Assembly: GCF_017792025.1 (NCBI RefSeq)
Contig: NZ_CP046956.1
Span: forward strand, 3,720,001 to 3,784,000
Origin: Sediminibacillus dalangtanensis
Lineage (GTDB): Bacteria > Bacillota > Bacilli > Bacillales > Amphibacillaceae
DNA: 64,000 bases
Direction: 5' to 3'
This document shows positions 1-64,000 of the stretch, in pieces. The position numbers were made by a program, and so were the translations under genes. How positions within the stretch are numbered: the stretch's first letter is position 1; each line of letters starts with the position of its first letter. The notes below the pieces were generated by a model that saw only the letters and a list, made by a program, of their open reading frames with translations, had not been told where the DNA came from and did no database searches.

Positions 1-1323
1 ATCAGAGGATGCGTCCTCTTCCTGTAATTGCTGGTACACCGAAAGAAAGTCTTCTTTTTCTAAAAGCTGTCCTTCTTCCAATACCCAGTCCTCCTGCAGC
101 TGTCCCTTTGCATACTTGTCCACTTGTTTCAATAACCATTTGGCAGTCGCCTCCATCCTATTCGGGAGATTCATCGCCGGATCAAGCCCATAAAAGTATT
201 CCGCTATCAATTTTTTATCGACGATCACCGTTCCACGAAAAGTGACATTCCTGAATTCGATTCCGCCAGTATGCAATCCTTCGATAAACTGATCCATTAA
301 TTGTTTATACTGCATTCCCGCCTTGAACGTCATCGCGGATAGCCGCGTATTATAATCCGGTTCCTGGCTTGCAGCCAGGTAATATTCCATTTGGGCAAAA
401 GGCGTTTCAATGTCAAAACGACCGCCTAGGCGCTGTTCCAAATATTCATGAAAGGTCGTCTGCTGCATGTTCTCTTCTCCCAGCTCAGGTAAAACCGTGG
501 ATACATAGCTGTTGAACAGCGGATTGGGAGAGAACAACACCATATTATCCGAAGATAATACTTCCCGGTAGCGATACAATAAATACGCGACACGCTGTAA
601 AGCAGCGGACGTTTTCCCGCTCCCGGCAACCCCTTGGACAATCAACAAATCGTTTTTCTCATTGCGGATAATCTGGTTTTGCTCTTTTTGGATGGTGGCA
701 ACAATGCTCTTCATCTGGGTGCTGGCATTGTTGCCGAGCACGGACTGCAGCAAGTGGTCACCAATGGTTAGTCCAGTATCAAACATCCCCTTCAACTGAC
801 TGTTTCGGATAATATATTGTCTTTTCAGCTTTATTTCCCCGTTGATCGTTTCTTCCGTGGTTTGGTATGCCGCACGTCCGGGCGGATAGTCATAATAAAG
901 GCTCGAAATCGGGGCCCGCCAATCGTAGACAAGAAACTCGTCTTCTTGTTCATCCATCAACGAAGCGATGCCCAGGTAGATTTTATCCGCTTCCTGTTCG
1001 CCATCCTCCCGAAAATCAATCCTGCCAAAGTAAGGGGATTCTTTTAATCTGGCCAGTGTCTTCAATTGCTCGCTCAGCTGTCCATGGCTTCTTTCCCGTT
1101 CCGATAACAGTTCGGCCTGCTGCTTCAGGCTCGCCTGCGTTTCAATGACGTCATCCGGTTCATCCAAGTTGACCGTGACATCTTCCCAAAAGTTTTTACG
1201 TAGGTCCAACACACGGTCCTTAATTCCGCTTTTCCTTCCCTGCAACTTTTCAGCGGTTGTGTCAATGATATTCAACACTTCGTTCAATCGTTCTCTTTCT
1301 TGCTTCCAGTCTTTTTCGTCCAA
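1..1323 (-). CDS. helD: HelD-type UvrD-family helicase, RNA polymerase recycling factor (5' part, runs off the left edge)
   Basis: The first 441 codons of a large superfamily 1 helicase-like ATPase are present; the 3' part lies outside the window. A coiled-coil-like N-terminus rich in Lys, Glu and Arg (residues about 1-75) is followed by a conserved region with DEFLVYDWRAPISSLYY, then the Walker A loop GVAGSGKT near residue 235. HelD proteins bind RNA polymerase, pry it from nucleic acid and recycle it. The start is a TTG preceded by AGGAG about ten bases upstream, with an in-frame stop a few codons further up, so a longer N-terminus is excluded. Bacillus HelD is about 770 residues, so roughly 57 percent is visible. 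Identity is by recall of the family; no alignment was run. Confidence 0.88.
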   Translation of the reverse strand, partial: MDEKDWKQERERLNEVLNIIDTTAEKLQGRKSGIKDRVLDLRKNFWEDVTVNLDEPDDVIETQASLKQQAELLSERERSHGQLSEQLKTLARLKESPYFGRIDFREDGEQEADKIYLGIASLMDEQEDEFLVYDWRAPISSLYYDYPPGRAAYQTTEETINGEIKLKRQYIIRNSQLKGMFDTGLTIGDHLLQSVLGNNASTQMKSIVATIQKEQNQIIRNEKNDLLIVQGVAGSGKTSAALQRVAYLLYRYREVLSSDNMVLFSPNPLFNSYVSTVLPELGEENMQQTTFHEYLEQRLGGRFDIETPFAQMEYYLAASQEPDYNTRLSAMTFKAGMQYKQLMDQFIEGLHTGGIEFRNVTFRGTVIVDKKLIAEYFYGLDPAMNLPNRMEATAKWLLKQVDKYAKGQLQEDWVLEEGQLLEKEDFLSVYQQLQEEDASSD

Positions 1324-1386
1324 GCCGCCACACTCCTATCGGCATTCATAATGATATTGTCATACAATCGCTCCTGACCTGAAAAC

Positions 1387-2385
1387 CTAGGAAAAGGCTT
1401 TAGCCAGAAGCTCATACCCTTTTTTCTTATCGGCAAAATAGTAGTTCATCGATGCCAACATGAACTCCTCTGTTCCGTATTCCTCACTTAGCTGCAACAG
1501 TTGGCTGCGAACTGTTTCTGGCGAGCCTACCAGCATCCGCTTTCGGTTTTCCCGGACCAGTTGTATTTCATAAGGTGCAAATTGGTATTCTGCTGCTTCT
1601 TCCGGAGGAAGGATCCCTTCTCCGGTCTCTCCTCTAGCCATTTTCAACATTTGCACATCCATGCTTTTGGCCTGCCACTCTGCTTTTTCATCCGTTTCTG
1701 CACATACGAGGAAAAATGCCGCTAACGCTTGCGGCTCTTTCTGCAATATCGATGGCTTAAAACGTCGTTGATAGCTTTTTACGACCGAACCTCCATGCTG
1801 TCCACTGATAAATTGAGCGAAAGCATAGGAAATTCCCTGACCTGACGCCAAGCCCGCACTGCCCCCGCTAGAGCCAAGCAGCCATAATTGCGGCACAGTA
1901 TCGATCTCCGGCATTGCTTTCAATCCTCGAAAACGGTGGGTTTCATCGGAAGATCCCGATAAATAATGGACAAGGTCTTCGATTTGCTGGGGATAGCTAT
2001 CCCCCCCCCCCGCTCCTTTATTTTCCTGCAAGGCTGCCGTGGCCAACGGGATTCCTCCCGGAGCACGCCCGACCCCAAGGTCGATTCTGCCAGGATGTAA
2101 TGCTTCGAGCAATCGAAAGTTCTCCGCCACTTTATACGCGCTGTAATGGGGCAGCATCACACCGCCGGAACCGACACGGATGGTAGACGTGTGTGCTGCG
2201 ATATGGGGCAGCAACACCTCCGGGCTGGAATGTGCCAACGTTTCCAAATGATGTTCCGATATCCAAAAACGGTGATAGCCGAGCTGTTCGGCTAGCTGGG
2301 CGAGTTTCACCGTATTCTGCAATGCTTCCCTGGCGGTTCCGCCCCGCGGAACCGGTGATTGATCCAATACACTATAACGTACCAT
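1387..2385 (-). CDS. Luciferase-like (LLM class) flavin-dependent monooxygenase
   Basis: This 332-residue protein has the hallmarks of the bacterial luciferase-like F420/FMN family: N-terminal SVLDQSPVPRG, RFWISEHH near residue 40, the GSGGVMLPHYSAYKVAE block and RIDLGVGRAPGG. The group resembles Bacillus YhbW/YtmO proteins, presumed FMNH2-dependent monooxygenases of unknown substrate. AGGAGG lies six bases before the ATG. The gene follows helD on the same strand with a 63-base gap and may be read separately. Unusually, codons near residue 125 contain a run of 11 G on the coding strand, giving Gly-rich KGAGGGDSY where relatives have a short polar loop. A one-base change there would truncate the protein. 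Substrate cannot be inferred from the sequence. Confidence 0.85.
   Translation of the reverse strand: MVRYSVLDQSPVPRGGTAREALQNTVKLAQLAEQLGYHRFWISEHHLETLAHSSPEVLLPHIAAHTSTIRVGSGGVMLPHYSAYKVAENFRLLEALHPGRIDLGVGRAPGGIPLATAALQENKGAGGGDSYPQQIEDLVHYLSGSSDETHRFRGLKAMPEIDTVPQLWLLGSSGGSAGLASGQGISYAFAQFISGQHGGSVVKSYQRRFKPSILQKEPQALAAFFLVCAETDEKAEWQAKSMDVQMLKMARGETGEGILPPEEAAEYQFAPYEIQLVRENRKRMLVGSPETVRSQLLQLSEEYGTEEFMLASMNYYFADKKKGYELLAKAFS
2001..2011 (-). repeat. 11-base homopolymeric G tract inside a coding region
   Basis: Eleven consecutive C on the plus strand (G on the coding strand) lie inside the monooxygenase gene. The reading frame is intact at this length. Runs this long are prone to slipped-strand errors, so the tract could be a phase-variable switch or a sequencing-sensitive site. 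What is seen is only the tract; switching is inference. Confidence 0.9.
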
Positions 2386-2531
2386 GGTAACTTCCTCCTA
2401 AATAGAGAGTGCCTCTACAGGCACTGACAGGCGGCGTATCGACTCGTTTTATTTTACGACGCTTGATTATTCATTATTTTAATATGGTACATCCATAAAT
2501 ATGTATTTGCCAATTTCTTGCACACAACAGG

Positions 2532-4361
2532 TTATCCATTTTTCTGTATACTGTTGGATTGAAGCAGGGAAGCATAATAACCGTTCTCTTTAAGCAGCTC
2601 TTGATGCGTTCCCTGTTCAGTGATTCTACCAGACTGAATCACTACGATGATGTCCGCATTTTTTACCGTATTAAGCCGGTGGGCAATCACAAAACTCGTT
2701 TTCCCTTTCATCAGCTGCTGGAAGGCATTATTGATTTTCATTTCCGTAATTGTATCGACACTGCTGGTCGCTTCATCCAAAATCAACAGTGCAGGATCAG
2801 CAATCATCACTCTGGCAATGGACAGCAATTGGCGCTGGCCATGGCTGATGCCGGAACCATCGGCGTGCAGGACGGTGTCATACCCCTTCGGAAGCTTTCG
2901 GATAAAATCATCTGCATTCGCTGCTTTTGCAGCTTGCACGACCTCTTCATCCGTTGCATTCAGCCTGCCATAACGGATGTTTTCCCTGACAGTGGTTTCA
3001 AATAGATAAGAATCCTGAAGGACAATGCCCATATTCCTGCGCAGGCTTGCTTTCGTTATCTTGGAAGCATCCTCTCCATCCAGTAGGATTCGCCCTCCAT
3101 CCGGTTGGTAAAACTGGGCCAGTAACGAAATCAGCGTCGTTTTACCAGCACCTGTCGGCCCAACGAGCGCTATGGTCTGCCCGGATTCTACCCGAAGGTC
3201 AATATTCGAGAGGGTCTGTTCCCCTTCCTGATAGGAGAAATCAACGGACCGGAACTCTACCGCACCATGCAATTGGTCAACACGCTTTGCTTGCGGGTCA
3301 TCCTTTTCGGGTTCTTCATCTATTATTTCGAATACCCGTTCTGCCCCTGCCACTGCAGATAAGACCACATTGTACTGGTTGGCCAGATCGTTGAGCGGAC
3401 GAGTAAACTGCCTTGCATACGTAGTGAAGGTGACAATGATACCGATGGAAACCAAGCCATTCACAGCAAGAATGGCACCGAATCCTACAATGATGGTGAA
3501 GCTGAGATTGTTCAGGGAGTTCATCAGTTTGGGAATAAAACCCGAGTATGTCTGCGCCCAATACCCTGATTCCCGGAGACGTTCATTCTTTTCGTGAAAC
3601 GCTACTGTCACCCGTTCCTCCTGGGAGAACGCTTTGATGATATGGTGTCCAGACAAGGTTTCTTCCACATAACCGTTTACATCTCCCAAATCTCTTTGCT
3701 GTGCTTTAAAGTATCGTCCTGTCCTGTTAGTAATCCACCTCATACCCCAATACATCAGCGGTACGATTGTAAGGGTCAACAGCGTCAGTAGCGGGCTTAA
3801 CCAAAGCATGATTGTAACAGTTCCCCCAAGCGTCAGCACACTCGTTGCCAGCTGGATCACGGAGGAATTTAGTGTCCTGCTTACATTTTCCATGTCATTT
3901 GTCAGACGGCTCATTACTTCACCGCTCTGTCGCTTTTGAAAAAAAGGTAAAGGCAAAAGCAGTATATGACTGAATAGCTCGTCTCGCATTGTCTGCACGG
4001 TTTCCTGAGCAATGGTGATCATCCAATAATTTTGCATCCAGACTGCACCGGACTGAGCAATAAAAATCACGCCGAGCAGGATGAGCATGAGGGTCAGTTG
4101 GCTGGTTTGGAAATCCGCAACCATGCGATCCACCGTTACACCAAGCAGATAGGGACCGAGCAGTGAAAGGGCAGAACTGAGAACTACCATGATAAGGACA
4201 AGGTAAAACAGCGTTTTTTTAGCATACATATAACGCCATATCCGTTTGAGCGTCTGCCTCATATTTTTGATGTTCGGTTTTTGCCTCGGAGCTCCGTGGT
4301 GGTGTCTGGAGGGCATTCTGGCAGGCTGCTGTCCAGATAAATTACGATTCGTTCCTTGCAT
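2532..4361 (-). CDS. ABC exporter half-transporter, YfiC/BmrD-like subunit
   Basis: This 609-residue type IV ABC half-transporter has a cytoplasmic N-terminus with a basic His-rich stretch, six membrane segments (about 50-330) and a nucleotide-binding domain. Walker A is GPTGAGKTT and Walker B LLILDEATSSVD, with a catalytic Glu and a switch His in VIAHRLN. The signature motif is ISHGQ rather than LSGGQ. It overlaps the upstream half-transporter by 20 bases, so the two are translationally coupled and very likely form a heterodimer like Bacillus YfiB/YfiC or BmrC/BmrD, exporting drugs or lipophilic compounds. This subunit supplies the good Walker motifs, and its partner supplies the good signature motif. 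Substrate unknown. Confidence 0.9.
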   Translation of the reverse strand: MQGTNRNLSGQQPARMPSRHHHGAPRQKPNIKNMRQTLKRIWRYMYAKKTLFYLVLIMVVLSSALSLLGPYLLGVTVDRMVADFQTSQLTLMLILLGVIFIAQSGAVWMQNYWMITIAQETVQTMRDELFSHILLLPLPFFQKRQSGEVMSRLTNDMENVSRTLNSSVIQLATSVLTLGGTVTIMLWLSPLLTLLTLTIVPLMYWGMRWITNRTGRYFKAQQRDLGDVNGYVEETLSGHHIIKAFSQEERVTVAFHEKNERLRESGYWAQTYSGFIPKLMNSLNNLSFTIIVGFGAILAVNGLVSIGIIVTFTTYARQFTRPLNDLANQYNVVLSAVAGAERVFEIIDEEPEKDDPQAKRVDQLHGAVEFRSVDFSYQEGEQTLSNIDLRVESGQTIALVGPTGAGKTTLISLLAQFYQPDGGRILLDGEDASKITKASLRRNMGIVLQDSYLFETTVRENIRYGRLNATDEEVVQAAKAANADDFIRKLPKGYDTVLHADGSGISHGQRQLLSIARVMIADPALLILDEATSSVDTITEMKINNAFQQLMKGKTSFVIAHRLNTVKNADIIVVIQSGRITEQGTHQELLKENGYYASLLQSNSIQKNG

Positions 4362-6081
4362 GCTCGAATACCTCCACTTCTGATTGGGATTGATAGATCA
4401 TGCGGTAATAAGCATTTTGTTCGATAAGCTGGCGGTGTGGACCGCTTGCCTCCAGCTCTCCATGTTTCAACAGCAATATTTTCTCGGCATTTTTAACGGA
4501 ACTGATTTTGGAAGCGATAACAAAAACCGTACAGGACCGTCGACGAAGTGCCTGCAAAACCTGCGCCTCCGTATTGGCATCCAATGCGCTCGTACTGTCA
4601 TCCAGAATCAGGATTTTCGGTTCGCGGATCAGTGCCCTGGCAAGGGAAAGGCGTTGTTTCTGCCCGCCCGAAAGGTTGATTCCCCGCTGGCCGATTACCG
4701 TATCATACCCCCGCGGCAGACTTTTGATGTAGTCATGGATACTGGCATCTTCAGCTGCCTGGATGACCTCCTTCTCAGACGCCTCTTCGTTACCCCATAG
4801 AAGATTCTCTCTGATGGTTCCGGAAAACAAGTGGGCCTGCTGCGGAACCATGCCGATTTGCCGCCGTAGTTGCTGCGATTCAAATGATTCAATCGGCTTC
4901 TCGTCTAAAAAAATACCGCCCCGGGTCACCGGAAACAGGCTAGGAATCAGTTGTGCCAAGGTCGATTTTCCGGAGCCGGTTTCCCCGATGACGCCCACCA
5001 TTTCGCCTGCATCAGCTGAAAAAGAAACACCTTGTAGTGCCGGCTGCTTTGCTTCTGGATAACAGAAAGAGACATTTTCAAAGGTGATTTGACCCGATAG
5101 TCGTTGTTCCCTCTGATCACTTTTATCCAATTGTTCCTCAGGGTGTTCCAGCAGCACTTCGGTTATGCGTGCAGCAGATGCCTTTCCTCGTGAAAAATTC
5201 ATCAATAAAAAAGAAAAGACACCGAATGAACCAAGGATTCGTGTTGCATAATTCAAAATAGCGACAACCTCGCCAGGTTGAGCATCCCCTATTTCCAGTT
5301 GGTTGGACCCTATCCATAGGATGGCGATGATTCCCGCATTCATCCCCAGCATCACGACCGGCATCACCGCCTCCATTAGCTGCAGCGCCCGTTGGTTGGT
5401 CTCCATTAGGGAATGATTAACCTTCCGGAACCTGTTCGTTTCGAAAGAGCTGCGCAAAAAAGCCTTTACCAGCCGAATACCGAGCAGGTTTTCCTGGATG
5501 ATGGAATTCAGGCGGTCAATTTTCGCCTGGACCGAACCAAACAGCTTGACCCCCTTTGTCATCAGAAAAAGCATGACGAGTAGTAAAAAAGGCACGAATG
5601 CTGCCAAAATAAGCGCCAATTGTACGTTTATGGTAAAAGCCATGATGACTCCGCCTATGATAAATAAGGGCGCACGCAGCATGATTCGCATTGCCATAAA
5701 AATCAACGACTGAATTTGGGTGACGTCAGTGGTCAATCTCGTAATTAAGGAAGAAGCCGCGAATCGTTGAATTTGCATGACGGAAAACCGCTGAATCCGT
5801 TCGTACACATCCCTTCGCAAATCATACGCCGTTCCCTGGCTGACTTTTGAAGCAAAAAAGGAATTAAGGATGCCGGAAGCAAAGGCGAGGATAGAAATGC
5901 CGAGCAGGACTGCCCCCCAAAAGCCAATACTTCCTATATCGCGCTGCACTACCCCTTTATCGATAATCGATGCCATAATAACCGGCTGAATCAATTCGAC
6001 GACTAGCTCGAATGCCATCAAAAACAAAGCAAAGCCAGCCGCTGTTTTATATTTGGCTACATATGTAATGATTTCCTTCAT
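4342..6081 (-). CDS. ABC exporter half-transporter, YfiB/BmrC-like subunit
   Basis: This 579-residue half-transporter is the first gene of a two-gene operon with the YfiC-like subunit. Six membrane helices span about residues 15-290, and the ATPase domain follows. Walker A is GETGSGKST and the signature is LSGGQKQR. Walker B reads LILDDSTSALD, with Asp in place of the catalytic Glu, and the switch region is VIASKIS, lacking the usual His. These losses mark it as the catalytically degenerate half of an asymmetric exporter. The 239 bases upstream separate it from a divergent MFS drug transporter, so the locus may be a paired drug-resistance unit. Confidence 0.9.
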   Translation of the reverse strand: MKEIITYVAKYKTAAGFALFLMAFELVVELIQPVIMASIIDKGVVQRDIGSIGFWGAVLLGISILAFASGILNSFFASKVSQGTAYDLRRDVYERIQRFSVMQIQRFAASSLITRLTTDVTQIQSLIFMAMRIMLRAPLFIIGGVIMAFTINVQLALILAAFVPFLLLVMLFLMTKGVKLFGSVQAKIDRLNSIIQENLLGIRLVKAFLRSSFETNRFRKVNHSLMETNQRALQLMEAVMPVVMLGMNAGIIAILWIGSNQLEIGDAQPGEVVAILNYATRILGSFGVFSFLLMNFSRGKASAARITEVLLEHPEEQLDKSDQREQRLSGQITFENVSFCYPEAKQPALQGVSFSADAGEMVGVIGETGSGKSTLAQLIPSLFPVTRGGIFLDEKPIESFESQQLRRQIGMVPQQAHLFSGTIRENLLWGNEEASEKEVIQAAEDASIHDYIKSLPRGYDTVIGQRGINLSGGQKQRLSLARALIREPKILILDDSTSALDANTEAQVLQALRRRSCTVFVIASKISSVKNAEKILLLKHGELEASGPHRQLIEQNAYYRMIYQSQSEVEVFEHARNES

Positions 6082-6185
6082 CTCTATTTCCCCCGTAATG
6101 TGCCGTTAAAAAAGATTGTTACTAATTATTATACGTCATTGACAGGAAGGTATGGCGGTTAGCGGTTTAATTTTCGAGGTTTCAT

Positions 6186-6202
6186 TTCCGAGAATCGGAA
6201 AA
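6186..6202. promoter_or_regulatory. 7-bp inverted repeat between divergent transporter genes
   Basis: TTTCCGA and TCGGAAA are separated by three bases, in the intergenic space between the ABC exporter operon and the MFS gene. It could be an operator for a shared regulator or chance. No regulator gene is adjacent. Confidence 0.3.
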
Positions 6203-6320
6203 AGCAGATTGCAAATTCCTTTTTATTTGAGAGGGTATCAGCTAAACTATTTAGTGTTACGAAATATTTTGAAAGAAGTGACCCATTATCACGACACAGG
6301 AGAAAATTGCTAAAAGAAAC

Positions 6321-7517
6321 TTGTTCATCATGTGGTTTGCCAACTTTTTTATCGGCGGCAGTATGACCATGATCCTGCCGTTTATTTCGTTATACATCGA
6401 AACGCTTGGCGATTTTTCTGATACATTTGTACAAAACTGGTCGGGGTGGACGTTTGGAATAACCTTCGTTGCCGCCTTCACCTTTTCTCCGATTTGGGGA
6501 AAGATCGGAGACCGATACGGAAGAAAACCGATCCTTGTCATTTCGGCAGCAGGACTTTGTGTATCTGTTTTCGCGATGGGCTTTGTCACGACGGTTTGGC
6601 AGCTATTCCTGCTCCGGCTGTTCATGGGGGTTTTCACTGGATTTATTTCGATGTCGCAAGCACTGATTTCCACCCAGACTCCGAAGCATATTGCCGGAAA
6701 AGTATTAGGCACGTTACAGACCGGAAGCATCACCGACAGCTTGATGGGGCCGTTGATCGGCGGTGCGGTCGCCGATGCACTCGGGTTTGCCACAACATTC
6801 AAAAGCATATCGATCGCTTTGCTCATATCGGCCTTGCTCGTGCTATTCGGCATCAAAGAACAGCGAATGGAGGAAGAAGCCGGCAGACAAGCATCCTATA
6901 CAAGTAAGGAAGTCGTCCTGCATATCATCCGCCATCCTGTCCTGTTGATCGTGATGCTTGTCTCGATGTTTGTCCAGATCGCTCACTTCAGCATTCAGCC
7001 GATTTTATCCTTGTATGTGGCAGAATTGCACGGTCCTGCCAATATCGCCTTTTTTTCCGGCATCGCGTTTTCGGCGGCAGGGCTTGGCAATTTGTTGATG
7101 GCAAGGAATTGGGGGAAAATCGGAGACCGGCTCGGCTATATAAAAATCCTGGTGTTTTTATTATTCATGGCCGGTATTGTCTATTTTCCCGGAGCCTTTG
7201 TCACGAACATTTGGCAGTTGGTTGTTTTGCGGTTCTTTCTTGGGGTTGCAATTGGCGGCATCATTCCCGTACGTATCGCTTATATCCGGCAGGAAGCTCC
7301 GATTGCCATGCAGGGAGAAGTGCTTGGCTACAATACCAGTATCCGCTTTTTCGGTAATATGATCGGACCCGCACTGGGAGGAATGTTGTCCGGCTTCTTC
7401 GGTTTCGCCTCCGTGTTTTTTGTCACAAGCAGCTTGCTTGTTCTGAGCGGAATTGTTTTACTCGGCACAATGTATCGCCATCCTGCCTTATCAGGGCAGC
7501 AGTCTCATTCCCATTGA
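6321..7517 (+). CDS. MFS multidrug efflux transporter, MdtG-like
   Basis: This 12-helix major facilitator protein closely follows the MdtG/YfmI pattern: WSGWTFGITFVAAFTFSPIWGKIGDRYGRKP in the first half, the matching GKIGDRLGY loop after helix 8, and LGTLQTGSITDSLMGPLIGG. It should act as a proton-coupled drug exporter in the cytoplasmic membrane. The coordinates begin at a TTG that is not preceded by a ribosome site. The frame stays open upstream for 13 codons and encodes TTQEKIAKRN, which fits the family N-terminus (homologues read WKRNL just before helix 1). A Shine-Dalgarno-like AAAGAAGTGA ends at 6281, so translation may begin at a rare ATT/ATC codon at 6285 or 6288. Confidence 0.85.
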   Translation: MFIMWFANFFIGGSMTMILPFISLYIETLGDFSDTFVQNWSGWTFGITFVAAFTFSPIWGKIGDRYGRKPILVISAAGLCVSVFAMGFVTTVWQLFLLRLFMGVFTGFISMSQALISTQTPKHIAGKVLGTLQTGSITDSLMGPLIGGAVADALGFATTFKSISIALLISALLVLFGIKEQRMEEEAGRQASYTSKEVVLHIIRHPVLLIVMLVSMFVQIAHFSIQPILSLYVAELHGPANIAFFSGIAFSAAGLGNLLMARNWGKIGDRLGYIKILVFLLFMAGIVYFPGAFVTNIWQLVVLRFFLGVAIGGIIPVRIAYIRQEAPIAMQGEVLGYNTSIRFFGNMIGPALGGMLSGFFGFASVFFVTSSLLVLSGIVLLGTMYRHPALSGQQSHSH

Positions 7518-7565
7518 TGTTGAAATGATCGAAACATCAAAAGAAAGTTCCTTTATCAAAAAGTT

Positions 7566-7643
7566 ATGGGACAAAAGCATAGTGGTCCAAGCAAAAACCG
7601 AGCAAATTCGAACATTTAGCCTGTCGAATTTCGTTCGGTTTTT
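7566..7643. repeat. Dispersed repeat, GGGACAAAAGC module (copy 1), doubling as terminator
   Basis: TGGGACAAAAGCATAGTGG is followed by a hairpin whose arms are AAAAACCGA and TCGGTTTTT with an inner AATTCGA/TCGAATT stem. The same unit recurs at about 14.14, 16.87, 25.2 and 53.57 kb. It sits between convergent genes, so the hairpin with T and A tracts can terminate both. A degraded fragment of the second module (ACTCCGGAAGGTACTTCGCT) follows at about 7718-7737. The 275 bases between the MFS gene and the next gene hold nothing else recognisable. Confidence 0.75.
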
Positions 7644-7792
7644 TGATTTCCTATAACCTGAAAATTAACTTGGCAAGTAAGATACCTTTTTAACTTTTCA
7701 ATGATCGCAAACACCCACTCCGGAAGGTACTTCGCTTGCCGTAGCGATGAGAACCACTCCATAAGTTTAGGTTTTGTTCCAATCTCAACTCT

Positions 7793-9106
7793 TTATCGAT
7801 CATTCATCCATGTGAATTGTTGAAAAATGGTATCGCGCCGATTCGGATAGACTTCCCTGCCGGCGATCCGATTGATAATGTGCACATTTCGCTGAACAGC
7901 CAGGCCTAGGTTGGTCGCTCCCGCTCCATGGGAATGCTCCAAATTGGTCAAGGTAAAAAACTGGTTCGGCCGCCTCTGCTTGAAGGCAAGTTGATAATCT
8001 CTCGTCACCTTGAACCGTTTGTCGTCCTCCCACTCAATTTTAGCCGCAAACCGATCCTGGAACCAATCCGGAATGGCAGGTTGGTATCCTGTGGCAAGGA
8101 CCACTTTATCGGTTTTAAAGGAGAATGTTTTGTCCTGCTGCCATTGATGACAGGTTAGCTGGTAGCCATCCTGATCTTTCGTAATATCTTTTATCTCTGT
8201 CAACGGCTGGATGGTCACCGGAATTTTCCGGCCGCCATGAGACTTCTGATAAAGCGTGTTGTAAATCTCCGTCAAGGTGTCCGGGTCGATTCCTTTTCGG
8301 AGCTTGTCCAACATTCCCAATGTATGGTTACGCTCCTCAAAACCGAGGCCATGAAAATAATCAATATAATCCGGGGAAAAGAACTCCTGTCCCAGCTTGG
8401 CCTGCTCCAATTGGAACAGACCAGGAGAACGAGTAAACAAAGCCAGATGGCAGCCGATCCTGTCCTGTTCTCTCAACAAATCGAGAAACACTTCGGCTGC
8501 ACTCTGTCCAGAACCAACAATCGCAATACATTCTGCTTCGAGCAGATTCTCCTTTTCCTCCAGATAGCGGCTAGTATGAATCACGTCACTGGCCGGCATC
8601 CCTTCAAGCGAATTTGGTACGGATGGTGTACTTCCAGTACCCATCACGACATGGCGCGCATAGTGTCGGGTGCGCTTTTCGGTGTTAACAGCTTCTACAA
8701 CCAACTCATAGTAGGGGTCGTTTGCATCCTGGTGATCCAGAATATCGACAACCCGTGATTGAAAATGAAGATTATCCAGCTTTCGGATCACCCACCTTAA
8801 ATAGTCATTATATTCATTCCGGGGGACCTCAAACTTTTTAAAGAAATAGAATTGGTACATCCGGTTGCGCTCATGGAGGAAGTTCAAATAACTGAAGCGG
8901 CTTGTCGGATCTGCGAATGTCACCAAATCGGCCAAAAATGGAACTTGTAAATCCATTTCTTCGATTAACATGCCTGGATGCCAGGCAAACTCCTGCGATT
9001 CATCAAAAAAAGCGGCTTCCAGTTCCGGCACTTTATCGAGCAATGCAGCAAGTCCGAGGTTATAAGGACCGAGTCCTATTCCGATTACATCCTTTACATT
9101 GTCCAT
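7793..9106 (-). CDS. Lysine N6-hydroxylase / ornithine N5-oxygenase family flavoprotein
   Basis: This 437-residue FAD/NADPH monooxygenase is of the siderophore N-hydroxylase type (IucD, SidA, RhbE). Near the N-terminus is the FAD motif GIGLGPYNLGLAALL, then FDESQEFAWHPGML and LQVPFLADLVTFADPTS. The NADPH motif GSGQSAAEVF is central, and VVLATGYQP lies toward the C-terminus. The ATG at 9106 was chosen because GGATGGAG precedes it by ten bases; a TTG 17 codons upstream has no ribosome site. Such enzymes hydroxylate the side-chain amine of lysine or ornithine for hydroxamate siderophores. Here no siderophore synthetase or transporter is adjacent, so its product and pathway are unclear. It reads toward the same intergenic repeat as the MFS gene. 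Confidence 0.85.
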   Translation of the reverse strand: MDNVKDVIGIGLGPYNLGLAALLDKVPELEAAFFDESQEFAWHPGMLIEEMDLQVPFLADLVTFADPTSRFSYLNFLHERNRMYQFYFFKKFEVPRNEYNDYLRWVIRKLDNLHFQSRVVDILDHQDANDPYYELVVEAVNTEKRTRHYARHVVMGTGSTPSVPNSLEGMPASDVIHTSRYLEEKENLLEAECIAIVGSGQSAAEVFLDLLREQDRIGCHLALFTRSPGLFQLEQAKLGQEFFSPDYIDYFHGLGFEERNHTLGMLDKLRKGIDPDTLTEIYNTLYQKSHGGRKIPVTIQPLTEIKDITKDQDGYQLTCHQWQQDKTFSFKTDKVVLATGYQPAIPDWFQDRFAAKIEWEDDKRFKVTRDYQLAFKQRRPNQFFTLTNLEHSHGAGATNLGLAVQRNVHIINRIAGREVYPNRRDTIFQQFTWMNDR

Positions 9107-9169
9107 TGGCGAGCACACTCCATCCTTGAAAAATTGATTCGTAATAGGTATCCCCAAGGGTTGGTTATT

Positions 9170-10483
9170 TTACGCTGGACGACTTTTTCCTGTTTCTCTC
9201 CAGCACTGTTCCAGCACAATGACCAAAACGGTTCCAACCAGCAGGCCGTTGCTCGCCAAATTTTGAATCAGCACTGGAAGTTCCGCGAATACCTCCATCG
9301 GTAAAAACATACAGCCAATTCCGAATAGGTAGGAAACGCCGATGATGGTCAACCGTCTGGAATCCAACGGCTCGCTGGCGACATTGCTAAGACCAAGTCC
9401 CATCAGCTGTACGAAAGTCGCGAGGATAGCGGCATTGGCTATTGGTGCAGGAATGCCGGAGATCCAGGCCACGATCGGCGGAAAGAAGGCAACGATGATC
9501 AATAACCCGGATGCATACAAAAACGGCCGCTTCCTCGTTTGTCCGGTCATTTTGATAAATCCAGCCGACGTTGCAAGCGGCACGTTGGCAATCGCCGAAA
9601 ACATTCCGACCAATCCATGGTTGACCCCGAGAACCGTGCTGCCTCTATTGATTTGACTGCTCGAATAGGAAGGTTTTCCATACACCGACTGGCTCGTTGC
9701 TACTACGGAAGCCACCACGTTCGACAGCAAGATGACCGCTGTAATGAAAGCGATCGGAACCACACCCCAATCCATGTTCGGGACTCCCCAGGCAAACCAT
9801 TCCGGTACGGAAAAACCGGCCACATCCACTGTCTGGGAGGGTTCATTCCCAACAAATATGCTGTAGGAAATCCATCCGATCACAATTCCGATCAGTACGG
9901 CATAATTGCCAAGCCAACCTTTGCCGAAAATCGACAGGCCCAACACAATAAAGAAAGTAAGAAATGCCAGGATTGCTTCTGTACCGTGAATCGCTTCTAC
10001 TTCCTGTTGGATACCGAGCATCCCCTCCAGAAACGTACCGCTCAATTGAATTGTCAGCAGGAACAAAAACGATCCCGTTACTAGTGGGGTAAACAACGGC
10101 AACAGCTTCTCAGCAAGACGGAATACCCCAAAGATGACCAGAAAACCACCGGTGAACAGCATCGCTGTCTCTACTGATCGCAGTGTCTCTCCTGTACTCA
10201 TTCCTTGCTGAGCCCCAGTGACCGCCATCACGGAAAAAATACTGATCCACAATCCCGCAGGGCCTTCCATGATGGGCAATCGATGTCCGAGCAGGCCTTG
10301 CAATAGCGAGGCAGCCCCGACAATAAAAAAAGTGCGCTGCATTAAGCCGGCGACTTCGATAAAGTTCATTTCATATAAAGAACCAATGACAATTGGCAAA
10401 GCAACTGAGCTGGCCAACAAAAAAATGAACCATTGCAACGTCTCAAGCCCGGTTTTGGAAATCGATGTATTGGAAGAATTCAT
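9170..10483 (-). CDS. NCS2 family nucleobase (uracil/xanthine-type) permease
   Basis: This 437-residue membrane protein has about 12-14 hydrophobic segments and NCS2 features: GPAGLWISIFSV in the region that matches transmembrane segment 3 of the family, and GSFLFLLTIQLSGTFLEGML. The QSVYGKP stretch precedes a GMFSAIANVPLATSAGFIKMTGQ block, as in xanthine/uracil symporters. The usual family length is 430-450 residues. It probably imports a purine or pyrimidine with protons; substrate cannot be fixed from sequence. GGAGC precedes the ATG. A perfect 9-bp inverted repeat lies 40-60 bases upstream and may be its operator. The gap to the N-hydroxylase downstream is short, so the two could share a transcript. 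Confidence 0.83.
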   Translation of the reverse strand: MNSSNTSISKTGLETLQWFIFLLASSVALPIVIGSLYEMNFIEVAGLMQRTFFIVGAASLLQGLLGHRLPIMEGPAGLWISIFSVMAVTGAQQGMSTGETLRSVETAMLFTGGFLVIFGVFRLAEKLLPLFTPLVTGSFLFLLTIQLSGTFLEGMLGIQQEVEAIHGTEAILAFLTFFIVLGLSIFGKGWLGNYAVLIGIVIGWISYSIFVGNEPSQTVDVAGFSVPEWFAWGVPNMDWGVVPIAFITAVILLSNVVASVVATSQSVYGKPSYSSSQINRGSTVLGVNHGLVGMFSAIANVPLATSAGFIKMTGQTRKRPFLYASGLLIIVAFFPPIVAWISGIPAPIANAAILATFVQLMGLGLSNVASEPLDSRRLTIIGVSYLFGIGCMFLPMEVFAELPVLIQNLASNGLLVGTVLVIVLEQCWRETGKSRPA

Positions 10484-10522
10484 GCTAATCTACGCTCCTG
10501 TAGTCCAAAATATGGATAATTC

Positions 10523-10544
10523 TTTTCCTATCATAATAGGAAAA
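10523..10544. promoter_or_regulatory. Perfect 9-bp inverted repeat upstream of the NCS2 permease
   Basis: TTTTCCTAT and ATAGGAAAA are separated by four bases and overlap the start of the neighbouring terminator. The position, 40 bases before the permease start, suits a repressor operator. It does not match the PurR box or a purine riboswitch that I recognise. Confidence 0.4.
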
Positions 10545-10572
10545 AGCCGCTATCGTCTATTATAGCGGCTTT
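10543..10572 (-). terminator. Rho-independent terminator of the DUF1002 gene
   Basis: An 11-bp stem (AAAGCCGCTAT with ATAGCGGCTTT) around an 8-base loop is followed on the minus strand by a T-rich tail, 14 bases after the stop codon. Confidence 0.85.
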
Positions 10573-10585
10573 GCAATAACAATTT

Positions 10586-11503
10586 TTAATTGAATAACCC
10601 TTTGATTCCTTCGAACAACCTGTTAAAGAAATCGGCCACTCCCTGCCAGAAGCCTTCATTGCCGGCAACTTCATCAAGTTTGGAACGAATATCACCGGCG
10701 ATGTCATCCAGTTGGCTACGTACATTGTCAAAATCGATATTGATGTTACGCATTTTTTCAAAAAGATTCGTGAGCATTTGTCTGTCTTCTTCGCTCAACT
10801 CGATATTCATCTTATCCAGTTGTTCCTGGACGATTTGTTCTACTTCTTCCTTGGTTGCAGGATTTTGCTCTGCAATTTGCTGCTTGATTTGAGTGAGCAA
10901 TTCACTGACTTTTTCTTGGTCCATCCCTTCCTCATCGGCAAGATCGGTCGCAACATCCAATTCTTCATTGGCTACTTCCATCCGATCTTTATCGAGCGAT
11001 TCGCCTTCTACGTTAAACGCTTTGTAAATACCGGTGAGCGCCGAATGACCTGTCACTTTTACCGGGGAAGCGACATCTACTACCGCATTTTCCACTCCGG
11101 CAGTCAACAAAGCATTCGCATACATTTCATTGGTAACCTGTGTGATATTTTCGGAATTGACGACATTGATCACTAATCCACTACCTTCTTCTGTGCGGGT
11201 GATTTTTGCCGAGGAATACATCCGGGAATTCGGGTCACCATCAATGTAATTGACTAGATCCTCAGCCGTTACGATGTACTCGTCCACCGATTCCGGATTC
11301 TCGACATCCAGGAGCTTTCGTACTTGGTCTTTCTGGGCTTCTGTCAGTGTTTCTCCATAAACAACCCGGGGAACTCCTAACTTTTCATTGATCACTTCAC
11401 CGCTTTCTTCCCCGTTACCGTCACTGGCGAATACCGTGGTGGCTGTACTGACAAATCCTATGACTAACATCAAAATGAACGATAATTTTAACCATCTTTT
11501 CAT
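10586..11503 (-). CDS. Secreted DUF1002 protein (YpuA-like)
   Basis: This 305-residue exported protein has a signal peptide (KRWLKLSFILMLVIGFVSTATTVFA) and a DUF1002 body typical of Bacillus YpuA: GVPRVVYGETLTEAQKDQVRKLL, NSRMYSSAKI, and the HSALTGIYKAFN region. The C-terminal third is strongly helical and charged, with likely coiled coils, ending in an amphipathic FWQGVADFFNRLFEGIKGLF helix. The ATG at 11503 has AAGGAG nine bases upstream; the longer frame lacks a ribosome site. Function of the family is unknown, with a cell-envelope location likely. It stands alone and is followed by a strong terminator. Confidence 0.82.
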   Translation of the reverse strand: MKRWLKLSFILMLVIGFVSTATTVFASDGNGEESGEVINEKLGVPRVVYGETLTEAQKDQVRKLLDVENPESVDEYIVTAEDLVNYIDGDPNSRMYSSAKITRTEEGSGLVINVVNSENITQVTNEMYANALLTAGVENAVVDVASPVKVTGHSALTGIYKAFNVEGESLDKDRMEVANEELDVATDLADEEGMDQEKVSELLTQIKQQIAEQNPATKEEVEQIVQEQLDKMNIELSEEDRQMLTNLFEKMRNINIDFDNVRSQLDDIAGDIRSKLDEVAGNEGFWQGVADFFNRLFEGIKGLFN

Positions 11504-11747
11504 TGTGTTAACGTCTCCTTTTTTCAAAGCGAGTAATAATGGTTGTCCCATCATTATTATTATGCTGGTTTTTTCATAATATGGGAAGAATATTTTGAGA
11601 AGTTATTGGAACAAACATACTGCCAACTTTATCAGTATCTCCGGGGAAAGGAATCGGCCTAAAGGCGTATTTTTCTCGGAGGCATACTTCAGCAAATGAG
11701 GACTGAACACGAAGTGCCGGAAAATCATGAATGGTGAGAGAGTACAA

Positions 11748-11772
11748 GGAGGACAGCAAATTGCAGTCCTCC
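11748..11772 (-). terminator. Terminator-like hairpin after ridA
   Basis: GGAGGAC and GTCCTCC pair across an 11-base loop just past the RidA stop on the minus strand, followed by a short T-containing tail. The tail is weak. The 225 bases between ridA and the DUF1002 gene show nothing else. Confidence 0.5.
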
Positions 11773-11779
11773 CTCCCTT

Positions 11780-12160
11780 TTACTCTTTTACTGCCAGTAC
11801 GTCCATCTCGATGCAGACATCTTTCGGAAGCCTGCTGACTTCCACGGTCGCTCTCGCTGGATATGGCTTGCTCAAATAGCTGGCATATTCTTCATTCACT
11901 GTTGCAAAATCATCCATTGATGTGAGGTAAATCGTAAACTTTGCGACGTTGGCAAACGTCAGATCTGCCTCTTCCAGTACTGCTTGGAGATTTTTCATCA
12001 CCTGGTTGGTTTGCTGTTCGATCCCTTCCACGACTTCACCTGTAGCTGGATCGATTGGAATCTGACCGGATACAAACACAAATCCTCCTACTTCGATGGC
12101 CTGAGAGTAAGGACCAATTGCCTGTGGGGCAGCTTTTGTTTGAATTTCTTTTCTGTTCAT
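11780..12160 (-). CDS. ridA: RidA/YabJ family enamine/imine deaminase
   Basis: This 126-residue protein is of standard family length, with AIGPYSQAIEVGGFVFVSGQIPIDPATGE at the N-terminus and the signature YPARATVEVSRLPKD near the C-terminus. The Arg in this signature binds the carboxylate of 2-aminoacrylate-type intermediates. RidA proteins form trimers and hydrolyse reactive enamines released by PLP enzymes to 2-oxo acids and ammonia, protecting transaminases and other PLP enzymes. The gene is monocistronic, divergent from the dehydrogenase at 12292 and preceded by a good GGAG site. A second role as a purine-repressor-associated factor is known for YabJ but cannot be inferred here, because purR is not adjacent. 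Confidence 0.93.
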   Translation of the reverse strand: MNRKEIQTKAAPQAIGPYSQAIEVGGFVFVSGQIPIDPATGEVVEGIEQQTNQVMKNLQAVLEEADLTFANVAKFTIYLTSMDDFATVNEEYASYLSKPYPARATVEVSRLPKDVCIEMDVLAVKE

Positions 12161-12247
12161 CAGCTTTCTCCTCCCATTCTCCTGAGTCTTTTTCTATTTC
12201 CAGTCTATCATATTCAAGTCCTCTCAATAAGCTTTATAGAGCCTGCA

Positions 12248-12256
12248 TGTTACAAT
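12248..12256 (+). promoter_or_regulatory. Extended -10 promoter for the inositol-type dehydrogenase
   Basis: TGTTACAAT matches an extended -10 element (TGnTANAAT) 36 bases before the start codon. No convincing -35 box is present. Confidence 0.4.
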
Positions 12257-12291
12257 AGGGAAAACAAACGGAGCAGCGAGGAGGATATACT

Positions 12292-13335
12292 ATGGATAAA
12301 ATCAATGTCGGCCTTGTCGGTTATGGATTTTCAGGAGCAGTGTTTCACGCTCCGCTGCTAAAGGTTTCTGAACAGTTTGCTATCACCAAAGTGCTCACTT
12401 CCCGGCTTGACGATGTGGCTAAGGACCTTGGGACAGTAGAAGTTGTCGATGAATTAGACGACATTCTCCAGGATAGGACGATAGAGTTGGTTATCATCAC
12501 CACTCCCAATCAATTTCATTTCGATATGGCCAAGCGCAGTTTAACAGCAGGTAAACATGTGGTACTGGAAAAACCGATGGTGCTCACCAGTAAAGAAGCA
12601 GAAGTGCTCATTGAATTGGCAAATCAGAACGACCTCATGCTCAGTGTTTACCAAAACAGGCGCTGGGACAGTGACTTTTTGACCCTCAAAGAATTGATTC
12701 AAAACGAGAATCTGGGATCTATCAACACGTACGTCGCTCATTTCGATCGATTTAATCCGCAACCGAACCAACAATGGCGGGAGCACCGTCAAAGAGGCTC
12801 CGGGATGCTCTATGATTTAGGTTCTCATCTAATCGATCAAGCCTTATATTTATTCGGTGAACCGCAGGAAGTATTTTGCGACCTTTGGAACCAGCGGGAA
12901 GCTTCGCTGGTAGATGACTATTTTCATATCATCCTGGGTTACCAGCGCATGCGCGTGATTCTGCATTGCGGATCGATCGTCAAGCACCAGGGACCGAAAT
13001 TCATGGTGCACGGCAGCAAAGGGAGCTTTATCAAGTATGGGATCGATGGACAGGAAGCTGCCCTGAGTGCAGGAAAATTACCAGATCAAGAGGATTGGGG
13101 GGCCGATAAACCGGAATTCTACGGGAAGCTGTATGTAAACGAGGTTGGACAAGAGATGGAAAAAACGATTAATACCGTTCCCGGCAATTACCCAGCTTAT
13201 TATCAGGCGATTTATGAGTGCATCCGGCATGGCGCTGAAAACCCGGTTCCAGCAGAAGATGGACTACGTACCATCAAGATTATCGAAACAGCAGTGAAAA
13301 GCAGCAAAGAAAAGGCAGTAATACGGCTTTACTAA
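12292..13335 (+). CDS. Gfo/Idh/MocA oxidoreductase, probable scyllo-inositol 2-dehydrogenase (IolW/YvaA-like)
   Basis: This 347-residue NAD(P)-dependent oxidoreductase has an N-terminal Rossmann motif (GLVGYGFSGAVFHAPLL), the catalytic-Lys motif LEKPM near residue 97, and the GGIGMLYDLGSH-like SGMLYDLGSHLIDQAL block. The VFHAPLL signature and YQNRRWDSDFLTL place it with YvaA/IolW and E. coli YdgJ, which reduce or oxidise scyllo-inositol and related polyols, often with NADP. GAGGAGGAT lies just before the ATG. It stands alone on the plus strand, and no iol operon is in the window, so the true substrate may differ. Confidence 0.82.
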   Translation: MDKINVGLVGYGFSGAVFHAPLLKVSEQFAITKVLTSRLDDVAKDLGTVEVVDELDDILQDRTIELVIITTPNQFHFDMAKRSLTAGKHVVLEKPMVLTSKEAEVLIELANQNDLMLSVYQNRRWDSDFLTLKELIQNENLGSINTYVAHFDRFNPQPNQQWREHRQRGSGMLYDLGSHLIDQALYLFGEPQEVFCDLWNQREASLVDDYFHIILGYQRMRVILHCGSIVKHQGPKFMVHGSKGSFIKYGIDGQEAALSAGKLPDQEDWGADKPEFYGKLYVNEVGQEMEKTINTVPGNYPAYYQAIYECIRHGAENPVPAEDGLRTIKIIETAVKSSKEKAVIRLY

Positions 13336-13358
13336 AGCCATTAAGCAAATGATGGTGC

Positions 13359-13490
13359 GTGTCGCAGTATAGATTTCCTAATTTTCAGGAACTGCCTGGA
13401 TGGAAGATGGAACAAGATGAAACCTCTTATATTTCCATTCCGATTGCCAGCAATAGCATATTGTCTGGGACAACCCAAGCAAAGCATGTT
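13359..13490 (+). pseudogene. Possible gene remnant cut by a dispersed repeat
   Basis: A GTG-initiated frame encodes about 40 plausible residues beginning [20 protein letters not shown], with codon use like real genes, and then runs directly into the GC-rich repeat at 13500. Beyond the repeat the frame happens to stay open into the YjbQ gene. I do not recognise the peptide. It may be the start of a gene interrupted by the repeat or a chance frame. Confidence 0.3.
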
Positions 13491-13499
13491 TTGGCGTTT

Positions 13500-13618
13500 C
13501 GCTGCGGGAATACACTACGCTTTCCGCGGGCGGCTGCTGAGCCTCCTCGAGCTACGCTCTGCGGGGTCTCACCGATGCCTTCCCTCCCGCTGGAGTCTCC
13601 GTGTATTTCCTCTGCTTA
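13500..13618. repeat. Dispersed repeat, CTTTCCGCGGG module, type B (copy 1)
   Basis: This is a GC-rich element containing ACGCTTTCCGCGGGCGGCTG, AGCCTCCTCGAGCTACGCTC, GCGGGGTCTCACC and CCCGCTGGAGTCTCCG. Similar copies in the opposite orientation lie at about 49.9 and 53.7 kb. It contains internal inverted repeats and no gene. Such elements are scattered in intergenic spaces of many Bacillaceae. Confidence 0.75.
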
Positions 13619-13724
13619 CCGTGTGCTTCTTGTATCAAGACGGATATCGGGTAAAGCTTATTTCTTAACGAATGCTGTAATACATCTTTTTCTAAAACAC
13701 CAAAAGGATGAAAGGAGACTCGTC

Positions 13725-14126
13725 ATGAAGAAGATTTTTCAAGTAAAAACAAGCAATCACTCTCAGATGATCGACATTACCGATGAATTGGAAGCCTGGA
13801 TTAGAGAAGAAAATGTCGATGAGGGGATACTCGTTGTTTCCTCTTTGCATACCACTGCAGGAATCACAGTGAACGAAAATGCAGATCCTGACGTGAAAAC
13901 AGACTTTTTAATGCGCCTTGAGGAAGTATTTCCTTGGGAACACCCGAAGGACAAGCATGCAGAAGGCAACACCGCCTCTCACTTGAAAACGAGTACGGTC
14001 GGCCATGCCCAAACCCTGATTATATCCAACGGCAAGCTTGAGTTGGGCACATGGCAGGGTGTTTACTTTTGTGAATTCGACGGCCCGCGCAGCCGGAAAT
14101 ACATGGGGAAAATCATGAAGGGATAA
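13725..14126 (+). CDS. YjbQ (UPF0047) family protein
   Basis: This 133-residue protein is of normal length for the family. Signature motifs are [35 protein letters not shown] and [19 protein letters not shown]. Relatives can show thiamine-phosphate synthase-like activity in vitro, but the physiological role is unresolved. The ATG has GAAAGGAG eight bases upstream. The frame extends 122 codons further upstream through a dispersed repeat, and that part is not accepted as coding. The repeat composite starting at 14137 provides a terminator-like hairpin just downstream. Confidence 0.88.
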
Positions 14127-14136
14127 ATGTTAAAGA

Positions 14137-14735
14137 GGCCGGGACAAAAGCATGGCCACTAAAGAAAAAACCGAACGAATTCTAAATTCCGACCAGATTC
14201 ATTCGGTTTTTATTTGTATATTCTCGTTTTATCCTGTTGTTTGATGTGTGCTTCGAATCGCTACGTTTTTGTGCTCTGATTTCCACATGATCAAGACAAA
14301 ATGAACCGTATTCTTCTATTGGCTGATAGGTATCTAAACAGGGAAGAAGACGAAAGGCTTGGGGTTCCTTTTTTCATAGCATAAAAATGATAAAGAAGTA
14401 CTCCTGGTTTCCATGCGGCTTCGCTTTCTATCCGTAACGGCAATAGGCAAAACACACCAGAAGAGAAGGTATCTCTATCTAACGGAGGCAAGGTACGCAG
14501 ACTCCTGCGGGATGAGCGCGAGCTGAAGATCCACTTGGCAAAGCGGTATTCTTTGCCAAGCTAGCTGAAGCCGTGCCCGCGGAAAGCGAAGTACCTTGCC
14601 GGAGTGGGAAGTTGTACTTTTCATGAGAGAAGGATAGAACGGTTTGCTTTTTGCTAATCAAATAAAAACCAACGAAATGTGGAATCGCTCGGTTTTTATT
14701 TTGGTCACGATGACCTTTTGTCCCAGGCTCTTCTC
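14137..14735. repeat. Composite dispersed element with inverted ends (copy 2, about 600 bases)
   Basis: The left end reads GGCCGGGACAAAAGCATGGC; the right end, at 14709-14735, is its imperfect inverse (GACCTTTTGTCCCAGGCTC). Inside, in order, are an AAAACCGAACGAATT...ATTCATTCGGTTTT hairpin (14165-14212), a CCTGTTGTTTGATGTGTGCT segment and unrelated spacer. A type A CTTTCCGCGGG module follows at 14483-14612, itself carrying CTTGGCAAAG/CTTTGCCAAG arms, and then a second CGGTTTTTATTTTGG end. The whole gap between yjbQ and the sirtuin gene is this element. No protein-coding gene is seen in it. Its organisation parallels the copy at 24.9-25.2 kb. Confidence 0.7.
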
Positions 14736-15473
14736 TTATTCCTCTTGTTTCAACTCTTCGATTGTCTTGCCTAAATCGGCATGGATGACAAAATCAAACT
14801 GATCATCCATCGGTGTCGGTTCCCGATTGATCAATCCCGATAGTTTCCGGCCACTCCATGCGTAAACCGGCAACAGGTTAAATGGCGATACGAGCAAGGA
14901 AGTACCCATTACCAGTAATAGGTCTGCCTGTTGTAAAGCTGCTTCTGCTTCAGCATGCTTGGTGATCGGATCGCCAAATAAAACGATATCCGGTTTTAAA
15001 ATATCGCCACAACCAGCCTGGATGCAGTGTGGCACTTGTTCGGTCATTACATGCTCTAATGGATACTGCGTTCCGCAGGCAGGACAAGTTGCTGTATTTA
15101 GATTACCGTGGTATTCAATCACATGTTGGTTTCCTGCAGCGGTATGCAAGCCGTCTACGTTTTGGGTGACTATAGAAACTTGCTTGCCCTTCTGTTCCAT
15201 TTCACGCAAAAACAGGTGGACATGGTTCGGGGCGTAATTCTTCAGCAGCTTCAGTCGGAAGATTTCCTTGTATTTCATCCAGAAGTCTTCCGGATTACGT
15301 TGAAAGTACGCTCGCGACATATAGTATTCTCGTGATTGGTCTTCCCGCCATATTCCGTTGGCAGACCGAAAATCAGGAATGCCGCTTGCCGTGGACACAC
15401 CTGCCCCCGTCAAGACTGCAATCGTATTGGCTTTATCTATTTCGACTGCCAGTTTTTTCACTTGTGACTCCAA
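14736..15473 (-). CDS. SIR2-family NAD-dependent protein deacylase (sirtuin)
   Basis: This 245-residue sirtuin has AVLTGAGVSTASGIPDFRS (NAD-binding GAG loop), TQNVDGLH, the catalytic His in EYHGNL, and a zinc-binding module with CPAC and CIQAGCG. C-terminal GTSLLVSPFN and LINREPTPMD complete the Rossmann fold. The enzyme removes acetyl or related acyl groups from lysine with NAD, giving nicotinamide and O-acyl-ADP-ribose. Class is hard to fix: the Ala-Tyr/Arg pattern of strict desuccinylases (class III) is not obvious. It is monocistronic, ends at the composite repeat and lies next to the arabinose block without obvious functional link. Confidence 0.92.
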   Translation of the reverse strand: MESQVKKLAVEIDKANTIAVLTGAGVSTASGIPDFRSANGIWREDQSREYYMSRAYFQRNPEDFWMKYKEIFRLKLLKNYAPNHVHLFLREMEQKGKQVSIVTQNVDGLHTAAGNQHVIEYHGNLNTATCPACGTQYPLEHVMTEQVPHCIQAGCGDILKPDIVLFGDPITKHAEAEAALQQADLLLVMGTSLLVSPFNLLPVYAWSGRKLSGLINREPTPMDDQFDFVIHADLGKTIEELKQEE

Positions 15474-15578
15474 GAGAATGACCCCTTTTCTTCGATGTTA
15501 TGGCATTATCTTATAACTAGAGCCCGCTTTATGTAAATAATCAACCAAAGGAATAGGTGGGTTTACCAAGAATAAATA

Positions 15579-15619
15579 GGAGCCGGTTTAACGGAACAAT
15601 GTCTAACTAAACCGGCTCC
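15579..15619 (-). terminator. Terminator after araR
   Basis: A 12-bp perfect stem, GGAGCCGGTTTA with TAAACCGGCTCC, has an 17-base loop and is followed by a TATTTATTCTT tail on the minus strand. It lies six bases past the AraR stop. Confidence 0.8.
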
Positions 15620-15624
15620 CATGG

Positions 15625-16746
15625 CTAACTTTTAACTACATTTGTTTGCTTCGTCGAATGCCTGAGAATTAGTTCCGGATCGTAAACGATAGAGGATATT
15701 TCCTTATCACTTGATTTCATCCGATTATTTTTACCTTTTATGATGGATAAAATAACTTCTGCCGCCTTTTTGCCCATTTCGCTTTTCGGATGTTCTATCG
15801 TTGTCAGCTTCACTTCTGACAATTGCGCTAAAATAGAATCATCATACCCTACAATGGAAATATCATCTGGTACCGACAACTTTCTTTTTCGCAAAACATC
15901 TAATATATTTAAGGCGAGCTCGTCATTGTAGCAAACCAAGGCAGTGGGCGAATTGTTGGAGGAAGCCAAAATAGCCTCCAACTCTTCCGAAGGCTTTTTT
16001 CTTTTCTCCTCGGTTTTATAAGTAATGATGTGTTGAGGATCGATTTGCAATTGATTGGCACGGTGGGCTTTAATAAAACCTTTCATCCGTTTTATCCCCT
16101 GAATATCATCTGTTTTAAAGAAGCCAGCTATATTTTTGTGCCCTTGATTGATTAAATGCTCCGTTTGTATATAACCGCCTTTTTCGTCGTCCATCACGAT
16201 ATACAAAGGTTCTAATTCCTCATAGAAGGCATTAATCATTAAATAAGGAACATTCAGTCTCTCCAGGTTCAAATAAAGGTTAATATTAGGATTACTGAAG
16301 GCACTGCGGGTAGGTTCGACGATGATTCCATCATAATGCTGAGTCAGTATTTTCTCTAAAATCTCTTTCTCCGTTTGATGATTATTATTCGTACTGAATA
16401 ATGATACATTGTACCCTTGTTCACTCAAATAAGACTCCGCTCCGCGAATGATTGAAGGAAAGATGTAATCCGATATATATGTGGTTATTATCGCTATGTT
16501 TTTATTGTTTGTTTTATCGATACTATTTTCATTCAATCGGTCGGCACAAAAGGTGCCGGCACCCTGTTCCCTGTAAAGCCAGCCCTGATTGACCAAATCT
16601 CCTATTGCCAGGCGGACAGTATGCCGACTGACATTAAACTGCGCCATTAATTCGCTTTCAGAGCTAATCTTTTGATTCGGTTGAAATGTACCATCGAGTA
16701 TCTTTGACTTTATCGCCTGTTTTACCATATTGTGTTTTGTCTGCAT
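15625..16746 (-). CDS. araR: Arabinose repressor AraR (GntR HTH plus LacI-type sensor)
   Basis: This 373-residue protein has an N-terminal winged helix of GntR type (SESELMAQFNVSRHTVRLAIGDLVNQGW, residues about 28-58) and a C-terminal LacI/periplasmic-binding-like effector domain. That domain includes IAIITTYISDYIFPSIIRGAE, VPDDISIVGYDDS and LTTIEHPKSEMGKKAAE. This chimera is characteristic of Bacillus AraR, which represses arabinose genes until L-arabinose binds. AGAGGTG precedes the ATG. It is transcribed after, but separately from, araD-B-A: a repeat-derived terminator and an operator-like palindrome lie between araA and araR, so autoregulation is likely. Confidence 0.93.
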   Translation of the reverse strand: MQTKHNMVKQAIKSKILDGTFQPNQKISSESELMAQFNVSRHTVRLAIGDLVNQGWLYREQGAGTFCADRLNENSIDKTNNKNIAIITTYISDYIFPSIIRGAESYLSEQGYNVSLFSTNNNHQTEKEILEKILTQHYDGIIVEPTRSAFSNPNINLYLNLERLNVPYLMINAFYEELEPLYIVMDDEKGGYIQTEHLINQGHKNIAGFFKTDDIQGIKRMKGFIKAHRANQLQIDPQHIITYKTEEKRKKPSEELEAILASSNNSPTALVCYNDELALNILDVLRKRKLSVPDDISIVGYDDSILAQLSEVKLTTIEHPKSEMGKKAAEVILSIIKGKNNRMKSSDKEISSIVYDPELILRHSTKQTNVVKS

Positions 16747-16780
16747 GTAAACACCTCTGTCTATTGTGTGGCCTGCATTA

Positions 16781-16798
16781 AAGTTATTCGTATAAGTT
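16781..16798. promoter_or_regulatory. AraR operator-like site at the araR promoter
   Basis: AAGTTATTCGTATAAGTT is an imperfect palindrome (two mismatches in 9-bp arms) 35 bases before the araR start. It resembles the CTTATACGTATAAG operator before araD. Negative autoregulation is the inference. Confidence 0.6.
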
Positions 16799-16869
16799 TC
16801 TCTGTCAGTATATCACCTCTCGACACAGAAGGCTATCCAGCCTGTTTAACTTTCTCAGAAAAACGTGTC

Positions 16870-16950
16870 TGAGGACAAAAGGATAGTGGCCAAAGTAAAA
16901 AAACCGAACGATGAGTCGAAATCCTAAGATTCGAACTCGTTCGGTTTTTT
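16870..16950. repeat. Dispersed GGGACAAAAGC module (copy 3) serving as terminator of the ara operon
   Basis: TGAGGACAAAAGGATAGTGG leads into a hairpin with 13-bp arms AAAAACCGAACGA and TCGTTCGGTTTTT (16899-16950), an inner stem, and runs of A before and T after. It lies between the araA stop and the araR promoter, and can stop transcription from either side. Confidence 0.75.
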
Positions 16951-16992
16951 TCTTGCAGATCATGTTGTAACTGTTCAGCTCGATTCGCTCCA

Positions 16993-18465
16993 TTATTTCC
17001 AAATGGCCTGATTCCATTTCAATTCATTGCGGAAAGGCCGTAGTTTTGTATCCTTATCGATGACGAGACATTCAATTTCTGCCATTTCCGCAAAGTCCTG
17101 CAATTGTTCCGTTGTTACCTTAAAGGATAAAACGGTATGGTGAGCTCCTCCCGCGTAAATCCAAGCTTCCGTTGCCTCTGCAAGAGATGGCTGGGGCTTC
17201 CAAAGAACTTTAGCAACCGGAAGATTAGGAGTATCTACTGCTGGTTTTTCTGCCACCACTTCATTGACCACCAACCGATACCGTCCTCCCAGCTCAATCA
17301 GAGAAGCGTTAACAGCACCTCCGCCTTTTCCATCAAATACTAAACGTGCCGGAGACTCTTTATTCCCCATCGTCAATGGATTGACAATAACTTCCGGTTT
17401 GGTAGCTGCCACGGACGGACATATTTCCAGCATATGGGAACCGAGGACCATTTCATTACCTGGTTCTAAATGGTATGTATAATCCTCCATGAAAGAAGTG
17501 TCCTCATTATTTGCAATAATCTTCATCATGCGCAATAAAGCCGCACTCCGCCAATCTCCTTCACCGGCAAATCCGTACCCATCTGCCATAAGCCGTTGTG
17601 CCGCAAGCCCAGGCAATTGTTTCATTCCATGTAAATCTTCAAAGTTGGTAGTGAAGGCTGTGTAATTGCCCTGTTTCAGGAACTGTTTAAGCCCAAGTTC
17701 TATCCTGGCTTGTTCTTTGATTGCTGCAACTGAAGTTTTTTGTTCATCTATCGTGTACAGCTGTTTATATTCTTCATATAGTTGATCTACCTGCTGAGGG
17801 CTGATTTCATTCATCACTTCTACCAAGTCACCAATGCCATAGTAATCGACCGACCAGCCGAATTTTATTTGCGCTTCCACCTTGTCTCCGTCCGTAACAG
17901 CTACATTACGCATATTATCGCCAAACCGAGCCACTTTGATATTTGTTCCCTCGACAAATGCCACAGCAGTCCTCATCCAACCGCTGATTTTTTCCAGTAC
18001 CCGATTATCATTCCAGTATCCGACAACAACTTTACGTGGTATTTCCATTCTGGTGCCAATAAAACCGTACTCCCTATCACCATGGGCAGATTGATTGAGA
18101 TTCATGAAATCCATATCAATATCCTGCCAAGGAATATCACGATTGTACTGCGTATGAAGATGGAGCAACGGCTTTTGCAAAGCTTTGAGACCAGCTATCC
18201 ACATTTTTGCCGGGGAAAAGGTGTGCATCCAGGTAATAAGGCCGGCGCAATTTTCATCTGCGTCAGCTGCTTGTATAAGTCTGTGAATCTCATCAGCTGT
18301 CGTCACTACCGACTTGAAAATGATACGGAAGGGAAGGTTTCCTTGTTCATTCAACCCTGTCACCATACTTATAGAATGCTTTTCTACTTTCTGTAGTGCC
18401 TCATCTCCATATAAGTGCTGACTTCCAGTAACAAACCAAAATTCATAAGGCTTTAATTGCAACAT
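16993..18465 (-). CDS. araA: L-arabinose isomerase
   Basis: This 490-residue enzyme converts L-arabinose to L-ribulose with a divalent metal. The N-terminus MLQLKPYEFWFVTGSQHLYG is diagnostic. Other family blocks are LITWMHTFSPAKMWIAGL, LLHLHTQYNRDIPW and the metal-binding FTTNFEDLHGMKQLPGLAAQRLM and LGSHMLEICP regions. The ATG at 18465 follows GAGGAGG by seven bases; the longer frame from 18498 is not supported. It is the last gene of araD-araB-araA, 38 bases after araB. Expression should be repressed by AraR and induced by arabinose. Confidence 0.97.
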   Translation of the reverse strand: MLQLKPYEFWFVTGSQHLYGDEALQKVEKHSISMVTGLNEQGNLPFRIIFKSVVTTADEIHRLIQAADADENCAGLITWMHTFSPAKMWIAGLKALQKPLLHLHTQYNRDIPWQDIDMDFMNLNQSAHGDREYGFIGTRMEIPRKVVVGYWNDNRVLEKISGWMRTAVAFVEGTNIKVARFGDNMRNVAVTDGDKVEAQIKFGWSVDYYGIGDLVEVMNEISPQQVDQLYEEYKQLYTIDEQKTSVAAIKEQARIELGLKQFLKQGNYTAFTTNFEDLHGMKQLPGLAAQRLMADGYGFAGEGDWRSAALLRMMKIIANNEDTSFMEDYTYHLEPGNEMVLGSHMLEICPSVAATKPEVIVNPLTMGNKESPARLVFDGKGGGAVNASLIELGGRYRLVVNEVVAEKPAVDTPNLPVAKVLWKPQPSLAEATEAWIYAGGAHHTVLSFKVTTEQLQDFAEMAEIECLVIDKDTKLRPFRNELKWNQAIWK

Positions 18466-18503
18466 TTGAGTTCCTCCTCTATTTTTAAGCGGTTTCATGA
18501 GAG

Positions 18504-20192
18504 CTAAATTGTCATCCCGGATTCTTCTCTTGCGGAAGCTTTTAACTTTTTCAAATGTTTCATTACATCGTTGTCTCCGCGGCCGTAGTAATCATGCAAT
18601 CTACTATATTCCTTGTAAAGTTGTTCGTACATTTCCACATTTTCAGGTATTGGTTCGATGACAGTATCCTGAACCCTGCCCATTTTTTCTGCAGCCTCGA
18701 CGATGGAATCATAGCCTCCTTGACGACTGCCAGCGGCTACAGCTCCGAACATTGCTGCCCCTAACGCTGGGGTTTGCTTGGAGTCCGCAATCCGGATGTT
18801 TCTATTGGTGACATCCGCATAGATTTGCATGAGTAGTTGATTTTTTTGTGGAAGACCGCCACAAGCATATAACTCATCTACCGGCACTCCATTGTGATGG
18901 AAGGCATCCACGATTTTCCGTGTTCCAAATGCAGTAGCTTCCAAAATTGTTCTGTAAATTTCTTCTGGTTTCGTTTGTAATGTGGCACCGACCAGTAAAC
19001 CACTTAATTCTGTATCGACTAGTACAGAACGGTTCCCATTCCACCAATCAAGCGCCACCATACCTGTTTCACCAGGTACGTAAGCAGCCGCTTTCGTTTC
19101 CAGCCACTGATGGACATTGACCCCTTCCTTTTCCGCAGCTTCAAAGACGTAAGCTGGACAAGCTCTGTCGACATACCAGGCAAAAATGTCACCTACGGCA
19201 GACTGGCCGGCCTCATAGCCAAAATAACCAGGGATGATACCGTCTTCCACTACCCCGCACATTCCCTCTACATTCCGCTCTTCCGTACCTAGCAGCATGT
19301 GACAAATGGAAGTACCCATGGCCATCACTAGTTTTCCAGGCGTGACCACTCCCATTGCAGGAACTGCCGCATGCGCGTCGACATTCCCCACTGCCACTGC
19401 AATTCCCGGTTGCAAGCCCGTAAGCGCTGCTATTTCAGGGGATAATCCTCCAGCTTTCGTGCCAAGCGGCACTACTTCTCCCCGAAGCTTTGTCTCCGTC
19501 AGATTTTCCAAGCGCGGGTCCAATGCCTTGAAAAATTCTTTGCCAGGATAGGAATCCTGCTTATGCCAAATAGCTTTGTAACCGGCAGTACAACTATTGC
19601 GCAACAAATTATTTGTCAGTTTGGAAACAACCCAATCTGTTGCTTCTACAAATTGATCCGTCTTTTCATAAATATCCGGAGCTTCGTTAAGAATCTGCCA
19701 AATTTTCGCTATCATCCACTCCGATGAAATTTTTCCCCCGTATCTAGGTAAAAATTCTTCTCCGCGTTCTGCTGCAATTTGATTCAGTTTATTTGCTTCT
19801 TCCTGTGCTGCGTGGTGTTTCCAAAGCTTCACCCAACTATGCGGGTTGTTCGCCAATGACTTATCAAAACATAACGGAATCCCCTTCCGATCAACCGGAA
19901 GCATGGTGCAAGCAGTAAAATCGATACCCAGACCGATGACATCCGCTGGATCGACTCCTGCTATTTTCATGACCGTAGGGATCGAATTTCGAATCACTTC
20001 CAAATAATCGTCCGGATGCTGTAATGCCCATTCAAGTCCGAGACTTTCTCCAGTAGGAAGTTGTTCGGTCATTACGGCATGCGGATAAGCCGTTACATGG
20101 TCGGCTATTTCCCTTCCATCATGAAGGGAAACAAGTACCGCCCGCCCCGACTCAGAACCGAAATCTACTCCGATTGCATATTTTTCTGTCAT
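18504..20192 (-). CDS. araB: L-ribulokinase
   Basis: This 562-residue FGGY-family sugar kinase phosphorylates L-ribulose at O5 with ATP. Visible motifs are [17 protein letters not shown] at the N-terminus, [41 protein letters not shown] and the C-terminal FGGY signature [27 protein letters not shown]. The ATG at 20192 has GAGGAGGAG at the right spacing; a longer frame would overlap the end of araD. It is the middle gene of the ara operon, with a 16-base gap to araD. Length agrees with Bacillus AraB (about 560). Confidence 0.97.
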
Positions 20193-20208
20193 GGTTTCTC
20201 CTCCTCGG

Positions 20209-20898
20209 TTATTTCTGTCCATAGTAAGCATTCACTCCATGTTTTCTAAGAAAATGTTTATCTAGTAATGCTTGATCCATGGCGGCCATGTCCGGACTTA
20301 ATTGATAGGTTTGCAAAGCCATTTTTGCTACCTCCTCCAGAACTACCGCATTATGAACAGCCTGCTTTGCATCTTTGCCCCAGTTAAACGGAGCATGGCT
20401 GTGCACCAGTACACTTGGTACCTGAACCGGGTCGATATCTTGAAATGTTTCAACAATCACTTTCCCTGTTTCCCCTTCATAATGCTGCTGGATTTCCTTG
20501 TCCGTCATTCGCCTGGTACAGGGGATTTCACCATAAAAGTAATCCCCATGGGTCGTTCCTAGTGGTGGAATAGCTTTACCAGCCTGTGCCCAACTTGTCG
20601 CCCAGGGGGAGTGCGTATGAACAATACCACCAATAGTTGTGAAATGTTTATAAAGAACCAAATGAGTAGGAGTATCGGAGGATGGCTTCAAGCTGCCTTC
20701 TACTACATTTCCATCCAAATCGACCACTACCATATCGTCCGCTGTTAAGTCATCATAAGCTACACCACTCGGTTTAATGACTACAAGACCGCTATCCCTG
20801 TCTAATCCGCTTACATTTCCCCATGTAAACGTTACTAGTTTGTACTTCGGCAATGCCAGATTAGCGTCTAATACATCCTGCTTTAATTGTTCAAGCAT
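20209..20898 (-). CDS. araD: L-ribulose-5-phosphate 4-epimerase
   Basis: This 229-residue class II aldolase-fold zinc enzyme interconverts L-ribulose 5-phosphate and D-xylulose 5-phosphate, feeding the pentose phosphate pathway. Key blocks are [37 protein letters not shown], the zinc ligands in [30 protein letters not shown], and [22 protein letters not shown] precedes the ATG at 20898. It is the first gene of the operon, with two AraR operators and a promoter directly upstream. Confidence 0.97.
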
Positions 20899-20925
20899 CA
20901 ACTTATCTCCTTTCTCCTCAAAAAC

Positions 20926-20939
20926 CTTATACGTATAAG
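20926..20939. promoter_or_regulatory. AraR operator, proximal to araD
   Basis: CTTATACGTATAAG is a perfect 14-bp palindrome downstream of the predicted -10 box and 28 bases before araD. The TACGTA core is shared with the distal site, and the centres are 40 bp apart, about four helical turns. This fits cooperative repressor binding as known for AraR in B. subtilis. Confidence 0.75.
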
Positions 20940-20948
20940 TTGCCGTTA

Positions 20949-20978
20949 TTTATATAATAATTCAAAATGTACGTACAA
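20949..20978 (-). promoter_or_regulatory. araDBA promoter
   Basis: TTGTAC (20973-20978) and TATAAA (20949-20954) are separated by 18 bases on the minus strand. The -35 box lies inside the distal AraR operator, and the proximal operator lies just downstream of the -10. Confidence 0.5.
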
Positions 20979-20979
20979 T
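20966..20979. promoter_or_regulatory. AraR operator, distal, overlapping the -35 box
   Basis: AATGTACGTACAAT has the TGTACGTACA core of the B. subtilis AraR consensus (ATTTGTACGTACAAAT) with near-perfect flanks. Confidence 0.8.
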
Positions 20980-21298
20980 CAATAAAAATAATTGATTAGA
21001 AAAATACAAGTTATACAACTTTCAAAAAGTAGACGGTACATAAAAAAGAGAGAAGAAAAACCGGGGGGTGATGAATATCTTGTTATAGGATTGTTTAAGG
21101 TAAAACAACCAAGTAAGGAGACAGCAGGAAAGAAAGACAAAGGAACCTTTTTAAAATTTATTACTTAGAAGGTAAAAAGGTGTTTAATGAGGATGAAAGA
21201 AATACAAGCATGTTTCCATTCAGCTATCATCTAATTATTTTCATTTCTGATGATAGCGTCATGCCTAACCAGCATATAGTACGCTGCTATTATAGTTT
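20980..21298. other. Gene-free A+T-rich stretch upstream of the ara operon
   Basis: No gene was found here. The only clear structure is a hairpin at 21223-21257 with 9-bp perfect arms, GCTATCATC and GATGATAGC, around a 17-base loop. It has no T tract and its role is unknown. Confidence 0.6.
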
Positions 21299-21328
21299 AA
21301 AAGCCCAACCATGACTGGTTGAGCTTTT
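21299..21328 (-). terminator. Terminator of the DUF2680 gene
   Basis: AAAAGCCCAACC and GGTTGAGCTTTT form a 12-bp stem with one mismatch, immediately after the stop codon on the minus strand. Confidence 0.75.
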
Positions 21329-21330
21329 GG

Positions 21331-21669
21331 CTAGTGGGGGACTTTATCATGATGCTTGGCCTTATGATGTTTGTGATCGATAACAAAACCGTTCTCTTCA
21401 AGCATTTGATAATGCTCGTCAAGATGCTTGATGATTTGGTCGGCTTTTTCTTTCTCTATCACACCGAACTCTACATATTTGCTGATAATCCCTTTGCGCT
21501 TATCAAACATGTCCTGATACATAATTGCCAGTTCTTTTTGTTGGCTTTCCGTTAGTTCCGGCATTTTTTCTGGAGACTCCTGATCCTCCGCCTGAAGACT
21601 GCCCGCACCTAAAAACAAAACGGCTACCAATAGCGAAATGGCAAAACAACTTCGACAAAAACGCTCCAT
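21331..21669 (-). CDS. Small exported DUF2680 (YckD-like) protein
   Basis: This 112-residue protein starts with a signal peptide (CFAISLLVAVLFLGAGSLQA, cleavage likely after QA). The mature helical part LTESQQKELAIMYQDMFDKRKGIISKYVEFGVIEKEKADQIIKHLDE matches the DUF2680 pattern. The tail is His/Lys-rich (DHKHHKAKHHDK), which could bind metal. GGAGGG precedes the ATG at 21669; a GTG one codon upstream is possible. Function of the family is unknown. It stands alone with its own terminator. Confidence 0.75.
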   Translation of the reverse strand: MERFCRSCFAISLLVAVLFLGAGSLQAEDQESPEKMPELTESQQKELAIMYQDMFDKRKGIISKYVEFGVIEKEKADQIIKHLDEHYQMLEENGFVIDHKHHKAKHHDKVPH

Positions 21670-21733
21670 CACTTTCCCTCCTATCTATGTATCGTTAACG
21701 TCATTTTTTGCATCTTTTGCTGAACTATACAAA

Positions 21734-21767
21734 AAACCTCCGCATACTGCTCAGTATACGGAGGTTT
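21734..21767 (-). terminator. Terminator of the quinone oxidoreductase gene
   Basis: Near-perfect 16-bp arms, AAACCTCCGCATACTG and CAGTATACGGAGGTTT, flank a 2-base loop. A T6 tract follows on the minus strand. Confidence 0.88.
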
Positions 21768-21771
21768 GCCG

Positions 21772-22770
21772 TTATTTTTGAAGGTTGACGACCATGCGTC
21801 CTTGCGCTTTTCCTTCTAAAATGGTATTCAAAGCGTCGGGTAAGTCGTCGAGACTGATTTCTTTTTCAATGTATTCGGTCAATCCAGCTGGCTTCAAGTC
21901 ACTTGCCAGGCGTTCCCAAACTTTTTTACGAATGTCCATCGGGCAATTAACGGAGTCGACTCCCAACAACTGGATACTGCGGCTGATAAACGGAAATACC
22001 GCTGTAGGAACGGACGTACCCCCGGTAAGGCCGCTTACAGCTGCCGCTCCACCATATTCCAGCTTAGTCAACAAGGCTGCAAGCTGCTCGCCTCCGACAG
22101 GATCGACTGCTCCTGCCCATTCCTGTTTATCGAGCGGACGAATTTTTCCATCATAAACTGCTTCACGGGAAACTATTTCATCGGCTCCAATGTTGCGGAG
22201 ATAATCATGGGCGCTTTCCTTGCCTGTACTTGCAACGACATGATAACCCCGTTTGGCCAGCATAGCAATTGCGGTGCTACCTACGCCGCCAGTGGCGCCG
22301 GTAACCAGTACTTTCCCTTTATCAGGACTTAATCCAGCTGCCTCCAATTGTTGGATAGAGAGAGCGGCAGTGAAACCCGCTGTTCCAAAGATCATTGATT
22401 CTCTTAGTGATAAACCATCTGGAAGGGAAACGACCCACTCGGCAGGAATTCTGGCATATTCACTGTAGCCGCCATAATGTCCTGTTCCGATTTGATAACT
22501 AGTCGCGATAACTTTATCGCCGGGCTTAAACTGGTCGTCTTCCGATTCGACTACTTCGCCGGAAAGATCGATTCCTGGCACCATTGGGTAGGTTTCTACA
22601 ATTTTGTTATCGGGTGTGTTAGCTATTGCATCCTTAAAATTAACACTGGAATAATGCACTTTTATCAGTACTTCTCCCTTTGGCAGTTCCTCGCTTTGAA
22701 GGGTCTTAATTCCGGCTGAAAAACCCGATTCTGTCTGATTCACTCTGTATGCTCGAAATGATTGATTCAT
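21772..22770 (-). CDS. YhdH/YhfP family quinone oxidoreductase (zinc-free MDR)
   Basis: This 332-residue medium-chain dehydrogenase/reductase has an N-terminal GroES-like domain (KVHYSSVNFKDAI, PMVPGIDLSGEV) and a Rossmann domain with VLVTGATGGVGSTAIAMLAKRGYHVVASTGK. It lacks the zinc-ligand Cys and His set of alcohol dehydrogenases, as is usual for this group. Relatives reduce acryloyl-CoA or quinones with NADPH; the substrate here is not known. The ATG at 22770 was chosen because GGAG lies seven bases before it. It is monocistronic with a strong terminator. Confidence 0.85.
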   Translation of the reverse strand: MNQSFRAYRVNQTESGFSAGIKTLQSEELPKGEVLIKVHYSSVNFKDAIANTPDNKIVETYPMVPGIDLSGEVVESEDDQFKPGDKVIATSYQIGTGHYGGYSEYARIPAEWVVSLPDGLSLRESMIFGTAGFTAALSIQQLEAAGLSPDKGKVLVTGATGGVGSTAIAMLAKRGYHVVASTGKESAHDYLRNIGADEIVSREAVYDGKIRPLDKQEWAGAVDPVGGEQLAALLTKLEYGGAAAVSGLTGGTSVPTAVFPFISRSIQLLGVDSVNCPMDIRKKVWERLASDLKPAGLTEYIEKEISLDDLPDALNTILEGKAQGRMVVNLQK

Positions 22771-23200
22771 ATCCATGCTCCTTTCCTGTCTATCCTTCTC
22801 CTATGTATTTCCACTTATGCTGGTAGAATAATCTTTCTTGCTGCTATTCAATTATTCTACCTAGGCAGGGCTACATTTGAAAATTGCTCCTTGGCACAAT
22901 AAATAAAACTGCGACATAACCTTCACGTGACTTCCTCTCACCCTTTGCAAAATGATTGCTAACCCGTCGCTGCGGAAAAACACTCCCTTTCCGGAGGGAA
23001 GCACGTTTCCGAAGACTTCAGCGAATGGGTTCTTCTTTCGTCTTCCAGTTAATCTTCGCAGCAGACTATCCCGGCCAACATGTTTTCAGAAAGACGAGTA
23101 ACCACAGTCCCTAGCGTAACACCAAGTGAACAAAAGAAATTCTAGGATAGGATACTCATTTAGAAATCTGCTTCATAAAAAAACGCAACCGGATAAGCGG
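22771..23200. other. Gene-free stretch with degraded repeat
   Basis: No gene was found here. At 22970-23060 lies GC-rich sequence reminiscent of the CTTTCCGCGGG module (CGCTGCGGAAAAACACTCCC, TTTCCGGAGGGAAGCACG), apparently diverged. At 23183-23205 a stem with G-T pairs and a T7 tail on the minus strand overlaps the stop codon of the next gene and may terminate it. Confidence 0.5.
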
Positions 23201-23968
23201 CTACGTGTTGAGAATGAACTTCACATCAGGGTGCTGGTAAACTGTTGTAAAGTCATCGTTCTCCTTTAAATTATTATACAGGTCTTCCGGCGAGAACCAA
23301 AGAAAATCGTTTTCCAGCTTATAGTCAGCTCCGTAATAGTAGCTGAGCCAAATCAATTTCGAGCAGTATATATATTCCCAGGGATCGTCCAGAGAAGATG
23401 ACAGGTTGAACGAAAAAACAGGTGCCTGTTGTCCTTTTTCCTTGAATTCATTTAGATATCCTTCAGCATATTTCGCTGCAGCTTTACCAGCCTCAGAAGC
23501 TTTTGGCCGAAAGTGTCCGTGGACAGGATGCTTCGTCAAAAACTGTTGAATAGAGGCTTTGCGAATGGCCGGATGCAATCCCGGTGATTCAATGACACTT
23601 TCTTTATCTACCACGAGCGCCGAATGCCCGACATATCCGGTTTTTATCTCATCGAGATTGTCACTGGCGACCAAAATATCACCTGGTTGAAAATCCCGGT
23701 CTCTGGTGTCCCGGTGCCCTATTTGAAAATTCCAAGCCGCGGAAGACACAGGTGTTCCCGTTGGAAGCTCAAAAGAGATAATTTGTAACTGATGGGTTCC
23801 TTCCCGAAGCAGTGTCGTATCGATTGAAAAACGCCCACCTTGCACTTGGACCATATACAGTATCTGATCAATATAAACACTATAGCCCACATTGGACCTG
23901 TTCAAGCTTGATTCGATCGTAATACGTTCCGATTCTTGATGCACTTGAAAATAACTAGTCAATTTCAT
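23201..23968 (-). CDS. Permuted NlpC/P60 (YiiX-like) papain-fold protein with N-terminal beta domain
   Basis: This 255-residue protein lacks a signal peptide. Residues 1-85 look beta-rich, ending in SAAWNFQIGHRDTRD. From about residue 97 follows a pattern of permuted papain-like proteins: PGDILVASD, a putative catalytic His in YVGHSALVVD, an acidic VIESPG, and later a putative nucleophile in YIYCSKLIWLSYYYG. The Cys-after-His order is typical of YiiX/YycO-like members of the NlpC/P60 superfamily, which include peptidases and acyltransferases. The ATG has a weak GGGCGGTG site. It lies next to the channel-like gene with a short gap. Assignment to the fold is moderate; enzymatic activity is inference. 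Confidence 0.6.
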   Translation of the reverse strand: MKLTSYFQVHQESERITIESSLNRSNVGYSVYIDQILYMVQVQGGRFSIDTTLLREGTHQLQIISFELPTGTPVSSAAWNFQIGHRDTRDRDFQPGDILVASDNLDEIKTGYVGHSALVVDKESVIESPGLHPAIRKASIQQFLTKHPVHGHFRPKASEAGKAAAKYAEGYLNEFKEKGQQAPVFSFNLSSSLDDPWEYIYCSKLIWLSYYYGADYKLENDFLWFSPEDLYNNLKENDDFTTVYQHPDVKFILNT

Positions 23969-24011
23969 CACCGCCCATAGCTAATCTATTCAGCGGCAAT
24001 AAAAAATGTGT

Positions 24012-24665
24012 CTAACTTGCTTGTTTTTCTTTTTCCTTCCTTCTTTGCATGATTTTTTTGACGAACGGTGCGTGATAAATGTAATCAAAAGCAGTGCTTA
24101 TTACCAGTCCATGCAGAATCACTCCAACTATTGTCAGCAACACCACCGTCACCTGGCCGATTGCTGTGGTCGGATCAAAATCTGCCTGTCCAAAAAAGGC
24201 GAGACTCATCAAACTGCCGAGCAGTGCTTCCCAATAACTCGACAATCCTGGCTCAAAATAATACAACGGGATGATCGAAACAAATACTAAAACCATGGTA
24301 ACGGAAAAAATGGCACCAATATGCTGCCGGCGTAAAACCTTCAGGAACGGCTTGGTATAGTACTTGGTGATCGTTTTCAAGCGCAGCAAGTGCAGAATCC
24401 TGGCTAAGCGGGCAAATTGGAAGACTGCATCTAAAGGAATCGCGGCAATCAAAAGGAAGGGATTGCTTTTGATAAATTGCCACTTGTGTTTGCTGCGGAG
24501 AAAACGATAGACGAAGTCAACGAAAAATATTGCCCAAGTGACCCAGATAATGTAACTGTCATACTGAGTGCTTTGCCAGATCGTTGCAACTGAGCAGGCG
24601 GCCAGGATGATCATGAACATTTCATAAATAAGCTGTTTTTTGGATTTAGTTTGCAATATTGCCAT
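24012..24665 (-). CDS. Potassium-channel-like membrane protein without a canonical selectivity filter
   Basis: This 217-residue protein has about six hydrophobic segments in a voltage-gated-channel-like layout. The fourth is Arg-rich (FQFARLARILHLLRLKTITKYY), like an S4 sensor. A pore-helix-like stretch WEALLGSLMSLAFFGQADFDPTTAIGQ precedes the last helix. The TVGYGD filter of K+ channels is replaced by FGQAD, so K+ selectivity is doubtful. The ATG at 24665 follows GGAGGTGA closely; the longer frame is not supported. The C-terminus is basic. Bacterial 6TM ion-channel-family proteins of this size are common in Bacillaceae and uncharacterised. Confidence 0.65.
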   Translation of the reverse strand: MAILQTKSKKQLIYEMFMIILAACSVATIWQSTQYDSYIIWVTWAIFFVDFVYRFLRSKHKWQFIKSNPFLLIAAIPLDAVFQFARLARILHLLRLKTITKYYTKPFLKVLRRQHIGAIFSVTMVLVFVSIIPLYYFEPGLSSYWEALLGSLMSLAFFGQADFDPTTAIGQVTVVLLTIVGVILHGLVISTAFDYIYHAPFVKKIMQRRKEKEKQAS

Positions 24666-24880
24666 CCGGTCACCTCCGCTCTCCGTTTCGATAAATGATG
24701 CTTTCAGTATACCGGAAAACAAGCATTTCATAAAAGGAAAGAAGATCTCCACCAGGATTATGAAAGCCTACCTTTTCCCTGAACCCGAAACTGTATCTTG
24801 GAGCATGCGAAGTACTCATCAAATCACAGCGTAAAAGGAATCTATCTTAGGAGCTTACCTAATATGAAAAATCAAAAAAA

Positions 24881-25225
24881 GCCTGGGACAAGAGCATTGT
24901 GACATTGGTTCTGTTTTTAAAGTTAGCCAAAAGCAAACCGATCTACCTTCTCTTATGATAAGTGCCACTTTCCACTCCGGCAAGGTACTTCGCTTTCCGC
25001 GGGCACGGCTTCAGCTAACTTGGCAAAGAATACCGCTTTGCCAAGTGGATCTTCAGCTCGCGCTCATGGAACGCGTAGTATCTTGCCGTAACGATTCAAA
25101 GCACGCATCAAACAACAGGAAAAAAGAGAATACACAAATAAAAACCGAACGAATTGATTGGCATTTAGAATTCGCTCAGTTTTTGCTTTGGTGGCCATGC
25201 TTTTGTCACGGTCTCTTTGCTTTGC
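24881..25225. repeat. Composite dispersed element with inverted ends (copy 4, about 345 bases)
   Basis: The left end is GCCTGGGACAAGAGCATTGT and the right end TGGCCATGCTTTTGTCACGG, its imperfect inverse. The middle carries a type A module (24975-25085: CTTTCCGCGGGCACGGCTTC, and TTGGCAAAG/CTTTGCCAA arms), then the AAGCACGCATCAAACAACAG segment, then AAAACCGAACGAATT...AATTCGCTCAGTTTTT. The order is inverted relative to the copy at 14.1-14.7 kb. It fills most of the gap between the channel-like gene and purU and includes no gene. Confidence 0.7.
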
Positions 25226-25255
25226 CTGCCATACTCTTGTCCAACTTATTATTGT

Positions 25256-26155
25256 TTAAAATACAATCGTTTTATTTTGATGGACAATGATCCGGTCTTC
25301 CAGCTGCCACTTGACCGCCCGAGCAAGGACGCTCCGCTCGATCGATTGCCCGATTTTCTTCATCGCCTCACTGTTGTCGCGATGGTCCACACGGCTAATA
25401 TCCTGTTCAATGATCGGGCCTTCATCCAGTTCGTCGGTAACAAAATGTGAGGTCGCCCCTATTAACTTCACCCCGCGCTGATAGGCACGCTCGTACGGAT
25501 TGGCACCGACAAAAGCCGGCAGGAAAGAATGGTGAATGTTAATGATTTTATTTTTGTTAGCTGCCACGAAATCTGGTGTAAGGATTTGCATATAGCGCGC
25601 CAGGACGATTACATCAATATCAAATTCCTTTAACAGCTCCAACTGTTTCGCTTCAACCTGTTTACGAATGTCCTTGTTAGCGGGAATGTGATAAAACGGA
25701 ATTCCCAGTGATTCAACAATCCCCCTTGCATCCTCGTGGTTACTGATAACAAGCGGGATATCTGCTATCAAATCACCGCTTTGCCACTCCCACAACAGTT
25801 CACGAAGGCAGTGCAGCTCTTTACTTACAAAGATGGCCATTCGTTTTATCTGATAGACATAACTGAATCGCCAATCCATTTGAAAGGAATGAGCGATTGC
25901 TTGAAATTTCTGTTCCAGCTCTTTCTGTATAGCTGGAAGCTGCTCTGCTTCGAATACCACTCGCATAAAAAATTCCCCGCCGGCAGGGTCGGTCGTGTAC
26001 TGATTAGATTCAATAATGTTGGCACCCTGCTGATATAGAAATTCAGAAACAGCCGAGACGATCCCCGGCTGATCCGGACAATGAATTAACAATCTTGCTT
26101 TGTTTTTATGTTGTTCCTGGAAAGTACTCCATTTGGTTTGTAATGCATCTGTCAT
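25256..26155 (-). CDS. purU: Formyltetrahydrofolate deformylase
   Basis: This 299-residue enzyme hydrolyses 10-formyl-tetrahydrofolate to formate and tetrahydrofolate, balancing the one-carbon pool. An N-terminal ACT domain (LLIHCPDQPGIVSAVSEFLYQQGANI, residues about 20-100) is followed by a formyltransferase domain. The latter has RMAIFVSKELHCLRELL, ISNHEDA, VLARYMQILTPDFV and the catalytic Asn-His-Asp region IINIHHSFLPAFVGANPY with VTDELDEGPIIEQD. Length is as expected. AGAGGGA lies before the ATG. It reads toward the composite repeat. The 289-base gap to argD on its upstream side shows no feature. Confidence 0.95.
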   Translation of the reverse strand: MTDALQTKWSTFQEQHKNKARLLIHCPDQPGIVSAVSEFLYQQGANIIESNQYTTDPAGGEFFMRVVFEAEQLPAIQKELEQKFQAIAHSFQMDWRFSYVYQIKRMAIFVSKELHCLRELLWEWQSGDLIADIPLVISNHEDARGIVESLGIPFYHIPANKDIRKQVEAKQLELLKEFDIDVIVLARYMQILTPDFVAANKNKIINIHHSFLPAFVGANPYERAYQRGVKLIGATSHFVTDELDEGPIIEQDISRVDHRDNSEAMKKIGQSIERSVLARAVKWQLEDRIIVHQNKTIVF

Positions 26156-26444
26156 GAAAAAATCCCTCTTTTTCTAAGTATCTGCCTTTATATTGTACTC
26201 GATATGCACAATATATTTAAGAAAAGTGCAAGCATCTCGCCTATCACCAAAGAATTTCACAACAGACACCAGTCTTCATTATGGATTTTAGAAATCCGGA
26301 TGAACTTCTTTTTTTGCTTTTCTTATCTCGAATTCAAGTTTCATGCAACCGATGAGCGTCTTTTTTCGCATTCCCGAGCCCAAATCGTTCTTCCTAAACC
26401 TAAGGACCATTTACCAATCATCTGCGAAAGTAAAGTGGCGGTGC

Positions 26445-27632
26445 TTACGAAGCAAATACCTTTTCCATCACAGAAATGAATTGATCCACCTCTGTTTCAT
26501 TGGTCGTCAATGGGGGCAGTATGCGGATTACATTTGGTCCGGCCAGCAGCACTAACAGCTGGTATTGCTCCCTCGCTTTTGTCACATAATCAACGGCATT
26601 GTCATCGACGACGATTCCCTGCAGTAGCCCCCTGCCTCTGATTTCCTTGATTTGAGAAAACTGCTGTTTTAGTCCATGTAATTTCTCTTCTAAATAGCTG
26701 CCTAATTCTGCAGCACGAGCAGTCAATTCATTCTCGATGATGTGCGTTACCGTTGAGAGCCCGGCCGTTGCAGAAAACGGATTCCCACCGAACGTACTGC
26801 CGTGCGATCCAGGTGAAAACGCCCGGGCCGCTTTTTGATTGGCGACGATTGCGCCAATAGGAATGCCGCTCCCCAGTCCTTTGGCCAGACTGATAACATC
26901 CGGTTCAATTCCGTATTGTTGATAAGCGAACAAGGTTCCTGTTCTGCCGATACCAGTTTGTATCTCATCGATCATCAGCAAAATGTCGTTTTGCTTGCAA
27001 AGATCCGCCAGCTGTTTCACCCAATCTTCATCGGCCGGAACGACTCCTCCCTCTCCCTGTACGAGTTCGAGTAAAACGGCGCAGGTTTTGTCTGTAACCA
27101 ACTTTTCCAGTGCCTGCTTGTCATTATAGGGCAAATAGCGAAATCCTTTAGCCAGAGGGGCAAAGCCTTGTTGAATTTTATCCTGTCCCGTAGCCGCCAG
27201 GGTAGCGAGCGTCCGCCCATGAAACGATTGACGGAAGGTGACGACCTCGTATGCCTCGATCCCTTTGACTTCCTGCGCATATCGTCTTGCCAGTTTGATG
27301 GCAGCTTCATTTGCTTCGGCTCCGCTGTTGCAGAAAAACACTTGGTCGCCAAAGCTGTTCTCCACCAGTTTCTTTGCCAATTGTTCCTGAACTGGTATAT
27401 GGTATAAATTCGAACAGTGCCAAATTTTTTCCAGCTGGATTTCCAGCTGTTCTTTTACGCTGTCCGGTGCGTGTCCTAAGTTACAGGTGGCGATGCCTGA
27501 CGTATAGTCGAGATATTTGCCGCCCTCGTCGTCCCATACCCAGCTTCCTTTTCCTTTGACCAATGTAAGAGGAAAGCGATTATAGGTGGGCATGAGCATA
27601 TCCGTAGCCGTTGGTATAGTTTGTTTAGACAT
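26445..27632 (-). CDS. argD: Acetylornithine aminotransferase
   Basis: This 395-residue class III PLP aminotransferase shows DYTSGIATCNLGHAPD, FCNSGAEANEAAIKLARRY, SFHGRTLATLAATGQ and the VLLELVQGEGGVVPA block. LLMIDEIQTGIGRTG follows, with the PLP Lys in ISLAKGLGSGIPIGA and GSHGSTFGGNPFSATAGL later. It converts N-acetylglutamate semialdehyde to N2-acetylornithine. Its start overlaps the end of argB by eight bases, with GGAGG inside argB, so it is the coupled last gene of argC-J-B-D. No later arginine gene (carAB, argF) follows; they must be elsewhere. Confidence 0.95.
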   Translation of the reverse strand: MSKQTIPTATDMLMPTYNRFPLTLVKGKGSWVWDDEGGKYLDYTSGIATCNLGHAPDSVKEQLEIQLEKIWHCSNLYHIPVQEQLAKKLVENSFGDQVFFCNSGAEANEAAIKLARRYAQEVKGIEAYEVVTFRQSFHGRTLATLAATGQDKIQQGFAPLAKGFRYLPYNDKQALEKLVTDKTCAVLLELVQGEGGVVPADEDWVKQLADLCKQNDILLMIDEIQTGIGRTGTLFAYQQYGIEPDVISLAKGLGSGIPIGAIVANQKAARAFSPGSHGSTFGGNPFSATAGLSTVTHIIENELTARAAELGSYLEEKLHGLKQQFSQIKEIRGRGLLQGIVVDDNAVDYVTKAREQYQLLVLLAGPNVIRILPPLTTNETEVDQFISVMEKVFAS

Positions 27633-28425
27633 ATCCTACCTCCGAAGTTAAACTGATTTTTGTTCCGACCGCTGCCCCCTCGTAAAAAGACAGCAGACTG
27701 TCCGGTTCCAAACCATTCAAAATCACGGTTTCCGGCACGCGGTTCTTCAGCGCCTGCAGGGCTGAACGAACCTTCGGAATCATCCCGCCGTTGATGGTGC
27801 CATCGGCGATAAGTTGTTCAATTTGGCTGCTGGTCGTTTCATGCAAAACCTTTGTTTCACCGTTCTTTTCTACTAAAATGCCAGGAATATCACTGATGTA
27901 ACATAACCTCGCCTGCAGTTCCTGCGCAACGGCTGCTGCAGCCACATCGGCGTTAATATTCAACTTCTTTCCATTTTCATCGATGGCAATCGGAGAAATG
28001 ACCGGTATGAATCCTTGGTCGATGAGATGGTGAAGAATCGATACTTGCACGTTTTTCACCGTTCCGACAAGACCAATTGCAGCATTGTCAGATTGGATTG
28101 CCCGCAGCAGTCCGCCATCCACGCCGCTTAGGCCGAATCCTTTCCCGCCTTGATGCTGCAGATTTTGGACAAGCTGTTTGTTCATGGATCCGCTTAATAC
28201 CATTTCCGCTACTTCCAATACTTCTTCCGTGGTCACTCTCAATCCGTCGACAAACTGTGTTTCCACTTGAAGGCGGGACAGGGTCTGGGAAATCAGCGGA
28301 CCACCGCCGTGGACAAGCACCGGCTGGACATCTCCCTTGTTATGCAGTTCTGCGATATTCCGGTAAAAAGCCGGCGGCAGCTGTGAAAAAATACTGCCGC
28401 CGCACTTGATTACTACATATTCCAA
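27625..28425 (-). CDS. argB: Acetylglutamate kinase
   Basis: This 266-residue amino-acid kinase phosphorylates N-acetylglutamate. Motifs: VVIKCGGSIFSQL, VLVHGGGPLISQTL, LEVAEMVLSGSMNKQLVQ, INADVAAAAVAQEL and GTINGGMIPKVRSALQAL. The TTG at 28425 is preceded by GAGGGAGG at proper spacing and matches the family N-terminus; a longer frame would overlap argJ. There is no N-terminal extension of the arginine-sensitive hexameric type, as usual in Bacillus. It is the third gene of the operon, 13 bases after argJ. Confidence 0.95.
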   Translation of the reverse strand: MEYVVIKCGGSIFSQLPPAFYRNIAELHNKGDVQPVLVHGGGPLISQTLSRLQVETQFVDGLRVTTEEVLEVAEMVLSGSMNKQLVQNLQHQGGKGFGLSGVDGGLLRAIQSDNAAIGLVGTVKNVQVSILHHLIDQGFIPVISPIAIDENGKKLNINADVAAAAVAQELQARLCYISDIPGILVEKNGETKVLHETTSSQIEQLIADGTINGGMIPKVRSALQALKNRVPETVILNGLEPDSLLSFYEGAAVGTKISLTSEVGYV

Positions 28426-28438
28426 TCTGACCCCTCCC

Positions 28439-29677
28439 TCAAGTCCGATACGATGCATTTATTCGTACATAATCATAAGACAAGTCGCAACCCCATGCGG
28501 TGGCTTTGCCGGTTCCGCTGCCTAAATCGGTGTGAATCGACACATTGTCCTGTAATAAATAGTCCTTTGCCGCTGCCTCATCGAACGAAACAGGCATTCC
28601 ATTGTTAACCACCAACACAGGTCCGAGCGAGATGCTGACTTTGTCGGGATCTACAGGCTGCCCGCTGTAGCCGATCGCCGTAATGATCCGCCCCCAATTG
28701 GCGTCTGCTCCGTGAATAGCGGTTTTCACCAAATTGGAAGAAATAATGGCTTTGCTGACGGCACGTGCCGCCTGATCTGACTCCGCACCTTCCACCTGGA
28801 CCTCGACTAATTTGGTGGCTCCTTCTCCATCCCGGGCGATTTCTTTAGCCAGCGCTTCACAGACTACCGCAAGCCCTTGTTTGAAGAGAGACCAGTCCGG
28901 ATGTCCTTCATGCAGCTGCTGATTTCCCGCTTTTCCATTTGCCAGCATAAGTACCATGTCATTCGTACTGGTATCTCCATCCACCGTTATCATATTGAAT
29001 GATGTATTGGTGATATCCTTCAAGGCCGATGACAGGGCACCTTCTTCAACTGCTGCATCGGTGGTTATAAAACTCAGCATCGTGGCCATATTCGGGTGGA
29101 TCATTCCCGATCCTTTAGCTGCTCCTCCGATGGATATTTTTTGCCCATCGATTTCTATTTCAACCGCAATCGCTTTTTCGCGGGTGTCTGTTGTTAAAAT
29201 CGCCTTTCCGAATCGGGTGGCGAGATTATTGGTTTGCAGCTGGATTTGATCGATTCCGTATTTGATTTTTTCCATCGGCAAGGGTTCTCCGATCAACCCT
29301 GTAGATGCAATGGCCGTGAACTGCTCAGGGACACGGAAGGCTGCTGCTCCCCATTTCCGCATTTGATAGGCATCAGCCAGACCTTGCTCGCCTGTGCAGG
29401 CATTGGCGATGCCGGAATTGACTAAGAGTGCCTGGATTTTCTGTCCGCTCTTAATGCTTTCCTGGGTGACCTTAAGCGGAGCCGCCTGGAATGTGTTGAT
29501 TGTATAAACACCAGCTGTTGTAGCGGGAACTTCAGAGTAGACCCAGCCGAAATCCAGCTTGGTTTTTCGAATGCCGCAATGGACGCCGCCGGCGGTAAAC
29601 CCCTGAGGAGTGGCTATGTTTCCTTCCGGCAGCAGGGTCACTTCCTGTTCGGCCACTTGTTTTACTTGTTCTGTCAT
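28439..29677 (-). CDS. argJ: Bifunctional ornithine acetyltransferase / N-acetylglutamate synthase
   Basis: This 412-residue ArgJ precursor is cut by itself before a conserved Thr in GSGMIHPNMATMLSF (near residue 200) to make alpha and beta chains. It transfers acetyl from N-acetylornithine to glutamate, closing the arginine cycle. The N-terminus GFTAGGVHCGIRKTKLDFGW and the C-terminal ATAWGCDLSYDYVRINASYRT are typical. GGAGGG precedes the ATG. Whether it also takes acetyl-CoA (bifunctional) cannot be decided from the sequence; absence of argA nearby is consistent with that. Confidence 0.95.
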   Translation of the reverse strand: MTEQVKQVAEQEVTLLPEGNIATPQGFTAGGVHCGIRKTKLDFGWVYSEVPATTAGVYTINTFQAAPLKVTQESIKSGQKIQALLVNSGIANACTGEQGLADAYQMRKWGAAAFRVPEQFTAIASTGLIGEPLPMEKIKYGIDQIQLQTNNLATRFGKAILTTDTREKAIAVEIEIDGQKISIGGAAKGSGMIHPNMATMLSFITTDAAVEEGALSSALKDITNTSFNMITVDGDTSTNDMVLMLANGKAGNQQLHEGHPDWSLFKQGLAVVCEALAKEIARDGEGATKLVEVQVEGAESDQAARAVSKAIISSNLVKTAIHGADANWGRIITAIGYSGQPVDPDKVSISLGPVLVVNNGMPVSFDEAAAKDYLLQDNVSIHTDLGSGTGKATAWGCDLSYDYVRINASYRT

Positions 29678-29692
29678 TTTTTTGCACCCTCC

Positions 29693-30730
29693 TTAAGGAT
29701 AAATAGGTAAATAGTTTAAACCGGTTGCAACGTCCCAGCCTTTCAATAGATTCATATTTTGAATGGCCTGGCCTGAAGCTCCCTTGACCAAGTTGTCGAT
29801 GACCGAAATGATGGTCAATTTCCCCGTCCTTTGATCTGCGTGAATGCCGATGTCACAGTAGTTGCTTCCATATACCTCTCTTGTTGCCGGCAGTTCCCCA
29901 TTCCTACGGATACGCACAAACGGCTGCTCTCGATAAAACGCTGTGTATGCTTCGATCATCTCATCAGTAGAAACCGGCTGTGTAAAGTCAGCATAAATCG
30001 TACTCATAATCCCCCTCGTCATCGGTACCAGGTGAGTGGAAAAAGTCACTTGCACCGGGTGACCGGCCATTTTTCCAAGCTCTTGTTCTATTTCCGGTAT
30101 GTGTTTATGTTGTCCTAGTTTATAAGCTTTCAAGTTTTCATTCATTTCCGGATAATGTGCATTTAGCGATGTTCCGCGTCCAGCACCGGAAACACCCGAT
30201 TTGGCATCGATGATAATCGATTTTTCTTCTATCCAGCCGTTTTGAACCGCTGGCAGCAGTCCGAGCAATGTGGCGGTCGGATAACAGCCCGGATTGGCTA
30301 CCAGATTTGCACCTGCAACTTCCTCCTCATAAATTTCGCTTAATCCATAAACCGCTGTTTCCAAATAGTTTTCATCAGCAGCAGGGGAACCGTACCATTC
30401 TTGATAGTCCGTCGGGGACTTCAGGCGAAAATCTCCAGAGAGATCAATGCATTTTACGTTATGCTCCAGGAACTGCGGTGCCAAATCCTTGCTGACAGCC
30501 GGCGGCGTGGCAAAAAAGACCAACTCGACACGTTCAGCCAGCTCCTGTACCACCAGTTCTTCCAAAGGCTTTTCCACGACCCCGACCGTATGGGGATAAA
30601 CTGCACCAAGCGCCTGGCCGCTTTGCGAATGGGAGATAATCGCTTCAATTTCTGCATATGGATGATTATATAAAAACCGTATCAGTTCGATGGCACCGTA
30701 ACCGGTCCCACCAATAATCGCTACCTTCAC
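29693..30730 (-). CDS. argC: N-acetyl-gamma-glutamyl-phosphate reductase
   Basis: This 345-residue NADPH-dependent reductase is the first gene of the operon. It has the Rossmann motif KVAIIGGTGYGAIELIRFL, FFATPPAVSKDLAPQ, the catalytic Cys in VANPGCYPTATLLGL, and the His-containing GQHKHIPEIEQEL. It makes N-acetylglutamate semialdehyde. The start is GTG with AGGAG about 12 bases upstream. A promoter overlapping an ARG-box-like sequence lies 42-70 bases upstream, so ArgR/AhrC control by arginine is expected. Confidence 0.95.
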   Translation of the reverse strand: MKVAIIGGTGYGAIELIRFLYNHPYAEIEAIISHSQSGQALGAVYPHTVGVVEKPLEELVVQELAERVELVFFATPPAVSKDLAPQFLEHNVKCIDLSGDFRLKSPTDYQEWYGSPAADENYLETAVYGLSEIYEEEVAGANLVANPGCYPTATLLGLLPAVQNGWIEEKSIIIDAKSGVSGAGRGTSLNAHYPEMNENLKAYKLGQHKHIPEIEQELGKMAGHPVQVTFSTHLVPMTRGIMSTIYADFTQPVSTDEMIEAYTAFYREQPFVRIRRNGELPATREVYGSNYCDIGIHADQRTGKLTIISVIDNLVKGASGQAIQNMNLLKGWDVATGLNYLPIYP

Positions 30731-30771
30731 CGTCTATTCTCACTCCTGACCATTCCATTGATTGATAAATA

Positions 30772-30800
30772 ATTATACTTTATTATGTATTTTTATACAA
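30772..30800 (-). promoter_or_regulatory. argC promoter overlapping an ARG-box-like operator
   Basis: On the minus strand TTGTAT (30795-30800) and TATAAT (30772-30777) are spaced exactly 17 bases. The spacer and -35 region contain TGTATAAAAATACAT (about 30785-30799). This resembles the ARG box core (ATGAATAAAAATTCA) and is itself palindromic. ArgR/AhrC binding here would block the polymerase. Confidence 0.65.
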
Positions 30801-30944
30801 GTGCATTTCACCAATTTTACGGCGGTTTTTACATTCATGCTTATCTTCAATTGGATACCATGAATCAAATGAGATGCCAGCAAAAACGGGGAATGTTACC
30901 ATTAAATAAAACGAATCTTATTATGGAACGAAAGGGAGAGAAGC

Positions 30945-31952
30945 ATGGCGGAAAATCAAGAAATCCAATTAGTGAAAAGACCAGAAGCAATGCCGACTGA
31001 AGAACATATTCGCATAGTGGATACGGAAATGCCGGAGCCCGCGAAAGAGGAGGCACTGCTAAAGACCGTTTACGTGTCGGTCGATCCGTATATGAGAGGC
31101 CGTATGAGTAGCGCTAAGTCTTATATAGAACCATTTGCCCTGAACAAAGCAATCAGCGGTGGAGTGATTGCGCAGGTAGTAGAATCTAATGCAGAAAGCC
31201 TTCAGCCTGGGGATGTTGTCACCGGAACATTGCCGTGGGCAAAATATTCCACAGCGTCCGCTGAAAAACTCAGAAAAATAAATCCGGAGCTAGGACCGGT
31301 CACTACTTCCTTAGGTGTTTTAGGTATGCCTGGATTAACTGCCTATTTCGGTCTTACCGATATCGGAAATCCGAAAGCAGGGGAAACGGTCGTCGTTTCA
31401 GCTGCAGCTGGAGCTGTTGGATCGATTGTCGTACAAATTGCGAAAATCTATGGAGCTCATGTAGTGGGAATCGCCGGGAGTGAAGAAAAAACCCGCTATC
31501 TGACTGAAGAATTAGGAGCAGACAAGGCCATTAATTATAAAACCGATAACCTGTCGGAAGCTTTGGCTGAATCTTGTCCAGACGGTGTCGATGTTTATTT
31601 TGACAATGTCGGTGGAGAAGTGTCGGATGCTGTATATCCCCTGCTGAATGATCACGCAAGAATCCCCCAATGCGGGTCCATTGCTACATACAATGACCCG
31701 AACGCCCATGGGCCGCGGTTGCAAATGCACATCGTCAAATCGCGGGCATTGATCAAAGGGTTTATTGTCGGTGATTACCAGCCCCGGTTTAAGGAAGGCT
31801 TTACAAAGCTTGCAGAGTGGGTCAACAACAGGGAATTGACGTATAAAGAAACGATCAAAACCGGCTTCGAACAAATCCCCGAAGCATTTTTCGGCCTGTT
31901 CACAGGAGAAAACATAGGCAAACAGCTAGTTAAAACTGCTGAAATAGAATAA
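30945..31952 (+). CDS. NADP-dependent MDR oxidoreductase (YfmJ/CurA-like)
   Basis: This 335-residue member of the leukotriene B4 dehydrogenase/curcumin-reductase branch of medium-chain reductases has VSVDPYMRGRMS, GVLGMPGLTAYFGL, VVVSAAAGAVGSIVVQIAKIYGAHVVGIAGS and GVDVYFDNVGGE. It also has the C-terminal GKQLVK. Zinc ligands are absent. Members reduce alpha,beta-unsaturated carbonyl compounds with NADPH and may serve in detoxification. AAAGGGAG precedes the ATG. It is divergent from argC and monocistronic. Confidence 0.87.
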   Translation: MAENQEIQLVKRPEAMPTEEHIRIVDTEMPEPAKEEALLKTVYVSVDPYMRGRMSSAKSYIEPFALNKAISGGVIAQVVESNAESLQPGDVVTGTLPWAKYSTASAEKLRKINPELGPVTTSLGVLGMPGLTAYFGLTDIGNPKAGETVVVSAAAGAVGSIVVQIAKIYGAHVVGIAGSEEKTRYLTEELGADKAINYKTDNLSEALAESCPDGVDVYFDNVGGEVSDAVYPLLNDHARIPQCGSIATYNDPNAHGPRLQMHIVKSRALIKGFIVGDYQPRFKEGFTKLAEWVNNRELTYKETIKTGFEQIPEAFFGLFTGENIGKQLVKTAEIE

Positions 31953-31965
31953 ACAAAAATGAATC

Positions 31966-32002
31966 AAGCCGATTTGTCGACAGAGCACGGACAGATCGGC
32001 TT
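31966..32002 (+). terminator. Possible terminator after the YfmJ-like gene
   Basis: AAGCCGAT and ATCGGCTT pair across a 21-base loop; the T tail is short. Confidence 0.45.
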
Positions 32003-32162
32003 TCCACTATCTATAACACACCGTAATTTTTATCCAAAAAGACAAGTCTCGACCAATCCAACGTAATTTAGAGCAGAAATGAGCAATCTTGGTGATTTTC
32101 TTTCTATGAAACTTGTACTATAATAAACACTAATTTAGTCAGACAGGAAGAAGTTGATCCGA

Positions 32163-33266
32163 TTGAAAAAACTGCTTATTCTATTACCGTTTATATGCTT
32201 GGCATCGATCTTTTATTTATTCTATAAAACTACCGTTTTGCCCGCTAAAGTGGAAGTGAAAACTACAGCAGCGGATACATCCTTAAAACAGATCCCCACT
32301 CCCGTTGTCGAATCAGACGCAGAGCTGCAGATCGGAGAAAATCAAGTAAGCAATCCGATACTGCGTAAAGGGAATGAATACTACTTACCGGCCGACCCGC
32401 TTTTGGCTTATCAGCCATCCACAGAACTTGCTTACGATCCGATTTTGCAAGTGGCAACTGCCACTATAGAGGACGAACGGCTTTATTTTCCGCAAGCGCA
32501 GGAAAACAGCTACCAGGCAAGCCTGGAGGCTTTAGAAACACAATCACTTGATCAAAGACAAGTGATTGCCTATGGCAATAAACTTTATGCCACTGCAGAC
32601 TTCCTGAGGCAGCTCGATATCCCAATAGCAAAACAGGAGCAAGCCGATGATCCTTTATTCGTTCTGGACATCCCGGAAGAAAAAGCGGAATTGCCACTGG
32701 ATGTGCCGCTAATCGAACAGATGGCGGCACCCCGGCTGTACAATGGCTGCGAGGTAACGAGTCTTGCCATGATCTTGAATTATCATGGCATAGAAGTAAC
32801 GAAAAATGAACTTGCTGAGAACGTCCATGTCGTCCCGCTTACTTATGAAAACGGGTTGAAGGGAGATCCGAATGAAGGTTTTGTCGGAAACATGGCGGAC
32901 GGTCCGGGCCTCGGTGTTTATCATGGTCCAATACTGGATTTAGCCAAACAATATGTTGGTGACAGAGCAGTCGATTTAACTGGCAGCAGCCCTGATGCAA
33001 TCTATCAATCATTGGATAAAGGGCTTCCTGTATGGATCATTACCACTACCTCCTTCGCTCCTGTCGGCGGTTTTGAAACCTGGCAGACTCCGAATGGAGA
33101 AATAGAAGTGACATTCAGCCTTCACAGCGTGGCTGTAACCGGCTATGAGGACGACTACGTATATATCAATGACCCTTATGGAGGCAAAAACAAACAGATA
33201 GACCGGGACAATTTTGAAAAAGCCTGGGAACAAATGGGCAGTCAGGCAATCGTTATTGAAGAATAA
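32163..33266 (+). CDS. Secreted C39-like cysteine peptidase family protein (YvpB-like)
   Basis: This protein of about 367 residues has an N-terminal membrane anchor or signal (LLILLPFICLASIFYLFYKTTVLPA). A middle region of unknown type resembles copper-amine-oxidase-like repeats (EYYLPADPLLAYQP, KLYATADFLRQLDI). A Peptidase_C39_2 domain follows with the putative nucleophile in YNGCEVTSLAMILNYHG, the His in FSLHSVAVTGY and Asp in YINDPYGG. Such proteins are presumed extracellular or wall-associated peptidases. The TTG at 32163 was preferred because AGGAAG lies 12 bases before it; a TTG nine bases upstream sits almost on the ribosome site. A TATAAT -10 element lies at 32119-32124. Confidence 0.75.
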   Translation: MKKLLILLPFICLASIFYLFYKTTVLPAKVEVKTTAADTSLKQIPTPVVESDAELQIGENQVSNPILRKGNEYYLPADPLLAYQPSTELAYDPILQVATATIEDERLYFPQAQENSYQASLEALETQSLDQRQVIAYGNKLYATADFLRQLDIPIAKQEQADDPLFVLDIPEEKAELPLDVPLIEQMAAPRLYNGCEVTSLAMILNYHGIEVTKNELAENVHVVPLTYENGLKGDPNEGFVGNMADGPGLGVYHGPILDLAKQYVGDRAVDLTGSSPDAIYQSLDKGLPVWIITTTSFAPVGGFETWQTPNGEIEVTFSLHSVAVTGYEDDYVYINDPYGGKNKQIDRDNFEKAWEQMGSQAIVIEE

Positions 33267-33294
33267 TCATAGCAGCTGAAAAAAGCGGCTGGGG

Positions 33295-33440
33295 TATAAC
33301 GTAATTCCTCATCCTGTTGTTTGAGTTGCTTTTCCAACCGCTGCGGCAAGGTACTGCAACTTTATTATTTGCTAGGTTTAAATCACCGCTTATATGAAAT
33401 CAAAACCGAACGAGTTCGAATGGGCTTTCCTTTGCTCACG
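33295..33440. repeat. Degraded dispersed repeat (copy 5)
   Basis: Recognisable pieces of the composite element remain: CATCCTGTTGTTTGAGTTGC, CCGCTGCGGCAAGGTACT and AAAACCGAACGAGTTCGAAT, and an end like TTCCTTTGCTCACGCTCTTT. It fills the gap between convergent genes. Confidence 0.6.
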
Positions 33441-33444
33441 CTCT

Positions 33445-34371
33445 TTATGCATCTTGATCGATTACATAGTTTTCCATCATCCCGATGCCTTCGATTTCCA
33501 TCGTGACCCGGTCTCCTGCTTTCAGGAATGTCGGCGGATCCATCGCAAAACCGACACCATGCGGGGTGCCTGTCAAAATAATATCACCTGGTTCCAGTGT
33601 CATTAGCTCCGATAGGAAGGAAACGAGATACGGTACATCGAAAATCAGCTCGCTGGTATTGGAGGATTGACGCTGCTCGCCATTGATATATGATTTCACT
33701 CCCAGTTTACCAGGATCCTGTATCTCATCGACTGTTACGATCCAGGGACCAATTGGTGTACTCCTGTCGAGTGTCTTTCCCTGTAGCCACTGCGGTGTCC
33801 GTTTTTGTAAATCACGAGCTGAGATGTCATTGGCGATTGTATAGCCCGCAATGTATTGATCCGCTTCCTTTCTGGCAACTTTCTTCGCGCGCTTGCCGAT
33901 TACCACAGCAAGTTCTACTTCGTAGTCGAGTTTTTCCGTGGCCGATGATTTTTCGATACTGTCTTCCGGACCAATTAGAGCATTGGCAAATTTGGCAAAC
34001 AACACCGGATGTTCGGGAATGGTACTCTTCATTTCTTTTACATGATCTGCATAATTAGTGCCGATACAAATGATTTTCCCCGGATTAGGAACCGGAAGCT
34101 CGAGCTTTACTCCAAATCGTTCCACTTCAGTGCTTGCCACTTGGTGCTCCACTGCATATGTGTATGCCGTTTGCGCGCGACGGATGCCCGTATGGCCGAG
34201 ACGATAGAAAGCAGTAGGATTGGATGGCAGTAGGATTGCGTCCATTTCTTCATTACGCGACAGAAGGAATTGCCTGTGGGCTTCCTGGAGATCAATAATC
34301 CGATCACCGTGGATAGCACCAATACGTGTTTCTCCAAACTTGTGTTTATATGTATAACTGGCCAGCTTCAT
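33445..34371 (-). CDS. Fumarylacetoacetate hydrolase family protein
   Basis: This 308-residue protein has a less conserved N-terminal domain (about 1-95) and an FAH catalytic domain. The latter has KIICIGTNYADHVKEM, the metal-binding Glu pair in LDYEVELAVVIG, Asp in ANDISARDLQ, and LEPGDIILTGTPHGVG. Relatives are hydrolases, decarboxylases or isomerases of 2-oxo-acid intermediates in aromatic or sugar-acid breakdown. No aromatic pathway genes are adjacent, so the substrate is unknown. Start ATG follows GGGGAAAG. Confidence 0.88.
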   Translation of the reverse strand: MKLASYTYKHKFGETRIGAIHGDRIIDLQEAHRQFLLSRNEEMDAILLPSNPTAFYRLGHTGIRRAQTAYTYAVEHQVASTEVERFGVKLELPVPNPGKIICIGTNYADHVKEMKSTIPEHPVLFAKFANALIGPEDSIEKSSATEKLDYEVELAVVIGKRAKKVARKEADQYIAGYTIANDISARDLQKRTPQWLQGKTLDRSTPIGPWIVTVDEIQDPGKLGVKSYINGEQRQSSNTSELIFDVPYLVSFLSELMTLEPGDIILTGTPHGVGFAMDPPTFLKAGDRVTMEIEGIGMMENYVIDQDA

Positions 34372-34437
34372 CTTCTTTCCCCGCTTTCGAAAAATTTATA
34401 TAATGATAGTCTTATTATAACGGATTCGTTCAAAGAA

Positions 34438-34466
34438 AAAAGCATTCAAGCTTTCTGAATGCTTTT
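34438..34466 (-). terminator. Terminator of licR
   Basis: AAAAGCATTC and GAATGCTTTT form a 10-bp stem with a 9-base loop, followed by a T run on the minus strand, five bases past the LicR stop. Confidence 0.88.
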
Positions 34467-34470
34467 CCAT

Positions 34471-36393
34471 TTATTTAGGGAGCACATCAATGAATGCTTC
34501 ATAGTCCCGTGCTTTCAATAATTTTTGCACAATAGCAGGATCATCGATCACCCTGCCGAGCAAATCATACATCGACTGTAAATCGGCTGTGCTGTCCTTC
34601 TCCACACTGAGCAGGCAGACAAATTGCACGCGCTTCCCGCTCCAGTCAATTGCTCGCTTCAATGTGCAAAAAGCCAGAAACGTTTGATTCGATTGCGGCG
34701 TGATGGGATGGGGGACTGCCACCAGATTCCCGAATGCTGTAGGCGCCACAGCTTCCCTCTCTTCCACTGCCGCAAGGAACGTCTCGTCCACCAATTTTCT
34801 TTCAGTCAAAGTATCAGCGAAAAACTCCAGAACCTCCTGCTTGGAAGCGAAGTCCTTCTGTAAAAAAATCAGGTCCTGCTTAAAATAATCGGCGATACTT
34901 TGTTTCGGATCGGCTACATACGTCTCGATTTTCTTCAAATCGGTGTCACCGAGTATTGTGTTCACTTCGATGACAGGCACCGGAAGTTGCTCAGAAATCG
35001 GAATCGAGCTTACAATAAAATCGATATCTTGAAAAGACGCCTGATTCAACCTGTAGTACTCTGTCGTCCCGACGACGTCTAGCTTCTCCCCGAATTGGGA
35101 CTTCAGCTTATAAAACAGTAATTGTGCACTACCCATCCCCGAGGCGCAAACAACCAGGCATCGCTTCGGTCCTGTTTTCAGCTTTTGCCTTTCGATGGCC
35201 GCTCCGATATGAAGCGCCAAGTAGCCAATTTCATTTTCATCAATTTTGGCATCGGTGTATTCTTCGAGCACAAGACCCGCGATAAGACCTGCTTCAAAAG
35301 CCAGCGGGTAATTGGTTTTGATATCCTCCAACATGGGGTTCCGAATATTCATTCCGTACTTATACCGATTGATGGCTGGCTTTAAATGAAGGCCAAGACT
35401 GATGATCAGCTCTTGATCCTGCCTGATGCCAAGTGCAAGTTTTTCTTCTATACGGTCGAGGATGCTCATCACCACTTGATAAATATCATCCTCCATCACC
35501 TGATCGACTTCCATACCGGTTTGGTATAACATTTTTGTCCCCAACAAGTGAATGGCTATATAGGCGATCTCTGTTTGCGGGAAAACGACTTGAAAGCTTT
35601 CCTCGACCCGCCCGACGATTTTTTCGGCAACCTGGTATTCTTTTTTGTCGAGAATGTCATCCAAATCTTTATGATATAGAGAAACATGGTATCCATTTTT
35701 GATCCGTTGATAAGCGATTGCCAAATGAATGAATAAATTATTGATGGCGATATCAGACAAGGTGAGCCCGTTTTCTTTGATTTGATTCATGATGATCTTC
35801 CAAATGACCGTCAAATCTTCCTTCGCTAGGGAAGTCAGCTGGTCATTCAACAGCCTTTGGCCAGCCTCTTCACTGCGATCGAAAATATACTCAGCCATGC
35901 AAAACCGAAGCTTTAATTCACTGCCGGTGACCTTCAGGCCATAATTAGGACGGCTTTCCAAGTGGATATCATAGTTAGCCAATATTTTTTTCGCATTTTT
36001 TAAATCATTTTGAATCGTCGATTTACTGATATGCATTTCTTCTGCCAAGTCATCCAGCTTCAAATAATTGTCTGTAAGCAGCAGCCGCCTGATCAGGTAA
36101 GCTGTCCGTTCCTCTGGAAGATCAGGAACGAGCGGGGCTTCATCTGTTTCCTCTTCTAAAACCTCTTGAAGGAATTTGCGGAACTTTTGATCATCCTTGA
36201 TATGAAGCTTGTATCCAGTTCCGCGAATCGATTCGACTACTGCGCCGTTATGGGAGAGTGTGCCGTCGAGCTGCTTCACATCTTCCCTTGTCGTCCTGGA
36301 TGTCACTTGATTGATACTGGCCAAATAGTCACTTGTCAGCGGCGATCGGGCTGCCATTAATTCACGCAGTATGGTAATGGTCCGGGAGTTCAT
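34471..36393 (-). CDS. licR: PRD- and PTS-domain transcriptional activator LicR
   Basis: This 640-residue regulator has two N-terminal HTH regions (about 1-60 and 95-135, the second with LDDLAEEMHISKSTIQNDLKNA). PRD1 (about 190-290, His223 and His282) and PRD2 (about 300-400, His336 and His395) follow. A galactitol-type EIIB-like domain has Cys416 in VVCASGMGSAQLL. An EIIA-like domain (about 505-640) has His562 in VAVPHPITP. This is the LicR/MtlR architecture: an activator whose PRDs are switched by phosphorylation from HPr and the cognate PTS. It lies downstream of the lic operon, on the same strand, behind a terminator, so it probably has its own promoter. A palindrome upstream of licB is its likely target. 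Confidence 0.92.
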   Translation of the reverse strand: MNSRTITILRELMAARSPLTSDYLASINQVTSRTTREDVKQLDGTLSHNGAVVESIRGTGYKLHIKDDQKFRKFLQEVLEEETDEAPLVPDLPEERTAYLIRRLLLTDNYLKLDDLAEEMHISKSTIQNDLKNAKKILANYDIHLESRPNYGLKVTGSELKLRFCMAEYIFDRSEEAGQRLLNDQLTSLAKEDLTVIWKIIMNQIKENGLTLSDIAINNLFIHLAIAYQRIKNGYHVSLYHKDLDDILDKKEYQVAEKIVGRVEESFQVVFPQTEIAYIAIHLLGTKMLYQTGMEVDQVMEDDIYQVVMSILDRIEEKLALGIRQDQELIISLGLHLKPAINRYKYGMNIRNPMLEDIKTNYPLAFEAGLIAGLVLEEYTDAKIDENEIGYLALHIGAAIERQKLKTGPKRCLVVCASGMGSAQLLFYKLKSQFGEKLDVVGTTEYYRLNQASFQDIDFIVSSIPISEQLPVPVIEVNTILGDTDLKKIETYVADPKQSIADYFKQDLIFLQKDFASKQEVLEFFADTLTERKLVDETFLAAVEEREAVAPTAFGNLVAVPHPITPQSNQTFLAFCTLKRAIDWSGKRVQFVCLLSVEKDSTADLQSMYDLLGRVIDDPAIVQKLLKARDYEAFIDVLPK

Positions 36394-36440
36394 CTAAACG
36401 CCTCCTTTCATCCATGCTTGATTCGTTCCTTCACGCGGAA

Positions 36441-36469
36441 AAAAGGTTCTGAATGCATCAGAACCTTTT
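36441..36469 (-). terminator. Terminator of the lic operon (after licH)
   Basis: AAAAGGTTCTGA and TCAGAACCTTTT form a 12-bp stem followed by T6 on the minus strand, between the GH4 gene and licR. Confidence 0.88.
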
Positions 36470-36525
36470 CCAACTAATAGGATTTTTCACCAATACACGA
36501 TTGGCTGCGAGGTACTGTCGTTTTA

Positions 36526-37845
36526 TTATACTACTGTTTGAAAAAATTGTGGCAAGTGTGCTTTATGCGCTTCCAGCATTTCATCGAGAATCTGTTTGGC
36601 AACCGTGTCGGACGGTACTAACGGGTTAATGGTCATGGCAAGCAGCGCTGTATTGTAATCACCGGTCACAGCAGCTTCAGCAGCTGTCCGCTCGAACGAT
36701 TTGATTTGCTGAACAAGCCCTTGTACTGGAACCGGCAATTCACCTACCTGAATCGGTTTCGGTCCGTCCTTGGTGATCACACAATTCACTTCTACTGCAG
36801 ATTCTGCAGGGATGCCGGCAATTGCTCCGTTGTTTCTCGTATTGACTGGCTGGATATCCCCTCGATTGTTGTAAATCGAGTCAATCAGACTACAGGCGGC
36901 ATCACTGTAATAAGCTCCTCCCCGCTCTTCCAGCTGTGGAGGCTTGATCGTCAGTTCTGGGTCGCTGTACAGTTCAAACAATTCCTTTTCCAGCTGCTGG
37001 ACTACCTCTGCGCGCGAGCCCGCTTCGTTTGCTTCTTTTTTCTCCTGGTTCAGCATTTTATCGGTTTGATAATAATAACGATGATACGGACATGGAAGGA
37101 CTTTCAATGCCTGGAGGAATTCCGGCTCCCAGCCGAGATCGACGATGTTTTTCATGGTCATGCTTTCTCCGCTAGTCAGTTTATCCAGTACCAGGCCGGT
37201 AACTTCCTCTCCATCAAGATAAACATGGAGTCCGAACACCATATGATTCAGGCCGGCAAAATCGATGTGTACCCGATCCGGCTCCACCTCCAGCATTTCT
37301 GCCACGCTCATCCGCATTCCGATCGGCACGTTGCAAAGCCCGACCGTTTTTGTGATGTTGCTGTAACGCAAGACCGCTTCTGTCACCATCCCGGCTGGAT
37401 TAGAAAAGTTAATTAGCCAGGCATCGGGGCATAACGCCTCTATATCCTTGCATATGTCCAGTATCACCGGGATCGTTCGCAAGCCTTTAAACAAACCGCC
37501 GGGACCATTGGTCTCCTGTCCGATCACATCATACTTGAGTGGTATTTTTTCGTCTTTAGCACGAGCCTCCAGCAACCCCACCCGAATTTGGGTCGTGACA
37601 AAATCTGCTCCAGGCAGTGCCTCCTTTCGGTCATAGGAAAGCTTGATTTCCATCGGGACACCTGCCTTTTTCACCATCCGCTTGGCAAGTGCGCCTACTG
37701 TTTCGAGCTTTTCTTTTCCTTCTGGAATATCGACGAGACACAGTTCCCTGATCGGAAGCTCGTTGTACCGCTTGATAAATCCTTCTACCAACTCAGGTGT
37801 GTAGCTTGATCCTCCGCCGATCGTCACCACTTTGATACCAGTCAT
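36526..37845 (-). CDS. licH: GH4 family 6-phospho-beta-glucosidase
   Basis: This 439-residue NAD- and Mn-dependent glycosidase has the N-terminal NAD motif VVTIGGGSSYTPELVEGF, RVGLLEARAKDEKIPLKYDVIGQETNGPGG, the metal Cys in VGLCNVPIGM and His in GLNHMVFG. It cleaves 6-phospho-beta-glucosides (phosphorylated cellobiose or lichenan fragments) by an oxidation-elimination route. The ATG at 37845 was chosen because GAGAGG is nine bases before it. It corresponds to LicH of the B. subtilis licBCAH operon and is the last gene here, separated from the GH1 gene by a terminator-like hairpin. Confidence 0.92.
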   Translation of the reverse strand: MTGIKVVTIGGGSSYTPELVEGFIKRYNELPIRELCLVDIPEGKEKLETVGALAKRMVKKAGVPMEIKLSYDRKEALPGADFVTTQIRVGLLEARAKDEKIPLKYDVIGQETNGPGGLFKGLRTIPVILDICKDIEALCPDAWLINFSNPAGMVTEAVLRYSNITKTVGLCNVPIGMRMSVAEMLEVEPDRVHIDFAGLNHMVFGLHVYLDGEEVTGLVLDKLTSGESMTMKNIVDLGWEPEFLQALKVLPCPYHRYYYQTDKMLNQEKKEANEAGSRAEVVQQLEKELFELYSDPELTIKPPQLEERGGAYYSDAACSLIDSIYNNRGDIQPVNTRNNGAIAGIPAESAVEVNCVITKDGPKPIQVGELPVPVQGLVQQIKSFERTAAEAAVTGDYNTALLAMTINPLVPSDTVAKQILDEMLEAHKAHLPQFFQTVV

Positions 37846-37916
37846 TATTTTCACGCCTCTCCACTGTTATCGTCATTGCTTTTAGTCAAATCCGCAAAAA
37901 AGGATGGAAAAAAAGA

Positions 37917-37954
37917 CGCAGCGGGATGATTACAATCAATCGGTTCCCGCTGCG
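37917..37954 (-). terminator. Terminator-like hairpin inside the lic operon
   Basis: CGCAGCGGGA and TCCCGCTGCG are perfect 10-bp arms with an 18-base loop, followed on the minus strand by TC and T7, between the GH1 gene and the GH4 gene. It should reduce licH expression relative to the upstream PTS genes unless read through. Confidence 0.85.
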
Positions 37955-37979
37955 CCTCCCCTAATCAGTCGCAGCAAGG

Positions 37980-39368
37980 TTAAAAGCCATTATTTTCTGC
38001 AACTTGTTTGATCCACTCAGCACTTTTCTTCGGTGTTCTTTCTTTTGTTTCTATATCTACGGAAAAGAATCCATATCTATTCTTATAAGCATTCATCCAG
38101 GACCAATTATCCATGAATGACCATAAATGATAGCCTTTTGTATTGGCCCCTTCTTCGATTGCTTTATGAAGCCATTCTAGATGACCTTTAATAAATTCTA
38201 TCCGATAATCATCCTGGATTTGACCGTTTTCGATAAAGCGATCCTCGTCCTGGACACCCATTCCGTTTTCAGATATGAAGGATTCGATGTTGCCATAGTT
38301 TTCTTTCAGATTCATCATGATATCGTAAATACCTTTTTCGTAAATCTCCCAGCCGCGATATTTGTTCATTTTCCGGCCCGGCATCTCGTAATGATCAAAG
38401 AACCATTCCGGCATAAACGGACTGTAAGGGTTAGGCAGTGTTTCTTTCGCTTTGACACGACGAGGCTGATAATAGTTAACACCAAGCAGATCCACTGTGT
38501 TGTTTTTGATCAATTGCTTATCGCCATGTTCTGTCACAGGCAACTGGCCATGTTCCTCAAGGATATCGATCAATTCTTGTGGATATTCCCCTAAAACAGA
38601 TGGATCGAGGAAACTGCGGTTAAAGAACAAATCGGCAATCCGGGAGGCCCTTAAGTCAGCAGGATTCTGGCTCCTCGGGTAAGAAGGAGTCAAATTCAAG
38701 ATGATACCGATTTTTCCTTCTTTGATAGCAAAGGTGCGGAACGTCTCTACCGCCTTGGCATGCGCCACCATCGTATGATAAGCAACCTGTGCTGCCCGCT
38801 TGGCATCGACTACGTTCGGATAATGAAAATCATACAGATAACCACCCTCAACCGGCACAATTGGTTCGTTAAACGTAAACCATTTGCTGACCCGGTCGCC
38901 AAACAAACGGAAAGCATGCTTGGCATATTCAGCATAAGCCTCGACGACCGCTCTGCTTTCCCAACCGCCCTCGTTTTGCAGTTCCAACGGCATGTCAAAA
39001 TGATACAAATTGACAAACGGTTCAATGTCGTTGGCAATCAATTCATCGATTACATTGTTATAAAAGGTGACTGCCTCCTGATTCACTTCCCCGCGACCTC
39101 CGGGGATAAGACGGGACCAGGAAATCGATAGACGAAACGTATTGTGGCCGATTTGCTTCATCAGCTGGACGTCTTCTTTATAGCGATGATAGAAATCAGA
39201 AGTGGTCTGTGGTCCTACTCCTTCAAAAAAACGGTTCGACTCTTGATCATACCATTCGTCCCAAATATTTCGGCCTTTGCCGCCTTCCTTGGCAGCTCCT
39301 TCGATTTGCGTGGCAGAGGTAGCGCTTCCCCACCAGAATCCTTCCGGAAATTTGTATTGAACAGACAT
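37980..39368 (-). CDS. GH1 family 6-phospho-beta-glucosidase
   Basis: This 462-residue (beta/alpha)8 glycosidase starts FPEGFWWGSATSATQIEGA. The acid/base Glu is in KWFTFNEPIV and the nucleophile Glu in ESFISENGMG. The phosphate-recognition Ser, Lys and Tyr of phospho-glycosidases fit NWSWMNAYKNRYGF. It hydrolyses beta-glucoside 6-phosphates delivered by the PTS. It sits between licA (16-base gap) and licH. B. subtilis lic lacks this extra gene, so the operon carries two mechanistically different phospho-beta-glucosidases. Confidence 0.92.
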   Translation of the reverse strand: MSVQYKFPEGFWWGSATSATQIEGAAKEGGKGRNIWDEWYDQESNRFFEGVGPQTTSDFYHRYKEDVQLMKQIGHNTFRLSISWSRLIPGGRGEVNQEAVTFYNNVIDELIANDIEPFVNLYHFDMPLELQNEGGWESRAVVEAYAEYAKHAFRLFGDRVSKWFTFNEPIVPVEGGYLYDFHYPNVVDAKRAAQVAYHTMVAHAKAVETFRTFAIKEGKIGIILNLTPSYPRSQNPADLRASRIADLFFNRSFLDPSVLGEYPQELIDILEEHGQLPVTEHGDKQLIKNNTVDLLGVNYYQPRRVKAKETLPNPYSPFMPEWFFDHYEMPGRKMNKYRGWEIYEKGIYDIMMNLKENYGNIESFISENGMGVQDEDRFIENGQIQDDYRIEFIKGHLEWLHKAIEEGANTKGYHLWSFMDNWSWMNAYKNRYGFFSVDIETKERTPKKSAEWIKQVAENNGF

Positions 39369-39383
39369 AGCTATTACCTCCAG

Positions 39384-39689
39384 TTACTTGTGTCGATAGA
39401 TTTCGATGATTTCCACGGCTAAATCTCTCACGGTCATCGAGGTCATCAGGTGGTCCTGTGAATGCACGAGAATCACATTCACAGAAGCCCCCTCCCCGCT
39501 TGCTTCTTCTTGAAGCAATTTTGTTTGATAACCGTGCGCTTTGCCAAGCTCCTCGCCTGCTTCTTCGATGAGACGGTCGGCTTCAGTAAAATTTCCTTCT
39601 TTTGCCTCCTGGATTGCTTCCATGGCACTCGACTTGCCATTTCCAGCGTACAAGATGATTTGAAAAGCAATTTCTGTTAAGTTATCCAT
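39384..39689 (-). CDS. licA: PTS lactose/cellobiose-type EIIA component
   Basis: This 101-residue helical protein has IAFQIILYAGNGKSSAMEAIQEAKEGNFTEADRLI and the phospho-accepting His in VILVHSQDHLMTSM. It passes phosphate from HPr to LicB. GGTGG precedes the ATG. It is the third gene of the lic operon. Confidence 0.93.
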   Translation of the reverse strand: MDNLTEIAFQIILYAGNGKSSAMEAIQEAKEGNFTEADRLIEEAGEELGKAHGYQTKLLQEEASGEGASVNVILVHSQDHLMTSMTVRDLAVEIIEIYRHK

Positions 39690-39719
39690 CGGTTATTCCA
39701 CCTTCGAGTCTCAAGTTAG

Positions 39720-41054
39720 TTACATATTTACCGTTTCATTCCGCTGATCTTCCGCAGAATTTTCATTTTCATAATATTGTTTATCCATGATTTTCAGGAA
39801 CGGCCACCAGATGACAAACACCACAGCGATGTTGACCAATTGCAAAGCCCCGCCCTGCCAGCTGTTGCCTGTCGCCAAGAATCCGCTCAGCACGGTTGGC
39901 GTTGTCCAAGGCACGATGACACCATTCGGATAAGGAACCATACCAGAAGCCATCGCAAAATAAGTGATGAACGTAACGATAACAGGCGCGATCAACCAAG
40001 GGATGATGACCAACGGATTCATGATGATCGGAAGACCGAATATCACCGGTTCGTTTACGTTAAATATTCCTGCCGGTGCTCCCAATTTACCCAATTCTTT
40101 CAATTGACGACTTCGCCCGATCAGGAAGATACCGATGATAACTGCCAACGTCATTCCGGAGCCACCGATACCGACAATGAAGGTATCGATGAACTGCTTG
40201 GTGACAATGTTGGGAAGTTCCTGTCCAGCATTGAAAGCTTCCAGGTTTTGGTTGTTCAAAGCGTACCAGATTGGATCAAACACAGAGTTGACGATAATCT
40301 GGCCGTGCAGCCCGAAGAACCAGAACAATTGAATCAACAAGACCGCAATCAGCGTGGCCGGCAGTCCGCTTCCAAGTGCTGTAAGCGGCTCTTGAATCAA
40401 GGTATAGATGAAGTTTTGTACGGTATCAAATGGTGTGTAGCTGAAAATAATTCGGACAATCAGAAATATAGATAATGTCAGGGTGATCGGAATCAATGCG
40501 CTGAATGAACGTGAAACAGCGTCCGGAACACCTGCCGGCATTTTGATTGTCCAATCTTTTTCTACAAAGAAACGGTACAGTTCAGCAGCAAAGAAAGCGG
40601 TAAAAATACCAAGGAACATCCCTTCTGCTCCCAAGCTTGCAGTCGGAATGACACCGCCTACCTGCTCAATGGTTTCATTTGCCGTTTCGAAATCGATCAC
40701 CTGCGGCGTAAGAATTAAAAATGAAGCCAGAGCAACGGCACCGCCATAAATCGATTCGCCTCCATAATGTTCCGTCAACTTATAACCAATACCAATAATA
40801 ACGAACAATCCCATAATACTCAGGGTGGAAGCAGATGCAGGTCCTAAGGCAGCCTGGTATGCTTCATAGGCGCTTTCACTGATCCACTGATCAAGGAAAG
40901 GAAAATTGGCAATAACGACAAAAATGGAACCAAAGATGATGAAAGGCAATGCAACCATAAAGCCGTTGCGCAATGCCGTCAAATAGCGGTTGTTATTTAG
41001 TTTATCCGCTATCGGCATTAGAATATTTTCTAAAACCTCCATGAATTTGTTCAC
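39720..41054 (-). CDS. licC: PTS cellobiose/lichenan-type EIIC permease
   Basis: This 444-residue membrane permease of the lactose/cellobiose family starts FMEVLENILMPIADKLNNNRYLTALRNGFMVALPFIIFGS. It has WFFGLHGQIIVNSVFDPIWYAL and the NEPVIFGLPIIMNPLVIIPW substrate-site block. It carries the beta-glucoside across the membrane as it is phosphorylated by LicB. The GTG at 41054 follows AAAGGGGAG at the right distance. The 94-base gap to licB contains GGCCCG/CGGGCC arms that could stabilise or divide the transcript. Confidence 0.93.
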   Translation of the reverse strand: MNKFMEVLENILMPIADKLNNNRYLTALRNGFMVALPFIIFGSIFVVIANFPFLDQWISESAYEAYQAALGPASASTLSIMGLFVIIGIGYKLTEHYGGESIYGGAVALASFLILTPQVIDFETANETIEQVGGVIPTASLGAEGMFLGIFTAFFAAELYRFFVEKDWTIKMPAGVPDAVSRSFSALIPITLTLSIFLIVRIIFSYTPFDTVQNFIYTLIQEPLTALGSGLPATLIAVLLIQLFWFFGLHGQIIVNSVFDPIWYALNNQNLEAFNAGQELPNIVTKQFIDTFIVGIGGSGMTLAVIIGIFLIGRSRQLKELGKLGAPAGIFNVNEPVIFGLPIIMNPLVIIPWLIAPVIVTFITYFAMASGMVPYPNGVIVPWTTPTVLSGFLATGNSWQGGALQLVNIAVVFVIWWPFLKIMDKQYYENENSAEDQRNETVNM

Positions 41055-41148
41055 GTTTATTCTCCCCTTTTCTCCAAAACGGCCCGCCGTCAACCAACGT
41101 ACTGTGCCACTCGCTGATCGAACGGGCCTGTTTTATTCTGTTAAGCTA

Positions 41149-41457
41149 TCATTCACCCATTAGTTCTAATGCTTTATTCAAAACGGCTTCTCCATCGACT
41201 CTGCCGTAAGACATCGGATCAATAACGTCCAGTGGGATACCTACCTCATCGGCTGTTTTGGAAAATTTCTTTTTCATAAAGCGCATTTGCGGTCCGATCA
41301 ACAGTACATCGGCACGCTCCATTTCTTTCGGTGCTTTATCCTGTGCAACAGCCCAAATTTCAGCTTCAATGCCTTTTGCCTCTGCTGCCTCTTTCATCTT
41401 CGAAACTAATAAGCTAGTGGACATTCCTGCTGAACATGCGAGTAATATATGTTTCAT
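41149..41457 (-). CDS. licB: PTS lactose/cellobiose-type EIIB component
   Basis: This 102-residue protein has the active Cys8 in ILLACSAGMSTSLLVSKMKEAA and the family ending VDGEAVLNKALELMG. It transfers phosphate from LicA to the incoming sugar at LicC. It is the first gene of the operon. The upstream region holds a promoter, a cre site and a perfect palindrome. Confidence 0.93.
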   Translation of the reverse strand: MKHILLACSAGMSTSLLVSKMKEAAEAKGIEAEIWAVAQDKAPKEMERADVLLIGPQMRFMKKKFSKTADEVGIPLDVIDPMSYGRVDGEAVLNKALELMGE

Positions 41458-41507
41458 CTATAATTCCTCCTAAGATGCTGTTATTTTGTATCTGCTTTCA
41501 TTGTAGA

Positions 41508-41523
41508 TTACAAACGCTTTCAA
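41508..41523 (-). promoter_or_regulatory. cre (CcpA) site overlapping the lic promoter
   Basis: On the minus strand TTGAAAGCGTTTGTAA matches the cre consensus WTGNAARCGNWWWCAW at 14 of 16 positions. It overlaps a candidate -35 (TTGTAA, 41508-41513), which pairs with TACAAA 17 bases downstream. Glucose repression through CcpA is expected. Confidence 0.75.
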
Positions 41524-41537
41524 GAACACACATTGTT

Positions 41538-41557
41538 TTTCCGTTGCACAACGGAAA
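41538..41557. promoter_or_regulatory. Putative LicR target palindrome
   Basis: TTTCCGTTGCACAACGGAAA is a perfect 9-bp inverted repeat with a 2-base centre, about 25 bases upstream of the cre/-35 region. Its place before a weak promoter suits an activator site, and LicR is the only activator in the locus. Binding is inferred. Confidence 0.6.
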
Positions 41558-41724
41558 TGATTATGCGCTTACATTTTGTTTTGTTGGCTTAGGGGGGGTG
41601 TAAACCGATAGATAAAGCTGAAAAGTAGTTAATATTTGAAACTTTCAGCATTAAATAATCGTATAGGAATAGATAAAAAATTTTTTAGGTTGCCTCATTC
41701 AAACAAATGGAGAGGAACAATAAT

Positions 41725-41883
41725 ATGGGAAAATCAAAGTTTCGTGGATTTGGAATTATCCTTGGCGTTGGGATTGGTACTAGCTTTGGAGTGGCCATTG
41801 ATCAAGTAGCGATAAGTATAGCAATCGGCATTGTGTTAGGATTAACAATTGGTTCTATGGTAGACAAACGGAATCAACAGTAA
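41725..41883 (+). CDS. Small glycine-zipper membrane protein, 52 residues
   Basis: The sequence begins MGKSKFRGFGIILGVGIGTS, is almost wholly hydrophobic with Gly spacing (GVGIGTSFGVAI, GIVLGLTIGSM), and ends in a polar DKRNQQ tail. GGAGAGG precedes the ATG. It is probably a one- or two-span membrane peptide. I do not recognise a characterised family. It marks the start of the A+T-rich island, 35 bases before the bacilliredoxin gene, and may be cotranscribed with it. Confidence 0.65.
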   Translation: MGKSKFRGFGIILGVGIGTSFGVAIDQVAISIAIGIVLGLTIGSMVDKRNQQ

Positions 41884-41918
41884 AGGTAGGAATTGATATA
41901 TTTTCGGGGAGAGTGAAG

Positions 41919-42254
41919 ATGGGGCCTGCCAATGAACTGACAACACCGGAAGAATGTAAAGATGTATGGGAAAGTTCGATGAATTCACCAATATTAGTCT
42001 TTAAACATAGTACTTCTTGTATGATTAGTGCAAGAGCCTTCAAGCATGTAAAGGCCTTTTTTCAAACATCTGGTGAAGATAAACTAGATTGCTATATGGT
42101 AAAGGTTATCGAAAGCAGAAGATTATCACATCAGATTGCAAATGATACAAACATTCCTCATAAGTCACCTCAAATTTTTCTCATAGATAAACAACAAATT
42201 GTGGAACACCTCACATTGGAAAATAACAGAAGACCGTACCAGGGAAGCGGTTAG
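41919..42254 (+). CDS. YtxJ-like monothiol bacilliredoxin, C-terminus replaced by transposon sequence
   Basis: A frame of 111 codons encodes [21 protein letters not shown] (single Cys motif HSTSCMIS), [19 protein letters not shown] and [19 protein letters not shown]. This is the pattern of YtxJ/BrxC-type proteins that reduce protein-bacillithiol disulfides. After VEHLT the expected short ending (a Trp/Ala-Ser-His-like segment) is missing. The frame instead runs into the tnpB remnant at about 42227 and stops. The lesion affects only the last few residues, so activity may survive. GGGGAGAG precedes the ATG. Confidence 0.72.
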
Positions 42255-42466
42255 CGGGACCGTCTCCTCCCGCAAATGCTTGTTTAGATTGTACGAACTT
42301 CTGTACAAGTAAACAATTTCTAATTGAACATGAAGAGCCCTTAGACCGAACTAAAGAAATATTAAATAGGGCTAAACAGAACCAATGGCAGCGTCAGGTT
42401 GAAACTAACGAACGTGTTAAAGATAGATTAGAGCAAATTATTTATTCGTTAGAGGAGACAAATTAA
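42227..42466 (+). pseudogene. 3' remnant of a Tn554-type transposase B (tnpB)
   Basis: The open frame without a start codon encodes [18 protein letters not shown], the Cys-rich C-terminal motif of Tn554 TnpB recombinases (usually CPHANACLTCDHF-like). [24 protein letters not shown] and a regular stop follow. Only about 79 C-terminal codons remain of a protein of over 600 residues; the catalytic tyrosine-recombinase domain is not in the window at this locus. It overlaps the end of the ytxJ frame. Confidence 0.75.
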
Positions 42467-42467
42467 G

Positions 42468-42829
42468 ATGACTAGAAACTAGTAAACAACTGCCATAATT
42501 CAACTATCCAAAGAAAAGTCGGAAAAGACAAGAATTAGGGCTGAAAAGACAATTTCAGAGATAGCATTGAAAAAAGAGAAGATTAATTTTAATTCCGTTG
42601 CACAAAAAGCGAATGTTTCAAAGTCATGGCTTTACAAAAAAAAGATGTTAGAACTAGAGTGGAGACATTAAGAGGGATGCAAATAAGTGAGTTAAACCCT
42701 CGTAAAACTAGTAAAAGTGTCCGTTCAGAGGAAGTTAATAAGACCTTAAAAAAACCGTATAAAGGCACTAGAAGAAGAGAACAAACATTAAAAGATCAAG
42801 TACAAAAATTGCATAGCAAATTGTTTTAG
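42468..42829 (+). pseudogene. Broken Tn554-type tnpC (DUF6262-like)
   Basis: The expected frame begins ATG ACT AGA AAC and is stopped at once by TAG TAA. It then stays open with IIQLSKEKSEKTRIRAEKTI and INFNSVAQKANVSKSWLYK, a helix-turn-helix typical of TnpC. At a run of eight A (42636-42643) the frame must shift by one to continue with KDVRTRVETLRGMQ and a basic C-terminus ending KLHSKLF. One missing A explains the shift. Total length is near that of TnpC (about 120-125 residues). Confidence 0.75.
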
Positions 42830-42929
42830 CTTTTTCGGTTTTCTTACATTTGAAATAGAAATTCAATGAATAGGTAATGTTTTTAGTGTGAATTTAAAAT
42901 AAAATCATTTCCATATAGAGGTGGATTCT

Positions 42930-43892
42930 GTGGCTAAAATTGACAATGTACTAGCAATTTTATGGATGCTTAGTTCAGGTGAAAAAATTACTGCAAAACA
43001 AATTTCAGAAAAGTTAGAGATGAATATAAGAACTGTATATCGTTATATTGATACACTTTCAATAAGTGGTGTACCTATAATTTCAGACGCAGGACATAAC
43101 GGTGGATACAATTTATTGAACAATTTTATTGAAGCTCCTCTTTTTTTTGATTTTGAGGAGCAAACCTCGCTATTTCACGCTGCTATTTTTGCAGAAGAAG
43201 CCGGGTATTATGGAGGTGAAGCACTAAACAGGGCTATTTCAAAGCTAAAAAAATATTCGAATCAAGAGCAGGAAACAAAGATAAATCAACATTTAACTAG
43301 TCTTGAAGTAATAAGTCGATTAAGTTCCCTCGCTATTGAACCTTTTTTGAAGGAGTTGGAGCAGGCCGTAGCTGACGGATACTCTGTAAAAGTTCTATAC
43401 CATAAAAATGCTGAAGGGGAATCAAAGTATAGATTGGTGGATCCGTACAGAATTATTTATTGGAATAATAAGTGGTATGTGATTGGATTTTGTCATCTTA
43501 GGAATGATATCCGTAGTTTTAGAGTAGATCGAATGGAAAGTCTAATGTTAACCGAAAATAAGTTTAACCGACCAGAAAATTTTTCAGCGCGTGACTTTTT
43601 TATGAAAAACCTTGTTCCAACTATAGAAGATAAGGAAGGGATTATTTCTTTGGTTATTAATGGAGATAAAGGGGCATTGAGTGATATTTGCCAACATTGG
43701 TTTTTAGGAAATTATTTACAAGAGTGGACTTCAAATCAAGCAGTATTTCTTCTTGAGAAAGATATGATACATACATTTGTGCCTTATTTACTTTTACCGT
43801 ACGGTAAATCTATTCGAGTTATTGAGCCAATCAGTCTTAAGAAAAGAATGATTGAAGTTTTGTCGGAATTAATAAAATTTCATCAAATTTGA
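42930..43892 (+). CDS. HTH plus WYL-domain transcriptional regulator (YafY/YobV-like)
   Basis: This 320-residue regulator has an N-terminal winged helix (ITAKQISEKLEMNIRTVYRYIDTLSISGVPI, residues about 18-50). A WYL domain covers about 145-230 with KVLYHKNAEGESKYRLVDPYRIIYWNNKWYVIGFCHLRNDIRSFRVDRM, and a WCX-like C-terminal extension follows. WYL proteins sense small ligands or nucleic acid. The GTG at 42930 follows AGAGGTGG closely. It directly precedes the DJ-1/PfpI gene (75-base gap) and probably controls it. Base composition is A+T-rich like the transposon remnants, suggesting transfer. Confidence 0.85.
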   Translation: MAKIDNVLAILWMLSSGEKITAKQISEKLEMNIRTVYRYIDTLSISGVPIISDAGHNGGYNLLNNFIEAPLFFDFEEQTSLFHAAIFAEEAGYYGGEALNRAISKLKKYSNQEQETKINQHLTSLEVISRLSSLAIEPFLKELEQAVADGYSVKVLYHKNAEGESKYRLVDPYRIIYWNNKWYVIGFCHLRNDIRSFRVDRMESLMLTENKFNRPENFSARDFFMKNLVPTIEDKEGIISLVINGDKGALSDICQHWFLGNYLQEWTSNQAVFLLEKDMIHTFVPYLLLPYGKSIRVIEPISLKKRMIEVLSELIKFHQI

Positions 43893-43967
43893 TAACTTCC
43901 CTGACGCTAGGTGTCAGGGAAGTTATGTTATCTTTGGCTATATTAAATGTGATTGGAGTGTTATTGG

Positions 43968-44597
43968 ATGACAAAAAAAGTTTTTCTTTATGTATTTAAT
44001 ACAATGTCGGACTGGGAATATGGATATTTAATTGCTGAACTAAACTCAGGAAGATATTTAAAAAAAGATTTAGCACCTTTAAAAGTAATTACAGTAGGAG
44101 CTAATAAAGAAATTATTACTACAATGGGAGGACTGAGCATAAAACCAGATATTTCCCTTGATGAGTGTACTCTTGAGAGTACGGATCTTATAATTTTACC
44201 TGGAGGGAATACTTGGAGAGAAGATATTCATCAACCTATTTTGAGAAAAATTGGCGAGGCTTTAAAGCTTGGCACTATTGTTGCTGCAATTTGTGGTGCA
44301 ACTGAGGGACTAGCGAATGTTGGATACCTTGATTCTAGAAAGCATACAAGCAATGACTTAGAGTATATTAAAATGGTCTGTCCTAATTATAAAGGAGAAA
44401 AATTTTATGAGATGGAACCTGTAGTATCTGGCGAGAATTTGGTTACTGCATCAGGAGTAGCTCCTCTGGAATTTGCGATGGAAGTAATAAAAAAATTAGA
44501 TGTATTTGCACCAGATACATTGCATTCATGGTATAACCTAAATAAGAATCATAAACCCGAATATTTTTTCCAGTTAATGGACTCAATAAGTAGATGA
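43968..44597 (+). CDS. DJ-1/PfpI family (class I glutamine amidotransferase-like) protein
   Basis: This 209-residue protein has VFLYVFNTMSDWEYGYLIAEL, LIILPGGNTWRE and the nucleophilic elbow Cys in VAAICGATEGLANVGYL. The fold is that of DJ-1/PfpI proteins, which act as glyoxalases/deglycases, chaperones or hydrolases. TTGGAG lies nine bases before the ATG at 43968. It is paired with the WYL regulator upstream, an arrangement common in Bacillaceae and clostridia. A strong terminator follows. Confidence 0.85.
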   Translation: MTKKVFLYVFNTMSDWEYGYLIAELNSGRYLKKDLAPLKVITVGANKEIITTMGGLSIKPDISLDECTLESTDLIILPGGNTWREDIHQPILRKIGEALKLGTIVAAICGATEGLANVGYLDSRKHTSNDLEYIKMVCPNYKGEKFYEMEPVVSGENLVTASGVAPLEFAMEVIKKLDVFAPDTLHSWYNLNKNHKPEYFFQLMDSISR

Positions 44598-44648
44598 GCT
44601 AAAAAAATCAACTTAGCAGTTTAATATTAGTATTAGTTTAAATAATTT

Positions 44649-44677
44649 CCATGCTTTAGACGATGTCTAAAGCATGG
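44649..44677 (+). terminator. Terminator of the DJ-1/PfpI gene
   Basis: CCATGCTTTAGAC and GTCTAAAGCATGG are perfect 13-bp arms with a 3-base loop, followed by a T tract. Confidence 0.93.
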
Positions 44678-45045
44678 TTTTTGTATATAACTTAAAATAA
44701 AGACCTTAAAAAGCAGTGTAGATGCAACTTGATCTTTCATTCTTTTTACCTGTTTTTCATAAAATAAGTAATTTAATTATGCCGACTTTGAAGTCAAAGC
44801 AAAGAGGTTGCTGTCATAATATTTTTTTCACTTTACTCTTGATATGATCCCACAACTGGTTAAGGGTAGGCGCATTTTTATTTTTTGTATCCGAAACATT
44901 TTCTTATTGAAGTAAAGGGTATAAAAACATATGGTGCTTCCTATTTTATGGAGTTCCGTTTTCCTGATATACCAACACTACACTTTAACAGATGCTAAAG
45001 CAAAAAGGCTGCCCCATTACGTTTTTCACTTGCGGACAGCCCTTT
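44678..45045. other. Gene-free A+T-rich stretch at the right side of the island
   Basis: No gene, terminator or repeat family member was recognised. Base composition returns to that of the core genome near 45.0 kb, which may mark the island boundary. Confidence 0.5.
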
Positions 45046-45942
45046 TCACTGCTGTTGCTTTATTTTTTTATGAATCCAAATGGCCGCCTGCATGCCGTCA
45101 CCCATGGCGATGGTCACTTGTTCCGAGTGGGCGACGATATCTCCGGCAGCAAAGACGTTTTCGACATTCGTCATCTTGGTTCTGGGGTCTACAAGAATGT
45201 GCTTGTTTTTATATAATTCGACGCCCAGCTGCTCGGCGAGCTGGGATCGTACTTCATTTCCGCCCATTGCTACAAAGGCATGATTCGTTTCCAAATTGCT
45301 GCCGTCCTCAAGCTTCACGCCTCTGATTTGATCCCCATCGGCCTTCAATTCAACAATTGATTGGTCAATCGGTTTAATACCTTGGGAATCAAGTTTGCTT
45401 TGCATCTCCTCTTCAATCGGCTGTAGTCCATGGTTGATCAACTGGATTTGGCTGGTCCAATTGGTCAATGCAAGCGCCATTCCTGCCCCCGCATTACCGG
45501 AGCCAATGACAACCACCTTTTTATCCAGAACTTCATACCCGTCGCAATCAGGGCAAATATAAACGCTAATACCGAGACAAGGCGGCAATTGTTCAAGTTC
45601 CGGCAAATGATCCTTAATCCCCGTTGCAATCAAAATCGCCTTTGTTTCGTGATTACTGTTACTAGTAGCAACAGAAAATAACTTGTCCTGCTTGTTGACC
45701 TGCTCTACGGTTTCTTCAATAAAATTTACTCCGAGCTCTTCAGCCTGTCGCCGACCGGTACGGCGCAAGGTGGCCCCACTTATCCCTTCTGGCCAGCCAA
45801 GAATATTATGGTAGCAGCGGCAAAGACTTGACCTGCCGTCTGCGGCATCGATAACCAGAACATTGTCACGGTAACGGCCCAACTGAATAGCCGCCTGCAG
45901 TCCGGCGATTCCGCCGCCGATAATGATACAGTCGTAGACCAA
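45046..45942 (-). CDS. Thioredoxin reductase-like NAD(P)/FAD oxidoreductase
   Basis: This 298-residue flavoprotein has VYDCIIIGGGIAGLQAAIQLGRYRDNVLVIDA (FAD), HNILGWPEGISG, a redox-like CPDC in SVYICPDCDGYEVLDKKVVVIGSGNAGAGMALAL, and C-terminal VENVFAAGDIVAHSEQVTIAMGDGMQAA. It lies in the TrxB/AhpF-like family, but the disulfide is CPDC where thioredoxin reductases usually have CATC, and a second pair, CRC, occurs near residue 39. Partner protein unknown. The TTG at 45942 has GGAGGTG five bases upstream. The gap to the AEC transporter upstream is about 100 bases. Confidence 0.82.
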   Translation of the reverse strand: MVYDCIIIGGGIAGLQAAIQLGRYRDNVLVIDAADGRSSLCRCYHNILGWPEGISGATLRRTGRRQAEELGVNFIEETVEQVNKQDKLFSVATSNSNHETKAILIATGIKDHLPELEQLPPCLGISVYICPDCDGYEVLDKKVVVIGSGNAGAGMALALTNWTSQIQLINHGLQPIEEEMQSKLDSQGIKPIDQSIVELKADGDQIRGVKLEDGSNLETNHAFVAMGGNEVRSQLAEQLGVELYKNKHILVDPRTKMTNVENVFAAGDIVAHSEQVTIAMGDGMQAAIWIHKKIKQQQ

Positions 45943-46044
45943 CCCTTCACCTCCATCATTACTAGTTGTTATCACTAGTATAAACAGAAGCTGTACTTTC
46001 ACGACTGTAAGTTTTTAACAAAGGGAACCATTCCTATTTTGCAG

Positions 46045-46962
46045 TTAAAGAACAAGAAACATCAACAACGGAATCGTGATGATACTCAGTAATGTACTAA
46101 GCAACGTAGCGCTTGATACGAATCCCGGTTTTGTCTGAAATTGCAGGGCATATATCGTGGTATTTGCTGCTGTCGGAGTTGCTGCCGTCAATATCATAAT
46201 CGCTTTGACCATATCGCCGACCGGCAAAAAGGAAGCAATTGCATACGCAATAACTGGAGCAAGAAGCAGTTTGATCGACAGTGAAGCCCCCAACTTTCCA
46301 TATTCCAATTGTCTCAACGAAATACTGGCGAGCTGCATGCCCAAAACAATCATGACGGTAGGAATGGTCGCATCAGCCACCATGCTGACTGCAGACATCA
46401 CTTGATCTCCGATTCCGATTTGCAGTCCATTCAACAGCAACCCCAATATCGCGCCATAGACGATTGGTACCTTGACCACTTCCTTCAAGGGAGAAAACGA
46501 CTGCCCGCCCTGTTCACTGCCTTTGGCAGCATAATAAATACCCGCTGTACACATGATTAACTGTTGCAACACCATCAGGATTACCGCGTAATGAAAACCC
46601 TCCTCCCCGAAAATAAGCAGTATCAACGGTGCTCCGTAATTACCGTTATTCATAAATGCAGAAGCAAGGATAAAGCCGCTGGTCGTATTTTTATCCCAGC
46701 GATTAATCCAGGCAAGAAGATAGCAAACCACAATGGATACCGCACATAAGACGACTAAATAAATGCTCAAATAAACATAGTCCAACGTTATTTCATTCTG
46801 GTAAAACGTCCGGAAAGCCAAAAAGGGCGACATTAGATAAATCGCGATGGTCGAGATAGGCTTTAATTCGAATTTCCACACTTTCTGTCCGATAAAGCCA
46901 AGTGCAAATACTCCAAAAATCGGGATAAGGACTCCAAAGAATTCCACAAATCTCCCCCCCAC
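46045..46962 (-). CDS. AEC family (auxin efflux carrier-like) transporter
   Basis: This 305-residue membrane protein has about ten helices: GVFALGFIGQKVWKFELKPISTIAIYLMSPFLAF, ASAFMNNGNYGAPLILLIFGEEGF (Asn-Asn-Gly motif typical of the family) and the C-terminal TAATPTAANTTIYALQF. AEC proteins export or import organic acids such as malate or malonate; the substrate here is unknown. It is transcribed toward the thioredoxin-reductase-like gene. Confidence 0.85.
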   Translation of the reverse strand: MGGRFVEFFGVLIPIFGVFALGFIGQKVWKFELKPISTIAIYLMSPFLAFRTFYQNEITLDYVYLSIYLVVLCAVSIVVCYLLAWINRWDKNTTSGFILASAFMNNGNYGAPLILLIFGEEGFHYAVILMVLQQLIMCTAGIYYAAKGSEQGGQSFSPLKEVVKVPIVYGAILGLLLNGLQIGIGDQVMSAVSMVADATIPTVMIVLGMQLASISLRQLEYGKLGASLSIKLLLAPVIAYAIASFLPVGDMVKAIMILTAATPTAANTTIYALQFQTKPGFVSSATLLSTLLSIITIPLLMFLVL

Positions 46963-46968
46963 ATAAGA

Positions 46969-46992
46969 AAAGGGACCTTTTTCAGATCCCTT
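46969..46992 (-). terminator. Terminator of the second GH1 gene
   Basis: AAGGGACCT and AGATCCCTT form a 9-bp stem with one mismatch and an A/T-rich loop, with T4 downstream on the minus strand. Confidence 0.7.
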
Positions 46993-47004
46993 TACATGTC
47001 TGTT

Positions 47005-48474
<1,470 letters not shown>

Positions 48475-48486
48475 TTATATTTCCTT

Positions 48487-48927
48487 CTACTTTACGATCC
48501 GTTTCCGACCAGCTTTTTTAATCACCTGGTTGATTACTTCAGAAAACACGAGACCAATGGCAATCGCTCCTGAAATCAATCCCGCTTTTGCAGCCAGCTG
48601 GACCGCAGCGTTATAGTCATTCTCCACGAAATTGCGCATGGCGTCATAAGCCAGTCCGCCTGGTACCAATGGGATGATACCGGAAACATTGAAGATGATT
48701 ACTGGTGTTTTATAGAATTTTGCACATACTTGGCTTAAACCACCGACTAAAAATGCACCCGCTAGCGTTGCCGGTACTGCATCGGTTCCCTCGGCTGCCA
48801 ATCCATAATACAGCACCCAACCGAGCATCCCGACCAATCCACATTGAATCAATGCATTGCGCGGTGCATTGAAAAGCACTCCGAATCCGGCGGCTGCTAT
48901 AAAGCTGGTGACCAGCTGTTCTCCCAT
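48487..48927 (-). CDS. Threonine/serine exporter, ThrE_2 (YjjB-like) half
   Basis: This 146-residue membrane protein has four to five helices with FNAPRNALIQCGLVGMLGWVLYY, GLSQVCAKFYKTPVIIFNVSGIIPLVPGG and LAYDAMRNFV. It matches the C-terminal half of ThrE, encoded separately as in E. coli YjjB. It pairs with the ThrE_1 half encoded immediately upstream (18-base gap). The ATG at 48927 was preferred over a TTG nine bases earlier by spacing to AAAGG. Confidence 0.85.
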   Translation of the reverse strand: MGEQLVTSFIAAAGFGVLFNAPRNALIQCGLVGMLGWVLYYGLAAEGTDAVPATLAGAFLVGGLSQVCAKFYKTPVIIFNVSGIIPLVPGGLAYDAMRNFVENDYNAAVQLAAKAGLISGAIAIGLVFSEVINQVIKKAGRKRIVK

Positions 48928-48945
48928 ACCATCCAAACCTTTCTA

Positions 48946-49704
48946 TCAAACAAATGAAATTCCGACAGCGATCCCGGCGCCGATAGCACAGGCTGTTAGC
49001 AGCGCCTCTGCACCTTTGGATAAGCCTGCAACGAGATGCCCCGCCATCAAATCGCGGACAGCGTTGGTGATCAATAGACCCGGTACCAGCGGCATGACTG
49101 CCCCGATGATTATTTTATCCATTTCGGCGCCAAGCTGGAGATGAATAAACAAAAGGGACAACAGACCAATAATGACGGATGCCAAAAATTCAGCAAAAAA
49201 GCGGATTTCCACCCAGTCGTGGAATCTTTCCATTGCCAGATAGCCGGCAGCACCAGCAACCATCGCCGGGACAAAGTCAAGCCAACTGCCATCGAACATG
49301 ATCGCAAAGCAGCCGCTTACCAGTGCCGCTGCAATCACTTGGAAGAAGAGCGAAAAACTATAACTGTCCAAATCGGTTTGTTTCAACTGATCATTGGCTT
49401 CGGTCATGGAAAGCTCGCCGTTTGTGACCTGCCGAGATATACTGTTGACAACGGCTATCTTATGCAAGTCCGTCGAGCGTTCGGATATTCGCATGAAATT
49501 GGTCGGGTCCGTTCCGTCTATGGAAAAAATAATTCCTGTCGGTGTTACATAGCTTTGAGAAGCAGTCTTTCCGAACGAAGCGGCAATCCGTTGCATGGTA
49601 TCCTCGACGCGGTGTGTTTCTGCCCCGCTCTGCAGCATGATTTTCCCTGCCAGCAGGCAGACACTCGTAATACTTGGCGGTGTTGATTTTACATCCATAT
49701 CCAT
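48946..49704 (-). CDS. Threonine/serine exporter, ThrE_1 (YjjP-like) half
   Basis: This 252-residue protein has a cytoplasmic N-terminal domain (ITSVCLLAGKIMLQSGAETHRVEDTMQRIAASFG; SYVTPTGIIFSID) and about five membrane helices ending in GAEALLTACAIGAGIAVGISFV. The PLVPGLLITNAVRDLMAGHLVAGLSKGAEA block is the ThrE signature. With YjjB-like partners it exports amino or small carboxylic acids. The start could be the ATG at 49698, which is better spaced from GGAGAAG. Confidence 0.87.
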   Translation of the reverse strand: MDMDVKSTPPSITSVCLLAGKIMLQSGAETHRVEDTMQRIAASFGKTASQSYVTPTGIIFSIDGTDPTNFMRISERSTDLHKIAVVNSISRQVTNGELSMTEANDQLKQTDLDSYSFSLFFQVIAAALVSGCFAIMFDGSWLDFVPAMVAGAAGYLAMERFHDWVEIRFFAEFLASVIIGLLSLLFIHLQLGAEMDKIIIGAVMPLVPGLLITNAVRDLMAGHLVAGLSKGAEALLTACAIGAGIAVGISFV

Positions 49705-49884
49705 CTTCTCCGTAATCAGCTTATATTGGTATTATAAGAGCAAACACCGACGAAAAACAATGACAACGGACTGCTTCTCCATAGTCGGGAACAAAGAATC
49801 TCATTTTTGGCGTCCTACTACCTATCACCAGTGACTCAAAGCACCACTGGAATAAATAGACTGTTTTTTAAAAGCTGTTGACCA

Positions 49885-50000
49885 GCGGAGGAATTAAACG
49901 GAGACTCCAGCGGGAGGAAAGGCCTAGGTGAGACCCCGGAGAGCGATAGCTCGAGGAGGCTCACCAGCCGCCCGCGGAAAGCGTAGTTTATTTCCGCAGT
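49885..50000. repeat. Dispersed CTTTCCGCGGG module, type B (copy 2)
   Basis: CGGAGACTCCAGCGGGAGGA, AGGTGAGACCCCGGAGAGCG, AGCTCGAGGAGGCTCACCAG and CCGCCCGCGGAAAGCGTAGT are the inverse of the copy at 13.5 kb. The gap between thrE and the MerR gene otherwise holds only the MerR promoter. Confidence 0.78.
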
Positions 50001-50040
50001 GTGAACATAGCGTCATGATTAAAAAGTGAAAAAAAACCGG

Positions 50041-50071
50041 TTGACTCTCACGTTACGTGATAGCTTATCGT
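50041..50071 (+). promoter_or_regulatory. MerR-type promoter with 19-bp spacer
   Basis: TTGACT and TATCGT are separated by exactly 19 bases, with the dyad TCACGTTACGTGA in the spacer. Elongated spacers with a central dyad are the hallmark of promoters activated by MerR proteins, and CTCACGTTACGTGAG-like boxes are typical of TipA/Mta-class regulators. It implies autoregulation of the gene 25 bases downstream. Confidence 0.85.
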
Positions 50072-50095
50072 TACAAAGGAAGGGAGGTTCCTTTA

Positions 50096-50839
50096 ATGGG
50101 AATGACAGTTAAACAAGTCGCCGATCTAGTCGGAATCAGTGTGCGCACACTCCATCATTATGATGAAATCGGATTGCTGCCTCCAACTGACATATCGTCC
50201 GGAGGATACAGAATCTATTCGGACGAGGATTTGGAGCAGCTTCAACAAATTCTCTTTTACAAAGAACTCGGATTTCCATTAAAACGAATCAGTGAAATAA
50301 TGAATGCACCTTCCTTCGATCGCCGGGAAGCCTTGGAACTGCAGCACAGCATGCTGCTGGAAAAAAGGCGCCGGCTCGATAACATGATTGCATTGGTGGA
50401 ACAGACGATTCAATCAGCAAAAGGAGAGATCAAAATGACGAATGAAGAAAAGTTTGCCGGGTTTGATTTCAGCCGAAACCCTTATGAGCAAGAAGCACGG
50501 GAACGATGGGGAGATAAAGCTGTCGATGAATCGAACCAAAAGCTCGGAACCATGACGAATGAAGAGCAGCAGGCAATGGGGGAAGAAATGAATAATATTT
50601 ACCGGTGCCTTGCCGGTATACGCCACCAAGATCCTGCATCGGAAGAAGCGCAGGCTGCTATTGGGGAATGGTTCCGTTTGTTGAACAAAATGGGCAGCTA
50701 TTCGCCAGACGCCTTCAAGGGGCTTGGTCAAATGTATGTCGATGATGAGCGGTTCACGAAAAACATCGACCAATTCGGATCCGGCCTGGCGACTTTCATG
50801 CGGGATGCCATGGCAGTGTTTGCCGACAACCGTCAATAA
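50096..50839 (+). CDS. MerR-family regulator with TipAS antibiotic-recognition domain
   Basis: This 247-residue protein has an N-terminal MerR winged helix (VKQVADLVGISVRTLHHYDEIGLLPPT, then GGYRIYSDEDLEQLQQILFYKELGFPL). A coiled-coil linker (about 75-110) and a C-terminal TipAS-like helical domain follow, with ERWGDKAVDESNQKL and MNNIYRCLAGIRHQDPASEEAQAAIGEWF. TipAL/Mta/SkgA relatives bind thiopeptides or other hydrophobic drugs and activate transcription. GGAAGGGAGG lies eight bases before the ATG. No efflux gene is downstream on this strand, so its only visible target is its own promoter. A MATE pump lies convergently nearby. Confidence 0.9.
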   Translation: MGMTVKQVADLVGISVRTLHHYDEIGLLPPTDISSGGYRIYSDEDLEQLQQILFYKELGFPLKRISEIMNAPSFDRREALELQHSMLLEKRRRLDNMIALVEQTIQSAKGEIKMTNEEKFAGFDFSRNPYEQEARERWGDKAVDESNQKLGTMTNEEQQAMGEEMNNIYRCLAGIRHQDPASEEAQAAIGEWFRLLNKMGSYSPDAFKGLGQMYVDDERFTKNIDQFGSGLATFMRDAMAVFADNRQ

Positions 50840-50849
50840 TAAGCGCTAA

Positions 50850-50880
50850 AAACCCAGGTGCCATAAGGCGGCCTGGGTTT
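50850..50880 (+). terminator. Bidirectional terminator after the MerR gene
   Basis: AAACCCAGG and CCTGGGTTT pair across a 13-base loop, followed by CT7 on the plus strand and T5 on the minus strand. Confidence 0.92.
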
Positions 50881-51012
50881 CTTTTTTTCTGTAAGCCTCG
50901 TAGGTTTCAACTTCCTTCTCTTAACATTTCTGTTGAACCTCAAAAGAGAAAGTCCCCTTGTCCAATCCAGTAGAAACCCTTCTTGCAAAATATCTATTAA
51001 AACGGCATCGTT

Positions 51013-51630
51013 TCATTTTGTTTTTTGTGAATCACGAGAGGTTCCTTCCTGACCGGGAAGCCCAAAGAAATCATCGATGTGTGTATAATCACCTGCCATG
51101 CGGCCAATTACCTGTAAAGCTTCCGGGTCCACTTTATCTGTTTCCATATATACTTCGTCTTGGATATGGTAACAAACCAGTCTGCCGAGTACGAGACTGT
51201 TGCTGCCGATATCGATGATACGGTCAAGCTCACATTCCATTTGGACAGGAGCAGCCGCTACCCGCGGAGAGCTTATCCTCTCGCCCGGAACCGCTGTAAG
51301 GCCAGCTTGCGAGAATTCGTCCGTTTCAGGAGGGTAAGCTTTGCTTGTTTCGTACATTTGATTGGCAAGCTGTTCATTGACAATGTTGACGACAAACGCT
51401 TTTGTAGCCCGGACATTTTCGAGCGTGTCCTTTACTCTTCCTGATCCACCGACAGAAAAACAAAGGGTGATTGGCTCCATGGAAGCCACGGTAAAAAAGC
51501 TGAAAGGTGCCAGATTGGGGATACCTTCTTCATTGATGGTTGACACCCAGGCAATCGGACGCGGAACTACCGCGCCCTTGATCAGTTTACTCATGTCTCG
51601 TTCTGCAAATTGTGATGGCTCGATTTTCAT
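51013..51630 (-). CDS. Flavin reductase-like FMN-binding split-barrel protein
   Basis: This 205-residue protein has KGAVVPRPIAWVSTINEEGIPNLAPFSFFTVASMEPITLCFSVGG, the flavin-binding core of the YwrF/DIM6/NTAB group, then KAFVVNIVNEQLANQMYETSKAYP. It likely binds FMN and acts as a reductase or oxygenase partner. Its ATG overlaps the MATE stop codon (ATGA), so the two are translationally coupled. Confidence 0.87.
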   Translation of the reverse strand: MKIEPSQFAERDMSKLIKGAVVPRPIAWVSTINEEGIPNLAPFSFFTVASMEPITLCFSVGGSGRVKDTLENVRATKAFVVNIVNEQLANQMYETSKAYPPETDEFSQAGLTAVPGERISSPRVAAAPVQMECELDRIIDIGSNSLVLGRLVCYHIQDEVYMETDKVDPEALQVIGRMAGDYTHIDDFFGLPGQEGTSRDSQKTK

Positions 51631-52994
51631 TCGAATTCCCCCTTTTGACTGTCTGACTTATTCTGGAACAGTTTTTTCTCTCGCCATTTTCCATAGCGGT
51701 AATAAAGGAAAGCAAATAAGCTGCTAATAACAAAGCTGATACCCATTCCGACGGCGATTCCGGTTTCCCCCAGCAGTTGCGAGCATACGTAAGTCAGCGG
51801 GTAACGCAAAACCCAAAAAGAGATAATATTCAGGATAAGCACCTGATACATTGCCCCTGCCGCACGTACCGTTCCATTCAAGATAAAATTGATGCCTAAA
51901 AATGGGTAAAAGAAGGCGACAATGCGCAAATAATGACTGCCAAACTGGACTGGTTCTGGCTCCTGAATAAATAATTTGATCGCAACTTCGGCCAAAAGCA
52001 CCAGCAACAGAGCCAATAGAAGCATGATCACCAGGTTATACAACAGGCCGTATTTTGTAATTCTGCTAACCCGGTCCCATTTGCGTACACCAATGTTTTG
52101 TCCGGCCATGCTGTTGACTGCCGTTCCCAATGCCTGGGCAGGAAGCATGATCACGCTGTCCAGCCGCTGTGCGGCACTGAAACCCGCGACTACTGCTTCT
52201 CCATGAGACGTCACCACACTCATGATTGCCGCCACTCCGGCAGAAATCACCGACATCTGCAAGCCGGATGGAACACCGAGGTTCAAAATCAACAGTACCT
52301 CTTCCCGTTTTGGCAGATTGGGGACAGAGAATGGCACGAGTTGATGCTTCAGCATATAATAAATGCCATATAAAAAAGCGATGCCTTGTGAAAGAATGGT
52401 TGCATAGGCGGCTCCGTCCACCCCTAATCCAATCCCGCTGATCAACAGTGGATCCAAAAAGATATTGAGAACGACCGCAATCATGACAAACCGAAGCGGT
52501 GTCCGACTGTCTCCGACTGCGCGCAGCACGGTACCAATGAAGTTATACCCCAATAGGAAAAGGATGCCCAGCGCATTTATCCGCAGGTATGTGACTGCTT
52601 CTCCCATCATGGCCTCCGGGGTTCCGAGCAATCCTAGAATCGTTTCGGCGAAAAGGAACCCGACAATTCCCAAAACAATCGCCATGGCAGTCAGCACCAC
52701 GACAAAGGCATTGAGGTAACGTTTCAATCCCTCTTCGTTGTCTTTTCCTTTTTGCTGTGACAGAATCGTCAAGGTGGCATTATTTATTCCGATAATAAAA
52801 GATAAGATAGTAAAGATAACCGTACTGGAAACAGCTACCGCCCCGAGTGCATTTCCACCAAGCAGATTTCCCACCCACAGGCTGTCCGTGAACTGATACG
52901 AAACCTGCAGCAGATTGGTAAAAATAATCGGTGCCGAAAACACCAGCATCTGTTTTACTATGTTCCCTTCCGTAAAATCTTGTTGTCTCCTCAA
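51627..52994 (-). CDS. MATE family efflux transporter
   Basis: This 455-residue transporter has 12 helices in two related halves. It starts FTEGNIVKQMLVFSAPIIFTNLLQVSYQFTDSLWVGNLLG, with AVSSTVIFTILSFIIGINNATLTILSQQKG and the second-half GVPSGLQMSVISAG. It exports cationic drugs or metabolites with Na+ or H+. The start is TTG with AAGGGAG eight bases upstream. The coupled downstream flavin-binding protein suggests a shared, unidentified physiological substrate or a simple detoxification pair. Confidence 0.9.
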   Translation of the reverse strand: MRRQQDFTEGNIVKQMLVFSAPIIFTNLLQVSYQFTDSLWVGNLLGGNALGAVAVSSTVIFTILSFIIGINNATLTILSQQKGKDNEEGLKRYLNAFVVVLTAMAIVLGIVGFLFAETILGLLGTPEAMMGEAVTYLRINALGILFLLGYNFIGTVLRAVGDSRTPLRFVMIAVVLNIFLDPLLISGIGLGVDGAAYATILSQGIAFLYGIYYMLKHQLVPFSVPNLPKREEVLLILNLGVPSGLQMSVISAGVAAIMSVVTSHGEAVVAGFSAAQRLDSVIMLPAQALGTAVNSMAGQNIGVRKWDRVSRITKYGLLYNLVIMLLLALLLVLLAEVAIKLFIQEPEPVQFGSHYLRIVAFFYPFLGINFILNGTVRAAGAMYQVLILNIISFWVLRYPLTYVCSQLLGETGIAVGMGISFVISSLFAFLYYRYGKWREKKLFQNKSDSQKGEFE

Positions 52995-53209
52995 TGGTAA
53001 GACTCCCTTATCTCGTCTTTCTCCTCATCTTATCACGGAGATAACAGAAAATCATGAAGCATGGCTTGTACCTTTCTCAACACTAGAGGGAAAAGATCGT
53101 ACAAACATGCCGAAAATCAGAAACCGTGTAAGATTTTCTCACCGAACTACTGTCAATTCGATAAGCATCTTTTAGAATAAGGATAAATTCACGACGAAGG
53201 AGCGCTGGA

Positions 53210-53425
53210 ATGGCTTTTTTGAGAGAAGCGGTCGACAAGCAGAAGCAGGCAGTGATCCAACAGTTGATAGTTGAAGGGGTTATCAGTATCGACGACCGGG
53301 ATATCTATCAAAAAACAATCAGTGAACTGGCGGATGAGTATGCGGACGTTGCAGCTGTTTCCCAAATAACCCGAAAAGCCTCAGAGAAAAATACTATGCG
53401 AAAAGGAGTATCGGCCCATGATTAA
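53210..53425 (+). CDS. Small FbpA-like (Fur-regulated basic protein) protein
   Basis: This 71-residue helical protein has LREAVDKQKQAVIQQLIVEGVISIDDRDIYQKTISELADEYADV. It fits the Fur_reg_FbpA family pattern (a helix, a Gly turn with Asp-Arg, then Tyr-x-x-Thr-x-x-Glu-Leu). Family members are thought to act with iron-sparing small RNA in B. subtilis. GAAGGAG precedes the ATG. No clear Fur box was found upstream, so iron control is only inferred. It overlaps the next small gene by eight bases. Confidence 0.65.
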   Translation: MAFLREAVDKQKQAVIQQLIVEGVISIDDRDIYQKTISELADEYADVAAVSQITRKASEKNTMRKGVSAHD

Positions 53426-53555
53426 TCAGGAGGCAGTGGACTTGGCAAAAAAAATCGTCGAACTTGACTTGAAAAGAGATGAAACATGGGAGAACCTGGC
53501 TGCGCTTGCCGGAGATAAGGCACATGAATTATTGCGCAGAGTCCAAAACAGCTAA
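53418..53555 (+). CDS. Small 45-residue acidic/helical protein coupled to the FbpA-like gene
   Basis: It encodes MINQEAVDLAKKIVELDLKR, then DETWENLAALAGDKAHELLRRVQ. AAAAGGAG lies nine bases before the ATG, and the start overlaps the previous stop, so it is a genuine coupled gene. The sequence looks like a single amphipathic helix pair. I do not recognise a family. A repeat element with a terminator hairpin follows within 10-100 bases. Confidence 0.6.
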   Translation: MINQEAVDLAKKIVELDLKRDETWENLAALAGDKAHELLRRVQNS

Positions 53556-53562
53556 TAGTGAA

Positions 53563-53810
53563 AGTAGCCTGGACAAAAGCAAAGTGACCAAAGCAAAAAC
53601 CGAACGATCATTCGAACCCTCCAGACATTCGAACTCGTTCGGTTTTTCTTTTTTGTCATTGGCTGTAACAATAAGCAAACCTTCCGTAGAGGAAATCCAC
53701 GGAGACTTCTACGGGAAGGAAGACCTCGGTGAGAGCCCACAGAGCACAAGCTCGTAGATGCTCACCAGCCGCCCGTTAAAGGCGAAGTGTATTTTCGTAG
53801 CGAAGTAGGA
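53563..53810. repeat. Adjacent GGGACAAAAGC and CTTTCCGCGGG-type modules (copy 6)
   Basis: GCCTGGACAAAAGCAAAGTG and an AAAACCGAACGA...TCGTTCGGTTTT hairpin (53597-53648) are followed at 53684-53805 by a type B module. That module carries CACGGAGACTTCTACGGGAA, CTCGGTGAGAGCCCACAGAG and GCTCACCAGCCGCCCG. The hairpin probably terminates the small-gene pair. Confidence 0.75.
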
Positions 53811-53824
53811 ATATTATCTGACTT

Positions 53825-55030
53825 TCATATCTGCCGTTGTAACAACCTGTGGGTTACAGCGGTGAGTAATGCGACACCATGCGGCAGCACCTCTTCATTC
53901 AACGTAAAGTGGGGACTGTGAAGCGGAAAGTTTTCCTTGTCCTTCCATCCGCATCCCAAGAACACCATTGCACCAGGCAGCTTTCTCGCAATATGGCTGA
54001 AATCTTCCCCTCCCATGCCATAAGGGGCTTCATAAATTTTTTGATCAGGAAAAAGGGTTCGAAAAGTTTCCTTCCATAATTCCACCAGCTTCCCATCATT
54101 GCACAAAGCAGGTTCTCCATTTTCGATATAGAGCTGATGGCGCCCCCCAAATAGCCGTGCAGTGGCGGCTACAGCTTCCAACTCCTCGATTAGCTGGCGT
54201 CTTACCTTCTCTGTGTACGCCCTGACTGTCCCTTTGATCGTCACCTGATCGGGAATAACATTAAAAGCCGCCCCTCCATTGATACTCCCTACACTTAACG
54301 CAGCAACGTCCAGCGGATCTACCCTTCTGCTGATCATGCCGTAAAGCCCTTGCAAAGTGTGAGCAGCACTCCATACCGGATCGATTGTCTGGTGAGGATA
54401 GCCGGCATGGCCGCCTTCTCCTTTTATCGTCAGTTCAAAGTTATCGATACTGGCCATGCTCGGTCCGGCATTCACCTGCAAGTCTCCTGATTGCTGCCAA
54501 GGGCACATATGCAACGCAAGGGCAGCCTCCACATCATCCAGTACACCAGCCTCCAAAAAATAAGGAGCCCCGGTCCGGCCATGAACATCGGTATCTTCTT
54601 CTGCAGGCTGGAATAAAAATTTTATCGTCCCGCATGGCAGTGAACCGGCCTGAAAATCCTCAGCCAGCAGTTCGGCAGCGCCCAACAAGATCGCCGTATG
54701 GGCGTCATGGCCGCACGCATGCATCACGCCATCTTGAGTCGAAGCGAAGGAAAGTCCGGTTGATTCCTGAATCGGCAAAGCGTCCATGTCAGCACGTAAA
54801 GCGATGACCGGACCGTCGCCATTCTTCAATACAGCTACAATCCCGTGACCGGCAATTCCCTTTTGAATCTTGATTCCTTGCAGATTTTCCAGACGAGCAG
54901 CCACAAATGCACTCGTCTTTTCTTCCTGAAAGCTGAGTTCAGGAAATTGGTGAAGGTAACGGCGCCAGTCGATGAGATCCTGCTTTATGGCTTCCGCTCG
55001 TTCTTTAAGTTTCTCCTCATAATCAGGCAA
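53825..55030 (-). CDS. M20D family metal-dependent amidohydrolase/deacylase
   Basis: This 401-residue enzyme has the zinc/manganese site Cys-His motif MHACGHDAHTAILLGAA, FLFQPAEED, LHMCPW, and the dimerisation domain TIKGEGGHAGYPHQTIDPVWSAA. The terminal metal-proximal His is in FPLHSPHF. The family includes N-acyl-amino-acid and indole-acetyl-amino-acid hydrolases and N-acetyldiaminopimelate deacetylase. The TTG at 55030 has GAGAGGTGG seven bases upstream; an upstream TTG overlapping the previous stop has none. It is the last gene of a three-gene set with a DoeA-like hydrolase. It could perform the deacetylation step that DoeB does elsewhere; that is inference. Confidence 0.87.
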   Translation of the reverse strand: MPDYEEKLKERAEAIKQDLIDWRRYLHQFPELSFQEEKTSAFVAARLENLQGIKIQKGIAGHGIVAVLKNGDGPVIALRADMDALPIQESTGLSFASTQDGVMHACGHDAHTAILLGAAELLAEDFQAGSLPCGTIKFLFQPAEEDTDVHGRTGAPYFLEAGVLDDVEAALALHMCPWQQSGDLQVNAGPSMASIDNFELTIKGEGGHAGYPHQTIDPVWSAAHTLQGLYGMISRRVDPLDVAALSVGSINGGAAFNVIPDQVTIKGTVRAYTEKVRRQLIEELEAVAATARLFGGRHQLYIENGEPALCNDGKLVELWKETFRTLFPDQKIYEAPYGMGGEDFSHIARKLPGAMVFLGCGWKDKENFPLHSPHFTLNEEVLPHGVALLTAVTHRLLQRQI

Positions 55031-55047
55031 TCCTGCCCACCTCTCCC

Positions 55048-56247
55048 TCAACTGTTCACCAATATCTCTTCGGGTAAAGAACGGAAAGCTTGCTCTAAGT
55101 CTTCCAATAAATCTTCTATATCCTCAATCCCGGCAGAATAGCGGATCAATCCTTCCGGAATCCCCATGGCCGCCCGTTCTTCCGGGGTGCACTCAACGTG
55201 GCTGGTCGTTCGGGAAGGACCTACAATCGTTTCCACTGAGCCCAGATTGGCCGCCCGATTGGCATACTTCAATTTTGGCAGTAAGTGCCGTACGGTTTCT
55301 ACGCCGCCTTTTACGGCGAAACTAAGCATTCCCCCATATCGCTCCATCTGCCGTGAAGCAACCTCGTGTCCCGGATGGTCATCGAGACCAGGATAGTAAA
55401 CAGACTCGACGATCTCTTTTGTTTGCAGATACTTGGCGACAGCCATGGCATTTTCACACTGCCGGTCGACACGCAGTTTTAACGTTTTCATCCCACGAAG
55501 CAGCAGGTAGGCTGCCATCGGGTCGAGCGTTGCTCCGTTGATTTCCCGGTAGTGGTACACTTGCTCGACAAGTTCTTTGCTGCCGCAGAGTGCACCACCG
55601 AGTGCATCGGCATGACCACCGAGAAATTTTGTCGCACTGTGGATGACCAAATCAGCTCCAAGCTCCAGCGGCTGCTGGTTGATCGGCGTGGCGAACGTAT
55701 TATCAACGATGACCAGCGCTCCGGCGCGCTTTCCCGCCGCTGCCATTCTTTCAATATCGGTTATTTTCACCGTCGGATTGGTCGGCGTTTCCAAATAAAG
55801 TACCTTGCAGCCTTTCGCTATTTCCTTTTCAATGGCTTCGTGGTCTCCCGTTTCACAAAGGGTTACCTCTACTTGCTGGCGGGGAAGGAATTCGGTGAAA
55901 ATTTTATTGGTGCCACCATACGTATCTTTGATAGAGACGACTCTGTCACCGGGGCTGAGAAAGGTTCCCAGCGTATTGCTGATTGCTGCCATGCCGGTAG
56001 AGAAACTAGTGGCAGCCTCAGCATTTTCCAAACACCGTATTTTTTCCTCGAAGGCCTGGACGGTCGGATTCGTGTTCCTGCCGTAAATATGTCCCGGCTT
56101 GTTGCCAACCGCCACCTCGTACCATTCATCCATATCATCGTAACCAAATGATACACTATGAACGACAGGTACTTGCGTTGCACCGAAGGCAAGCGAATCC
56201 TTTTCCCCTGCCCAGATTGCCTGCGTCCCTTTTCTGATTTCTGTCAT
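55048..56247 (-). CDS. Cys/Met metabolism PLP enzyme (cystathionine gamma-synthase/lyase-like)
   Basis: This 399-residue fold-type I PLP enzyme has YGRNTNPTVQAFEEKIRCLENAEAATSFSTGMAAISNTLGTFL, KVLYLETPTNPTVKITD, LVIVDNTFATPINQQPLELGADLVIHSATKFLGGHADALGG (PLP Lys in SATKFLGGH), and RYSAGIEDIEDLLEDLEQAF. General chemistry is gamma- (or beta-) elimination or replacement on amino acids with gamma substituents. N-terminal VPVVHSVSFGYDDMDEWYEVAVGN differs from classical MetB/MetC. Its place between a DoeA-like ectoine hydrolase and a deacylase suggests a substrate other than cystathionine. It is 29 bases after doeA and 17 before the M20 gene. Confidence 0.85.
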   Translation of the reverse strand: MTEIRKGTQAIWAGEKDSLAFGATQVPVVHSVSFGYDDMDEWYEVAVGNKPGHIYGRNTNPTVQAFEEKIRCLENAEAATSFSTGMAAISNTLGTFLSPGDRVVSIKDTYGGTNKIFTEFLPRQQVEVTLCETGDHEAIEKEIAKGCKVLYLETPTNPTVKITDIERMAAAGKRAGALVIVDNTFATPINQQPLELGADLVIHSATKFLGGHADALGGALCGSKELVEQVYHYREINGATLDPMAAYLLLRGMKTLKLRVDRQCENAMAVAKYLQTKEIVESVYYPGLDDHPGHEVASRQMERYGGMLSFAVKGGVETVRHLLPKLKYANRAANLGSVETIVGPSRTTSHVECTPEERAAMGIPEGLIRYSAGIEDIEDLLEDLEQAFRSLPEEILVNS

Positions 56248-56276
56248 CACGACTCCTCCTCTTTTGATTTAACGTT

Positions 56277-57485
56277 CTAACTGATTTTTCCATCTGAAGG
56301 ATTGAGAAATGCGGAATCCCGGATGATCACTTCCCGAGGATAGTGGGTAAATGTCTCACAGCCGGTTTCGGTGACTCGGATCGTTTCACTTATTTCAATC
56401 CCATAATGCTTTAACCATAGAGCAGGTATCAGATGAAACGTCATATTAGGCTGTAAAACCGTCTTATCACCACTGCGAAGACTCGCAGTGTGCTCGCCCC
56501 AGTCTGGCGGGTAGTTCAATCCGACCGAATAACCGAGCCTTGCTTCTTTCATGATGCCATGCCGCTGAATCGATTGTTTCCAAGTATCGTTTACTTCTTC
56601 GCACGTCATGCCCGGAGCTATTTTTTGCAAAACTTCATTCAATCCTTCAGTCACATAGGATGCGGTGGTCAGGATTTGTTCGTCTGGCTTGCCGATAGAT
56701 ACCGTCCGGGCTAACGGAACGTGATACCGTTTGTAGCATCCGGCTATTTCCATGCTTACGGTTTCACCTTCTTGAAAAGAATCGTCTGACCAGGTCAGAT
56801 GAGGGACAACCGTATTCTCACCTGTCGGAAGAAATGGCACGATTGCCGGATAATCACCGCCATATTGCTCGGTCCCGGATAACATATGGTAGTAGAGTTC
56901 GGCAGCGGTGTCGCACTGTCTGCCCCCGGGTTTGACAGTTGCGATTCCTTTGGTCATCGCCTGTTCGGCAATTTTTCCCGCCCGTCTCATATATTCGATT
57001 TCTACATCGGATTTAATTAACCGGACGTGGTTGACCAATAAATCTGCATCTTGAAAGACTGCATCCGGTAAATGTTTGACCAGCTGGGAAAACGCCTTGG
57101 CCGTGAAGTAATAGTTATCCATTTCCACGCCGATGCGACGGTTTCCCTGCCCGATTTGTTTCAATATATCCGCAATGAAGGCCATAGGATGATGTGTAGG
57201 GGAATGAACGTAATAATCCGGGTAATCAATGACATTTTCATCATATAGCCATGTCCCTGATTTGGCTCCGGCTGCATCCATATGTCTTCCGACCCATAAC
57301 GGCTGGGGCTGGTCCAAAATGATCACAAGCATTTGGTGAACGTAAAATGACCAAGCATCGTAACCAGATAAGTAATTCATATTTGCCGGATCGGTGATGA
57401 GCAGTACCTCGATACCTTGCGCTTCCATTTGCTGCTTCGTCTCCGTCAATCGGTTCTGGTACTCCAAAATATCAAAGGGAAGCAA
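56277..57485 (-). CDS. doeA: DoeA/EutD-like ectoine hydrolase (M24 creatinase/prolidase fold)
   Basis: This 402-residue protein has the M24 pita-bread fold with strong ectoine-hydrolase features: ITDPANMNYLSGYDAWSFYVHQ, WVGRHMDAAGAKSGTWLYDENVIDYPDYYVHSP, RIGVEMDNYYFTAKAFSQL, GGDYPAIVPFLPTGENTVVPHLTWSDD, and RLGYSVGLNYPPDWGEHTASLRSGD. DoeA opens the tetrahydropyrimidine ring of ectoine to N-acetyl-2,4-diaminobutyrate. The usual five metal ligands of aminopeptidase P are not conserved, as in other DoeA proteins. The start is TTG with GGAGGGG five bases upstream. It heads an operon with a PLP enzyme and an M20 deacylase, under an upstream PucR-type gene. Confidence 0.85.
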   Translation of the reverse strand: MLPFDILEYQNRLTETKQQMEAQGIEVLLITDPANMNYLSGYDAWSFYVHQMLVIILDQPQPLWVGRHMDAAGAKSGTWLYDENVIDYPDYYVHSPTHHPMAFIADILKQIGQGNRRIGVEMDNYYFTAKAFSQLVKHLPDAVFQDADLLVNHVRLIKSDVEIEYMRRAGKIAEQAMTKGIATVKPGGRQCDTAAELYYHMLSGTEQYGGDYPAIVPFLPTGENTVVPHLTWSDDSFQEGETVSMEIAGCYKRYHVPLARTVSIGKPDEQILTTASYVTEGLNEVLQKIAPGMTCEEVNDTWKQSIQRHGIMKEARLGYSVGLNYPPDWGEHTASLRSGDKTVLQPNMTFHLIPALWLKHYGIEISETIRVTETGCETFTHYPREVIIRDSAFLNPSDGKIS

Positions 57486-57654
57486 TTCTACCCCTCCTTC
57501 GGATGTTTATTTTTCTTACTATTATGATAATTCAAAAGAGAGGTCGTTTGCGATATGCAGGATGTATGATGTTGAGAAGCACGTTATTATACAACATTTC
57601 AAGGAAGAGTGCGGGTCTTTAAAATCTGCCATAAGACTGGACCGGGAATCCCTA

Positions 57655-57850
57655 TGAAGTGCTTTTTCCTCGCTTCTTCGGCTCCTTTTGTTCTTCATCA
57701 CTGCGATGAAGTGCGTTTCCCTCCTTTCTCCGGCTCCTTTTGATTTTCATCACTCCGATGAAGTGCTTTTTCTTCGGCTCCTTTTGTTCTTCATCACCAC
57801 GATGAAGTGCGTTTCCCTCCTTTCTCTGGCTTCTTTTGATCTTCATCACT
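57655..57850. repeat. Tandem repeat of about 52/44 bases with internal palindromes
   Basis: Nearly four units start TGAAGTGC at 57655, 57707, 57759 and 57803. Three unit junctions carry CTTCATC/GATGAAG or TTTCATC/GATGAAG arms. Unit bodies alternate between CTTTTTCCTCGCTTCTTCGG-like and GTTTCCCTCCTTTCTC-like text. The minus strand is open for about 65 codons, reading a repetitive RKEGNALHR-DEEQKEPKK-like peptide. Similar short repetitive peptides are predicted in other Bacillus genomes, but I judge this as DNA repeat rather than a gene. The rest of the 445-base space between the pucR-like gene and doeA shows no gene. Confidence 0.8.
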
Positions 57851-57906
57851 CCGCGGCTGCGCTGATGCTTAAAAAGTACTCTTTTTTATCCACATAAAAC
57901 AAAAAA

Positions 57907-57923
57907 CCTTCCATTCCGGAAGG
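57907..57923 (-). terminator. Terminator of the PucR-type gene
   Basis: CCTTCC and GGAAGG with a 5-base loop are followed by T6 on the minus strand, eight bases after the stop codon. It should uncouple the regulator from doeA. Confidence 0.8.
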
Positions 57924-57930
57924 CAGCACG

Positions 57931-59598
57931 TCACTCTATTTTTTGCATCATCCAAAGCCGTACACTGAGTTCCAACAAAAACAAATCATCCGGATCGACA
58001 AGGGATAGCTGTGTCAAAGACTCGATCGTACGCAGTCGGTGCAGCAAGGATTGTCTGTGTAAGTTCAAGGAACGGGCGGTCTGACTGACATTGCCCTTAT
58101 GTTGGTTGTAAGCGAGAAAAGTCCGAATTAAATCGGTCTTTCTTTTTTTATCATATGCGATTAACGGAGAGACAGTCTGACTGACTATTTGTACGATCGC
58201 CTCATCGCTTGCGAAATTCATTAACAAACGGTTGATTCTCGTATCTTCGAAAAAAGTCCTGCCACCTGCTCCGTGTTGCTTTCTACCGATTTCAAGCGCC
58301 GTTTTTGCCTCCTGGTAGCTCTCCTTAAAGCAATCAATCCCACCTTCATGTTTACCTGCTCCCCAGGAAATTTCGAGGATTGGCAAAAAAGCATACAATC
58401 GTCTTTCAACAATGTCGAGAAATTGGTTAGCCGCTTTGTAATACAGCTTTTCGCTGTCCTCTAGGAAAATAATCACTTCCCCATCCTCAAACGTGGCCAT
58501 CGTTCTTCTGTTTAATACAGCACCCGCATTGGTGATTTCTTTTTGTAGGTTGAAGTTGAGGCTTTGCAGCGAGGAGTTGGCCGGATTGTCATTGCGGAAA
58601 TCGACCTGATTTTTATAGGAGATTTTCCCAACCAGGCAAGTGTACGGAAGGGATAAGTCGTATCCAAGCAGACCCGCTTTTGCAGTCTGAGTCCCTGTTG
58701 GTTGATTGCTTTTGACCAAGTCCAGCACATAGGTATCTTTTAAACGGATCTCCGCCATTTCCACAGCATTTTCTTTGGCAAAATGCAGGGCAAAAGCAGT
58801 CAATGCATGCTCCAGGACATTCATCATGAACCAGGTCAACGGCTGGCCGATTTCAGGCTGGAATAAAAGATACCCTTGAATTTTATGGTTATTTTGAATG
58901 GGAAGCCGGTAACAGGGACGTTTCTGAAGAAACCCAGGCTCCATATGGTGGTATAGAGGATGGTCATCAACGATACCGATTGATGCAGGAAAATGGCTAT
59001 TCTGATTGGAAGCACTGCTCTCAAACAAGGCAGCCTCCGCCTCCTCGAAACAGGAGTGACAGCGAATATCGCCAGCCTCATTTTGGACTGCAACCGGCAT
59101 TTGAATGTGCTGATAAACAACATCCGTGATATCGGTCAGCCCTTTGTCGTGCAGGACACTACTGATCAGCTGCTTACGAACTTCTTCCGCCTGGTTTCTT
59201 TGTTCTTGTTTCTCTTTGTTGATTTCCTGCAATACACTTTGCAGTACATCTCCAAAGCGAACCTCCCACGGCATTTCCACAATAATAAATTGGTGTTGTG
59301 CAGCAAGGGAAATGATCCTGTCTGGAATATTGAACACATAACGGCCAGTAGCAATTCCTAATAGAGAAGCGCCGGATTTGATTATGTCGAGCACAAATTG
59401 TTCGAGCTTTTCTGGATGTTCTTCACACCCCATGCCCGTGCTTAAGACAAATTCATTTTTACGGACAAAATTTTCTACCGGCCCTTCGATCACCGAGACC
59501 CATTCGACTTGCTTCCCATCAAGCAACCCTTTCCCTGTTTTTACTGCCGAGGTTTCCAACACTGGCAATTGGATAATGTCATTCGCCGTCAATCCCAT
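57931..59598 (-). CDS. PucR-family transcriptional regulator of the putative ectoine cluster
   Basis: This 555-residue protein has an N-terminal PucR sensor domain (LTANDIIQLPVLETSAVKTGKGLLDGKQVEWVSVIEGPVENFVRKNEFVLSTG, residues about 1-130). A variable GAF-like middle follows, and a C-terminal PucR HTH (RTFLAYNQHKGNVSQTARSLNLHRQSLLHRLRTIESLTQLSL). PucR proteins activate catabolic genes, classically purines, in response to a ligand or nitrogen state. The ATG at 59598 is preceded by GGCGGGG-type sequence. It is upstream of doeA on the same strand with its own terminator. tnrA next door supports a nitrogen theme. Role as activator of doeA and its partners is inferred from position. Confidence 0.85.
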   Translation of the reverse strand: MGLTANDIIQLPVLETSAVKTGKGLLDGKQVEWVSVIEGPVENFVRKNEFVLSTGMGCEEHPEKLEQFVLDIIKSGASLLGIATGRYVFNIPDRIISLAAQHQFIIVEMPWEVRFGDVLQSVLQEINKEKQEQRNQAEEVRKQLISSVLHDKGLTDITDVVYQHIQMPVAVQNEAGDIRCHSCFEEAEAALFESSASNQNSHFPASIGIVDDHPLYHHMEPGFLQKRPCYRLPIQNNHKIQGYLLFQPEIGQPLTWFMMNVLEHALTAFALHFAKENAVEMAEIRLKDTYVLDLVKSNQPTGTQTAKAGLLGYDLSLPYTCLVGKISYKNQVDFRNDNPANSSLQSLNFNLQKEITNAGAVLNRRTMATFEDGEVIIFLEDSEKLYYKAANQFLDIVERRLYAFLPILEISWGAGKHEGGIDCFKESYQEAKTALEIGRKQHGAGGRTFFEDTRINRLLMNFASDEAIVQIVSQTVSPLIAYDKKRKTDLIRTFLAYNQHKGNVSQTARSLNLHRQSLLHRLRTIESLTQLSLVDPDDLFLLELSVRLWMMQKIE

Positions 59599-59697
59599 CG
59601 AATCACCCCGCCTTAAAGAATCAATTAACAAAAGTTTATTTTTATAATATTCTGTTAATAACGATTCTATTATGCCGGTTTGATTCTGGCAATTCCC

Positions 59698-60027
59698 TCA
59701 GCTATCTTTTTGGACGCCAAAACGGGCATTGATTTGACCGCGCATCAGTTCTTTACGGATTTTTTTGTCCTCTTCCTTCCGTTTTTCCTTTAACATCTCC
59801 TGTCTGATTTCAAAGGTTTGGACGCCTTCTTCCCGCTTGTTTGCAATATCGATCAATTGCTCCACATCAGCAAATGAATACTTACGATTTCCCCTATGGG
59901 AGCGTTCTGGAAATATCAGCTTACGTTCTTCATAATAGCGAATCTGCCTTTCAGACAAACCGGTCAATTCGCTGACAACGCCTATGGTGATTACTTTTCT
60001 TTCCTTGTAAGATGTATCCTGTTCCAT
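59698..60027 (-). CDS. tnrA: Global nitrogen regulator TnrA
   Basis: This 109-residue MerR-family protein reads KVITIGVVSELTGLSERQIRYYEERKLIFPERSHRGNRKYSFADVEQLIDIANKREEGVQT. It is nearly colinear with B. subtilis TnrA, with a short C-terminal helix (KIRKELMRGQINARFG) that in TnrA binds feedback-inhibited glutamine synthetase. GlnR would have a longer and different tail and would sit before glnA, so TnrA is preferred. A perfect consensus TnrA box lies 79 bases upstream. Confidence 0.93.
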   Translation of the reverse strand: MEQDTSYKERKVITIGVVSELTGLSERQIRYYEERKLIFPERSHRGNRKYSFADVEQLIDIANKREEGVQTFEIRQEMLKEKRKEEDKKIRKELMRGQINARFGVQKDS

Positions 60028-60105
60028 TTACTCACCGCCGCTAATTAGATTCGTCAACATCTTATTCCTGATTATACATGGGTAGCAAAATCATTCCTAT
60101 GTTTA

Positions 60106-60122
60106 TGTAAGATAATCTGACA
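60106..60122. promoter_or_regulatory. TnrA/GlnR box upstream of tnrA
   Basis: TGTAAGATAATCTGACA matches TGTNANAWWWTMTNACA at every specified position. tnrA is known to be autoactivated in B. subtilis; the same is inferred here. Confidence 0.85.
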
Positions 60123-60240
60123 AAAGAAAACAGATATGTGAGTAATCTTAACATGAGAGCGGGCATGTTTTTCCTGGGTTAGGACATACTTTAGTTGGAA
60201 AACTGTCTTTCATTCTGTTGTTTAATAAATTTGATGCCAA

Positions 60241-60276
60241 AAAACTCGGACCTTTTGCAAGAAGAGGACCGAGTTT
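60241..60276 (-). terminator. Terminator of the 22-codon peptide unit
   Basis: AAAACTCGGACC and GGACCGAGTTTT arms (one mismatch) flank a 13-base loop, followed by T6 on the minus strand. Confidence 0.85.
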
Positions 60277-60308
60277 TTAGCAGTTCATATAAACGTATAG
60301 GTGATTTT

Positions 60309-60377
60309 CTATTTCATTAAAAACCATCTCATTAAAAGGAAAACAGCTAAGGCCACCCACATAATCGTTTGTTTCAT
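60309..60377 (-). CDS. 22-residue single-span membrane peptide
   Basis: The minus strand encodes MKQTIMWVALAVFLLMRWFL followed by Met-Lys and a stop: Lys-flanked, one hydrophobic helix. AGAGAGG lies seven bases before the ATG and a strong terminator lies 33 bases past the stop, so a small transcript unit is plausible. The composition resembles small membrane peptides such as type I toxins or sporulation/regulatory peptides. There is no antisense RNA or partner that I can identify. The rest of the 519-base space between tnrA and the ABC transporter contains only the tnrA control region. Confidence 0.5.
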   Translation of the reverse strand: MKQTIMWVALAVFLLMRWFLMK

Positions 60378-60546
60378 GGTATAGCCTCTCTATATCTAAA
60401 GTTTTCCACCCATAGAACCTTTATTTTAACAAGCAGCATAATTCGAAGGTTATATTAAAAATTAAAGAAGGACAGCCAGACGACCATCAAATTTCCCACT
60501 GCAAAACAGATATACCCAGAATTTCCCTAGTTTTCCATTAATCTAG

Positions 60547-62253
60547 TTAACCATGCTTGTTCAGGCCGGCAAATACGCCGCCTTTTTCCATCAGCTCTTG
60601 ATGGCTTCCTTCTTCTTCGATTCCATTTTCCGTGACGACGACAATCCGGTCGGCGTTGCGAATGGTGGCCAGACGGTGTGCAATGATCAGCGTTGTTCTA
60701 TCTTCTGCAAGTTCATTCAATGCCTGCTGGATGATTAGCTCTGTTTCCGTATCTAAAGCTGATGTTGCCTCATCCAATATTAAGATCGGAGGATTTTTTA
60801 AAAACATCCTGGCTATCGCAATCCGCTGCTTCTGTCCGCCTGATAGCTTAAGCCCTCTTTCTCCCACAGGCGTTTCATAGCCCAACGGCAAAGATTTGAT
60901 AAAATCCTGCAAATGGGCTTTTCGTGCCGCCTCTTCAATTTCCTCGTCGGTGGCATCCAACTTGCCGTAAGCGATATTTTCCTTTAAAGTGCCCGTGAAC
61001 AAAAATACATCCTGTTGGACGATGCCTATTTGGTCACGCAGCGATTGTTTGCGCAGGTCCCGGATATCCATATCATCCACGGTGATCCGGCCTTCATCCA
61101 CATCATAGAATCGAGGAATCAACGAACAGATCGTTGTTTTTCCTGCACCGGAAGGACCGACAAAAGCAACCGTTTCTCCGGCTGGTATTGACAGGTTGAT
61201 ATGACTCAATACTTGCTTGGAATGCTCATAGCTGAAAGAGACATCCTCAAATCGGATATTTCCTTTCAGTCCACTGATTTTTTTCGCATCCGGTTTGTCC
61301 TGCACTTCAGGTATCGTATCGATTAAATCGATAAACCGTTTAAAGCCGGCCATTCCTTTTGGATACAGTTCCATCAGCGCACTCACTTTATCTATCGGTT
61401 TGAACAATACATTGACATATAGGACGAACCCTACCAACTGACCATATGAGAGTTCTCCGGTAAAACTGAGCCAGGCGCCGACGACGAGAACAATCAGTGT
61501 AATGAATCTGGTCATCATATAAATCCCTGACGTACCGTAGGACATCACTTTATAGGAACGCAGCTTCGCTTTCCGGAAGTTTTGGTTATCCTTTTGAAAA
61601 CGGCTGATTTCGTATTCTTCATTGGTGAAGGATTGGACGACCCTCACACCGGAAACACTGTCCTCGACCCTGGCATTGACCTCCGCAATTTCCCTGTACA
61701 TCTTTCTCCAAGCCTCATTCATTTTAAGGTTGCAGTAGGTAATCAGCCAGACCAAAAATGGAACGATGATCAGAATGATGACGGCTAGCTTCATATTGAC
61801 CGTAAACATGATGATAAAGGCACCCGCAAATGTCATAATCGAGATAAACAAATCCTCTGGGCCATGATGTGCCAGTTCCCCAATATCAAATAAATCGTTG
61901 GTGACACGACTCATGATATGGCCGGTTTTGGTATTGTCAAAAAAACGGAATGATTGTTTTTGCACATGCTGAAAAAGCTGGCGGCGCATATCGGTTTCGA
62001 TATTGATGCCCAGCTTGTGTCCCCAGTAGTTGACAATATATTGTAAAAAGGTACTTAAAACATATAATCCAAACAACCCAATGCTGACCCAGGCGATGGC
62101 ATTCCAATTATGAGTCGGCAGCAGTTTATCGACAAACCTTTGCACAGCCAGCGGAAAGGCAAGCTCCAGCAAAGCGACAATCACTGCGCAGGAAAAGTCG
62201 ATAGTAAACAATTTTCGGTGCGGTAGATAATAAGCAAAAAAACGCGAAATCAC
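60547..62253 (-). CDS. ABC exporter half-transporter (YwjA-like, homodimeric type)
   Basis: This 568-residue fused permease-ATPase has six helices (about 20-300) and an ATPase domain with Walker A GPSGAGKTT, signature LSGGQKQR, Walker B ILILDEATSALD and the switch His in IIAHRLATI. All catalytic residues are intact, so it can work as a homodimer like MsbA/Sav1866. It resembles B. subtilis YwjA. The GTG at 62253 has AAGGAAG eight bases upstream. It is not adjacent to a partner half-transporter. Substrate unknown. Confidence 0.9.
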   Translation of the reverse strand: MISRFFAYYLPHRKLFTIDFSCAVIVALLELAFPLAVQRFVDKLLPTHNWNAIAWVSIGLFGLYVLSTFLQYIVNYWGHKLGINIETDMRRQLFQHVQKQSFRFFDNTKTGHIMSRVTNDLFDIGELAHHGPEDLFISIMTFAGAFIIMFTVNMKLAVIILIIVPFLVWLITYCNLKMNEAWRKMYREIAEVNARVEDSVSGVRVVQSFTNEEYEISRFQKDNQNFRKAKLRSYKVMSYGTSGIYMMTRFITLIVLVVGAWLSFTGELSYGQLVGFVLYVNVLFKPIDKVSALMELYPKGMAGFKRFIDLIDTIPEVQDKPDAKKISGLKGNIRFEDVSFSYEHSKQVLSHINLSIPAGETVAFVGPSGAGKTTICSLIPRFYDVDEGRITVDDMDIRDLRKQSLRDQIGIVQQDVFLFTGTLKENIAYGKLDATDEEIEEAARKAHLQDFIKSLPLGYETPVGERGLKLSGGQKQRIAIARMFLKNPPILILDEATSALDTETELIIQQALNELAEDRTTLIIAHRLATIRNADRIVVVTENGIEEEGSHQELMEKGGVFAGLNKHG

Positions 62254-62364
62254 GTATAGCACTTCCTTTAATTCGACAAGTCTATTCGGATTATATGCCT
62301 TTGCAGGTCATTAGGCAAGAAAGAATCGTAGCGAATGGAGCAAAATAACTCTTTTCATAGAAAA

Positions 62365-62389
62365 AAGGCAGGGATACGGCCCTTGCCTT
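62365..62389 (-). terminator. Terminator of the membrane-anchored protein gene
   Basis: AAGGCAGGG and CCCTTGCCTT arms (one bulge) are followed by T6 on the minus strand, directly after the stop codon. Confidence 0.85.
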
Positions 62390-62394
62390 CACCA

Positions 62395-63009
62395 TTAGGG
62401 TAATACCGTCTGGTTATGATTGTCCCAAGCATTATGTTTTCTATCTAACTTATAGAAAATCGCATCTAATTTTTCCATTATTTCTTCTTTCACAGTTTCG
62501 TTATCGCTGTTTTTGTACTTATCCAATAGCTTAAAAGCTTTGGTAATGTCGTCTTCCGCATATCCAAAACCTCTTATAGTATGTGCGTACGTTTCTATAG
62601 TGGATGCCATTTTTTCTTCCGCTAAAGGATATTCCTTATTTGAATAATTTCCATTTCGAAGGGCGTCAACAAAAGTATGTGCTCGTTTTATCGCTATTCC
62701 TGGTTCATTATTGATAGAAACAGAGTTTTCATGAACCACCTTGTCGTCTGTGGTTTGACCAAAATGATTTTCCTTGGTGAGTTTATCTCTATCAACTTGG
62801 ACCGGCAATGGGTAGTCTTCATCCGATTCAAAAGCTTCTGCTAAACCATTATTTGAGACATTGCGATCTGTAAGCTCGTTCATTGCTGCGTGTACCACAT
62901 CTTTATCAGCAGATTGACTGTCGAAGTCTCCCACGTTGATTACTCCCAATACAATTAAGGATGCAATAACAAATCCAAAGCATGCCCATTTCATGATTCT
63001 GTTTTGCAT
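62395..63009 (-). CDS. Membrane-anchored protein of unknown function (possibly DUF6241)
   Basis: This 204-residue protein starts with a single N-terminal helix (MKWACFGFVIASLIVLGVINV). A polar, charged external part follows, with HAAMNELTDRNV, a central acidic stretch EAFESDEDYPLPVQVD, and a helical end KAFKLLDKYKNSDNETVKEEIMEKLDAIFYKLDRKHNAWDNHNQTVLP. I recall similar Bacillus proteins annotated as DUF6241 but am not certain. AAGGGGAT precedes the ATG. It is monocistronic. Confidence 0.6.
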   Translation of the reverse strand: MQNRIMKWACFGFVIASLIVLGVINVGDFDSQSADKDVVHAAMNELTDRNVSNNGLAEAFESDEDYPLPVQVDRDKLTKENHFGQTTDDKVVHENSVSINNEPGIAIKRAHTFVDALRNGNYSNKEYPLAEEKMASTIETYAHTIRGFGYAEDDITKAFKLLDKYKNSDNETVKEEIMEKLDAIFYKLDRKHNAWDNHNQTVLP

Positions 63010-63328
63010 AATATCCCCTTCCTATTTAAGTCTTTCTATCAAGCGTACCGGAATATCCCCAAGGTCTCAACCCATTTTTTGGCATTTGCTATTTATCTCC
63101 ATAAAAGGATGCCGAATTTGCTTTTTGGAGAATTCCCTGAAGCGCAGATTCTAGGAAAACTTATATCTTTTAATAGATCACTCCCTACTATATACCCAAT
63201 TTTCTAAGCGGCCGCCGGGCAAATCTTACCATTTTGTAGAAACTTATGTGTTATTTATAGTAATCTACTAGGATTTTATGGTATTTTATAGATTGTAAAT
63301 ATTCAGAAAATTACGAGGGGGAGTTTTT
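63010..63328. other. Gene-free A+T-rich stretch before the M6 protease gene
   Basis: There is no gene. It must hold the divergent promoters of the membrane-anchored protein and the protease, but no clear -35/-10 pair stands out. A NotI site (GCGGCCGC) lies at about 63209. Confidence 0.5.
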
Positions 63329-64000
63329 TTGAACAAACGAAAAATCGCTTCAACTGCTATGGCGATGGCTTTAGGTTTGAGTACCTTGACCGTTGGTGCT
63401 CTATCACCGGTCCAAAAAGCACAGGCAGAAACGTTGAGTCCAAAGGTTCCTACGGCTCAAGTCGGTTCACCGGTTGACCTGGGAATTGCCAATGACGAGA
63501 AGCTGATCGAGATGTTGAAAGAAGAGGGGAAAATTGCTGCGGATGCCACAGCTGAGGAGGCTCAAGAAGCATTAAACCGTTTTTTGAAGGCAAAGGCAAA
63601 AGGTGCTCCAAAAGAGGAAACGCCTGACTCAGAAGTAAACAAAAAAGATGTTCTAAATGATAACAAAAGCAATAATGCATTGACGAATGGGAAAGGAAAC
63701 AAACTTGGCATAGCCAAGAAGAATAAAGTAGGCAGTGTCGAAGAAGAATCGTATGACGGCTCTGTCCGGGAAGACAAAGTGTTGGTACTTGCCATCGACT
63801 TCCCAGATTATGAGAAAAGTTCGATCACAGAAGATGAAACAGATATGTTCTATGAAGATTATACCCATGATCACTTCCAAGACATGATTTTTGGAGAAAA
63901 TGGCTATGAAGGACCAAATGGAGAAAATCTTGTCTCGATGAAACAATACTATGAGCAGCAGTCCGGCGGAAGTTATACAGTGGACGGAACGGTAGCCGGC
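63329..64000 (+). CDS. Immune inhibitor A (M6) secreted metalloprotease, 5' part
   Basis: The first 224 codons are present, and the gene continues beyond the right edge. A Sec signal peptide (KRKIASTAMAMALGLSTLTVGALSP...AQA) is followed by a propeptide-like region with SPVDLGIANDEKLIEMLKEEGKI and a Lys/Asn-rich linker. Then comes the start of the catalytic region, EDKVLVLAIDFPDYEKSSI...THDHFQDMIFG...MKQYYEQQSGGSYTVDG, as in Bacillus InhA. The zinc motif HEXXH lies past the window. The start is TTG with GAGGGGGAG five bases upstream. Confidence 0.9.
   Translation, partial: MNKRKIASTAMAMALGLSTLTVGALSPVQKAQAETLSPKVPTAQVGSPVDLGIANDEKLIEMLKEEGKIAADATAEEAQEALNRFLKAKAKGAPKEETPDSEVNKKDVLNDNKSNNALTNGKGNKLGIAKKNKVGSVEEESYDGSVREDKVLVLAIDFPDYEKSSITEDETDMFYEDYTHDHFQDMIFGENGYEGPNGENLVSMKQYYEQQSGGSYTVDGTVAG

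Follow-up and report, generated by a model that had tools for sequence, protein, structure and literature searches.

A conserved doeA-PLP enzyme-M20D gene cluster in Sediminibacillus dalangtanensis and a proposed homoserine route of ectoine catabolism

Genes and intergenic elements of the locus

The window, a 64,000-nucleotide stretch of the Sediminibacillus dalangtanensis genome, carries four genes on the minus strand, which encode a PucR-family regulator, an M24 hydrolase (DoeA-like, see below), a Cys/Met-family PLP enzyme and an M20D amidohydrolase (Table 1). The gap between the M24 and PLP frames is 26 bases, the PLP and M20D frames share 4 bases, and the tightly packed genes that follow pucR are probably read as one transcript. 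The longest open frame of pucR extends to 59631. Neither a DoeD aminotransferase nor a DoeC dehydrogenase was present among the eight neighbouring proteins scanned at the locus, and no RNA family at gathering score and no tRNA was found within the 64-kb window.

Table 1. Features of the doeA locus, with positions in the window
Feature	Position	Strand	Description
M20D amidohydrolase	53825-55051	-	408 aa; TIGR01891, 366 bits
Cys/Met-family PLP enzyme	55048-56250	-	400 aa; NF006097, 747 bits
M24 hydrolase, DoeA/EutD-like (M24/creatinase fold)	56277-57485	-	402 aa; TIGR02993, 480 bits
Tandem array in the pucR-doeA gap	57654..57853		units of ~44 and 52 bp; inverted repeat CACTTCATC-N3-GTGATGAA
Terminator-like hairpin	57906..57924	-	directly after pucR; consensus match only
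PucR-family regulator	57931-59598	-	Pfam PucR, GGDEF_2 and HTH_30 domains
TnrA	59698-60027		above its family cut-off

PucR is the putative regulator of the cluster. The tandem palindromes between pucR and doeA were considered as a conserved PucR operator and rejected, because their exact pattern occurs in no fetched locus except the window's own. Matches of the kind that defines the hairpin are not in excess, and the same holds for promoter and terminator patterns in general. Control of the cluster by TnrA was likewise rejected, as the window contains 25 TnrA-like sites (at most one mismatch) against 24.4 expected. Four of the sites are perfect: those at 60106 and 60137 lie upstream of tnrA, that at 53654 downstream of the M20 gene and that at 36654 far off. 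The initial annotation had taken the adjacent tnrA to fit a nitrogen-scavenging role, a suggestion that needs correction: the pucR-doeA gap contains no TnrA-like site, and tnrA occurs in only 2 of 80 DoeA loci, so that it is no general feature of them.

Predicted ectoine hydrolase and deacetylase

The M24 protein is predicted to be a DoeA-like ectoine hydrolase. Its best model is the ectoine hydrolase TIGR02993 (E 5e-144), with a score below the curated cut-off of 613 bits, followed by NF038259 (ectoine hydrolase, other type) at 250 bits and then by the dipeptidase PepQ at 94 bits. No DoeA match in samples of 150 and 398 genomes reaches the TIGR02993 cut-off, which is exceeded by the DoeA of a Klebsiella plasmid (758 bits). 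Against the solved DoeA 6twk, the M24 protein scores 392 bits, whereas the best dipeptidase gives only 95, and the motifs YDAWSFYVHQ, GRHMDAAGA and GGDYPAIVP, named earlier as ectoine-hydrolase signatures, are present in its sequence. In the proposed tree against prolidases (88 rows), it falls among the DoeA rows, and the two PepQ-like M24 proteins of the host, which are the only outgroup rows, separate from the 86 others with a support of 100/98; one row, L068_4, is a partial frame on an implausible branch, and the branches of L003 and L004 are long. The initial call of DoeA is therefore upheld by both the 6twk score and the tree placement.

The M20D protein, which exceeds the cut-off of TIGR01891, also matches the DoeB2 model (NCBIfam NF038260, N(2)-acetyl-diaminobutanoate deacetylase) over nearly its full length, though its 255 bits fall short of the 550-bit cut-off. 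DoeB2 performs the same reaction that is proposed for the window protein, although the latter scores higher on the general amidohydrolase model (366 vs 255 bits). The host genome contains no match to the aspartoacylase-type DoeB (TIGR02994), in agreement with the earlier suggestion that M20D is the likely deacetylase. An M20 homologue occurs somewhere on the stretch in 62 of the 80 DoeA loci (32 of these at an identity of at least 40%) and DoeB in 2, and the two were never found together.

Family, neighbours and distribution of the PLP enzyme

The PLP enzyme belongs to the Cys/Met family (PF01053) and exceeds the 600-bit cut-off of NF006097, which is sharply bounded: the weakest of the 39 members in the order sample scores 701 bits and the next protein 398. 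Its nearest solved relatives are methionine gamma-lyases (e.g., 6lxu), with which it has the PLP Cys/Met fold as well as a Lys and a Tyr in common, presumably the catalytic residues of this fold. In contrast, 31 columns are fixed in 12 rows of the PLP family and differ in two rows of methionine gamma-lyase type, the HYREI motif being among them, and the Cys two positions after the Tyr is replaced by Gly or Ala in the PLP family. From this alignment, E236 and E353 are candidate residues for binding the gamma-ammonium group of DABA.

In the order sample (150 genomes), the 39 PLP-positive genomes are identical to the 39 with DoeA, and every PLP gene lies 48-4007 bp from a doeA on the same strand, an arrangement conserved far above chance expectation. 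Conservation of the gene order across Bacillales, for which a search had been proposed, is supported. Of the 43 DoeA matches in this sample, 4 are located away from a PLP gene, each in a genome with another DoeA near one. Within the class sample (398 genomes), 5 of 39 PLP-positive genomes are without DoeA and 2 of 36 DoeA-positive genomes without PLP. With regard to the proposed check for an association with ectABC, ectC is above cut-off in 34 of 39 PLP-positive versus 10 of 111 PLP-negative genomes of the order sample. As well, a Priestia plasmid carries the full cluster.

At tblastn identity thresholds of 60% (PLP), 45% (homoserine dehydrogenase) and 50% (aldehyde dehydrogenase), the PLP gene was detected in 32 of the 80 DoeA loci, and 27 of these 32 also have a PucR homologue. 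The 80 loci were tabulated with none dropped, homologues being counted anywhere on the fetched stretch and short contigs (e.g., L055, L058 and L075) being scored as absences. The three non-standard partners described initially, M20D, PLP and PucR, are real, but the cluster has more members: of the 32 loci, 23 contain both dehydrogenases, 12 contain eutC and 8 contain eutB, and the host has a second locus, eutB-eutC-doeA. The homoserine dehydrogenase NF004912 is above cut-off in 29 of the 150 order genomes, all 29 PLP-positive, and its gene is always located 2-1358 bp downstream of the PLP gene on the same strand. It is missing from 10 of the 39 PLP-positive genomes, including the host genome, where no protein exceeds the cut-off. 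Residues K, E, D and K, at positions that we take to be catalytic, are conserved in 7/7 aligned homoserine dehydrogenases of the clusters.

A replacement pattern was found in three DoeA clusters (L018, L028 and L101), which keep the aldehyde dehydrogenase (61-64% identical), are without the PLP enzyme and homoserine dehydrogenase, and possess a class III aminotransferase. Elsewhere in the L018 genome, genes for PLP and homoserine dehydrogenase are found, and two PLP-positive clusters, L030 and L031, also have class III aminotransferase genes nearby. In L053, the sole such cluster of the 80, the dehydrogenase pair adjoins DoeA in a genome without PLP. The PLP-homoserine dehydrogenase-aldehyde dehydrogenase unit also occurs with no DoeA on the stretch (L094, L095, L097 and L098), and the module has a gene for aspartase at a distance of 4 kb in L097 and immediately after it in L096. 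In two of the five DoeA-less PLP genomes, both of one genus, the module adjoins S-methylmethionine permease-like and homocysteine methyltransferase genes, suggesting that other gamma-substituted substrates of the PLP enzyme are possible.

Outside Bacillales, three Klebsiella/Pluralibacter plasmid records carry doeA, doeB and the PLP gene (61% identical) consecutively. In plasmid L089, DoeA, DoeB, the MocR-type regulator EhuR and PLP are all above cut-offs, and neither a class III aminotransferase nor an aldehyde dehydrogenase appears in the annotation of bases 1-48,445 of 53,400. The K. variicola plasmid has a PuuC-like aldehyde dehydrogenase gene 2.8 kb beyond the PLP gene, beside a GMC oxidoreductase gene. 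Relatives of the Klebsiella PLP enzyme occur in Thauera, Aromatoleum and Acetobacter. The position of the PLP gene beside canonical doeA and doeB supports L-2,4-diaminobutyrate (DABA) as its likely substrate, as had been suggested.

Proposed homoserine route and known ectoine systems

On balance, we lean towards reading these genes as the core of a Gram-positive ectoine-catabolic cluster whose route runs via homoserine. Ectoine as the compound degraded is supported by the tree placement of the M24 protein, the distribution of ectC, the eutC and eutB genes of PLP-positive loci and the Priestia plasmid. DoeA would open the ectoine ring to N-acetyl-L-2,4-diaminobutyrate, from which M20D, standing in for DoeB, would remove the acetyl group to give DABA. 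The PLP enzyme would then release the gamma-amino group of DABA as ammonia and add water onto a vinylglycine-type intermediate, yielding L-homoserine, which homoserine dehydrogenase and aldehyde dehydrogenase could convert to aspartate semialdehyde and aspartate, respectively. The host cluster has no adjoining dehydrogenase pair, and general homoserine enzymes would need to serve. Ring opening, M20 deacetylation and PLP action on diaminobutyrate had already been proposed and are retained, but not the plain deamination, since the homoserine dehydrogenase just downstream of PLP favours a homoserine-forming reaction. The PLP-less clusters with a class III aminotransferase, in which the aldehyde dehydrogenase is kept, also support homoserine as the product, as do the DoeA-less units of PLP and the two dehydrogenases with their aspartase genes. 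Ammonia, on the other hand, is a poor gamma leaving group, which counts against the proposal. So do the 10 PLP-positive order genomes without NF004912, the dehydrogenase pair of L053 in a genome without PLP, the PLP genomes without DoeA and DoeA genomes without PLP of the class sample, the four DoeA matches away from a PLP gene, the second doeA locus of the host, the class III aminotransferase genes near L030 and L031, the PLP and homoserine dehydrogenase genes elsewhere in the L018 genome, the aldehyde dehydrogenase gene of the K. variicola plasmid and the relatives of the Klebsiella PLP enzyme in Thauera, Aromatoleum and Acetobacter. Canavanine gamma-lyase, reportedly PLP-dependent, has a mechanism that involves water addition. 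According to passages of PMC10018355, it converts canavanine to homoserine and hydroxyguanidine, a precedent for the product of the proposed reaction, from a different substrate.

An unlikely alternative follows the same path to DABA, where alpha,gamma-elimination by the PLP enzyme would yield 2-oxobutyrate plus two molecules of ammonia, with onward conversion to isoleucine or propionyl-CoA. This is the reaction type of the methionine gamma-lyases, and it would suit plasmids such as L089 and clusters without the dehydrogenase pair, such as that of the window. However, the homoserine dehydrogenase next to PLP in 29 of the 39 PLP-positive order genomes would be left without a function, as would the aspartase genes near the module in L096 and L097.

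Less probable still, the cluster could mainly serve another cyclic amidine or N-acyl amino acid, its M24 protein having drifted, while the second locus, eutB-eutC-doeA1, would be the true ectoine pathway of the host. The two DoeA paralogues, the score of the window M24 below the TIGR02993 cut-off and the DoeA-less PLP modules in 5 of 398 genomes are consistent with this idea. However, doeA1 (496 bits) and all sampled DoeA matches are also below that cut-off, in Thalassobacillus and Halobacillus, orthologues of the window M24 are accompanied by eutB, eutC or both, and no deacetylase adjoins the doeA1 locus.

To our knowledge, no enzyme of the Cys/Met family transfers a gamma-amino group onto a keto acid. 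The least credible reading, that the gene in the PLP position is an aminotransferase-like 'atf' converting DABA to aspartate semialdehyde, which homoserine dehydrogenase merely drains to homoserine, draws on passages of PMC13188858 that label the Bacillaceae gene after eutC 'atf' and have thrA reduce aspartate semialdehyde to homoserine, but it is at odds with the membership of the protein in PF01053 and NF006097 and with the class III aminotransferase present where the PLP enzyme is missing (L018, L028 and L101).

Returning to the homoserine route, a broader proposal, which we put forward tentatively and with slightly less than even confidence, is that the NF006097 enzymes of ectoine clusters may represent a new activity, a homoserine-forming 2,4-diaminobutyrate gamma-lyase. 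Together with the dedicated homoserine and aldehyde dehydrogenases, they might make up a portable module that leads from gamma-amino acids via homoserine to aspartate. In ectoine catabolism, the module would take the place of transamination, and where DoeA is absent, it could be fed by other gamma-substituted amino acids, e.g., S-methylmethionine. If the homoserine route is true, it would be a second chemical solution for the catabolism of a widespread osmolyte, it would involve a PLP reaction known to us from no described enzyme (release of a gamma-amino group combined with water addition), and the annotation of NF006097 as 'cystathionine gamma-synthase family protein' would need correction. 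No published route from ectoine to homoserine was recognised among the matches listed, most subscription journals being outside the coverage, and the literature on names of DABA lyases or deaminases gave only 'diaminobutyrate deaminase', used among the Doe enzymes.

Putative Bacillales ectoine clusters, pucR-eutBCD-atf / abgB-thrA-adh, were reported in 2026 (PMC13188858). Passages of that report give the order eutD-eutC-atf-abgB-thrA-adh, in which abgB encodes an amidohydrolase and adh an aldehyde dehydrogenase, PucR being present and eutE absent, state that ectoine use was previously undescribed in Gram-positive bacteria, name the genes after proteobacterial ones and call the assignments tentative; these passages propose no homoserine route. 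The gene set, conserved in salt-loving relatives of Bacillus, is thus already published, while the homoserine detour is a new proposal. The window matches this cluster in PucR beside eutD, PLP/atf and abgB/M20D, in order and without eutE, and the published 'atf' would, by its position, correspond to the NF006097 PLP gene. Unlike the published cluster, the window locus is without eutB, eutC, thrA and adh, with the eutB and eutC of the host at the second locus. The initial view of the cluster as unlike known pathways accordingly has to be narrowed, because the Bacillales kind is published and a DoeB2 model exists in NCBIfam, but it stands with respect to doeABCD / eutABCDE of Halomonas, Ruegeria and Sinorhizobium. 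The window route would share with these systems the ring opening by DoeA and the presumed end product aspartate, whereas M20D takes the place of DoeB, the PLP enzyme (with homoserine dehydrogenase) that of DoeD, and PucR that of the MocR/Lrp regulators.

Ectoine hydrolase-like gene and its surroundings

Four genes of the window were confirmed from its sequence at the positions and on the minus strand assigned by the initial annotation (see table). Four bases are shared by the M20 and PLP frames and 26 bases lie between the end of the M24 frame and the PLP frame, so that doeA, PLP and M20 look like a single transcript. Between them and pucR are 445 bases, among which is a terminator-like hairpin.

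Features of the window and of the second doeA locus of the same genome
Feature	Position	Strand	Remark
M20D amidohydrolase	53825-55051	minus	
PLP enzyme (Cys/Met family, NF006097)	55048-56250	minus	
M24 protein, DoeA-like	56277-57485	minus	
Tandem array	57654-57853		pucR-doeA gap; repeat units 44-52 bp long, with CACTTCATC-N3-GTGATGAA present exactly three times
Fourth match to the CACTTCATC-N3-GTGATGAA pattern	50148		two mismatches
pucR	57931-59598	minus	
TnrA-like sites	60106-60122, 60137-60153		both perfect; just upstream of tnrA
eutB-eutC-doeA1	C1:1295220-1298361 (L005:14221-17362)		second locus, own chromosome

The M24 protein had been called DoeA-like, which is supported by model score, by the match to the solved DoeA 6twk (392 bits, versus 95 bits for the best dipeptidase) and by a tree of 88 rows. 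The only outgroup in this tree is a pair of PepQ-like M24 proteins of the same genome, and the branch of L068_4, which is a partial frame, is implausible. The two outgroup proteins separate from the other 86 rows with support 100/98, and the window protein groups with the DoeA rows in a clade of 13 Bacillaceae rows (100/99). The best NCBIfam model of both outgroup proteins is dipeptidase PepQ, below its cut-off. The window protein falls under the 613-bit cut-off of TIGR02993, as do all DoeA hits in samples of 150 and 398 genomes, while a Klebsiella plasmid DoeA reaches 758 bits; in our view the cut-off was set with proteobacterial proteins in mind. The closest PLP proteins besides the own entry are from Sediminibacillus (96%) and Virgibacillus senegalensis (95%).

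Elsewhere in the genome, ectC scores over its cut-off, aspartoacylase-type DoeB has no match, and two clear homoserine dehydrogenase genes are both under the NF004912 cut-off. No deacetylase gene adjoins the second doeA locus, which is preceded at a distance of about 6 kb by a gene for a BCCT transporter. The array pattern CACTTCATC-N3-GTGATGAA occurs four times in the window when the two-mismatch site is counted, versus 0.01 expected, and its exact form is absent from the other fetched loci, including the close Sediminibacillus halophilus locus. As well, the two TnrA-like sites are fitting for self-regulation of tnrA.

Linkage and neighbourhood of PLP and DoeA genes

Among 150 genomes of the order (PLP by cut-off, DoeA by E <=1e-80), PLP and DoeA are each present in 39, and these are the identical 39. 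Every PLP gene has a DoeA gene on its own strand at a distance of 48-4007 bp; 4 of the 43 DoeA hits are away from a PLP gene, all of them second copies. The PLP family is sharply bounded: no member scores below 701 bits, and the best Cys/Met protein outside it reaches 398. Eight genera contain both PLP-positive and PLP-negative genomes, so the set is not a single inherited block. In the class sample of 398 genomes, which shares six PLP-positive genomes with the order sample, DoeA occurs in 36, PLP in 39 and both in 34. In the order sample, ectC is present in 34/39 PLP-positive versus 10/111 PLP-negative genomes.

Named genomes were scanned for DoeA loci, and the best 80 of 592 DoeA relatives were kept; the neighbouring genes were scored with fixed thresholds, and absences may reflect contig ends. 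Among these 80 loci, PLP is found at 32, an M20 homologue anywhere on the stretch at 62 (32 with >=40% identity, 10 with <33%), a DoeB homologue at two, M20 together with DoeB at none, neither at 16, homoserine dehydrogenase at 24 and aldehyde dehydrogenase at 26. The 32 PLP loci carry PucR (27), M20 (26, in 25 of them nearby and in the same orientation), homoserine dehydrogenase (23), EutC (12) and EutB (8). Genes mostly follow one another as eutB-pucR-doeA-eutC-PLP-M20-homoserine dehydrogenase-aldehyde dehydrogenase, and a transporter often comes next; the set is complete at seven loci (L010, L015, L027, L032, L036, L037, L071), and a Priestia plasmid has the same order. In L010, four proteins each exceed an NCBIfam cut-off: EutB, EutC, PLP and homoserine dehydrogenase. 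Two loci are decayed: L099 keeps eutB, pucR, eutC and PLP, with doeA, M20 and aldehyde dehydrogenase as fragments, and L102 has doeA and M20 broken across frames. L100 has DoeA alone.

The genomes of the Lentibacillus and Oceanobacillus DoeA loci L035 and L041-L044 lack PLP and the NF004912 dehydrogenase. L041-L044 carry a distant aldehyde dehydrogenase, and L042 and L043 an aminotransferase of GABA type (family assignment from L042), so there is at least one further cluster variant.

Predicted route through homoserine to aspartate

We propose that DoeA and the M20D enzyme would yield L-2,4-diaminobutyrate (DABA), which the PLP enzyme would convert to homoserine, and that homoserine and aldehyde dehydrogenases would lead to aspartate. 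In the order sample, the NF004912 dehydrogenase occurs in 29/150 genomes, all PLP-positive (Fisher p 8e-23, uncorrected for kinship), always 2-1358 bp downstream of PLP on the same strand. Residues K, E, D and K, which we take to be catalytic, are conserved in seven cluster sequences, and aldehyde dehydrogenase accompanies the enzyme in 24/24 cases among the best 80 of 592 DoeA relatives.

Clusters of Bacillus thermotolerans (L018), Siminovitchia thermophila (L028) and L101 lack PLP and homoserine dehydrogenase and retain PucR, DoeA, M20 and an aldehyde dehydrogenase 61-64% identical. A class III aminotransferase lies directly 3' of aldehyde dehydrogenase in L018, and after an intervening BCCT transporter in L028 and L101. 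Read most simply, PLP and homoserine dehydrogenase together would do the work of the aminotransferase and take DABA to aspartate semialdehyde. Some results speak against the proposal. The L018 genome holds PLP and homoserine dehydrogenase at another place, so replacement applies at the level of the locus. The PLP-positive clusters L030 and L031 likewise have class III aminotransferase genes nearby (the tblastn query was generic), and at L053 both dehydrogenases adjoin DoeA in a PLP-less genome.

The module of PLP, homoserine dehydrogenase and aldehyde dehydrogenase occurs on stretches without DoeA at L094, L095, L097 and L098. Asparaginase-like and aspartase genes about 3-4 kb from it in L097, and an aspartase gene directly after aldehyde dehydrogenase in L096 (a 6.7-kb contig ending inside M20), point to aspartate as end product. 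In L094 the module is followed by a gene resembling S-methylmethionine permease, which stays below its cut-off, and by one for homocysteine S-methyltransferase, which exceeds its cut-off; for L095 the same arrangement is judged from similar reading frames, the families coming from L094. There the module possibly serves S-methylmethionine use, and the PLP family may thus accept several gamma-leaving groups. A GntR-like regulator gene precedes the module in both.

The PLP gene (~61% identity) is also found in 28 enterobacterial plasmid records. In the three examined for gene order (Klebsiella pneumoniae, K. variicola and Pluralibacter gergoviae), ehu genes, a MocR-type regulator, doeA, doeB and PLP follow one another; EhuR, DoeA, DoeB and PLP of L089 are each over their own cut-off, ehu is incomplete in L105, and IS elements lie near the ectoine genes in L089, L104 and L105. 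Since the same PLP family here follows the canonical deacetylase gene doeB, the enzyme probably acts after deacetylation, whichever deacetylase serves. Within 1-48,445 of the 53,400 bases of the K. pneumoniae plasmid, the incomplete gene tables list eutC and an EutB-like gene and no class III aminotransferase, homoserine dehydrogenase or aldehyde dehydrogenase. A PuuC-like aldehyde dehydrogenase gene of the K. variicola plasmid, 2.8 kb past PLP, beyond an IS element and adjoining a GMC oxidoreductase gene, we take to be unrelated. A further point against the proposal is that close relatives of the Klebsiella PLP enzyme were found in genera that are not known for ectoine use.

Comparison with described ectoine clusters

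The initial interpretation of a non-standard ectoine-catabolic unit was partly supported: what holds up is the DoeA call, M20D as the likely deacetylase, diaminobutyrate as the probable substrate of the PLP enzyme and a gene order conserved in Bacillales. The proposed homoserine chemistry was not found in the literature searched (general background in PMC5924519 and PMC10228743). A Bacillales cluster of this type is already in print: the accessible text of PMC13188858 tentatively assigns putative clusters with pucR, eutB, eutC, eutD, 'atf', abgB, thrA and adh, lacking eutE, and does not propose homoserine as an intermediate. Judging by position, this 'atf' would correspond to the PLP gene of the window. 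As to the deacetylase, a mutant-supported methanotroph DoeB is only 22% identical to that of Halomonas (PMC7192451). Finally, canavanine gamma-lyase provides a precedent for the reaction proposed for the PLP enzyme (PMC10018355).
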